Source: Ignavibacteriales bacterium (GTDB lineage Bacteria > Bacteroidota > Ignavibacteria > Ignavibacteriales > Ignavibacteriaceae). From it: a stretch of 39,462 nucleotides of DNA. Below, piece after piece: positions 1 to 39,462 of this stretch (the first letter of the stretch is position 1; every line of letters starts with the position of its first letter). Location: positions 1-39,462 of the forward strand of contig JAAYVN010000047.1 of the NCBI GenBank assembly GCA_012517155.1. Direction: 5' to 3'. The position numbers were made by a program, and so were the translations under genes. A model generated the notes under the pieces. The model worked only from the letters and a program-made list of their open reading frames with translations. It was not told the DNA's origin and searched no databases.

Positions 1-39
1 AGTACTGTTTTTTAACAAGGTTCCAAGGCGTTTGGTAAT

Positions 40-90
40 GTTTCACACAGAGACCACAGAGATGAAAATGCAGAGTAACGCAGAGAAAAA
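40..90. repeat. Degenerate 9-nt tandem repeat (CACAGAGAN-like) in the left intergenic region
   Basis: Two adjacent 9-mers, CACAGAGAC (46-54) and CACAGAGAT (55-63), are followed by looser copies, GCAGAGTAA (70-78) and CGCAGAGAA (79-87). The remaining bases of 1-224 are A/T-rich with no credible ORF. The repeat resembles CA(C/G)AGAG-type intergenic debris that I recall from many environmental genomes, but I cannot name a family. No RNA or protein signal was seen in this stretch. Confidence 0.5.
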
Positions 91-224
91 GACAATGGCA
101 GGAATGAAATTACTCAATGCAACACACGCTGACGGGACGCGAAGAAATTGTTAAGTAAGCCAGGGCAGTGATTTTTTTGTCTTTTTTAGCTTTTTTTTAG
201 AAAAACAATTAGAAAATTAAAATT

Positions 225-785
225 ATGGTTAAAAGACCTATTAAAATGAAACAAATTCACCTTTTTCGGATTCTTTTGATATTCGCATCTGCCTTGATAA
301 TCTCTTTAAATTTAGTTAATTTTGCAGGTTGTTTTGGATGCCCTTATTCATTTACGGGCTCTTCCGTACCACCGCATCTCAAAACAATTGCAATTCCGTT
401 TTCTGAGGACCGCAGTGGTTCCGGTGATCCTGATCTCCGAAACCTTCTGACATCTGAACTTACAAAAAAGTTTATTGATGACAATAGTTTCAGAATTACG
501 GAAAGAAGTTATGCTGATGCTTTACTCGAATCATATATTGCCTCAATTAACGATGCTCCGGCAGTGGTTAGTTCAGGTGAAAATATTGAAACGCGGAGAA
601 TTACCGTAGGGGTTTTTGTAACTTACAAAGACCTTGTTCAGAAAAAGGTGATTTATGAAAAGCAGTTCTCTGACTTTGGCGATTACCCGGCGGGTGCAGG
701 GATTGAAGGCAGGAAAGAAGCAATCCGACTCGCCGTTAATAAAATTACTGATGCAATATTACTGGATACTGTATCAGGTTGGTAA
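225..785 (+). CDS. lptE: LptE-like outer-membrane lipoprotein (LPS assembly)
   Basis: This 186-residue protein has a basic N-terminus, a hydrophobic segment (about residues 13-34) and a lipobox-like FAGC with the candidate lipidated cysteine at C36; a second cysteine is at C39. The stretch after it (YSFTGSSVPPHLKTIAIP, then a DRSG turn) matches the start of LptE proteins of the Bacteroidota/Chlorobi group. LptE plugs the LptD barrel and helps place lipopolysaccharide in the outer membrane. Neither the first ATG nor the alternative Met8 (position 246) has a clear ribosome-binding site; Met8 would give a more ordinary signal peptide. The glycosyltransferase starts 26 bp downstream on the same strand, so co-transcription is likely. 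lptD is not in the window. Confidence 0.8.
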   Translation: MVKRPIKMKQIHLFRILLIFASALIISLNLVNFAGCFGCPYSFTGSSVPPHLKTIAIPFSEDRSGSGDPDLRNLLTSELTKKFIDDNSFRITERSYADALLESYIASINDAPAVVSSGENIETRRITVGVFVTYKDLVQKKVIYEKQFSDFGDYPAGAGIEGRKEAIRLAVNKITDAILLDTVSGW

Positions 786-810
786 AAAAATAATTCATTA
801 GGAGGATATA

Positions 811-2265
811 ATGGATGAGATAGTACTTATCTCATACTTTCTCTCATTGCTGGTGTTGTTTGTGTTTGGCTCTCACGGTTTTATAATGGTCTACTATTAT
901 AATAAATACCGAAATGTTAAAAGGAATAATCCAAAATCCGATTTCAAACCGGAATCAACAGTAACAATCCAACTGCCTTTGTATAACGAGCAGTATGTGG
1001 TTGAAAGACTTATTGATTCAGTATGCGAAATTGAGTACCCAAAGGACAAACTGGAAATCCAGGTGCTGGACGACTCCACAGATGAAACTGTGGACATTGT
1101 GGCAAAAAAAGTTGCCGAGAAACAGGCGCTTGGTTATGATATTGCGCATGTAAGAAGATCAAGCCGCGAAGGTTTTAAAGCCGGAGCACTAAAGGAAGGG
1201 CTTAAAACCGCTAAAGGGGAGTTTGTTGCCATTTTCGATGCAGATTTTGTACCGGAAAAGGACTTTTTGTATAAAACCCTTCCGCATTTTGCAGACGATA
1301 ATATCGGAATGGTGCAGACAAGATGGGAACATCTTAACGGTGACTACTCAATCCTGACCAAGGCACAGGCGCTTGCGCTGGATGCGCATTTTGTTATTGA
1401 GCAGAATGTACGCAATAAAGCGGGATTCTTCATTAACTTTAACGGCACCGGTGGTGTATGGCGCAAATCATGTATTTATGACGCAGGCAACTGGCATGCA
1501 GATACGCTTGCGGAGGATCTTGACCTTAGTTACCGCGCACAGTTAAACGGCTGGCGGTTTGTATTTTTAAAAGATTCCATTTCCCCGGCTGAACTTCCTT
1601 CTGAAATCAATGCGTTAAAAGCTCAGCAGTTCAGATGGACTAAAGGGCATATTGAGACGGCGAAGAAACTTCTTCCCCTAGTGTGGAAGGCTAAAATTCC
1701 GTTCAGAATCAAAGTACAGGCAACTTTCCATCTTTCAATTAACTTTGTTTTTCCGTTCACACTGCTTGCTGCAATTATGAATGTTCCGCTGGTGTTTGTT
1801 AAAAATTCCGGCGCACATGAGATTTACTTCGCGATTTTATCGACGTTTGTACTTGCATTCATAGGTTCATTTATATTTTATCTGACCAGTCAAAAGGATA
1901 TCCGACCGGACTGGCGAAAGAAGATAGTTCTTTTCCCCTTGTTTATGGCCGGGAGTATGGGGCTGGCGGTTAATAATTCGAGAGCGGTAATCGAAGGTTT
2001 GCTTGGCAGAAGAAGTGAATTTGTACGTACACCAAAGTTCAATAAGATCGATAAAACCGATCAGATAAAAGCCAATAAGTACATCAGCCGCAAACTGGAG
2101 CCCGGGGTTATAGTTGAGTTGGTTATGGCGGTTTACTGCTTTGTGGGAGTACTTTCATCAATTTATTTTCTGGAAATTGCCACTTTGCCATTCCAGTTGC
2201 TTTTCTTCCTTGGATTTGCATTTATGTCGGGCAGTTCCATAAGACATGCGTACAGCAAAAAATAG
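811..2265 (+). CDS. Membrane-bound family 2 glycosyltransferase (cellulose synthase-like, processive type)
   Basis: The 484-residue protein has an N-terminal membrane segment (about 5-28), a cytosolic GT-A domain and a cluster of C-terminal membrane segments (about 300-360, 370-390 and 430-480). The processive GT2 signature is complete: an Asp pair at D87/D88, D-A-D at 143-145 for nucleotide-sugar and metal binding, the catalytic-base region E235-D236, and QxxRW at 272-276. Enzymes of this type polymerise or transfer sugars from a UDP- or GDP-sugar at the inner membrane. The acceptor and product cannot be read from the sequence. A strong AGGAGG lies 5 nt before the ATG. The position between an LptE-like gene and a TPR gene fits an envelope role, by inference only. 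Confidence 0.85.
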   Translation: MDEIVLISYFLSLLVLFVFGSHGFIMVYYYNKYRNVKRNNPKSDFKPESTVTIQLPLYNEQYVVERLIDSVCEIEYPKDKLEIQVLDDSTDETVDIVAKKVAEKQALGYDIAHVRRSSREGFKAGALKEGLKTAKGEFVAIFDADFVPEKDFLYKTLPHFADDNIGMVQTRWEHLNGDYSILTKAQALALDAHFVIEQNVRNKAGFFINFNGTGGVWRKSCIYDAGNWHADTLAEDLDLSYRAQLNGWRFVFLKDSISPAELPSEINALKAQQFRWTKGHIETAKKLLPLVWKAKIPFRIKVQATFHLSINFVFPFTLLAAIMNVPLVFVKNSGAHEIYFAILSTFVLAFIGSFIFYLTSQKDIRPDWRKKIVLFPLFMAGSMGLAVNNSRAVIEGLLGRRSEFVRTPKFNKIDKTDQIKANKYISRKLEPGVIVELVMAVYCFVGVLSSIYFLEIATLPFQLLFFLGFAFMSGSSIRHAYSKK

Positions 2266-2272
2266 GTTGTGA

Positions 2273-2860
2273 TTGAAAACCGACAATGTTGCATTTGAAA
2301 ATAAAGTTAAACTAATCTGCGAGTCTGAAATTCAATCTCCGCTTTTTGCCAGATGGGCCTGGGCGGAGATTGAAAACAATAATATTGATAATGCTCTAAA
2401 TATCCTAGAGTCCGGCCTTAAAACCTATCCCGATTATCCCGTTGCGCATTTTATTTATGGCAAATGTCTTGTCCTGAAGGGGCGTGTGGAGGAGGCAAAA
2501 GCCGCGGTTCTGAAGGGGGCGGAACTGATTCACAGCGAGGAGAGTTTTGTTTATTATAATGATATGATTGCGACCCTGAGCGGTGAGACAGAGTCTGAAG
2601 GCGGGTTGAGTATTGAGTCCCTGGCAGAACAGCTTGCGAATGCCAAGATGCCTAAATTCATGCCGCCACCGGAGAATTACACGGAGGAGGAGGTCCCTGA
2701 TTTTGATGTATCGTTTTTTACGGAAACTTATGCAAAAATTCTTTTAGAGCAGGGAAAGGTTGCAGAAGCAATTACGGTTTTTGAAAAACTTATTCAACTT
2801 CATCCTGAAAAACGAGAGTATTATCTCTCCAGGGTTGAAGAGATTAAAAAAGAGGACTAA
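2273..2860 (+). CDS. Tetratricopeptide-repeat protein
   Basis: This 195-residue protein starts with TTG, 7 nt after the glycosyltransferase stop, so it is probably translated from the same message. Residues about 15-85 form two TPR-like helical hairpins (ARWAWAEIENNNIDNALNIL, followed by a Y-P-x-x-P-V-A-H-x-x-x-G-K segment). A low-complexity linker with MPPPENY follows, and residues about 148-190 form another repeat (YAKILLEQGKVAEAITVFEK). No signal peptide is visible, so it is probably a cytosolic scaffold. No enzymatic motif is present. Specific function is unknown; a partner role for the adjacent glycosyltransferase is a guess from spacing. Confidence 0.75.
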   Translation: MKTDNVAFENKVKLICESEIQSPLFARWAWAEIENNNIDNALNILESGLKTYPDYPVAHFIYGKCLVLKGRVEEAKAAVLKGAELIHSEESFVYYNDMIATLSGETESEGGLSIESLAEQLANAKMPKFMPPPENYTEEEVPDFDVSFFTETYAKILLEQGKVAEAITVFEKLIQLHPEKREYYLSRVEEIKKED

Positions 2861-2937
2861 AGTATTACCGGCAGGTGTTTGTGCCTGAGTCGGTTTATTT
2901 GGTCGCTAAAGGAAATTTATATTTACCCCTTGTAAAG

Positions 2938-2965
2938 TTGTCTGAAAAACAGGACTGATTATAAG
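2938..2965 (+). promoter_or_regulatory. Candidate sigma-70-type promoter of pgk
   Basis: TTGTCT (2938-2943) and TATAAG (2960-2965) are separated by 16 nt and lie about 65 nt before the pgk start. This is a pattern match only; Bacteroidota promoters often differ from this consensus. The 170-bp gap between the TPR gene and pgk holds no other recognisable feature. Confidence 0.3.
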
Positions 2966-3030
2966 GGAATTGTTATAAAGAAAAAAATTACATGAAATTA
3001 AAATAATCTAACCATTATGAAAGAAAAAAG

Positions 3031-4230
3031 ATGAATAAAAAAACGATTGACCAGATAGAACTTAAAAACAAGAAAGTACTTGTGCGTGTAGATTTCAATG
3101 TTCCATTGGACGAAAACAAAGAGATCACAGACGATAAACGAATTGTGGAATCCCTCCCCACGATAAAAAAGATCATTGCCTCCGGAGGAAAGACAATACT
3201 GATGAGTCACCTCGGACGACCGAAGGGGGAGAAAAACCTAAAATACTCGCTTGCTCCAGTAGCGCAAAAGCTTTCTGAATTACTAAACAAGCAGGTAATA
3301 TTCGCCAACGATTGCATCGGTGAAGAAGTAAAAGCCCTCGCAGATTCACTCCAACCGGGTGATGTACTTCTGCTCGAGAACCTTCGTTTCTATAAAGAAG
3401 AAGAAAAGAACGTCCCCGAATTCGCTGAAAAATTAGCCTCACTCGGAGACATTTACGTAAACGATGCTTTTGGCAGTGCTCACCGTGCGCATGCATCCAC
3501 GGAAGGGGTTACAAAATTTCTTCCGGTAGCAGCAGGAGGGTATCTTATGGAAAAAGAGCTCAACTATCTCGGCAAGGCAGTTGCCAATCCGGTGCGCCCA
3601 TTCTGTGCAATCCTCGGTGGTGCAAAAATCTCGGGCAAAATAGATGTTATCAACAATCTTATCGATAAAGTTGACACGCTAATCATCGGCGGAGGAATGG
3701 CATTCACGTTCTTCAAAGCGCAAGGATTTGAGATTGGGAAATCGCTTCTGGAGGAAGAAAAGATCGAGCTAGCGAAGGAAATTCTGGAAAAAGCGAAAGG
3801 CACAAAATTAAACTTCCTTCTTCCCGTTGATGTTGTAGTTGCACAAGAATTCAATAATGACTCCCCTTCTGAAGTGGTAAAGGCAGATTCCATACCAGCA
3901 GATAAAATGGGGTTGGATATCGGTCCGGAAACAGTGAAATTATTCTCCGAAGCAATTGGTGCTTCAAAGACAATAGTATGGAACGGACCAATGGGAGTTT
4001 TTGAAATGGATAATTTTGCCAAAGGTACATACGCAGTTGCCAAGGAACTAGCAAATGTAACATCGAAAGGGGCAGTTACAGTAGTCGGCGGCGGCGACTC
4101 TGCTGCAGCAATCGAAAAAGCGGGTTTGGCAGGAAGCGTATCACATGTTTCAACCGGCGGGGGTGCTTCGCTTGAGTTTCTGGAAGGGAAAACCCTCCCC
4201 GGTGTAGCAGCATTAAATAACCCGGAATAA
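3031..4230 (+). CDS. pgk: Phosphoglycerate kinase
   Basis: At 399 residues this is the standard length for bacterial Pgk, which interconverts 1,3-bisphosphoglycerate + ADP and 3-phosphoglycerate + ATP in glycolysis. The N-terminal substrate domain starts with the signature [12 protein letters not shown] and contains SHLGRPKG and the [14 protein letters not shown] helix. The C-terminal nucleotide domain carries [26 protein letters not shown] and the GGGDSAAA phosphate loop. The protein is intact and has no fusion to triosephosphate isomerase. The upstream region is A-rich rather than a clear Shine-Dalgarno. A strong terminator follows the stop, so it is likely the last gene of its transcript. 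Confidence 0.97.
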
Positions 4231-4238
4231 TTTTTTTC

Positions 4239-4266
4239 AGGAGGCTTGAAAAAACAAGCCTCCTTT
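4239..4266 (+). terminator. Rho-independent terminator after pgk
   Basis: A perfect 10-bp stem, AGGAGGCTTG / CAAGCCTCCT, closes an A6 loop 9 nt after the pgk stop and is followed by TTTT. The rhomboid start codon lies about 20 nt downstream, so that gene needs its own promoter or read-through. Confidence 0.85.
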
Positions 4267-4286
4267 TAACTTAAACAAATAAGATA

Positions 4287-5204
4287 ATGGCATATAGCGA
4301 CAGAGATTATTACAGACCGATGAGAGGATTCAGTTTTTTCCCCCCGGTTATAAAAAACTTACTTCTGATTAATGGTGTGGTTTTTTTTCTCCAGACCATA
4401 ATGAAAGGGATTTCATTTGAAGGCGTCCCAGCGGAAAGAATTATAATCCGATGGCTTTCACTAATGCCGCTTGGTCATGGATTTGAGATCTGGCAATTGA
4501 TTTCCTATCAGTTTATGCATGGCAGTTTTCCCCATATCTTGTTTAATATGTTTGCACTCTGGATGTTCGGAGCCGAGATAGAAAACCAGTGGGGCTCGAA
4601 GAAATTTTTACTCTTTTATCTTTTATGCGGGGTAGGTGCAGGGCTTCTCCATTTATTTCTTTCTCCGGTTTTATCGGATGTTTTAGCCCCCACAATAGGT
4701 GCCTCGGGAGCAGTTTACGGTATTATGATCGCTTTTGCAATGTTCTTTCCGGACAGATATATTTTCATCTATTTCTTTATTCCTGTCAAGGCAAAGTATT
4801 TAATCGGATTCCTAATCATACTTGAATTTATGCTTGTTGACAGTGCAGCAAGCAACGTGGCGCATCTTGCCCATCTTGGCGGTGCTCTGATTGGTTTTAT
4901 TTTTATAATGCTTGACCGGAACACGAGAATTTCCATTAAGGATTCTTTCAACAGAATGAAACGTTCATTCCCAGGTAAAAAGCCACCCTCGGGGGGATCC
5001 TATTACTCTCAACCGACCTCATCGACGAACTATCGGACTCCCAATATTGATGAGGCTGACTATTATGATCTGACCGGGAAAGAAGAGCCTGTTACTCAGG
5101 AAGAGATTGACCGTATTCTTGATAAGATAAGCAAGTATGGTTACAAGGGACTTACAGATCATGAAAAGAAAATTCTGTTTGAAGCATCGAAAAGAATGCG
5201 ATGA
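4287..5204 (+). CDS. Rhomboid-family intramembrane serine protease
   Basis: The 305-residue protein has about six membrane segments between residues 23 and 210. The catalytic serine is S140 in the GASG motif (138-141), and the catalytic histidine is H196 in HxxHLGG (193-199). The HGSFPHILFNMFALWMFG stretch (about 78-95) is the usual first-core-helix H/N signature. Rhomboids cut transmembrane substrates within the bilayer. After the last helix comes a Pro/Ser/Tyr-rich linker (about 230-260), then a compact helical tail (about 262-305) resembling the small C-terminal domain often attached to Bacteroidota rhomboids. Its stop overlaps the next start as ATGA. The substrate is unknown. Confidence 0.92.
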   Translation: MAYSDRDYYRPMRGFSFFPPVIKNLLLINGVVFFLQTIMKGISFEGVPAERIIIRWLSLMPLGHGFEIWQLISYQFMHGSFPHILFNMFALWMFGAEIENQWGSKKFLLFYLLCGVGAGLLHLFLSPVLSDVLAPTIGASGAVYGIMIAFAMFFPDRYIFIYFFIPVKAKYLIGFLIILEFMLVDSAASNVAHLAHLGGALIGFIFIMLDRNTRISIKDSFNRMKRSFPGKKPPSGGSYYSQPTSSTNYRTPNIDEADYYDLTGKEEPVTQEEIDRILDKISKYGYKGLTDHEKKILFEASKRMR

Positions 5205-5560
5205 GGAAGTTTTCCGAAAAATACTATTGGGGAGGTGGTTTACTGCTGGTAATTCTGGCTGTTCTTATTTACTTCCGTTTCTCCACGCAGGAAGTTATAC
5301 CGGAGGAGAAATTTATGCTGTTCTACATTGATTTCGTGACCGCTCAGGATTCAATGGGGACTGATGTTCCAGCGACAAAAAAAATCCTCTACAGCTTATA
5401 TAAAAAATATTCTGTTGACAGTACACTTTACCACAACACTATCAACTGGTACTCCAAAGACCCCAAAAGATGGGAGCAATTTTTCGATAGTACAATAAAG
5501 ATGATGGAGGAGAGAAACAATGCCCTCCGCGACTCCCTGAAAACACTTTCGGGGAAATAA
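5201..5560 (+). CDS. DUF4296-like membrane-anchored small protein
   Basis: This 119-residue protein starts inside the rhomboid stop codon (ATGA overlap), indicating translational coupling. Residues about 9-27 are one hydrophobic segment without a lipobox, so it is probably a signal anchor with the rest in the periplasm. The EVIPEEKFMLFYIDFVTAQD stretch, the KKYSVDSTLYHNTINWYSKD stretch and the helical tail with MMEERNNAL match the general pattern of DUF4296 proteins from Bacteroidota, whose biochemical role is unknown to me. Being coupled to the rhomboid, it could be a substrate or accessory of the protease; this is inference only. Confidence 0.65.
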   Translation: MRKFSEKYYWGGGLLLVILAVLIYFRFSTQEVIPEEKFMLFYIDFVTAQDSMGTDVPATKKILYSLYKKYSVDSTLYHNTINWYSKDPKRWEQFFDSTIKMMEERNNALRDSLKTLSGK

Positions 5561-5595
5561 AAACATACTTTGTCTGTGCAAAGAATTTAAGAAAA

Positions 5596-8184
5596 TCACT
5601 TACTCACAGCCTTTACGACTCTTATCTCCGGATAAGTCAATTCCGGATGTCTGGCTTTTATTTCCTTCATATCCCTGACGCCCGCAGCCAGTTCCCCCTT
5701 TATCAATTCCGCATGCACCGGCTTAACCAGTTTACTCAAATCCAGCGTTGGGTAGAAATCCAGAATCGTCTCGATCTGCATGGAAATGACAGCCTCTTCT
5801 TTTTTCAAAGTTGCTGCAATCTCATTCAATGAATAGCCCCGCTTGATAAGTTTAAGTGTATCAGTTAAATTTACGGGTAATTTGCCGGAAAACTCCAGCT
5901 CCTCCCCATCCTTCCGGGGAGATGTGAAAGTCTGCACAGCCTCGAGCAACTGTTCCCCCAATTTATTATACATCCGTTCATTAAAACCTTTGATTTTCAT
6001 CATTGCGGACCGCGTAACCGGTTTCCTGCTTATTATCTCCCTGAGCGTATCATCGGGACAGACAATATACTCCGGCTGACCGAATTTTGCCGATGCTTTT
6101 TTCCGGATATCTTTCAACAGAAATAGAAGTTCCATATTTTTTTCATAATTTTCAGTTTCATCTCCTTTCCGGACGAGTCCCCTCTCCTCCAGAAAGTCGA
6201 TTCCCTTATTCGTTATCTGCAGTTTATTTTTCCTATAGATATTCTGCTTAATAAAGCGGGCGGAAATCATTTCCTTGATTATGCCGCTTATCTCGAACTT
6301 TGAGTAATTGGAACATGAGTTAAAACCTGAAAATATCCGGAGCCTGGAGGACTTGGTTGTTCCAGTCAGCAAATTCACCAAATTCCCCTCCAGAAGTCCT
6401 TCCTCCGACTCATTAAGGGTTGTCAGGACAGTTTCGTATAAATAATCAGTAATCGCATTTGTGGATGTAGTTACCGTAGTGCAATTATCACACATGCCGC
6501 ATTTAACATTTTTTCCTTTATCCCCGAAGTAATCGAGTATATACGCAACCCTGCATTCCTTTGTAAAAACGTAGTCGATCATTTTGTCCAGCTTTTTCTT
6601 TGCCATAAGAAAAGCGCTGTTAATTTTATTAAAGTCAAGAGTTAACCGTTGAGTATCAACCCGAGGCATGGTTATCTGAACGTTTTCCTGTCCCAGTGGT
6701 TTATCGTATTCGATCAAACCGCTTTCGTGCAGATCGCTCATAAAATAGTCGGCGTCTTCGGGATTCATTTCAAGTTCATTTGCAATCCCGGTTAAGGAGA
6801 TATTCACTTTTCCGTTAAATGCATTACTTCCAAATTTCCTTACGAGGTAAATTAAAAATTCCTGCCGGACTTTATCTTCGCCCCGTTTAATAATTCTTTT
6901 CAATGCTTCCGGGGTGGTCTGAAACTGAAAGCGGGTGCTCTTTTCCAATCCGGAGAATAATTTTATAAATCCCCCCTGCTCAAGTATCTTCATAGTTGAA
7001 TAGAGAAGAGCCTGAGTTACTTCTTTGCGAACATATCTGTTTATATATTCGGTATTTACAGGTATTGGTTTTACCGAAGTCATCCCGACCGCAATCCTGC
7101 CGGCATCGCACAAGGCATTATAAACTCCGAGAATAAGTTCCTTGTCGGGATATGAAGTGTTAATGAAGAATTGCTGAGTGTTTATATCGGGATTATCGAA
7201 TAAGAGAAAAGTATAAGAATCCTTTCCGTCCCTCCCGGCTCTTCCTATTTCCTGATAATAGTTTTCCACTGTGCCGGGCATGTTGTAATGTATGACCACC
7301 CTAATATTGCTTTTGTCAATCCCCATACCGAAGGCATTAGTGGCTACGATAACATCAATACCCGATTTTATGAATTCTTCCTGTTTTATCTTTCTCTCGA
7401 TTGCTGAGAGTCCGGCATGGTAGAATGCAGCCTTAATTCTGTTGACCGCAAGGAATTCATAAACCTCCTCTGCTTTCTTTCTTGATGCCGTATAAACTAT
7501 TGCGGGTGTTCCCACTTTCCGGATGAGTTCAAGCACTTTATCTTTCTTATTCTTAAGCGGAAGGACTGAGATATGAAGATTTTCCCTCCTGAAACCCCTG
7601 ACGATAACCGTTGGATCTATTAATCCGAGCTGGTGTACAATATCTTTAACCACTTCCGGGGTTGCCGTGGCTGTAAATCCAGAAAGTTTTTTCATACCCA
7701 CATAATTGGCAAACTCTTTAATCTTCCGGTAGCTAGGCCGAAAGCTATGCCCCCATTCGCTGATACAGTGTGCCTCATCCACAAATATATAATCGGGCTT
7801 AAGGCTTTTTATCTTTTCCGCAAACGAAACGCTCTCAAGTCTTTCCGGTGCGACATAAAGAATTTTTATTTCTCCGCCGGCAATCCTACGAATTACATTT
7901 TCAATTTCGTAAAATTCCATTGTGCTGTTAATAAATGCGGCTACTTCCGAAAATTTATTCAGCGCATCCACCTGATCTTTCATCAACGCAATCAAGGGGG
8001 AAATAACGATAGAATAGTTATTCCCTGTAAGGGCAGGGATTTGATAACACAGCGATTTGCCGGCTCCGGTAGGCAATACCGCCACCACACTCCGTCCGGC
8101 AATTATATTATTTATTATTTCTTCCTGACCCGTACGGAATTCAGTGAATCCAAAGTACTTGCTTAGCGCCTCGCGTTTATCCAC
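5596..8184 (-). CDS. recQ: ATP-dependent DNA helicase RecQ, long form with HRDC and C-terminal HTH region
   Basis: This 862-residue 3'-5' DNA helicase acts in recombination and fork repair. Walker A is PTGAGKS (38-44), the DEAH box is 136-139, motif III is FTATAT (about 170-175) and motif VI is QEIGRAGRDG (311-320). A segment of roughly 190 residues with winged-helix-like character separates the helicase core from the zinc site C544/C562/C565/C568. An HRDC domain follows (about 690-770), then a helix-turn-helix tail (about 785-862). The aromatic-rich loop reads SEWGHSFRPSY, with Ser147 where most RecQs have Asp. The start codon is GTG without a Shine-Dalgarno. It converges with the DUF4296-like gene across 35 bp, where only a weak 5-bp hairpin is visible. 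Confidence 0.95.
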   Translation of the reverse strand: MDKREALSKYFGFTEFRTGQEEIINNIIAGRSVVAVLPTGAGKSLCYQIPALTGNNYSIVISPLIALMKDQVDALNKFSEVAAFINSTMEFYEIENVIRRIAGGEIKILYVAPERLESVSFAEKIKSLKPDYIFVDEAHCISEWGHSFRPSYRKIKEFANYVGMKKLSGFTATATPEVVKDIVHQLGLIDPTVIVRGFRRENLHISVLPLKNKKDKVLELIRKVGTPAIVYTASRKKAEEVYEFLAVNRIKAAFYHAGLSAIERKIKQEEFIKSGIDVIVATNAFGMGIDKSNIRVVIHYNMPGTVENYYQEIGRAGRDGKDSYTFLLFDNPDINTQQFFINTSYPDKELILGVYNALCDAGRIAVGMTSVKPIPVNTEYINRYVRKEVTQALLYSTMKILEQGGFIKLFSGLEKSTRFQFQTTPEALKRIIKRGEDKVRQEFLIYLVRKFGSNAFNGKVNISLTGIANELEMNPEDADYFMSDLHESGLIEYDKPLGQENVQITMPRVDTQRLTLDFNKINSAFLMAKKKLDKMIDYVFTKECRVAYILDYFGDKGKNVKCGMCDNCTTVTTSTNAITDYLYETVLTTLNESEEGLLEGNLVNLLTGTTKSSRLRIFSGFNSCSNYSKFEISGIIKEMISARFIKQNIYRKNKLQITNKGIDFLEERGLVRKGDETENYEKNMELLFLLKDIRKKASAKFGQPEYIVCPDDTLREIISRKPVTRSAMMKIKGFNERMYNKLGEQLLEAVQTFTSPRKDGEELEFSGKLPVNLTDTLKLIKRGYSLNEIAATLKKEEAVISMQIETILDFYPTLDLSKLVKPVHAELIKGELAAGVRDMKEIKARHPELTYPEIRVVKAVSK

Positions 8185-8240
8185 TTCTGTTCAGACTTAG
8201 TATATAAAATATCTTCTTTCATGAACTTAAATATAAGACA

Positions 8241-8280
8241 AAAAAAAAGACCGGACTAAAAAATTTTGAGTCCGGTCTTT
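8241..8280 (-). terminator. Rho-independent terminator of the TerB-like gene
   Basis: A 12-bp inverted repeat (AAAGACCGGACT at 8246-8257 and AGTCCGGTCTTT at 8269-8280) is flanked on the + strand by an A-run (8240-8248), which is the U-tract for minus-strand transcription. It sits between the TerB-like gene and recQ, so recQ has its own promoter within 8185-8240 or depends on read-through. Confidence 0.85.
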
Positions 8281-8296
8281 AATGAAATCTCTTTTT

Positions 8297-8683
8297 TCAG
8301 TTTACAGGGGGAAGGGTTATTAAAGTTAAAGTCTCATCAAACCATTCCTCAGTTAACCCGTTTTCTTCGGCTACAGATTTTAGCCAAATAATTTCTTTTT
8401 CGCATAGCTCATTGTCTATTGCGGCCAATTCAATTCCCTCCGAAATGAAAAGTTTTGCGATTTCGGGAGTCGAAAATATTACCGGTCCGTCTGCCAGATA
8501 TCTGTTATTCATCAGATTTCTGAGTGTATCTTCATAGAAATCCTTGCTGAATCCGAGCCGCCGGGCGGCTTCGCGTATTATTTTTTTCTCTTGCTCAACA
8601 AGCCTGTCGTCTTTTCTAGCCAGAATTAACAGACCTTTGAGGTAATTGCTTTTGTCTATAGTGGTTAACACATCTTCCCTCAT
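8297..8683 (-). CDS. TerB-like helical protein
   Basis: The 128-residue all-helical protein has two similar halves: ARKDDRLVEQEKKIIREAA (about 22-40) and a matching segment with AAIDNELCEKE (about 92-102). This duplicated acidic D-x-x-L-x-x-x-E pattern is the hallmark of TerB/tellurite-resistance-type domains, which bind divalent metal. No signal peptide or membrane segment is seen. No other ter genes are nearby, so tellurite resistance itself should not be assumed. It is single-gene in context, with a terminator after it and a divergent promoter region of about 110 A/T-rich bases shared with the M14 gene. Confidence 0.65.
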   Translation of the reverse strand: MREDVLTTIDKSNYLKGLLILARKDDRLVEQEKKIIREAARRLGFSKDFYEDTLRNLMNNRYLADGPVIFSTPEIAKLFISEGIELAAIDNELCEKEIIWLKSVAEENGLTEEWFDETLTLITLPPVN

Positions 8684-8796
8684 TTAGTGAATATCAGTTG
8701 CAAAATTACAAAAAAAGTGGATTCAAAGAAACACATTTATTAATATAATTTTCGTAATTTAATTAGTTAAGTTTTTTAATAATAGTCATAATTAAG

Positions 8797-10560
8797 ATGC
8801 ATAAGATTTTAACAGGTTTCGCGCTGTTTTGGTTCATTTTTTCGTTTCCGGTCACTCCTCAGGATAAGATCCCGGAGGAATGGAAAACCCGTTTCGAGAA
8901 ATCGGGCTTTCTCGAGTCTCCCCGGTATTCTGAAACCATGGATTATTTCCGCAAATTCAGCGAATTCTCTCCGATTGTTCGCTTTAATTCCATAGGAGTA
9001 TCCCCTCAGGGACGGGAAATTAATTATTTGATAGTTTCCAAAGATAAATGCTTCACCCCCGAAGAGGCGCACGAGTCCGGGAAGCCAATTCTCCTGATTA
9101 TCAGCGGTATCCATTCCGGCGAAATTGAGGGGAAAGATGCGTCAATGCTCCTCCTGCGGGAAATTCTTGTAACAAAGGAAAAGGAATTCTACCTTGATAG
9201 CCTTATTCTTTTAGTTGTTCCAATCTTCAGCGTGGATGGACATGAAAGAAGTTCGGCTTTCAGCAGAATTAACCAGAACGGACCCGTTGAACAGGGTTGG
9301 CGCACTACCGCCCAGAATCTGAATCTCAACAGGGACTGGCTTAAAGCGGATGCTCCGGAAATGCAGGCGCTGCTGAGGCTATTTTCCGTCTGGCTGCCTG
9401 ACCTGTGGATAGATTCCCACACTACCGACGGTGCGGACCATCAATATACCTTGACTTATGGACTTGAGAAGTTCGCCAATGTTGAAAGCGGTCTGGCTGA
9501 TTTCACAAAGAATGAACTGATACCGCATATTGAAAAGTATGTTACTGGAAAAGGTTATCTCGTTGCACCATACGTTGGTTTCGTTAAGGAAAGCCCTGAA
9601 AACGGACTGTATGACTGGGTCGGTTTACCTCGTTTATCAAATGGATATGGAGCAGCACAGAACAGAATCTGCTTCCTGATTGAAACTCATATGATTAAAC
9701 CCTATAAAGAACGTGTTTTTTCAACTAAAGCGGGTATGGAGTCATTTCTCGAATTACTCTACCACCGAGGCAGTTATATCAAAAAACTTAATAACGACGC
9801 TGACGGAAACAGCCGATGCGATTATGGAGCGCAGGGAAAATGGTTTCCGCTAACTTTCTCACGGACACAAAAATCAACGGACTTTCTTTATAAAGGATTT
9901 GAGACTATAGGGGAAGAAAGCAATATATCGGGAACGAAGAAAATTAAATATACCAATATCAAAAAGGATATGACTGTCCCGTTCTATAACGATATGGCAG
10001 TAACAGATTCTGTTAAACCGGCGAAATTCTACTTTATCCCCGAAGAATGGGAATCCCTGGTTAAACGGCTGGAACTTCATGGTGTGGTCTATAAAAAACT
10101 CACAAAAGATACAACATTCCGGGTTACCCGGTACAAGTTTAAGGATGTTAAACTAAGCGAGGTTTCTTATGAGGGGAGGCAGACAGTAACATGCAGTTAC
10201 GACACTTTCACGGCAGTGGAGAGAATTCCGGCAGGTACTTTCCTGATCCCGACAAATCAGCGCGCAGTTCGTGTTATTGTTCACGCCCTGGAACCCAAAA
10301 GCCCGGACTCTTTCCTCAGGTGGGGATTCATGAATTCCATTTTCGAGAGAAAAGAATATTTTGAGTGGTACGTTATGGAGGAAGTGGCGCTTAAGATGTA
10401 TAACGAGGATCCGATACTCCGTAAAGAATTCGATAAACGGCTTTCGGAGGATGAAAAGTTCAGGAATGAGCCATATGCCAGACTGAATTTCTTTTATGAA
10501 CGCTCCCCCTATTTCGATAAGAAATTAAATTTATACCCGATTTTTCGGTTTGAGTTTTAA
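8797..10560 (+). CDS. Secreted M14-family zinc carboxypeptidase
   Basis: This 587-residue protein has a signal peptide (about 1-21, ending near TPQ). The M14 zinc site is visible as H106 and E109 in GIHSGEIEG and H208 in DSHTTDG. The substrate-binding Asn-Arg is N178-R179 (NLNRDW), and the catalytic Glu is likely E296 (LIETHMIK). Residues beyond about 340 are a family-specific C-terminal extension without recognised motifs. M14 enzymes remove C-terminal residues from peptides; this one is predicted periplasmic or secreted. No Shine-Dalgarno is obvious. A second, diverged M14 gene lies at 36781-38268. It is followed by the D-Ala-D-Ala dipeptidase gene 57 bp downstream. Confidence 0.9.
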   Translation: MHKILTGFALFWFIFSFPVTPQDKIPEEWKTRFEKSGFLESPRYSETMDYFRKFSEFSPIVRFNSIGVSPQGREINYLIVSKDKCFTPEEAHESGKPILLIISGIHSGEIEGKDASMLLLREILVTKEKEFYLDSLILLVVPIFSVDGHERSSAFSRINQNGPVEQGWRTTAQNLNLNRDWLKADAPEMQALLRLFSVWLPDLWIDSHTTDGADHQYTLTYGLEKFANVESGLADFTKNELIPHIEKYVTGKGYLVAPYVGFVKESPENGLYDWVGLPRLSNGYGAAQNRICFLIETHMIKPYKERVFSTKAGMESFLELLYHRGSYIKKLNNDADGNSRCDYGAQGKWFPLTFSRTQKSTDFLYKGFETIGEESNISGTKKIKYTNIKKDMTVPFYNDMAVTDSVKPAKFYFIPEEWESLVKRLELHGVVYKKLTKDTTFRVTRYKFKDVKLSEVSYEGRQTVTCSYDTFTAVERIPAGTFLIPTNQRAVRVIVHALEPKSPDSFLRWGFMNSIFERKEYFEWYVMEEVALKMYNEDPILRKEFDKRLSEDEKFRNEPYARLNFFYERSPYFDKKLNLYPIFRFEF

Positions 10561-10617
10561 GAGGATTGTTGTATTTTTAATGATTAGTATATTTATTTTA
10601 GGATACCAGCTTTCAGA

Positions 10618-11334
10618 ATGAAATTGGCTCTGCGGATTAATTCCGTTATTTACGTTTTTTTCTTTTTCTCGCTTGCCACAATTGCACAGACAATCCCGGC
10701 TAATAAGTACGGGCTTAAGGTTGTTGACAGCTTCGACACTTATGAGCAACTGGTTGCTAAGAACAGCAATAAACAGCTTGTTGATCTCGAGGAGTTTATC
10801 CCGGGAATAAAGATTGATATCAAATATGCAACCCCCGATAACTTCACCGGGAAGGTTCTTTACCCGAAAGCCAAAGCATTTGTGCGCCTCCCCGTTGCAA
10901 AGGCTCTCCTAAAAATCCAGCAGGCACTTAAAGAAAAAGGACTTGAACTTAAGATTTTTGACGGCTATCGCCCTTATGACATAACAGTTTTTATGTGGGG
11001 TGCTACTGAATTGAAAAAATATGTAGCTAATCCAAAAGAAGGAAGCAGACATAACCGGGGTTGCGCAGTTGACCTAACAATTATTGACTCGAAGACCGGC
11101 GAGGAACTTGAAATGCCAACACTTTACGACGACTTTACTCAAAAGGCCAACCACAATTATAATAAACTCTCTAAAACCGCTCTGAAAAACAGGGAGTTGC
11201 TTAAAAGTCTCATGACTAAAAATGGATTTTCTATTATGCAGGCGGAGTGGTGGCACTATGATTTTAAGGGTTGGAAAAACTACGAACTGATGAATATTTC
11301 TTTTGACGACTTAATAAAAAATAAACCAGATTAA
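10618..11334 (+). CDS. D-alanyl-D-alanine dipeptidase (VanX/DdpX type, peptidase family M15D)
   Basis: The 238-residue protein has a signal peptide (about 1-24, cleaved near AQT). The M15 zinc ligands are H145 and D152 in SRHNRGCAVD (143-152) and H213 in EWWHYDF, with the catalytic E210. The conserved arginine is R118 in DGYRPY. Enzymes of this family hydrolyse D-Ala-D-Ala dipeptide, either for cell-wall turnover or, in vancomycin clusters, for resistance. Here no vanH, vanA-type ligase or vanRS genes accompany it, so turnover or nutrition is more likely. It lies between a secreted M14 peptidase and a secreted C25 protease. Confidence 0.9.
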   Translation: MKLALRINSVIYVFFFFSLATIAQTIPANKYGLKVVDSFDTYEQLVAKNSNKQLVDLEEFIPGIKIDIKYATPDNFTGKVLYPKAKAFVRLPVAKALLKIQQALKEKGLELKIFDGYRPYDITVFMWGATELKKYVANPKEGSRHNRGCAVDLTIIDSKTGEELEMPTLYDDFTQKANHNYNKLSKTALKNRELLKSLMTKNGFSIMQAEWWHYDFKGWKNYELMNISFDDLIKNKPD

Positions 11335-11356
11335 ATAATTTACCAATGGAGATGAG

Positions 11357-14300
11357 ATGAAAAAACTCTACTTATCAGGACTGATAATTCTATTCCTGAT
11401 GTCCAATCTTGTTGTTGCTCAGCATATTAATGGCTTGAACGTAACTTCGGGAAACAGCGGATACACAATTGACTTTTCGCTTCCCGAATATTCTTTTCAG
11501 CGGGTTGACCTTGAACAGGGTGAATTCACTAAATTGATACTTCCGGATTACGGAACAACCACCGATATCGGCTATCCTGCACTTCCGCAGATATCCTTCA
11601 ATCTTTCGATAACTTCAAACGATGATGTAAAGAACATCTCCGTTTCGAATCTGTTATCTTCTATCGAAATTCTGCAAAGCCCCGTTTATCCTTTCCAGGA
11701 GCCGTGGCCCAGAAATAAACCATTGAAAGAAAGACCTTTTTCGTTTAACACTAAATACTATTCCTCAACAGGGGATCCGAACGCTCCTCTTTACAAAATT
11801 TCAGAACCTTATGTGATTGGCGGTGTTAAAGGTGTTACGATTACAATTTATCCTTTTGCATTCAATCCCGTGGCAAAACAACTTAAAGTTGTTAAGCATG
11901 CAACTTTTACGATCGAACTTCAAAAACCGGTTGAAAGAGTTAACGGATTATCCGATTCCTATAATCTTTTCTTAAAGAGCTTTTTCCAGGATTATAAAGC
12001 GGGATCTTCGAAGAGCTTGAGGAACTACCTCATAATTACCGCTCCTGAATATGAAGCAGGACTAGCTCCTTTCATAGCTCACAAAAACGGACTCGGTTAT
12101 AATATTACTCTTGTCACCACAACCGTTACCGGAACAACTACCACAGCTATAAAAACTTATATCCAGAATCTTTATGCAAATCCGACCACCAAACCCGAGT
12201 TTATTCTCCTGGTTGGCGATACGGATAAAATTCCCGCCTGGACAGGTAGCGGAACAGGCAGCCCGCGAACAGACCTCAATTATGTTTTGCTAGAAGGAAC
12301 TGATTATTATGCAGATGCTTTCATCGGCAGATTCTCAATAGCAAGTCCCTCGCAGTTACAAAACGCCATCAACAAAACGATCTATATGGAAAATTATATC
12401 GGAACATTCGAAAAAAAGAATGTTTATATGGCTTCCGAAGATAACTACTCAATAACCGAGGGAACTCATAATTTTGTTATTGACAATTATTTCCAGCCTT
12501 CCGGTTATTCTGCACTCAAGTTGTATACCCACACATATAATGCTACAACACAACAACTTGTAAATGCTCTGAATGCTAATCAGGTGTTTGCGATTTATTC
12601 GGGTCATGGTGCTGAAACTTATTGGGCGGATGGTCCGGTGCTAAATCAAAGTCAGGTTAATGCCCTTACCAATACCGTGTTTCCGTTTGTATACTCCTTC
12701 TCCTGTATAACGGGATCCTACCACATTGCAGAATCATTTGGAGAGACATGGCTTAGAGCAGCAACCGGCGGAGTTACTTTCTACGGCTCTTCGGTTAACT
12801 CCTACTGGGATGAGGATGATATTCTTGAAAGAAGGATATTTAAATCAATGTATGATGAGGGGATATCAAAAGTCACCCCAATGTTTGACAGAGGAAAGTA
12901 TTTGATGGTTCAGCATTTCGGAGGATCGGTTACATCCGGTTCAATGATGCTTCGCTATCTTGAGATGTACAATCTTATGGGCGATCCTTCAATCGAGACA
13001 AAAAAAGTCATTCCTCCTGACACAACTCCTCCGGATCCGGTAACCAATTTAGCGGTTACATCACCAACTTCAAACTCACTTACTCTAACCTGGACAGCAC
13101 CATATGATAGTACTTTCGGCGGAATAGCTGCATACGATATACGCTACAGTACTTCAGCAATTAATGACGGGAATTTCAATACGGCTCCCCGGGTAGTACT
13201 GCCAATGCAAAGTGATTCTGCCGGAACTCCTAAGTCCCTTGAAATCGACAGCCTTGCATTCAGCACGCAATATTACTTTGCAATTAAAGCCCTGGATTTA
13301 TGGGGTAATACTTCTCCAATATCAAACATCGCAACAGCTTCAACCTGGGGTGCTCCTCAGATACTTGTGACTCCGAACGCTATTAACAAACAGGTTCCTT
13401 CGGGCGTTGTGGTTACGGATACTATTAGAATTAACAACGTCAGCCCGCACAACTCCACTCTTGATTATTCTGTTGTAATGGAGAATAATAATTATCCTAA
13501 TAAAATTCAGTTCAGGATTATTCCGCTCGCTAATAATACAGAAAATTCTGAAGTGGACAAAGATTATCCGGTCACAACCGGTGGTCAGTCTATTGAAGGA
13601 TTGGGAGGTCCGGATGCTTTCGGTTATCAATGGATTGACAGCGACGAACTTCAGGGTCCGGTTTATGAGTGGAATGATATTGCTGCGACCGGTACTCCGG
13701 TTACCAATTGGATTGCCACCGGAACATTTGGAGCAACGGACGAGGGTTACTCCGGTCCTTATAACCTTGGATTCAATTTCAAATTCTATGGACAGGTTAA
13801 AACACAATTTTATCTGTCATCGAATGGATTTATCTCTTTTGCACCGATAACCGCAAATGCATTTTCAAATGCTTCAATTCCTACTGCCGGTGTTCCAAAT
13901 GAGATTATTTGTCCGTTCTGGGATGACCTCGATGCAAAATCTCCCGGTACCGTTCACTATAAACAGGATGGTAATAAAATAATTATTCAATGGACCAACT
14001 ACCAGCGATATAGCGGAACATCAAGTTATACCTGGCAGGTTCATCTCTACTCAAGTGGAAAAATCCTGGTTTACTATAACACAATGACAGGTACTATCAA
14101 CTCCGCTACGATCGGGATCGAAAACTCAACAGGTACAGTTGGTCTTCAGGTTGCTAAAGATGCAAACTATATAAAGAACAACCTTGCTCTCAAGATTTCC
14201 GCCGACCCTGAATGGGTGCTCACGAATAGTCCGCTTGCAGGTACATTGCATAACGGAAATACTGCGGCGATTGAAATGACTTTCAAGAGCGAGGACTTCC

Positions 14301-14953
14301 CGCTTGGAACTTATTCAATGGATATTGTTGTCAATAACAATTCCGGAACTCCGGTTGTAACTGTGCCGCTTACAATGGTTATAGCCCCAATTCCTGTTGA
14401 ACTCACCTCCTTTACCGTTGAACCGGTTAAGGATAATGTTCTGTTAACCTGGACAACAGCAACAGAAACCAATAACTCCGGATTCAGCATTGAAAGAAAG
14501 AATGTCAGTGCTGATACCTGGACTCAGGTTTCTTTCATAGACGGTAAAGGAACTACAACCGAAGCAACTTCTTATACGTTCACGGATAAGAACCTGAAAG
14601 CCGGATCTTATGAATATCGCCTGAAACAGATTGATTTTGACGGGACATTCTCTTATAGTAGCGTGGTTAAAATAGATCTCGATATCCCGGCAAATTATGT
14701 CCTCGAACAGAATTACCCGAATCCTTTCAATCCATCGACAACCATTAAGTTCGGTCTGCCTGCGGATAGTCAGGTTAAAATAAATATTTTCAACAGCATC
14801 GGTGAAAAAGTGGCTGAGTTAATTAACTCAAAAATGACTGCAGGTTACCACACCGTGAATTTTGATGCTTCGAACCTGACAAGCGGAATTTATTTCTACC
14901 AAATAAAAGCTGATAATTTTGAAAGCATTAAGAAAATGATGCTTATTAAGTAA
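11357..14953 (+). CDS. Gingipain-like C25 cysteine protease with T9SS sorting domain
   Basis: This 1198-residue secreted protein has a signal peptide (about 1-21, ending VVAQ). A prodomain-like region (about 25-215) precedes a gingipain-type catalytic domain (about 220-550). The predicted catalytic dyad is H417 in YSGHGAE and C450 in SFSCITGSY, and the domain ends with the usual YNLMGDPS motif (538-545). A fibronectin type III domain (about 556-660), a beta-rich region with WDDLDAKSPG, and a C-terminal T9SS type A domain follow (NYPNPFNPST near 1119-1128, ending MLIK). A Shine-Dalgarno GGAGA lies at 11348-11352. It should be exported by the Sec system and then T9SS and anchored or released at the surface. 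A strong terminator follows. Confidence 0.92.
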   Translation: MKKLYLSGLIILFLMSNLVVAQHINGLNVTSGNSGYTIDFSLPEYSFQRVDLEQGEFTKLILPDYGTTTDIGYPALPQISFNLSITSNDDVKNISVSNLLSSIEILQSPVYPFQEPWPRNKPLKERPFSFNTKYYSSTGDPNAPLYKISEPYVIGGVKGVTITIYPFAFNPVAKQLKVVKHATFTIELQKPVERVNGLSDSYNLFLKSFFQDYKAGSSKSLRNYLIITAPEYEAGLAPFIAHKNGLGYNITLVTTTVTGTTTTAIKTYIQNLYANPTTKPEFILLVGDTDKIPAWTGSGTGSPRTDLNYVLLEGTDYYADAFIGRFSIASPSQLQNAINKTIYMENYIGTFEKKNVYMASEDNYSITEGTHNFVIDNYFQPSGYSALKLYTHTYNATTQQLVNALNANQVFAIYSGHGAETYWADGPVLNQSQVNALTNTVFPFVYSFSCITGSYHIAESFGETWLRAATGGVTFYGSSVNSYWDEDDILERRIFKSMYDEGISKVTPMFDRGKYLMVQHFGGSVTSGSMMLRYLEMYNLMGDPSIETKKVIPPDTTPPDPVTNLAVTSPTSNSLTLTWTAPYDSTFGGIAAYDIRYSTSAINDGNFNTAPRVVLPMQSDSAGTPKSLEIDSLAFSTQYYFAIKALDLWGNTSPISNIATASTWGAPQILVTPNAINKQVPSGVVVTDTIRINNVSPHNSTLDYSVVMENNNYPNKIQFRIIPLANNTENSEVDKDYPVTTGGQSIEGLGGPDAFGYQWIDSDELQGPVYEWNDIAATGTPVTNWIATGTFGATDEGYSGPYNLGFNFKFYGQVKTQFYLSSNGFISFAPITANAFSNASIPTAGVPNEIICPFWDDLDAKSPGTVHYKQDGNKIIIQWTNYQRYSGTSSYTWQVHLYSSGKILVYYNTMTGTINSATIGIENSTGTVGLQVAKDANYIKNNLALKISADPEWVLTNSPLAGTLHNGNTAAIEMTFKSEDFPLGTYSMDIVVNNNSGTPVVTVPLTMVIAPIPVELTSFTVEPVKDNVLLTWTTATETNNSGFSIERKNVSADTWTQVSFIDGKGTTTEATSYTFTDKNLKAGSYEYRLKQIDFDGTFSYSSVVKIDLDIPANYVLEQNYPNPFNPSTTIKFGLPADSQVKINIFNSIGEKVAELINSKMTAGYHTVNFDASNLTSGIYFYQIKADNFESIKKMMLIK

Positions 14954-14981
14954 CCGCTTTTCATCCTTTTTTATTAAACTG

Positions 14982-15010
14982 AAGGCTGCTGCAAAGCAGC
15001 CTTTTTTTTT
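14982..15010 (+). terminator. Rho-independent terminator after the C25 protease gene
   Basis: A 9-bp perfect stem, AAGGCTGCT / AGCAGCCTT, with a GCAA (GNRA) tetraloop is followed by nine T residues. The 150-bp gap to the histidine kinase holds this terminator and an A/T-rich promoter-like stretch without a confident box. Confidence 0.92.
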
Positions 15011-15162
15011 AGCAGTAATGTAAAAACCAGGAAATAATTCAGAAACCTCTTGAATTTATGAGAAATACTTAATAGATTGCATTATTCAATTCTGTATATT
15101 TTATTTACACTTTATACCAGATGTTGCAGAATTTTTAATCAAAATTTATAAATTTTAATGCT

Positions 15163-16746
15163 ATGCCCGCAAAGTTGTTTAATAAAGTCAGTGTAAAACT
15201 GATATTAATATTATGTGCAGTAGTACTTGTGAATCTTGGATTTTACTCGTACTATACGATTTCCAAACTAAAGCAGGATATCAGTTTAGCATGTACACAG
15301 AATGCACTGAACCTGAGCGATATTGTTAAGAAATCTACCCGATATAGCATGTTGTTGAACAAGCGGGAAGATATTGCCCAGATTATCAATACAGTTGGAA
15401 CCGAAAAGGGAGTTTACGCTATCAAGGTTTATAATAAGGATGGACTTGTGGCATATTCTTCCGACAGCAGCGAAGTGGGTAAGATATATGATGTAAAATC
15501 TCCATCCTGCAGCCCGTGCCATAGTCAACCCCAGCTTCCTTCTAACCTTCCCCTTGAGCAAATGGTCCGGTATTTTTGGAACAAGGACGGACAGAAAGTT
15601 CTGGGCTTGATTAATCCTATTTATAACGAAAAGGACTGTTATACCGCCGAATGCCATTATCACTCCGGTGATGTTAAACTGCTGGGACTATTGGATATTC
15701 AAATGTCCACGGACAGAGTGGATAATGTGGTTAACTCTAATGTATCTGGTATTGTAACAAGCACTATTATCCTGACAGGAGTTCTCGCATTGATAATTGC
15801 ACTTTTCGTTAATTTGATGATCAATGTTCCTTTGAAAAAAATATCTACCGGGATAAAAGAGATAAGCCGCGGAAATATGAATTACAAAATACCCCTGGAG
15901 TCAAGAGATGAGCTTGGGGTTATTGTTAAACAATTTAACAATATGTCCACAAGTTTGGATAAGGCTTATAAGGAAATTAAGGACTGGTCCGAGACTCTAA
16001 ACATGAAGGTGGAGGAAAAAAACGAGGAGTTGAAGAAGATCTATGAACAAGTTGTGCAAATAGAAAAACTCGCCTCGCTCGGAAAACTATCCGCCACTGT
16101 TGCCCATGAACTTAACAATCCGCTGGAAGGAATATTAACCTACTCGAAACTGATTGCGCGGAAACTCGACAAGGATAATGGAACCGGACAATTTGATCCC
16201 CTCTTAAAGTATCTCCGCTTGATTTCTGACGAAACCTCAAGATGCGGACGGATAGTAAAAGATTTGCTGTTATTCAGTCATAAAGAAGAGGGTATATTTG
16301 ATAACAGCAACATTCGCGACATAATTGAGAAGAGTTTGATGATCATAAATCATCATTTTGAAATACACAAGGTGCGGCTGCTTACACATTATCCCCAAGA
16401 GTCCATTATAGTAAATTGCGACCGCCAGCGAATTGAACAAGTAATTGTATCGGTGTGCATTAACGGGATTGAATCAATGCCAGATGGAGGGACTCTGAAA
16501 GTGAGTCTGAGTTCCGAAAATATGTACTGCGTTATACGAATTGCCGATGAGGGAAAGGGAATTTCCGATAAAGACCTTCCGAATATTTTTGAGCCTTTCT
16601 ATACGACTAAGAGTAATGGCAAAGGTACCGGATTGGGTCTTGCAGTAGTCTATGGAATTATTCAACAGCACAAGGGGAATGTCACTGTTGAATCAACCTC
16701 GTCAAGAGGAACTGTATTTAAAATTGAACTACCACAATTAAGTTAA
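15163..16746 (+). CDS. Sensor histidine kinase with a c-type-heme periplasmic domain
   Basis: The 527-residue membrane kinase has TM1 at about 11-30, a periplasmic domain at 31-195, TM2 at about 197-220 and a HAMP domain at 221-275. A coiled coil (270-300), HisKA domain (phospho-acceptor H315 in VAHELNNP) and HATPase domain follow (N434, D462-E-G-K-G, GKGTGLG at 486-492). The sensor domain has a canonical heme motif C116-S-P-C-H120 and a second, spaced motif C159-Y-T-A-E-C-H165 (CX4CH), suggesting two covalent hemes. Similar PAS-like heme sensors are known from metal- and nitrogen-respiring bacteria. It lies 7 nt upstream of an NtrC-type regulator, its likely partner. The signal could be redox state, NO, CO or oxygen; the sequence does not decide. 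Confidence 0.9.
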   Translation: MPAKLFNKVSVKLILILCAVVLVNLGFYSYYTISKLKQDISLACTQNALNLSDIVKKSTRYSMLLNKREDIAQIINTVGTEKGVYAIKVYNKDGLVAYSSDSSEVGKIYDVKSPSCSPCHSQPQLPSNLPLEQMVRYFWNKDGQKVLGLINPIYNEKDCYTAECHYHSGDVKLLGLLDIQMSTDRVDNVVNSNVSGIVTSTIILTGVLALIIALFVNLMINVPLKKISTGIKEISRGNMNYKIPLESRDELGVIVKQFNNMSTSLDKAYKEIKDWSETLNMKVEEKNEELKKIYEQVVQIEKLASLGKLSATVAHELNNPLEGILTYSKLIARKLDKDNGTGQFDPLLKYLRLISDETSRCGRIVKDLLLFSHKEEGIFDNSNIRDIIEKSLMIINHHFEIHKVRLLTHYPQESIIVNCDRQRIEQVIVSVCINGIESMPDGGTLKVSLSSENMYCVIRIADEGKGISDKDLPNIFEPFYTTKSNGKGTGLGLAVVYGIIQQHKGNVTVESTSSRGTVFKIELPQLS

Positions 16747-16753
16747 GGGTGTT

Positions 16754-18103
16754 ATGGAAAAAGTTAGAATTCTGATAGTTGATGATGAGAACATAGTCAG
16801 GGAATCATTGTTTCATTGGTTTGAAGAAGAGGGATATGAAGTGGATGTCGCTGAAGATGGGGAAACTGCTTTGAAAAAATTCGAGAAAGGCAAGTATAAT
16901 CTCATGCTGGTTGATATGAAAATGCCGGGAATGAGCGGACTTGATCTTCTTACCAGAATAAAGGAAATTGATGATGAGGTGATTTTTATCCTGATAACTG
17001 CCTTCGCATCAGTCCCCACAGCTATAAGAGCTCTGAAAGACGGTGCCTTTGATTATATAACCAAACCTATTGATCCCGAAGAGTTATCTCATATTGTTGA
17101 TAAAGCCCTGAATCAGCAGAGTCTCAAAAAGGAAAATATTCTGCTCAAAACAAAAATTGATGAGATAATCAGACCCGATAACCTCGTCGGCGAAAGCATG
17201 CAGATGAAAAAAATATTTTCTCTTATAAATACCGTGGCACCTACAGATACAACTGTTATGATACGAGGTGAAAGCGGAACGGGAAAAGAGCTGATCGCAA
17301 AGGCGATTCATATCAACAGCAACCGGAAATATTTTCCGATTATTACTGTTAACTGCGGAGCTTTGAGCGAATCACTTCTGGAGAGCGAATTGTTTGGTCA
17401 TGAAAAAGGCGCTTTTACCGGCGCACAATATAAACGAAAAGGAAAGTTTGAGATGGCTAACGGGGGAACTATCTTCCTTGATGAAATCGGTACGGTTTCT
17501 CCTAAAATGCAAATTGATCTCCTGAGAGTACTCGAAACAAAACAGTTTTATCGAGTCGGCGGAAATGAGATGATTAAAAGCGATTTCAGAGTAATTGCCG
17601 CTACGAATGAGAATCTCGAAACACAGTTGAAAAACGGTCTGTTCCGGGAAGATTTATACTACAGACTGAATGTTTTCTCTATCTTTATTCCCCCGCTTAG
17701 GGAGCGGCGTGATGATATTGAGTTGTTGGCGCAATACTTTCTGAAGAAGTTCAACACTAATATGAATAAGAAGATCTCGGACTTCAAAAGAGAGACAATG
17801 GATTTTCTTGTTAACTATAACTGGCCTGGTAATGTCAGGGAACTGGAAAATGCAATAGAGCGAGCCGTTGTGGTTTGCAAGGAAGATAAAGTAAGTGCCG
17901 AAGACCTGCCTTTCCATGTCGGAGATGTTTCCGTGCTCGATGAAGGAGATAAATCTCTTGCCGCTCTGGAAAAACGGCATATTATAAAAATACTGCAAGA
18001 GAATAACTGGAATATTAGCAAGAGTGCCGAGATCTTGGGAATTGACCGGGTGACTTTGTACAATAAACTGAATCGCTTCGGACTTAAAAGAGATAATTCA
18101 TAA
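16754..18103 (+). CDS. NtrC-family sigma-54-dependent response regulator
   Basis: This 449-residue protein has three domains. The receiver (1-120) has phospho-acceptor D54 and conserved K104. The AAA+ sigma-54 activation domain (about 143-370) has Walker A GESGTGKE (172-179), the sigma-54-contacting GAFTGA loop (219-224), Walker B TIFLDEI and WPGNVREL. The C-terminal Fis-type helix-turn-helix spans about 405-445. All key residues are present, so it should be an active phosphorylation-controlled activator at sigma-54 promoters. An AGGG precedes the ATG. It is paired with the heme histidine kinase. I saw no convincing TGGCAC-N5-TTGCA promoter in the intergenic regions, so its targets are probably elsewhere. 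Confidence 0.95.
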   Translation: MEKVRILIVDDENIVRESLFHWFEEEGYEVDVAEDGETALKKFEKGKYNLMLVDMKMPGMSGLDLLTRIKEIDDEVIFILITAFASVPTAIRALKDGAFDYITKPIDPEELSHIVDKALNQQSLKKENILLKTKIDEIIRPDNLVGESMQMKKIFSLINTVAPTDTTVMIRGESGTGKELIAKAIHINSNRKYFPIITVNCGALSESLLESELFGHEKGAFTGAQYKRKGKFEMANGGTIFLDEIGTVSPKMQIDLLRVLETKQFYRVGGNEMIKSDFRVIAATNENLETQLKNGLFREDLYYRLNVFSIFIPPLRERRDDIELLAQYFLKKFNTNMNKKISDFKRETMDFLVNYNWPGNVRELENAIERAVVVCKEDKVSAEDLPFHVGDVSVLDEGDKSLAALEKRHIIKILQENNWNISKSAEILGIDRVTLYNKLNRFGLKRDNS

Positions 18104-18112
18104 GCCTGACTT

Positions 18113-18646
18113 ATGACTCGCATTTTTCTTGCACCGGCAGGAGCAATAAATAATCAACTTCTTGAGAGGATTGCCGAAGATATCAAATCTAAATTGCATG
18201 CCGATGTGTCAGTTATTAAATTGAACTTTGATCTTGAGGCCGTCCGCTCCCCTGAAAGAAATCAATACTTCTCTACCCGTTTGCTGGCTCAGGCAATACC
18301 TCAAACCACCCACTATGATGGAAAAATCCTAATCCTCATGGATGCGGATCTCTATGTCCCAGTCCTGACGTTTATCTATGGCGAAGCTCAGCTGAGAGGT
18401 AAACACTCCATCGTATCATCTTTCAGACTTCATGAGGAATTTTATTCCGGCGAAGTGAACGAGGATTTGTTTTTTGAACGATTAATGAAAGAAGTATATC
18501 ACGAGTTGGGACATAATTTCGGGCTCATTCACTGCCGGGAATGGGACTGCGTTATGCACTCCTCAGCAGGAATAGAAGAAGTGGACATTAAAGGGGGCTT
18601 TTACTGCAGCAGTTGCTCCGCTCAGATTAGTAAAGCCCCGGAATGA
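18113..18646 (+). CDS. amzA: Archaemetzincin (M54 family zinc metalloprotease)
   Basis: The 177-residue protein carries the archaemetzincin signature: zinc-binding HELGHNFGLIH (H130, E131, H134, H140), immediately followed by C141-x4-C146-V-M148 (the Met-turn region) and C165-x2-C168, which form the family's second, structural zinc site. Length and arrangement match archaeal and sporadic bacterial members. No signal peptide is present, so it should be cytosolic. The biological substrate of this family is not established. It starts 9 nt after the NtrC-type regulator, so it is probably in the same transcript as the heme two-component system. It converges on the DUF1611 gene with only 9 bp between stops and no terminator. 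Confidence 0.9.
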   Translation: MTRIFLAPAGAINNQLLERIAEDIKSKLHADVSVIKLNFDLEAVRSPERNQYFSTRLLAQAIPQTTHYDGKILILMDADLYVPVLTFIYGEAQLRGKHSIVSSFRLHEEFYSGEVNEDLFFERLMKEVYHELGHNFGLIHCREWDCVMHSSAGIEEVDIKGGFYCSSCSAQISKAPE

Positions 18647-18655
18647 TTTCTGTTA

Positions 18656-19678
18656 CTAATACTTGAACCCAAGAATTGCATCAGCTAGTTCAGCCGGTCC
18701 ATGCTTTATTACATCACAAGCCGGTAAAGCAAACTCCTCTTTAATCCGCTCCCTTTCATAGTCAACTTCAGCTTGTGAAAATTTTCTGCCGTTAATTCCA
18801 AATCCAATAACCTTGCACGGGAAGAGTGGAGCGGTCATCGCTTCGTAAAGTTCAATTATTCTCTTCATCGGAGGAATTTTTACATGATCAAGATTCTTGG
18901 TAAACTCGCGCCCCATTTCGTAACACATAATTAACCCTTGCGGCATTGCACCGTGAAGCAATCCGAGCGTGACCGAAGAATATCTTGGGTGAATTATGCT
19001 GGCTTGTCCTTCAATTATGAGTATTTCATGATGCTGGTTGCGCAGAACCATCTCCTCCGCCGCACCGTTTACAAAGTCGGCGATCACAGCATCTATCGGA
19101 ATTCCGTCCCCCTCAAGCAGTATCCCCGTCTGTCCTGTTGCTACAAATTTAGCATCCTTCCCCCTTCTTTTTAGTTCAAGAGCTATTTCATAGCTTGTTA
19201 TCATCTTTCCGTTGCTGCAATCGTTCCCAACGGTTTGAATCCTCAAAGTTGTCTCTTTAATCCCCTTGCGGATTGCCACTTTCTTAAAATCGTTCTTGCG
19301 GATATCAACAAGCTTCGCTTTGTGTTTACGGGCTGCTTCAACAAATTCCGGATCATCGGAAAGATACTTGTGAAGTCCGGATACAACTGTCATTCCTTTT
19401 GAAATGGCTTCCAGAATTATTGGTCTCCATTCATCGGGATATCCCCCCCCGGCTGTTGCAACTCCAAGTAAAAATGTGTTTGCCTCCGGGAAATCATTCA
19501 AACTTCCGATAATTGGAATGTTTGTTTCAATTCCAAGAAGCGGACTAACCGGTTCCCCCGTCTTTGTCCTGTCAAACAAGGCAAGTACTTCTTCCGGTTT
19601 ATAGCAAATCAGATTTATTGCAGTTTTTGCATGTTGAACTGTAGTCATCCCCTCAGTAAGAATTATCATTTTTCTCAT
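18656..19678 (-). CDS. DUF1611 protein (DgcN-like, candidate D-glutamate N-acetyltransferase family)
   Basis: This 340-residue protein has an N-terminal Rossmann-like domain (about 1-140, with GVATAGGGYPDEW) and a C-terminal P-loop-like domain starting GNDCSNGKMIT (151-161), which is the DUF1611 signature region. It also has IIEGQASIIHP and YSSVTLGLLHG. Some DUF1611 proteins (DgcN) have been described as N-acetylating D-glutamate, with an enolase-superfamily racemase, DgcA, acting next. Which reaction this member performs is not readable here. It is the second gene of a probable two-gene unit behind the alpha/beta hydrolase (33-bp gap). An enolase-superfamily racemase-like gene exists in the window at 38297-39409 but is distant. 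Confidence 0.75.
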   Translation of the reverse strand: MRKMIILTEGMTTVQHAKTAINLICYKPEEVLALFDRTKTGEPVSPLLGIETNIPIIGSLNDFPEANTFLLGVATAGGGYPDEWRPIILEAISKGMTVVSGLHKYLSDDPEFVEAARKHKAKLVDIRKNDFKKVAIRKGIKETTLRIQTVGNDCSNGKMITSYEIALELKRRGKDAKFVATGQTGILLEGDGIPIDAVIADFVNGAAEEMVLRNQHHEILIIEGQASIIHPRYSSVTLGLLHGAMPQGLIMCYEMGREFTKNLDHVKIPPMKRIIELYEAMTAPLFPCKVIGFGINGRKFSQAEVDYERERIKEEFALPACDVIKHGPAELADAILGFKY

Positions 19679-19711
19679 AACAGTATGTAGTATCGCGGTT
19701 TTGTTTCCGAA

Positions 19712-20521
19712 TTATGAATTAAGCATTTCAATTATTAGTCTTGCAACTTCTTCCGGATTGTCATTCATTGCAAAGTGACTTGCGTTTGGCACTTCAAATA
19801 GTTTAACCAGAGAAGATTTTTTAAGTGTCTCCCGGTTCTTTTGCGTAAAACCAATATCATCTTTATCACCCCTCAGATAATAAACCGGAACTGTTGTGGT
19901 GATTAGTCTTTCATCTAGATCAGGATGACGGATAAGATAATCAAAATAACCAAGGAATATTTCTGCAGCGATTTTTTTTGGTATCAGTTTTGCATCCCGT
20001 ACAACCGAAGCCAGATCATCGGGATCCTTAAAATACGGAGTAAAGGCGGATTTTATCGAGGCGTAAGTAACACTCCACATAAGCCCCTTGAGAAGTTTAT
20101 TTCGGCTGTATTTATCCAGCATCTTCATATCTTTAGTCTCCGCATCCCGGCACAGGGATGGAGAGATAAGCATGAGTTTCCCCTTGAACTTCCTTCTGAA
20201 AGCGACCTCTATCAGAACATTTGCTCCAAAGCTGTGCCCGAGAATCAAATTAACTGTCTCAGCCTCCGCAATTGCCTCTACAGAAGCAGCATAACTGCTG
20301 ATGTGGAAGTCAAAATCATCAGGAAGCAGATTCCCTTTGAATCCCGGAGGATTTCCGCCTATTAAATGAACCCCTGCCTCCTCAAGCGCAGAGTTATTCA
20401 TTAATTTTGAAAACACAAAGTCGGAACCCATCAATCCGGGTATTAAGAGAACCTTGAATTTAGGAGAGGGAGGAATCTTGTCAACTACTAGCCAACCGGC
20501 AGATTTTCTTTCCTTGTTCAT
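19712..20521 (-). CDS. Alpha/beta-hydrolase fold protein
   Basis: The roughly 269-residue hydrolase has the oxyanion-hole region LLIPGLMGSDF (about 25-35), nucleophile elbow GHSFGA with S97, an acidic residue in LRGDKDD (about 217-221) and the catalytic His in NASHFAMND (about 248). There is no signal peptide, so it is presumably cytosolic. The fold covers esterases, lipases, thioesterases and others, and the substrate cannot be assigned. GGAG lies 6 nt before the ATG. It is probably co-transcribed with the downstream DUF1611 gene. Confidence 0.85.
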   Translation of the reverse strand: MNKERKSAGWLVVDKIPPSPKFKVLLIPGLMGSDFVFSKLMNNSALEEAGVHLIGGNPPGFKGNLLPDDFDFHISSYAASVEAIAEAETVNLILGHSFGANVLIEVAFRRKFKGKLMLISPSLCRDAETKDMKMLDKYSRNKLLKGLMWSVTYASIKSAFTPYFKDPDDLASVVRDAKLIPKKIAAEIFLGYFDYLIRHPDLDERLITTTVPVYYLRGDKDDIGFTQKNRETLKKSSLVKLFEVPNASHFAMNDNPEEVARLIIEMLNS

Positions 20522-20925
20522 TTTACACTCCTATACTAAAGTCAAAAATAATTCCGCACCAAAAATAATTTAATTCCCACAAATAGCCAAATAATTTCTT
20601 CTCATCCGCAAACAGATTGCATAAAGCGTATTAAATTTCTTTATTTTTTTGATCTATAAGTTTATAATAACACCCATCTGTCAAAAAAAGTCATTTATTT
20701 CTGATTTTTCACAGCTCAAATCAAACATATTACCGCCAACCACTCTAACGTTCTTGGTAATGCAATGTCTTTCTCCCCTGTCTTAATACAATGTAACAAT
20801 ATTCTTTTGAATTCAAAAGAGAGATTTAAATCACAGGTACAAAAAATATATAATTTATTTCTTGATTATCTCAGGAATTTTTTTGAATTTTCGCTATGAA
20901 AAGACTTATTTGTTGAGAGGTGTTT
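20522..20925. other. Divergent 400-bp A/T-rich intergenic region
   Basis: No ORF or RNA gene is seen. It separates the divergent alpha/beta hydrolase and giant T9SS genes and must hold both promoters. The one clear element is an 18-bp perfect palindrome at 20803-20820 (listed separately). Confidence 0.7.
20803..20820. promoter_or_regulatory. 18-bp perfect palindrome, candidate operator
   Basis: TCTTTTGAATTCAAAAGA is a perfect dyad centred on GAATTC, about 105 bp upstream of the giant T9SS gene. It could be bound by a dimeric regulator or could form a small cruciform. It has no T-tract typical of a terminator for either flanking gene. Confidence 0.35.
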
Positions 20926-23900
20926 ATGTTTAAGAATTTTTCTGTGCTTTTTATGTTTGTGTCATTTTTTTTATTTAATTATTCTTTACGACCTCAGGGG
21001 GTGGTGGAGATAGGAACTGGAACCGGTTATCAGCGTCAACCGCTGGGTATTTATTATGGTTACGAGCGTGCTGCGGCATTATATACAGCTGCAGAAATTG
21101 GCCCGCCCAAATCTATTCAAGCTCTCGGCTGGTTTGTATCTATTAATAGCGGACAAAGTATTCCGGCAAAAATCTATCTGAAGAAAACAACCTCAGTATC
21201 TATGACCTCTAATACTTGGAGCAGCATGATTGCGGGTGCAACTCTTGTCTATGAGGGGAGTCTGACGTGCAATTCATCGGGATGGAAGAGTATAGATATT
21301 GATGATTTTTCTTACGATCAGGATAATCTCCTTGTCCTTTGCGAAACAAATTATGGAGGCACTGGCACTTCATCATATCCTCAGTTCAGATATACTTCTT
21401 CTGGTAGTAACTTATTTCAATCATGGGCGAGTGATAACAGTATCCCACTGGGTGTAGGAACTCTTTCCACAAACCGCCCCAATATACAGATTTATTATCT
21501 TTTGGGCGATATGTCATTTTCCTCTGCAACTACTCAACAAGGGACTACTGCAAGAGTATTGGTCGGAGATATAAACCAGGAAATTATAAAACTTAATATT
21601 GTTACATCTGGTGCGCAAAATCCGATAAGTGTCTCCTCGATTACATTCAACACTAATGGGACTACTTCTTCGCTTGACGTAACCCGGGCATCTGCTTATT
21701 ATACGACTACCGATAATTTCTCAACCGATATTCCCTTTGGTAGTCCCGTGTCCAATCCCTCGGGTTCTTTCTCTGTAACTGGAAATCAGGTTCTGAGTAA
21801 TGGAAATAATTTTTTCTGGCTTGCTTACGATATTAGCGGAAGCGCAACTGCAGGAAATTTTGTTGATGCAGAGTGTTCACAATTTATAACCTCGGAAACC
21901 GGCGAAGCTCTGAGAATTCCCGACATTACTTCACCTGCCGGATCAAGAGAGATAAAAACACCCATGAGCGGTACTTACTCTATTAAAAATTCCGGCGGTG
22001 ATTTCTCTTCTCTGTACGCCGCAGTCTCGCAATTAAATGCAGTTGGATTGAGCGGAAGCGTTATTTTTAATATCCAGGATGGTGAGACTTTTGATGAACC
22101 GGGGCTTTCAAATATTACTGTTTCGGGCACAATAGAAAAAACTATAACTATTCGACAGTCGGGGGAGGGTGCAAAACCTGTTTTGATTTTTACGGGAACT
22201 ACCGGGAATTCCGATGCCGCGATAAAACTTTCCTCGGCTTCCTATGTAGCTATTGAGGGTCTTGATATCCGGAACGGAGAGGGAAATATTGTTGAATATG
22301 GAATATATATGCTCGGTACTTCAACCACTGGTTGCAGATACAACTTGGTCAGGGATTGCTCTATTGCTCTTTCGTTAAATAGCACTTATACAAAAGCAAT
22401 TTATCTATTTAGTTCCGCCTCGTCAAACGCCGCTGCAAATTCTTATAATAAGTTTTACAATAATATTATTAGTTCATCTTATTATGGTTATTATCTGACT
22501 GGTTCCGGCATTTATCCTGATAGCAGCAACGAGGTGGGAACTATAGATGGAGGAATCAGCACTCTGAGAAATTGTGAAAGGGCAGGAATAGGTTTATCCT
22601 ACCAGGTAAACTTTAATGTTTTTAACAATGATATAAGTTTTTCATCAACCTTGGGATATTACACCGGTATTGAAATACAAAATGGATCAAACACTGGAAA
22701 TATATACGGGAACACTATCCACCACATGAACCACTCCGCAGGAATATCAGGTAATTCGGGATATGGGATGTATCTTACGTCGGGAGCAAATATCCACGTA
22801 TATAAAAATCTTATTCATTCCTGTACAATAAATGATGGCTCATTTACAGGAATATTTGCCGGTAGGATAACCACACTCCATCTTTTTAAAAATCAGATCT
22901 ACGAAATCACCAATCAAAGTTCTAATCAGAAGGATATTTCCGGAATCACCCTTGATTTCGGCGAGATGACCGCCTATATTTATAATAATTTCATTTGGGG
23001 ACTTAGTGCGCCTTCAAGCAGTGGTTTTTCTGTTAGAGGTTTAAAACTTATGGGGAGTAGCACTCCTTCTAATTATTATTTATTCCATAATACTGTGAAT
23101 ATAGCTTTTGAATCATCTAATGCGGGTAATATCGCCGCTGCATATTACTCAAATGATGACCCGGCTGTGATCGATTTGAGAAATAATATTTTTGAATGTA
23201 TATTATCAGGTACTTACAGTAAGAGTCTTGGACATTATAGATATGCCTCTGACTTCACAAATATCTCGGCTAACTCAAATAATAATATTTATTTTTCGGG
23301 AACCCCCTCTGCCTCAAATCTGATTTGTTACGATTCTTATACTCCGGCATCATACCAGACACTTGCTGATTATAAAACCGTCCTGGTAACAAAAGAACAG
23401 TCATCTTTCTCCGAGGATGTTCCTTTTGTTAGTGTATCAAACCCGCATATAAAAAGTGATGTGCCCACTAGAGTAAAGGGGAGTGGACAAAGAATTTCAA
23501 CCCCTTTTCTTATAACCGACGACATTGATGATGAAATCAGGAATCAAACTTTTCCGGATATTGGTGCAGATGCGGGGAATTTTATTGCAATAGATGAAAT
23601 TCCTCCTGTGATTGAGTATTCTGCATTAACCTCAACCACATCCACAGATAGCAGGACATTAAGTGTATCTATAGAAGATCTATCGGGTATTAATACCTCA
23701 AGTGCAAAACCTAGAATTTATTTTAAGAAGTCAACTAATACAAACAACCTGAATGATAATACAAACTCAACAGACGGCTGGAAATATTCAGAGTCTATTT
23801 CTTCCTCGTCACCTTTTGAATTTACTATTAATTATGGACTTATTTTCGGAGGAGTAACAAGCGGAGATTCCATCCAGTATTTTATTGTGGCGCAGGATGT

Positions 23901-26900
23901 AGCCACTACTCCGAATGCAGCAATTAATTCTGGAACGCTGAATGCACCTGTTACCGGAGTGGGACTCACCGCCCCCCACTTTCCGCTTTCCGGAATGATT
24001 AATGGCTATAAAATAGTTGGCATGATCACCGGCACATTCACCGTTGGCGTTGGGGGAGATTTTGCCACGCTTACTCTTGCTGCTGCCGATTATAATATGA
24101 AACAGCAAACCGGTCCCGTTGTTTTCTCCCTTATTGATGACACCTACCCGGGCGAAACTTTTCCAATAGTATTTAATGAAAATGCCGGTTCGAGTGAAAC
24201 GAACACCATCACAATCAAACCTGCTTCTGGAAAAACGCCGGTAATATCTGGTTCCTCTTCACAAGCTCTGATTAAATTGTACGGAGCAGATTACTTCATT
24301 ATCGATGGTTCTAACGGGGCTAAGGGAACTGACAGAAGTTTGACTTTTGCAAATACATATACATCATTTAGCGGTACAAGTTCAAGCATTTGGCTTGCGG
24401 GCGCTTCCGCAGGTGCCGGGTGCCATCATGTAACAGTTAAAAATTGCAAACTCACTTCCGGATATAATAACTCTGGTTATTATATAGTGTTTTTCGCCGG
24501 TGGGAATACCATCGGAAGCGATGGTTACGATCACGATTTCCTTACCTTAGATAATAATGAACTTTATAATTCCGCTTATGGAATATATCTTTTTGGTAGA
24601 ACCGGAGGGAAATACAATAACATTTCTATTACAAATAACACCATCGGAGCTTCAACAGGAAAACTTGGTAATATGGCATTATATTTATACAATTGCGAAG
24701 ATGTCATTGTTCGTGGAAATACAATTCAAAATGTAGAATATGGTTCCAGTAGCCTCACTGCAGTACTCCTTAGCGCGGGAGTTAGGAATGTTATGTTCGA
24801 AAACAACGATATTCATTCTGTCCGGGCAAGCACTTCTTCTTCCGGTGGTGGTGCATGCGGTTTGGAAATCAATACTGCCGAAAATCCAGCAAATATAACA
24901 TTATCGAATAATATTTTTTACAATATATCCGGATCTGGTTATACCGCGGGCTCAAACCGAGCAGTTACGGGAATTAAGTTAAGCTCGGCTAATGGCGTTT
25001 ATCTTTATTATAATAGCGTAAATCTTTATGGTAACTGTAACCGTTCAAGTGCAACAAGTGATGCAAGTTATGCACTTTATATCAATAGCGGTTCTACAGG
25101 CGTGACTCTCAAAAATAATGTTTTCAAAAATAGTTTGGAGAATACTACCGGGGTGTCAACTGCTTATGCAATTTATTCTGCAGCACCAAATACGAATTTT
25201 GCTTCAATTGATTATAACAATTACTTTGGCGGGGGCAATGAGGGGGTTCTTGGCTTTCTTGGATCTGCTAGATTGACTATTGCCGACTGGAGAACAGCTA
25301 CAGGTCAGGATATTCATTCACAAAATACAAACACATATTTCCAGTCGAACTCCGCTTTGTATGTGCCTAATAATTCATCAATAATCGGTGGTGGAACTCC
25401 GGTTATAGGAATTACTTCTGACTATGCTGGAACTTTACGCAACGAAACTATTCCTACTATAGGAGCCTTCGAAACCGGCTATAACCCCACCCCAATTGGA
25501 TGGTGTAATCTGCAGTCCCCTGGAACTTATTCCAAAGGAGAAGGAACTCTTGGCTTTGATATCTATGCACGTGTTTATATCGACGGCATTACTGCAACAG
25601 CTGGTGCAACTACTGATCTGGAAGCATATATTGGCTACTCTACCGTAAATACAAATCCTAATACTTGGACTAATTGGACCCGCGCTACATTTAATGTCCA
25701 ATCGGAAAACAACGATGAGTTCAAACTCACTTTAGGAGAAAATTTTGCACAGGGGACATACTACTTCGCTGCAAAATTTGTTTACAAAGGTATGGAACCG
25801 AGATATGGCGGCTATAGCTCGGGCGGCGGTGGCTTCTGGGATGGTACTATTTATGTCTCGGGTGTGCTTACGGTAATTAGTTCAACCATTGGCTGGTGCA
25901 ATTTGCAGCACCCATCAACGGTAACTCAATCCGAGGGAGGCAGCTTTACTGTTTATGGAAGGGTTTATTCAGACGGAATTACAACCTTGAATGGTGAACA
26001 ACCCGGTTTAAAGGCTTGGGTTGGGTGGAATTATACAAATACCGATCCATCCACTTGGAGCGAATCTCAATGGGCAGAAGCTTCTTTTTATGCTGAGTAC
26101 GAAAACAATGATGAGTATAGCGTTGATATAGGTCAAAATATCCAAATGGGTACAGCTTATTACGCTACAAGATTCCAAATACTTAGCGGTTCTTATTCCT
26201 ACGGTGGATACAGCGTCAGTGGTGGTGGGTTTTGGGATAATAACAGTCACGTTTCTGGTGTCGCCACAGTAAATGAAAAAATTGTTTCCTCTTTCCCCTC
26301 CTTCGAGGGTATGGAGAGGGGATACGCCCCACCGGCGGGTTGGAGGGACGCCGATAATAAATGGATTCTTGGAGATAACTCATGGGCCGGTGATTTCGCC
26401 ATCGGCATAGAATACGACCAAAATGGTACCCTCACAACTAATAAGTTCGTTCTCCCAGCGAATATGAGAATGAGTTTTTACTGGCAGGATGATGACCCTT
26501 TCTCCGGACCGTTAAAAATGGTTGATAAGAAATCCAACTCCATAAATGGAATTGAAGAAGAACCATACGATAGAACATTTTTCGAGATAACTACGGATAA
26601 TGGGAATAACTGGACAACACTGGCTACTTTGTCCGATCAACAAAATTATGGTTCCTATGATCGCGAGGTTTATGACCTCTCCTCATACGGAGGGAATACA
26701 GTTTCTTTCAGATGGAGAAACGTTACCGATCAGTCATTTGATGCTACTGGATTTCTTTTGGATAACCTCAAAATTGAAAAGACTCCTACCGCAATATCAA
26801 CAAAAACGATTAGCAGTTTTTGGGGAATTTACGATTTTACGGGTACAGACATCAATCTTTCCTCTGTTGATAATACATGGTACCCAATAGAAATTACAGT

Positions 26901-27765
26901 CGAAAAGATAGAAGGAAGTCCCGGAGGAATACTCCCCGGAACGCTAAACAATTTTGCCCCTTATTATTGGGTGATCATTCCTGATGAAAATACTGATAAT
27001 GAGTGTTATGCGATTATTAAAATTGATGTGGCTGGACTCTCGGGAATTAACGATTATTGGGATCTGCATCTGCTTAAAAGAGATAATCCATCCGATACCT
27101 GGATTGATCTCGGCACTCCTTATTCAGTATCGGGAACAATTCTATCTTTCGAAATAGAAAATGGTTTTTCTGAATTTGTTATCGCTGCAGATGAGACCAA
27201 CCCACTGCCTGTCGAACTCGCTATGTTTAATGCAAGTGCAAATAAAAGAGATATTACCCTTACATGGAGAACCGAGACGGAAGTTAACACCTCTCATTTC
27301 TCGGTTGAAAAAAAGAGTGGAAACGGCGAGTGGCTGAAAATAGGTGAGGTCAAAGCTGCGGGAAATAGTAATTCTCCTAAGGATTACTCCTTTACCGAAA
27401 CATTGCTTAATTGTGGACTTCATACATATAGGTTGAAGATCACTGATAACGACGGCACTTTTAAATATAGCCTGGAAACGGATGCTTCTGTTGATATTCC
27501 TAGTGTATATGCACTGTCTCAGAATTATCCTAATCCGTTTAATCCTGCTACTGTTATAAGTTACCAACTTCCGGAAGACAGCAAAGTGGTTCTCGAACTT
27601 TTTAATATTACTGGTGAAAAGGTGGCTATACTTATTAATGAAGAAAAACCCGCCGGTTACTATAATTACAACTTGTTGGCAACAACTCTTTCAAGTGGTG
27701 TTTATTTTTATAAATTTACTTCTGGTAATTTTATTGGAATCAAAAAAATGATACTGATTAAATAA
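20926..27765 (+). CDS. Giant beta-helix surface protein with T9SS sorting domain
   Basis: About 2279 residues. The ATG at 20926 is preferred because GAGAGG (20915-20920) is well spaced from it and overlaps an upstream in-frame GTG. After the signal peptide (about 1-24) come a beta-sandwich region (about 30-185) and a BNR-associated N-terminal-like domain (about 190-335). Two right-handed beta-helix modules follow (about 350-860 and 1030-1510), each opening with a G-x-(Y/F)-GGDF-x-(S/T)-L motif. Next are two tandem domains starting IGWCNLQ (about 1525 and 1655), a choice-of-anchor J/MAM-like domain (about 1790-1955) and a T9SS type A tail with NYPNPFNPAT. Beta-helices suggest polysaccharide binding or cleavage, but no catalytic residues could be assigned. 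It should be secreted through T9SS. Confidence 0.88.
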   Translation: MFKNFSVLFMFVSFFLFNYSLRPQGVVEIGTGTGYQRQPLGIYYGYERAAALYTAAEIGPPKSIQALGWFVSINSGQSIPAKIYLKKTTSVSMTSNTWSSMIAGATLVYEGSLTCNSSGWKSIDIDDFSYDQDNLLVLCETNYGGTGTSSYPQFRYTSSGSNLFQSWASDNSIPLGVGTLSTNRPNIQIYYLLGDMSFSSATTQQGTTARVLVGDINQEIIKLNIVTSGAQNPISVSSITFNTNGTTSSLDVTRASAYYTTTDNFSTDIPFGSPVSNPSGSFSVTGNQVLSNGNNFFWLAYDISGSATAGNFVDAECSQFITSETGEALRIPDITSPAGSREIKTPMSGTYSIKNSGGDFSSLYAAVSQLNAVGLSGSVIFNIQDGETFDEPGLSNITVSGTIEKTITIRQSGEGAKPVLIFTGTTGNSDAAIKLSSASYVAIEGLDIRNGEGNIVEYGIYMLGTSTTGCRYNLVRDCSIALSLNSTYTKAIYLFSSASSNAAANSYNKFYNNIISSSYYGYYLTGSGIYPDSSNEVGTIDGGISTLRNCERAGIGLSYQVNFNVFNNDISFSSTLGYYTGIEIQNGSNTGNIYGNTIHHMNHSAGISGNSGYGMYLTSGANIHVYKNLIHSCTINDGSFTGIFAGRITTLHLFKNQIYEITNQSSNQKDISGITLDFGEMTAYIYNNFIWGLSAPSSSGFSVRGLKLMGSSTPSNYYLFHNTVNIAFESSNAGNIAAAYYSNDDPAVIDLRNNIFECILSGTYSKSLGHYRYASDFTNISANSNNNIYFSGTPSASNLICYDSYTPASYQTLADYKTVLVTKEQSSFSEDVPFVSVSNPHIKSDVPTRVKGSGQRISTPFLITDDIDDEIRNQTFPDIGADAGNFIAIDEIPPVIEYSALTSTTSTDSRTLSVSIEDLSGINTSSAKPRIYFKKSTNTNNLNDNTNSTDGWKYSESISSSSPFEFTINYGLIFGGVTSGDSIQYFIVAQDVATTPNAAINSGTLNAPVTGVGLTAPHFPLSGMINGYKIVGMITGTFTVGVGGDFATLTLAAADYNMKQQTGPVVFSLIDDTYPGETFPIVFNENAGSSETNTITIKPASGKTPVISGSSSQALIKLYGADYFIIDGSNGAKGTDRSLTFANTYTSFSGTSSSIWLAGASAGAGCHHVTVKNCKLTSGYNNSGYYIVFFAGGNTIGSDGYDHDFLTLDNNELYNSAYGIYLFGRTGGKYNNISITNNTIGASTGKLGNMALYLYNCEDVIVRGNTIQNVEYGSSSLTAVLLSAGVRNVMFENNDIHSVRASTSSSGGGACGLEINTAENPANITLSNNIFYNISGSGYTAGSNRAVTGIKLSSANGVYLYYNSVNLYGNCNRSSATSDASYALYINSGSTGVTLKNNVFKNSLENTTGVSTAYAIYSAAPNTNFASIDYNNYFGGGNEGVLGFLGSARLTIADWRTATGQDIHSQNTNTYFQSNSALYVPNNSSIIGGGTPVIGITSDYAGTLRNETIPTIGAFETGYNPTPIGWCNLQSPGTYSKGEGTLGFDIYARVYIDGITATAGATTDLEAYIGYSTVNTNPNTWTNWTRATFNVQSENNDEFKLTLGENFAQGTYYFAAKFVYKGMEPRYGGYSSGGGGFWDGTIYVSGVLTVISSTIGWCNLQHPSTVTQSEGGSFTVYGRVYSDGITTLNGEQPGLKAWVGWNYTNTDPSTWSESQWAEASFYAEYENNDEYSVDIGQNIQMGTAYYATRFQILSGSYSYGGYSVSGGGFWDNNSHVSGVATVNEKIVSSFPSFEGMERGYAPPAGWRDADNKWILGDNSWAGDFAIGIEYDQNGTLTTNKFVLPANMRMSFYWQDDDPFSGPLKMVDKKSNSINGIEEEPYDRTFFEITTDNGNNWTTLATLSDQQNYGSYDREVYDLSSYGGNTVSFRWRNVTDQSFDATGFLLDNLKIEKTPTAISTKTISSFWGIYDFTGTDINLSSVDNTWYPIEITVEKIEGSPGGILPGTLNNFAPYYWVIIPDENTDNECYAIIKIDVAGLSGINDYWDLHLLKRDNPSDTWIDLGTPYSVSGTILSFEIENGFSEFVIAADETNPLPVELAMFNASANKRDITLTWRTETEVNTSHFSVEKKSGNGEWLKIGEVKAAGNSNSPKDYSFTETLLNCGLHTYRLKITDNDGTFKYSLETDASVDIPSVYALSQNYPNPFNPATVISYQLPEDSKVVLELFNITGEKVAILINEEKPAGYYNYNLLATTLSSGVYFYKFTSGNFIGIKKMILIK

Positions 27766-27788
27766 GTCACTTCAGTATCTAAAAGATT

Positions 27789-27820
27789 AAAGGCGGATTC
27801 ACTTCAATCCGCCTTTTCTT
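27789..27820. terminator. Bidirectional terminator between convergent T9SS genes
   Basis: An 11-bp perfect stem, AAAGGCGGATT / AATCCGCCTTT, with a 6-nt loop lies between the giant + gene and the convergent - gene. T-rich sequence follows on both strands, so it can serve both transcripts. Confidence 0.85.
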
Positions 27821-27861
27821 TACCCCGGTTTGCAAAAACAAATATTCTGCTTAATAATTTT

Positions 27862-30800
27862 CTACTTAAGAAATATCATTTTCCGCGACATGATCCTGCC
27901 CCCTGTATTAAGCAGATATATGTAAATCCCGCTTGATAACTTGGATGCATCAAATTGTACCACATGATATCCCGGCTCCGCAAAACCACTTATCAGAGTC
28001 TCCACATCCTCTCCTAACAGATTTACAATTTTTAGCGTGACCTTCTTATTCTTCGCACTCACAGGTATATTAAATCCAATTTTAGTTACCGGATTAAACG
28101 GATTCGGATAATTCTGCCCAAGTGAAAATTCCTCCGGATTGCCAACTAGAACATCAATTTCAGCACTGTATGTATACGTTCCGTCATTATCTATTATTCT
28201 TAATCTGTAGCGATATTTTCCCGTAAATATATTTTCGTCTCTGAAACAATATCTCTTTAATGCGTTGCTGTTACCGCTTCCCGGAATAAACCCTTCTTTT
28301 TTCCAGCTGTGCGGTTTTGAAATATCCAGAGATACCTCCGCTCTCATTATTTCAAATCCGTAACAATTTAATTCGGTCGCCGTTTCCCACGAAAGCCACA
28401 CAGAGTGATTTTTTACATCGGCTGAAAAACTGATTAGTTCTACAGGGAAAAGTCCTATACCCCCATCACTGTTTTTAAGCACAAGTCCCCCCTCACCTAA
28501 TGCAAAATAGATGAAATCTGATGTTTTCTCATTCTGCTCTTTTCTTAATTTCAGAGCTGCTATCCCTATAAGATTATTTATGGAGCTCGAAAGATTTACT
28601 ACCGAGGATTTCCATGTATCTCCCCCGTCAGTTGTTTCATATATTGTCCCGTCTGCAGCAAAAATAATCGCTCGGCTTGCGTTCATAACTGAAACTTTGC
28701 TGAGATTACTATTACCACAATTAGATTTTGAAACCCAGTTTGTACCTCCGTCTGTGGTTTTAAATATAATTCCCTTATCTCCAATAACCATACCATTATT
28801 AACATCCGAAAATGAAACATCATTTAATGAGTTACTGCTTGATAAAGAGGTTACTGTCCAGTTTCCCCCGTCATCTGTTGACTTTAAAACTTTTCCGTCT
28901 TTACTTACGGCAAATAATCCGGGTAAGAAATATGAAACACTGTTAGCAATTTGGTTGGATGAAGCTAATACGCTTCTGACCGGCACCCAGGTGGAGCCGG
29001 AATTTGTTGAGATCGAAATAATCTGCTGATCATTTGACCCGGTTGTAGTTGTATATAGTATCGCAAGAATACTGTTTTCACCATTTTCGGAATTTAGCAA
29101 TTTATCCTTATATCCGCTCCCTGATTTTAGCGAGACTTTCGAAATATTATTTGTCGCCCCGATTGAAATATCTGTGAAGTTAGAGCCGTCTGTTGTCTTG
29201 ATCAACTTACCATTCTCGCCAACTATAAATCCGTTGTTCGCATCTGAAAATGAAGCAGAGTTATAATTATCCGATTCCCCGCCAGCGTGAATTTGAGTCC
29301 AGCTCTCTCCCCCATCTGTTGATTTGTACAATTTGTTCCGGCCGACAAGTGATATTAATAAATTGGATGATATGATCGCCACTGAATGAAAACGATCATT
29401 TATGCCCGAGGAAATTTTGTTTATAGTATTGCACACATCTGGCGAGGAACAGATCATCCCGTTCTTTGCTGTGAAGACGGTTAAGTTTCCTTTCGTATAA
29501 ATGTCTAAAATATTATTTGTGATATTGGAGGTGGGTGATGTCCAGTTATTACCTGAATCGGTGGATTTAACTATTGTTCCGTTGTTTCCTCCTCCAAGTA
29601 TTAGCGTCCCCCCCCCGATTTTAGTTAGTTTATTAATATTATTTGACCCCGAATATTTTTCTGCCCAGGTTTCTCCTAAATCAGTTGTGCCAAATATTTT
29701 TCCGTTTGCACATGATACCAGTCCGTCAGTTTCGCTCAGTAAAACTGAGGAGAGTACCGGTCCGGGTGTGTTAAATCTCCAGTCCCAGCTGCTCCCTCCA
29801 TTCGTGGTTACCGAATAACTGAAATCATCAAATGCCCACCCCCTCTGTGAGTCATAAAAACTAATCGTCCCGATATTCCCGGTTAAATTTGTGGTTTGCG
29901 GCGTCCAGCTTTCTCCGCGGTTTGAAGTCTTATAAACCTTCCCTTCGCCTCCACATATAAAAGCAAAATTTCCGTCTACAAAATGTATATTCCTGTAATC
30001 AATATTCCCATCCAGACCCGTCCCCTCAGGAGTTTCCCATGGATCACCTAAGTTCGTTGATTTAAAATAAGCCCCATTATCTCCGGCTGCTATTGTTACA
30101 TTAGTACCTGGAAATGTTCCGCATGTATTCAGTCTCCCCGAAAAGTTATTTAGGAAATGTGTCACCTTAAACGTGCTTCCTCCGTTCTCCGTGTAAACAA
30201 GGGTCCCTCCGTCTCCAACAGCACAAAATTCGTTGTCATCAAAAATATTTACTCCGTAGAGATCATTCCCCTGCGGAATTGGATTTAACCATTTCCATGG
30301 TGCGGGCGTACTTGGAATTCCGCCATTACCTCCCCCTTCAGTTAATACTGCAAGTGTATAATAAAAACCGTCCTCTACTGCTCTGTCGGCAACCGTAAAT
30401 GTGTTGTTATCTGATGAATAAACTCCTGTTACTATCATTGCATTATAAAAATTTGGATCTTCATCAACTAACATTCTTAGTCTGCTTCCGTCGGGTATCG
30501 CAAGCCCAGCTGTACTGAATACAAAGTCCGAAACCGGATTGCCCGATTGTTCAGAATGCCAGACTCGCTCCATTCTTTTCTCCACACCATCCGGAATATC
30601 AAAATAATTCCATAGTAATGATTTATTGTTATGCCCCCAAAGCACATAATCCGTCCCGGAAATTGAATTGTTTGTAATTGTTAATATTGAAGAGGAATTT
30701 GAACCCGTCCCGTACCATATCCCCCGCACTTCAGAATGATCTTTTAATTTTCCGTAAGTATAACATGTCGGTGGAAGCGCTGCTGAAAAACAATAAGTTC

Positions 30801-31509
30801 TTGTACCTGTTACGCTTAGACCCCTGTTGTTGCCCGACTGATCGCTGATATAGGATGAGTTATCATACTCATTAAATTTGTACAGCGCGATTAAATTTGT
30901 ATAATATGGATGACTGCTTGTGATTTCTTTGTGCATCCAGTCTTTTAGTGTATTTATGTCCAGCGCACTTGACCAAATGGTAAAATTTTCGATGTTTCCG
31001 TTAAAATAATTCCTCAATGCATTACTAATAGAGCGTTGTGCGCCAACCGAAAAAGGATGTGAACTTGAGACATCCAAATCCCCGGCGGCCGGATTTGATG
31101 AGGTCAGACTACCGTTGATTAATGCCTTTACGTTTGTTGCGTCAAATATCCCTGCTACGTAGTACCATTTTTGTAACTCTAAAGTACCCGGCGAACCGGA
31201 TATGAAGTCGGCTCCGCTTACTCTTTTTAAAAAGTTTATACCTCCATCCGATGTTACATACAGCTCGTACTGTCCTGAATTCTCCGTTCCGGAATTATAA
31301 TTTTTTGCCACTATTGTTTGGTTAGCATTCGACTGAAGTCTAACCCATCCCGCAATAGTAACACTATTCGTCGAAGGAAATGATGCCGCTCCAATATATG
31401 CCGAGTTATCCGTTCCATTTAGTAAAAAACTCCTTTCGGGCATAAACTGTGCTTTTAATTGCGTTAACACAGTGAAGAAAGTTATGAGTATGATAAATAA
31501 TTTCTTCAT
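27862..31509 (-). CDS. T9SS surface protein: LamG-like domain plus Ycf48/BNR-like repeats
   Basis: About 1215 residues if translation starts at the ATG at 31509. An upstream in-frame ATG at 31521 overlaps the previous stop, but AGGA between the two ATGs is correctly spaced only for the second. Signal peptide (ends LKAQ), then a concanavalin A-like/LamG domain (about 30-205) with TIAGWVRLQS. An unclassified beta domain (about 250-395) follows. About fourteen Ycf48/BNR-type repeats (about 400-1090) carry (S/T)TDGG-x-x-W blade motifs, several degenerate. The C-terminal T9SS type A domain has NYPNPFNPVT. Such propellers are generally binding or adhesion modules. It is the second gene of a two-gene unit with the paralogous repeat protein, 8 bp apart. 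Confidence 0.88.
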   Translation of the reverse strand: MKKLFIILITFFTVLTQLKAQFMPERSFLLNGTDNSAYIGAASFPSTNSVTIAGWVRLQSNANQTIVAKNYNSGTENSGQYELYVTSDGGINFLKRVSGADFISGSPGTLELQKWYYVAGIFDATNVKALINGSLTSSNPAAGDLDVSSSHPFSVGAQRSISNALRNYFNGNIENFTIWSSALDINTLKDWMHKEITSSHPYYTNLIALYKFNEYDNSSYISDQSGNNRGLSVTGTRTYCFSAALPPTCYTYGKLKDHSEVRGIWYGTGSNSSSILTITNNSISGTDYVLWGHNNKSLLWNYFDIPDGVEKRMERVWHSEQSGNPVSDFVFSTAGLAIPDGSRLRMLVDEDPNFYNAMIVTGVYSSDNNTFTVADRAVEDGFYYTLAVLTEGGGNGGIPSTPAPWKWLNPIPQGNDLYGVNIFDDNEFCAVGDGGTLVYTENGGSTFKVTHFLNNFSGRLNTCGTFPGTNVTIAAGDNGAYFKSTNLGDPWETPEGTGLDGNIDYRNIHFVDGNFAFICGGEGKVYKTSNRGESWTPQTTNLTGNIGTISFYDSQRGWAFDDFSYSVTTNGGSSWDWRFNTPGPVLSSVLLSETDGLVSCANGKIFGTTDLGETWAEKYSGSNNINKLTKIGGGTLILGGGNNGTIVKSTDSGNNWTSPTSNITNNILDIYTKGNLTVFTAKNGMICSSPDVCNTINKISSGINDRFHSVAIISSNLLISLVGRNKLYKSTDGGESWTQIHAGGESDNYNSASFSDANNGFIVGENGKLIKTTDGSNFTDISIGATNNISKVSLKSGSGYKDKLLNSENGENSILAILYTTTTGSNDQQIISISTNSGSTWVPVRSVLASSNQIANSVSYFLPGLFAVSKDGKVLKSTDDGGNWTVTSLSSSNSLNDVSFSDVNNGMVIGDKGIIFKTTDGGTNWVSKSNCGNSNLSKVSVMNASRAIIFAADGTIYETTDGGDTWKSSVVNLSSSINNLIGIAALKLRKEQNEKTSDFIYFALGEGGLVLKNSDGGIGLFPVELISFSADVKNHSVWLSWETATELNCYGFEIMRAEVSLDISKPHSWKKEGFIPGSGNSNALKRYCFRDENIFTGKYRYRLRIIDNDGTYTYSAEIDVLVGNPEEFSLGQNYPNPFNPVTKIGFNIPVSAKNKKVTLKIVNLLGEDVETLISGFAEPGYHVVQFDASKLSSGIYIYLLNTGGRIMSRKMIFLK

Positions 31510-31517
31510 TTGCTTCC

Positions 31518-33887
31518 TCATTTTATGATTAAAAGTTTTTTGTTTATGATAAATCCTTCTGAACTTAATCGATAAAAATAAACTCCCGATGAAAGACCTG
31601 ATTTTTCTGCCGATATCTGTATTTTATGAGATCCGGATCGCAGGAGTGAATTAACTAAAACGATGATCTCCCCGCCTTGAATATCAAATAGACTTAATCT
31701 TACTTCTGCTTCCCTGGGAATCGTAAACTCAATAGTTGTTACCGGATTAAACGGATTCGGATAATTCTGCTTAATTGAAAATTCCTCCGGTAATGTGCTG
31801 CTTACCTCAATTTCATTGCTGTACGAAAATTGTCCGTCGTTGTCAATCTGTTTTAATCTGTACTTCACCGCCTCCTCCTTTATTGACGAATGGACAAAGG
31901 AATAATATTTCGGTGAATTTGAATTTCCCGCCCCCTGCACAAATCCAATACTTTCCCACTCTCCCTTTGAATCAAACCTTGCTTCTATACTAAATCCGTA
32001 GTTATTTATCTCCGAAGCAGTCTGCCATTCTAAGCGAATACCGTCTCCTGCTTTCTCTGCAGTAAAGGATGTCAGTTCTATTGGAAGCCCCCCCATATTG
32101 GTTTTGAAAATGTTTCCGAAACTTCCGCAAAACCATCCTGTTGTTGATGAGATTGAGTGCACCGAATATAAGTAGTTTGAGGTATATGGATTTGTGTTTT
32201 GTCTTCCCCATGTTCCCCCACCGTCAGTTGTTCCCATCAGGTACCCGTTAGATCCTGCCGCCCAGCCTGTGTTTTCATTTGCAAAATAAACACAATAATA
32301 ATGCTGGGCATTCCCGATTGAAGTTGAAGACCATGTGTCTCCGCCATCCGTGGTTTTGATCAATACTCCCCCCATCCCCACAGCGTATCCTATATTTGCA
32401 GAAGGAAAGTGAATAGAATATAAAGTCGTAAAAGTACCGCTCGATTTTGCATTCCAGGTCGCTCCTGCATCGGTAGTAAATATCATCGTTCCCGATGTCC
32501 CGACCGCAAATCCCTTGTTATCGTTCGCAAACGAGATCCCCCACAAAGTAGCTGAAACTCCTGTCGCATACTCGCTCCACGTTGCTCCACCATCGGTCGT
32601 CTTTAGCATTGTCCCGCCTGAACCGGTTGCATATCCAACAGTCGCAGAGGTAAAATCGATTGAGTAAAAGTCTGCATCGTATGGGACAGGATGTCCCGGC
32701 AAAGTTGCCGCATTCCAGACATTTCCTCCGTCTGTTGTATATTTTATGTATCCATAGTACCCCGCAACTACCGCCGATGTGGCAGATGTGACAAATACAT
32801 CCCTTATTGTATTAGTTGTTCCGCTTGATTGCTCCGCCCAGGAGGTTCCGCCATCTGTGGATTTGATTATTACTCCCCTGTCCCCTACTGCAAATCCTGT
32901 ATTGGTATTCACAAAATGAATTGCGATTAAATTTGTTGATACTCCTGTCGATAATGAGGACCATTCAATACCGTTGTAATGAATTATCTTTCCTGATTCT
33001 CCTGCTGCCCAAACTGCGCTTGTATGGGTTGCCGTAACAGAATAGAGCGTCATTACCGCGGTGCTTGCCTGCTGTACCCAGTTGGTCCCTCCATCTGTAG
33101 TATATAAAATTTTTCCGCTGTTTCCAACAGACCATCCCGTTGTCGCGTTTACGAACTTGATCGAGTATAATGAATTGGTAATTGGTGTGGTCTGTTGTGT
33201 CCAGCTAGCACCTCCGTCAGTCGTTACCAGAATTTTACCTCCGGCTCCGGAAATCCATCCCTGAGTGCTGGAAACAAAATTAACAGAAAACAACTCTGTC
33301 GAAACGGGTGAAGTCTGACTATTCCAGCTCCCCCCTCCGTCTGTTGTGTTCAGTATAATTCCCCCCGAACCAACTGCATAACCGATAGTGGCGTTAACAA
33401 AAAATACACTGTTGAGATTATTGGAAGTACCGCTTGTCTGAAGTACCCAGTTTGATCCGCCGTCTGTGGTTTTTATGATCTTTCCATTATAGTCAGCAAC
33501 CCACCCCAGGCTCTCTGTAATAAAATGAACACAATTTATTCTGGATGTGCTTCCACTCACCTGCAGCACCCATGCACCACCTCCGTCGGTAGTCTTATAA
33601 ATTGAACCGTTTGTCCCCACACAATATCCTATGTTTGTGGAATAAAAAAAGATGCCGCGTAATGCATTCGTCGTACCCGACGATAGAATACTCCAGGTTG
33701 TGCCTCCGTCTGTACTTTTAATAATTGTACCGTCTGCGCCGCACGCCCAGCCGTAACTTGAATTGTAGAAAAATGAAGAGTAGAGGATATTACCCTGTGG
33801 TTTGGGACTAAGCCCGAACCAGTCGCTTTGTGAAAAAAGGTGAGGAGTTAAAACACACAATAATGAGAGCGTAAATATCAGCCGCAT
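31518..33887 (-). CDS. T9SS surface protein made of Ycf48/BNR-like beta-propeller repeats
   Basis: The 789-residue protein has a signal peptide (about 1-19, ending LFSQ). About fourteen repeats of about 43 residues follow, each of the form G-x-(I/L)-x-x-T-T-D-G-G-x-x-W then a W/Y-A-V-G strand. Twelve are clear, repeat 7 is degenerate and the last is partial. Fourteen blades would make two seven-bladed propellers; this is a count by eye. A beta domain (about 610-700) and a T9SS type A sorting domain with NYPNPFNPVT complete it. GGAGG 5 nt before the ATG is a clear ribosome-binding site. Ycf48 proteins assist photosystem II assembly, but such repeats in Bacteroidota are extracellular and no photosynthesis is implied. 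Confidence 0.9.
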   Translation of the reverse strand: MRLIFTLSLLCVLTPHLFSQSDWFGLSPKPQGNILYSSFFYNSSYGWACGADGTIIKSTDGGTTWSILSSGTTNALRGIFFYSTNIGYCVGTNGSIYKTTDGGGAWVLQVSGSTSRINCVHFITESLGWVADYNGKIIKTTDGGSNWVLQTSGTSNNLNSVFFVNATIGYAVGSGGIILNTTDGGGSWNSQTSPVSTELFSVNFVSSTQGWISGAGGKILVTTDGGASWTQQTTPITNSLYSIKFVNATTGWSVGNSGKILYTTDGGTNWVQQASTAVMTLYSVTATHTSAVWAAGESGKIIHYNGIEWSSLSTGVSTNLIAIHFVNTNTGFAVGDRGVIIKSTDGGTSWAEQSSGTTNTIRDVFVTSATSAVVAGYYGYIKYTTDGGNVWNAATLPGHPVPYDADFYSIDFTSATVGYATGSGGTMLKTTDGGATWSEYATGVSATLWGISFANDNKGFAVGTSGTMIFTTDAGATWNAKSSGTFTTLYSIHFPSANIGYAVGMGGVLIKTTDGGDTWSSTSIGNAQHYYCVYFANENTGWAAGSNGYLMGTTDGGGTWGRQNTNPYTSNYLYSVHSISSTTGWFCGSFGNIFKTNMGGLPIELTSFTAEKAGDGIRLEWQTASEINNYGFSIEARFDSKGEWESIGFVQGAGNSNSPKYYSFVHSSIKEEAVKYRLKQIDNDGQFSYSNEIEVSSTLPEEFSIKQNYPNPFNPVTTIEFTIPREAEVRLSLFDIQGGEIIVLVNSLLRSGSHKIQISAEKSGLSSGVYFYRLSSEGFIINKKLLIIK

Positions 33888-34021
33888 ACAAGCCTCCGAA
33901 TATTTACTAAAAAAATTGGGAATTACAGTTGTATATAATAATATTTTACAAAAAAAACAAGTAAATACTACTGACTGTAAACCTTTCTGAGATATCCCCC
34001 ATTCATCCGGTTACTATATCT

Positions 34022-34348
34022 CTATCTTGCTCTCAATCCCGTTATTAAATTAATAAAGCAGGCAAAATCCCCTATCGTTTTTCTGTCATCCCCAAGCCGT
34101 TTCCTCCAGGTTGCATCCTCCCCCTTTTTAATCATCGCTCTGCTTAATACATTGCAACTGTCAATAAATGCAGTATGCTTTGCGCTGCGGAGATCCTCCA
34201 TTTCCCTCCTTCCCTCGGAATTTGCCAAATACCAGTCAACTCTTATTCTCGAGTAATCAACGGCATACTTGAACAATTCCTGCTTTAGTGAGGTTAACTC
34301 TGTTTTATCAATCCCGTCTATCAATCGTATCGCTGATTCTGTTGTCAT
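34022..34348 (-). CDS. Small helical protein of unknown function
   Basis: About 108 residues, starting at MTTESAIRL. The ATG nine bases upstream (34357) is not favoured because AAGG directly abuts it, while the spacing suits 34348. The protein is predicted helical and rich in charged residues (KQELFKYAVDYSRIRVDW, GRREMEDLRSAKHTAFIDSC, DDRKTIGDFACFINLI). It has no signal peptide, cysteine motif or known domain that I recognise. The balanced composition suggests a real gene. It sits alone, 78 bp after the photolyase-like gene on the same strand, so it could be its downstream partner. Function not assigned. Confidence 0.65.
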   Translation of the reverse strand: MTTESAIRLIDGIDKTELTSLKQELFKYAVDYSRIRVDWYLANSEGRREMEDLRSAKHTAFIDSCNVLSRAMIKKGEDATWRKRLGDDRKTIGDFACFINLITGLRAR

Positions 34349-34426
34349 AAAACACATCCTTTTTTAAATTCTCTTGCTCTTATAGTTCTAAGACGGTTTT
34401 TATTATTAATCTCCCAAACCAAATAA

Positions 34427-35902
34427 TCATAATTGTTTCAGAAATTCATCTGCAGTACCAAATAGCACCGCTTTTCTTTCCTCCGACATTTTATCAAATG
34501 TTTTTATCAGCATTCCCAATCTTGGGTTTGAAAGAAAAAATCCTCTTTGCTTATTCATAAACCTCCAGAAAAGTCCGTCCCAGATTACTTGCCAATCCCC
34601 GGGCTTGTAATTTCCCATCTTCATCAAATAATTACTTCCACTTATATAGGGCTTCGTTGACATCAGCCCGCCATCCGCAAACTGGCTCATACCATAAACA
34701 TTCGGCACCATCACCCAGTCATAAGCATCAATAAACAATTCAATAAACCACCTGTAAACTTCATCCGGATCAAACTCGCAAAGAAGCATGAAATTCCCCA
34801 GCACCATTAGTCTTTCAATGTGATGACAATATCCTGTTGCAAGCACCTTTTTTATGGTTATATCCACCGGCTCAATCCCCGTTTCCCCTTTCCAGAATCC
34901 CTCCGGAATCTTTCGCCTGAAACCCCAGTAATTTTTTGTCCTCTGCTCAATTCCTCTTAGCTCATAAACAGCACGGATAAATTCTCGCCACCCAATAATT
35001 TGTCTGAGAAATCCCTCCAGTGAATTAAGGGGAATTTCCCTCTTCACTGCAAAATCCAATGTGGTTTTCAGAATATCACTCGGTGTGAGCAAACCAACGT
35101 TCAGCATTGGAGTTAAAACGCTATGATTCAAAATGCTTTCATTTGCAACAATGGCATCTTCGTACGCACCGAATTCTTCAAAACGCGTCTCTAAAAATTG
35201 TTGAAGCCATTCCTTGCTCTCATCGAACGTGACCGGATAATTAAACTGTTCATTAATGATCCCATAATTGTCCGGAAAATACTCCTGAACATATAAACCG
35301 GCTTCTCTGGTGTACTCATTAATTGCGGGGAAATTAACAATTGGAGGTTTTTTATTGGAGGGATACTTTAATCGGTTCTCCTGGTCATAAGTCCACTTCC
35401 CTCCGGTTGGTGTTTTGTCATCATTAATCAATATGTTTAGCTTTTTACGCTGATTAACATAAAAATCTGTCTGCGAATATCTTTTTCTCCCTTCAAAATA
35501 TTTCAGTAGCTCCTCTTTTGTATTGATAAACAAAGGAGAATTGAATTGTTGAATCCTCACTCCGTTTAATTGCGCAGATTGTGCTATTCTTTTCTCTAAC
35601 CAGTTATCTGCCACTTCTGTATAACAAATCTCATCATAACCATTTTCCCTTAAGTGTGGAATCAGTTTGCGTATATCGGATAACTCGTTGTTTGATTCAA
35701 TATATACAACCTTCTTCTTTTTCTTTTGAAGGTAATCCTGGTAATATTTTAATGAAGCTCGGTGAAAAGTCAGCTTTTGCTTATGAAAATTGTACTGCTT
35801 AAAAAACAATGTTTCTTCAATCAAAAAAACATAATTGCTTTTTTGTAAAGCCGGATTATGCTCAAATAATTGATTCGGAAAAACCAGTGTCGCTGTTTTC
35901 AT
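34427..35902 (-). CDS. Photolyase/cryptochrome-like protein of the FeS-BCP family, lacking the Fe-S cysteines
   Basis: The 491-residue protein matches bacterial (6-4) photolyase/CryPro proteins along its length. It has an N-terminal Rossmann-like domain (1-130, ATLVFPNQLFEHNP) and FAD-binding helical domain motifs: FLRQIIGWREFIR (298-310), GYCHHIERLMVLGNF (357-371), DAYDWVMVPNVYGMSQFADG (392-411) and KPYISGSNY (417-425). In the known enzymes four cysteines hold a 4Fe-4S cluster, one near the segment at 345 and three after the GNY region. Here those places read GIEPVDITI and NYKPGDWQVIWDGLFWRF, without cysteine. It should still bind FAD; whether it repairs DNA or senses light is unknown. The start is the only Met consistent with the N-terminal strand. 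Confidence 0.85.
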   Translation of the reverse strand: MKTATLVFPNQLFEHNPALQKSNYVFLIEETLFFKQYNFHKQKLTFHRASLKYYQDYLQKKKKKVVYIESNNELSDIRKLIPHLRENGYDEICYTEVADNWLEKRIAQSAQLNGVRIQQFNSPLFINTKEELLKYFEGRKRYSQTDFYVNQRKKLNILINDDKTPTGGKWTYDQENRLKYPSNKKPPIVNFPAINEYTREAGLYVQEYFPDNYGIINEQFNYPVTFDESKEWLQQFLETRFEEFGAYEDAIVANESILNHSVLTPMLNVGLLTPSDILKTTLDFAVKREIPLNSLEGFLRQIIGWREFIRAVYELRGIEQRTKNYWGFRRKIPEGFWKGETGIEPVDITIKKVLATGYCHHIERLMVLGNFMLLCEFDPDEVYRWFIELFIDAYDWVMVPNVYGMSQFADGGLMSTKPYISGSNYLMKMGNYKPGDWQVIWDGLFWRFMNKQRGFFLSNPRLGMLIKTFDKMSEERKAVLFGTADEFLKQL

Positions 35903-35962
35903 TTAAATTGATTTTCTTTTGCAATGCAATTTAAGAATGGAATGGGAATATTTAATACACTA

Positions 35963-36020
35963 AATAAAAAGCCCCAAATTATTTTGGGGCTCTGCTCCGC
36001 GAGCAAGACTCGAACTTGCA
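35963..36020. repeat. 58-bp direct repeat, distal copy (tRNA 3' end + terminator)
   Basis: Positions 35963-36020 are identical to 36315-36372, an offset of 352 bp. The repeat unit holds the terminator hairpin and the last 26 nt of tRNA-Asn (T-arm and 3' acceptor strand). This copy is not part of an intact tRNA. Confidence 0.95.
35966..35991 (-). terminator. Terminator hairpin, distal copy
   Basis: AGCCCCAAA / TTTGGGGCT with a 4-nt loop is followed, in minus-strand reading, by a run of T. It is identical to the hairpin after the intact tRNA-Asn (36318-36343). It would terminate transcription coming through the GIY-YIG gene. Confidence 0.85.
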
Positions 36021-36049
36021 TCCCGAACTCTTTCGGGATAACAGTCGAT
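35995..36049 (-). pseudogene. Decayed tRNA-Asn 3' portion
   Basis: Positions 35995-36020 equal the 3' end of the intact tRNA-Asn. Further 5' (minus strand) the similarity resumes around the anticodon loop (TAACAG at 36039-36044 versus 36383-36388) after a divergent stretch of about 8 extra bases that forms a hairpin (36020-36039). The acceptor 5' strand and D-arm are absent; the GIY-YIG stop codon (36053-36055) lies 4 bp away. It cannot fold as a working tRNA. Confidence 0.75.
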
Positions 36050-36052
36050 AAT

Positions 36053-36310
36053 TTACAATTTCACTTCTCCCGAGATAATCCTCTCTGTCATAACCCTGCT
36101 TTTCCATCCCTTAATCTTTTTCTCAGCATCTGCAGCATCAGATTTTGAGTTGAACTCTTTCTTAAACACCATTTCCCAGGGACGGTATCTTGAAGTAAAC
36201 CCCTTTTCGATATTATTATGATAATAAAGTCTGACTTCGGGGTTTTCAGAAATACCCACATAATATTTATCGGCAGATTGTGATTTAAGTATGTAAAGAA
36301 AATATTTCAT
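36053..36310 (-). CDS. Single-domain GIY-YIG endonuclease
   Basis: An 85-residue protein beginning MKYFLYILKS. A longer reading frame runs upstream to 36424, but that extension is translated tRNA-Asn and terminator sequence, so the start is the ATG at 36308-36310, 5 bp from the end of the 58-bp repeat. The GIY and YIG equivalents are Y5-I-L and Y17-V-G19. The catalytic Arg is R27, with H31-N32 nearby, and the metal-binding Glu is E63 in DAEKKIKGW. This is a stand-alone nuclease domain of the UPF0213/YhbQ size class, without a DNA-binding domain. Its tight fit between the intact tRNA-Asn with its terminator and a tRNA remnant suggests a mobile or homing-type unit. Confidence 0.85.
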   Translation of the reverse strand: MKYFLYILKSQSADKYYVGISENPEVRLYYHNNIEKGFTSRYRPWEMVFKKEFNSKSDAADAEKKIKGWKSRVMTERIISGEVKL

Positions 36311-36314
36311 AAGC

Positions 36315-36372
36315 AATAAAAAGCCCCAAATTATTTTGGGGCTCTGCTCCGCGAGCAAGACTCGAACTTGCA
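36315..36372. repeat. 58-bp direct repeat, proximal copy (overlaps tRNA-Asn 3' end)
   Basis: Identical to 35963-36020. This copy includes the working terminator and the 3' 26 nt of the intact tRNA-Asn gene. The two copies flank the GIY-YIG gene in direct orientation. Confidence 0.95.
36318..36343 (-). terminator. Terminator of tRNA-Asn
   Basis: A 9-bp stem, AGCCCCAAA / TTTGGGGCT, begins 3 nt past the tRNA discriminator base and is followed by T5 in minus-strand reading. Because it precedes the GIY-YIG ATG by 8 nt, the nuclease can only be expressed by read-through or from a hidden promoter. Confidence 0.85.
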
Positions 36373-36418
36373 ACCCTTCGGTTAACAGCCGAATGCTCCA
36401 CCATTGAGCTATCGCGGA
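36347..36418 (-). tRNA. tRNA-Asn (anticodon GTT)
   Basis: 72 nt without encoded CCA. The acceptor stem TCCGCGA/TCGCGGA with discriminator G, D-arm GCTC/GAGC, anticodon stem TTCGG/CCGAA with loop CTGTTAA, and T-arm GCAAG-TTCGAGT-CTTGC all pair perfectly. The GTT anticodon gives asparagine. It is the only tRNA in the window. Confidence 0.95.
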
Positions 36419-36780
36419 ATTCAAATTTTTTGAATTGTAAAAATAGTGTATTTTTTTATTATTTGCAAAAAATATTTTTCCCCCGCCCCCAACAAATTAT
36501 TTATCAAAATCTCTTCCCTCCCCTCACACCATATTCCCCCACCCCCTTCCAGCCCGCTTTCGAAAATCTTTCCCCTTTTACCTTATAAACAAGGTATAAA
36601 TAAGGTACAAATAGGGTACAAATAAGGTATAAATAAGCTCTTTTTACAATTCCACACCCCCTTCCTTTTTCCCTCGGATTTACGTTTACCCCTTAATTTT
36701 ATTAAAAATTTATTGGTTTGAAATTAATTTCATTTCACTATTTTTGTCAGAGAATTTAATCTAAAATAAAAAATCGAACT
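36419..36780. other. Strongly C-rich intergenic region between tRNA-Asn and the second M14 gene
   Basis: About 360 bp with no ORF. The + strand at 36480-36580 is dominated by C with very few G, and is followed by the 11-bp tandem repeat (listed separately) and an A/T-rich stretch next to the M14 start codon. It must hold divergent promoters for the tRNA and the M14 gene. No confident promoter boxes are seen. Confidence 0.7.
36591..36634. repeat. Four tandem 11-bp repeats, consensus AAGGTAYAAAT
   Basis: AAGGTATAAAT, AAGGTACAAAT, AGGGTACAAAT and AAGGTATAAAT follow each other without spacer, and the next bases (AAGCTC) start a fifth, broken unit. An inverted partial copy, TACCTT, precedes them at 36580-36585. 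The 11-bp period is close to one helical turn, as expected for iterated protein-binding sites. Confidence 0.85.
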
Positions 36781-38268
36781 ATGAGACACCTTACTTACTT
36801 ACTCGTTATTATACTTGCCGGACTGATTTTCGCCCAGAAAACCCCCCTGCAGAAATCAGATTATTCCGCCATAACTTCCCATGCCCAAATCTCCCGATTC
36901 CTTGAAGAAGTCACCTCCGCTCACCCTTGGGTTAAGTACGAAACCATCGGCAAGTCCGTTGGCGGTCGTGAATTATTTGCTGTCTGGTTTTCCAAATCGG
37001 ATTTTGTAGCAGACCACTCTAAACTTAAAGTCCTTATTTTTTGCCAGCAGCACGGCAACGAACAGTCGGGAAAAGAAGGCGCACTCCTGTTAATTCAAGA
37101 ACTCCTTAAACCTGAAAATTCTTACCTCTTTGATAAAATTGATTTCGTACTCGTCCCCCAGGTCAATCCGGATGGTTCGGAAACCAACTCCCGGAGGAAT
37201 AAAAACGATATGGACCTGAATCGCAACCACCTCATCCTTTCTGAACCCGAAACTATCGCTCTTCATAAACTCTTTAACAAATATCTCTTCGAAGTCACGA
37301 TGGATGTCCACGAGTATTTCCCCTATGGCGATACTTATAAGGAATTTGGCTATCGGGCTAATAGCGATATCGAGGCCGGCAGGACAACTAACCTCAACAT
37401 TTCCGGAAAAATTAGAGAATTATCCAAAACCCGTTACCTCCCCTTTTTGAAAAAACAACTCAACGCTAATAATATCTCCTATTTTGAATACAGCCCCGGC
37501 GGACCCCCTGAAAAGGAATATATCCGCCATAGCACATTTGATATTAACGATGGCAGACAAAGCCTCGGCATTCAGAATACTTTCTCCTTCATTCAGGAGG
37601 GACTTAATGGAACCGACAGATTCCTTGACAATATTAAACACCGCACCGAATCTCAAATGACCGGCATGATGGCTCTCCTCCAATTTTCTTACGATAATAA
37701 GTATGAATTGAAACAGCTTATCGCCGCCGAGAGGTCTGCACTGATTAATAACACGGTTAGCCCTAAAGTCGCTATTCAATTAGATCACTTCCCGGACGGA
37801 ACAAAACTCGAACTCCCTCTTTTATCCTACTACACCGGACGGGATACTGTAATAACTGTAACTAACTATCGCCCCCTCGTGAAAGCAATCCACGAGGTTA
37901 CCCGCCCTGCAGGCTATCTGATTCCTTCCCGGCTTATCGAAATTATCGAATGGGCAGACAGACATCAGATAAAATACACCCCCTATACTAAGCAATCCGG
38001 TGATAAATATGAGCACTATTTTATCTCCTCAATCGACTCAATCGATTTTGAGGGAGACATAATTGTCAATCCGGACGTCAAAGCACATGATCTTGGAACT
38101 AACCTCCCGCAGGACACATATCTTTTTATACCTGTAAATCAGTTGAAAAACAATACAATAGTTATTGCACTCGAGCCTAAATCAGAACTCGGTCTCGTTA
38201 CTTACCCCGGCTTCAAACACCTCCTCCAAAAAGACGGATTTTATCCAATTATAAGACTAATAAGATAG
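36781..38268 (+). CDS. Secreted M14-family zinc carboxypeptidase (second copy)
   Basis: This 495-residue protein has a signal peptide (about 1-19, ending IFAQ). Zinc ligands are H91 and E94 in QQHGNEQSG and H177 in DVHEYF. The substrate-binding pair is N147-R148 in DLNRNH, and the catalytic Glu is likely E273 in FIQEGLNG. The C-terminal 200 residues are beta-rich and have no motif I recognise. It is clearly related in fold to the M14 protein at 8797-10560 but is shorter and diverged. Codons are unusually C-rich on the sense strand compared with most other + genes here. It is followed 28 bp later by the OSBS/NSAR-family gene, likely one transcript, which would fit peptide release followed by amino-acid processing. 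Confidence 0.9.
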   Translation: MRHLTYLLVIILAGLIFAQKTPLQKSDYSAITSHAQISRFLEEVTSAHPWVKYETIGKSVGGRELFAVWFSKSDFVADHSKLKVLIFCQQHGNEQSGKEGALLLIQELLKPENSYLFDKIDFVLVPQVNPDGSETNSRRNKNDMDLNRNHLILSEPETIALHKLFNKYLFEVTMDVHEYFPYGDTYKEFGYRANSDIEAGRTTNLNISGKIRELSKTRYLPFLKKQLNANNISYFEYSPGGPPEKEYIRHSTFDINDGRQSLGIQNTFSFIQEGLNGTDRFLDNIKHRTESQMTGMMALLQFSYDNKYELKQLIAAERSALINNTVSPKVAIQLDHFPDGTKLELPLLSYYTGRDTVITVTNYRPLVKAIHEVTRPAGYLIPSRLIEIIEWADRHQIKYTPYTKQSGDKYEHYFISSIDSIDFEGDIIVNPDVKAHDLGTNLPQDTYLFIPVNQLKNNTIVIALEPKSELGLVTYPGFKHLLQKDGFYPIIRLIR

Positions 38269-38296
38269 TAATCATTTATAGCTGAAAGAAAATATT

Positions 38297-39409
38297 ATGA
38301 AAATTGAAAACATCGAACTTCGCCATACGAAAATGGAATTAGTCTCCCCCTTCGAAACTTCGCTGGGTGTGGAGCTTTATGAAGAACACATCATGGTTCG
38401 TATTGACTCCGAAGGCCTCTCCGGCTGGGGCGAGGTTGTTGTTGAGCCTTCCCCATCCTACTCCTCCGAGACTCTTACTACCGCATGGCACGTCTTGTCA
38501 GATTTCATAATCCCCTCGCTTCTGGGTAAAAATTTTCCCGGTCTTCAAAGCGCTCTTAATCAGTTCGCATGGATCAGAGGACATCGTATGGCTCGGGCCG
38601 GCGTCGAAGCTGCTTTAGCCGATGCCTTCGCTAAGTCAAAAGGAATCCCCCTTTCTCAATTTCTCGGTGGCACTCGCAAAAGAGTCCCCGTCGGAGTTAG
38701 TGTCGGCTTGCAGGCATCTCCCGAAAAACTTGTTGATGTCATCGGCGCTTATCTCGATGATGGATATAAACGTATCAAAATTAAAATAGCTCCAGGAAGG
38801 GACATCACCCTGGTTCAGGCGGTCCGGAAAGCTTATCCACATATCATACTCCAGGTGGATGCTAATTCCGCTTTTACTCTGGAGGATGCCCCCATGTTAA
38901 AAGAATTGGATAACTACAACCTCCAGTTGATTGAGCAGCCTCTCGGATACGACGACATCTTTGAACATTCCATCCTCCAGAAACAGTTAAAAACCGCTAT
39001 TTGCCTCGATGAAAGTATCCGCAATCTTTCCGATACAAAAGTTGCACTGGCTCTCGGATCCTGCAAAAATATCAATATCAAACCCGGTCGCACTGGAGGA
39101 TATACCGAGGCAATCAAAATTCACGATTACTGCGCTTCCATGGGCATCCCTGTCTGGCACGGCGGTATGGATGAGTCCGGAATCGCCCGCGGAGGTAATG
39201 TTGCCCTCGCCTCTCTCCCAAACTTCTCGCTTCATGGCGATATTTCCGCAAGCAAACGCTATTATAAAAAGGATATTGTCATCCCTGAATTCTCTATTAA
39301 TAAAGAGGATAGCACTATGTCTGTTCCGGATAAACCTGGTATAGGCGTTGATATTGACTTTAAAGAACTCGAAAAAGTGACGGTAAAAAAAGCCTCCTTT
39401 TCCCCCTGA
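38297..39409 (+). CDS. Enolase-superfamily o-succinylbenzoate synthase / N-acylamino acid racemase
   Basis: A 370-residue barrel enzyme of the NSAR/OSBS subfamily. The catalytic Lys pair is K161-x-K163 in KIKIAPG. Metal ligands are D188 (VDAN), E213 (LIEQP) and D238 (LDES). The opposite-face base is K262 (NIKPGRTGG), and the tail motif VWHGGMDESGIARGGNVALA and GDISAS are typical. Members make o-succinylbenzoate for menaquinone, racemise N-acylated amino acids, or do both. No other men genes are adjacent, and the neighbour is a secreted M14 carboxypeptidase, so amino-acid racemisation or dipeptide-related chemistry is possible. The menC name is withheld because the context does not decide. About 50 bp of unassigned sequence follow to the window end. 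Confidence 0.88.
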   Translation: MKIENIELRHTKMELVSPFETSLGVELYEEHIMVRIDSEGLSGWGEVVVEPSPSYSSETLTTAWHVLSDFIIPSLLGKNFPGLQSALNQFAWIRGHRMARAGVEAALADAFAKSKGIPLSQFLGGTRKRVPVGVSVGLQASPEKLVDVIGAYLDDGYKRIKIKIAPGRDITLVQAVRKAYPHIILQVDANSAFTLEDAPMLKELDNYNLQLIEQPLGYDDIFEHSILQKQLKTAICLDESIRNLSDTKVALALGSCKNINIKPGRTGGYTEAIKIHDYCASMGIPVWHGGMDESGIARGGNVALASLPNFSLHGDISASKRYYKKDIVIPEFSINKEDSTMSVPDKPGIGVDIDFKELEKVTVKKASFSP

Positions 39410-39462
39410 TCCTCTGCCATCCTCTGGCTCGATCATTGATAGTCGGAAAAATCTTTCTTATG

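Follow-up and report, generated by a model that had tools for sequence, protein, structure and literature searches.

Small GIY-YIG nuclease genes paired with hairpin-broken tRNA copies form candidate minimal homing-type elements at bacterial tRNA genes

Intact tRNA genes in bacteria of several phyla are accompanied by very short units, each made of a small GIY-YIG nuclease gene and a partial copy of the neighboring tRNA gene interrupted by a hairpin. We consider it somewhat probable that these units make up a family of mobile elements that are minimal in size, specific for a tRNA, and of the homing type, with a free-standing nuclease, a reading in which cleavage and mobility are deduced from the arrangement of the DNA. 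Each element would consist of the nuclease gene and part of the tRNA gene that it targets, copied together with the adjoining flank or terminator and bearing a short palindrome that has abolished the presumed cut site. The unit from which the family was recognized lies at a tRNA-Asn gene of an Ignavibacteriales bacterium, within the 39,462-nucleotide stretch of contig JAAYVN010000047.1 that was analyzed as a whole (hereafter the window).

On the minus strand of the window, an intact tRNA-Asn gene (GTT; 36346..36418), called by ARAGORN and matched by Rfam RF00005 in the genome and in locus L002, is followed by a terminator-like hairpin with a T run (36322..36343), an ORF of 85 codons for a GIY-YIG nuclease (36053..36310), a partial tRNA-Asn copy, and an identical terminator-like hairpin (35970..35991). 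This is the order that a preliminary description had given, and it is confirmed by ARAGORN, by the ORF itself, and by a PF01541 match; the terminators were delimited by repeat searches, with an inverted-repeat search for the first copy, and by inspection of the sequence. The perfect 58-bp direct repeat of tRNA 3´ end and terminator, which had also been described, is real, with its distal copy at 35963..36020 and its proximal copy, inside the intact tRNA and terminator, at 36315..36372, both on the minus strand. It extends to 62 nt at 98% identity (35963-36024 and 36315-36376) and takes in the last 27 nt of the tRNA, one more than first counted. The 294 bp between the repeat copies hold a single ORF, that of the nuclease, in agreement with the reported absence of an integrase.

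The second tRNA copy had been called decayed, which proved inaccurate, as it is substituted by a hairpin. A piece resembling tRNA-Asn from about position 26 or 27 to position 36 (ATCGACTGTTA; 36039..36049, minus strand) is followed by the 18-nt palindrome TCCCGAAAGAGTTCGGGA (36021..36038, minus strand) in place of the 10 nt of tRNA positions 37-46, and the remainder of the copy, positions 47-73, is exact (35994..36020, minus strand; repeat search and sequence). The left edge of the hairpin is the same in relatives, its position is common to L071, L075, L076, L078, L081, and L087, and the palindrome is present once in the window where shuffles predict 0.01 occurrences. The nuclease frame is also open across the whole tRNA, giving a 123-codon ORF from a TTG (36053-36424), so that annotation may join translated tRNA to the nuclease. 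Upstream of tRNA-Asn, at 36584-36637, there are 11-bp tandem repeats of the TATAAATAAGG type, and a similar row of 11-bp repeats adjoins the tRNA-Asp unit of the same genome (L001:1167-1249).

On the basis of its motifs, with the catalytic Tyr, Arg, and Glu, and of its predicted fold, the window protein is assigned to the GIY-YIG nuclease superfamily. It matches PF01541 with 61 bits (E=1.1e-16), the residues Y6, Y17, G19, R27, and E63 are invariant among relatives, and the predicted model (pLDDT 93.8) comprises the GIY-YIG domain alone, with Slx1 and UPF0213 (1zg2, 1ywl) as best PDB matches. A separate DNA-binding domain is absent from the 85 amino acids, and the specificity is thus left without such an explanation. 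Searches with the window protein by tblastn gave no match in phage records (E 1e-5) and none in plasmid records. In some units elsewhere the ORF is truncated. The small GIY-YIG proteins of the UPF0213/YhbQ type are similar in size and fold, but the longer UPF0213-like proteins of the same genomes are not located at tRNAs.

The window unit is one of several in its genome (3.29 Mb, 160 contigs), which has ten PF01541 matches. Several of these lie at contig ends, as expected if the units are repeats. Units occur there at four tRNAs, namely Asn, Asp (L001, with three broken 3´ copies), Met (L004 plus L008, with the assembly break within the ORF), and Gly (L007 plus L009). GIY-YIG genes were present in all 40 relatives searched, and 14 of 29 best GIY loci in relatives have a tRNA on the same strand within 450 bp. 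A wider scan of genome contigs with an alignment of four Asn-type proteins, seeded by protein only, yielded 77 loci, 44 of which have a same-strand tRNA within 450 bp, compared with about 0.8% expected (p=9e-72). Scanned loci with at least 54% identity and a detectable tRNA are at tRNA-Asn, including one (L086) to which ARAGORN gave an unclear anticodon. The more distant loci are found at Asp, Pro, Arg, Gln, Cys, Met, Gly, Val, Phe, and other tRNAs in Bacteroidota, Patescibacteria, Marinimicrobia, and further phyla, and in all of them except one the nearest tRNA is co-directional with the nuclease gene. A Gastranaerophilales clade of the scanned proteins is not at tRNAs. The same architecture at other tRNAs, which had been named in advance as a sign of a mobile unit, is present at many of them.

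Two mirror-image arrangements are observed. In the 3´ type, the intact tRNA and its flank are followed by repeated segments of GIY gene, palindrome-bearing tRNA 3´ part, and flank; in the 5´ type, repeated segments of palindrome-bearing tRNA 5´ part and GIY gene precede the intact tRNA. Broken copies flank some tRNAs on both sides, and rows of broken copies with no ORF stand at others (six upstream copies in L070). The preliminary description placed the window unit at the tRNA 3´ end; across the family, units sit at both tRNA ends and not just at the 3´ one. Complete genomes contain arrays of three to five identical or near-identical units with exact periods between 306 and 450 bp, in which the nuclease gene and the tRNA fragment are amplified and the intact tRNA is not. 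They comprise five units of 315 bp at tRNA-Asp, five of 450 bp at tRNA-Leu, three of 350 bp at tRNA-Arg, and, at tRNA-Ser, three each of 316, 306, and 351 bp.

Hairpin-interrupted tRNA copies were mapped in 57 loci, which cover more than ten isoacceptors and belong to Ignavibacteriota, Bacteroidota, Patescibacteria, Marinimicrobia, and other groups; the mapping used anchored pairs and required arms of at least 5, and low-quality rows with inserts above 40 nt were excluded from the statistics. Arms of at least 6 bp are present in 53 of 60 short inserts and in 2% of shuffled inserts, a figure to be read with the mapping's own demand for at least 5. The exact position of the interruption is shared within an isotype by 44 locus pairs, compared with 8.7 after permutation (p<0.0005). 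Asn copies are interrupted at 36|47 in six loci plus the window, and upstream Asn copies at 22|32 in six, among which L047 and L082 are one and the same locus. Asp copies are interrupted in the T arm (50|59, four loci), Pro copies in the anticodon arm (28|46, in relatives within the order of the window's genome and in a Kerfeldbacteria MAG), Arg copies in the D loop (22|23, five loci, a clean insertion), and Cys copies in the anticodon loop (L105 and L125, by eye). Many hairpins are located in the T arm, and their sequence is mostly TCCCG..CGGGA, or CCTGCC..GGCAGG in Flavobacteria.

These hairpins are not exclusive to tRNAs. The host genome has 28 places with TCCCGA..TCGGGA, about half of them near tRNAs or in arrays resembling tRNA 3´ ends, and CCTGCC..GGCAGG occurs at 1-19 places in each of six other genomes. 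At the start of one host contig (L013, C13:1-470), repeats of about 72 bp each contain a TCCCGA hairpin, a piece resembling a tRNA 3´ end, and a terminator, with no nuclease ORF. At L012 and L018 (C6:9129 and C28:12581), TCCCGA hairpins flanked by GTTTA / CGTTTAAGAGCT lie away from tRNAs.

Judged from sequence comparison, the protein clades group by tRNA target across phyla. In a tree of 120 proteins (76 columns), tRNA identity requires 26 changes, as against 44.2 after shuffling, and none of 200 shuffles reached this value. Proteins of different genomes share a mean identity of 48% when located at the same tRNA and 38% when located at different tRNAs. The Asn clade (22 rows) unites Ignavibacteriota with MAGs labelled Bacteroidetes and Chlorobiaceae, and the Asn and Asp proteins of the host genome fall into separate clades, where each is joined by proteins that other genera have at the same tRNA.

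Comparison of related genomes, which the preliminary description had called for, did reveal empty sites. The yqeY-tRNA-Arg neighborhood is conserved in 30 Flavobacterium species, of which one has a unit, one a relic (L173, a decayed copy whose hairpins keep the same positions), and 28 a lone tRNA. Relative to the empty site, the Flavobacterium insert reads hairpin, tRNA 23-41, GIY gene, and tRNA 1-22, and lies at tRNA position 22|23. At tRNA-Asn within the window's order, 10 of 29 readable loci have the GIY ORF, at least four have hairpin relics, and lone tRNAs also occur. Between the promoter region and the tRNA, two congeners (G028 and G030) differ by a segment of about 107 bp that carries a 5´ copy with a hairpin. 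That a conserved locus carries the gene in some alleles and lacks it in others, a trait of homing endonucleases, is thus seen at both tRNA-Arg and tRNA-Asn. These empty sites and the recurrent architecture lend support to the earlier suggestion of a minimal homing-type or tRNA-associated selfish element, of which the cutting and the copying remain the conjectural part.

We propose the following scheme. The nuclease would cut a single tRNA gene at a constant position, presumably the one at which the fragment copies are interrupted. The break would be repaired from an element-bearing copy, on a donor or a sister chromosome, through homology arms derived from the tRNA, and the product would be a tRNA rebuilt whole with the unit inserted beside it; such products are what we observe. 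The palindrome, which recurs at the putative cut position in the leftover tRNA fragment, may spare the unit from cutting there. Repeated cutting of the intact tRNA, with unequal repair between fragment and tRNA, could then produce the identical units and tandem arrays described above.

The unit would behave like a homing element, as a candidate rather than an established member of that class. The fragment copy is interrupted by a hairpin, yet the intact tRNA-Asn is identical in occupied genomes (the window, G007, G008, and G011) and empty ones (G017 and G022). The occupied tRNA is therefore not protected by a change of sequence, contrary to classical homing, and self-cutting must be tolerated or otherwise blocked. 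The survival of the intact tRNA, and the recurrence of palindromes rather than random indels, are not accounted for by the scheme. A bolder and more tentative version is that the units are a distinct class of autonomous elements of about 300 bp, with nothing more to the mobile unit than a GIY-YIG nuclease of one domain and a hairpin that takes the place of one arm in the tRNA copy. The hairpin might then contribute actively to the mechanism, as an arm that is mobile or swapped and not as a scar, and sister lineages might use the same type of nuclease, together with terminal inverted repeats, to insert at conserved codons in protein genes.

Other explanations differ in what they leave to the nuclease. 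One that we think unlikely is that the unit, comprising the GIY gene, the hairpin-bearing tRNA fragment, and the flank, leaves an array by looping out into a small circle and enters by a single homologous crossover inside a tRNA, with the nuclease merely stimulating recombination. Such a crossover between circle and intact tRNA yields the observed order in both the 5´ and the 3´ types, and the Flavobacterium insert at 22|23, as read against the empty site, is in line with it. However, the homology arms are just about 20-60 bp long, the circle is itself hypothetical, and the model alone leaves the recurrence of palindrome positions by protein clade unexplained.

Less probable again is that the palindrome is the nuclease's own, cruciform-like substrate, so that a hairpin extruded in an array is cut and drives amplification while the tRNA is not cut. 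The closeness of the fold to Slx1, a branched-DNA nuclease, and to UPF0213 would fit, as would the palindromes found in nearly all broken copies, the related palindromes scattered through genomes, and a sister clade that lies between terminal inverted repeats within protein genes. Specialization of clades by tRNA identity would nevertheless be pointless if the substrate were nearly the same at all tRNAs, and the element would cut itself. We give slightly less weight still to a domesticated nuclease that benefits its host by acting on tRNA or foreign DNA, for example in defence or as a toxin-like protein, and is retained beside tRNAs for the sake of its expression. While the conserved catalytic residues and the co-directional tRNA agree with such a role, the patchy occupancy, the relics, and the arrays resemble a selfish element, and the unit has no antitoxin or partner gene. 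Tandem tRNA duplication does occur in bacteria, but simple duplication and decay with the GIY ORF as a chance passenger, the alternative offered in the preliminary description, is very improbable in view of the recurrent hairpin positions, the protein clades that track tRNA identity, the arrays with one ORF per unit, the same-strand association (p=9e-72), the relics, and the empty sites.

The closest known counterpart of the homing-type element that we favor is SegB, a free-standing GIY-YIG homing endonuclease of phages T4 and T6 (PMC13096335; PMC2988022). Tandem amplification of the tRNA-segB segment depends on recombination and on the catalytic activity of SegB, whose cuts fall within tRNA genes (PMC13096335), a precedent for the scheme proposed here. 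RAWTSGAAC, the SegB motif, corresponds to the reverse complement of a T-loop sequence. The present units likewise have a GIY-YIG nuclease beside tRNA genes, and their arrays of exact period may have a comparable cause, although the intact tRNA is not amplified in them. In contrast to SegB, a phage protein near a wide range of tRNA isotypes, the present genes are chromosomal, encode 80-90 amino acids, and form clades that each keep to a single tRNA; their units also contain a hairpin-broken copy of the tRNA.

Integrase islands at tRNA 3´ ends likewise restore the tRNA and leave a partial tRNA copy at the far end; this identity was rejected on account of the 294 bp between repeats with their single GIY-YIG ORF, the copies at both tRNA ends, and the palindromes inside the copies. 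Group I introns that carry homing endonucleases and reside in tRNA genes share the homing-type nuclease and the conserved tRNA target, and were rejected because the six loci searched in Rfam match tRNA only and ARAGORN reads the tRNA whole and uninterrupted. REP/RAYT systems and integron cassettes are alike by analogy only, as repeated units with a short palindromic site and one ORF each, whereas the present units have a different nuclease family and tRNA-derived flanks.

A search confined to open-licence PubMed Central papers returned no earlier description of such units in bacterial chromosomes. Should our reading hold, the tRNA genes of numerous bacterial phyla would be targets of elements that are each specialized on one tRNA and rank among the smallest homing-type elements known to us. 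They would account for tRNA fragments and tandem arrays of one kind in bacterial chromosomes and for some contig breaks in assemblies, would supply compact natural nucleases with tRNA-gene specificity, and would offer a simple test of how a nuclease coexists with an intact copy of its own target.

Small GIY-YIG genes of a sister clade are located within protein-coding genes (L003, at host C145:243-488; L031/L060; L120, L213, L214, L216, L219, L229, and L238). Terminal inverted repeats such as CACCCCGTnAnATA..TATnTnACGGGG bound these genes, which split, among others, four-helix-bundle (23S IVP-like), helicase-like, and XerC-like recombinase genes, identified by reading their sequences, at conserved codons. 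The insertions could be IS-like, intron-like, or bypass elements. Proteins near this inverted-repeat clade also occur at tRNA-Cys/tRNA-Gly pairs with hairpin-bearing tRNA-Cys copies (L231, L233-L237, and L241), and thereby connect the tRNA locations with those in protein genes.
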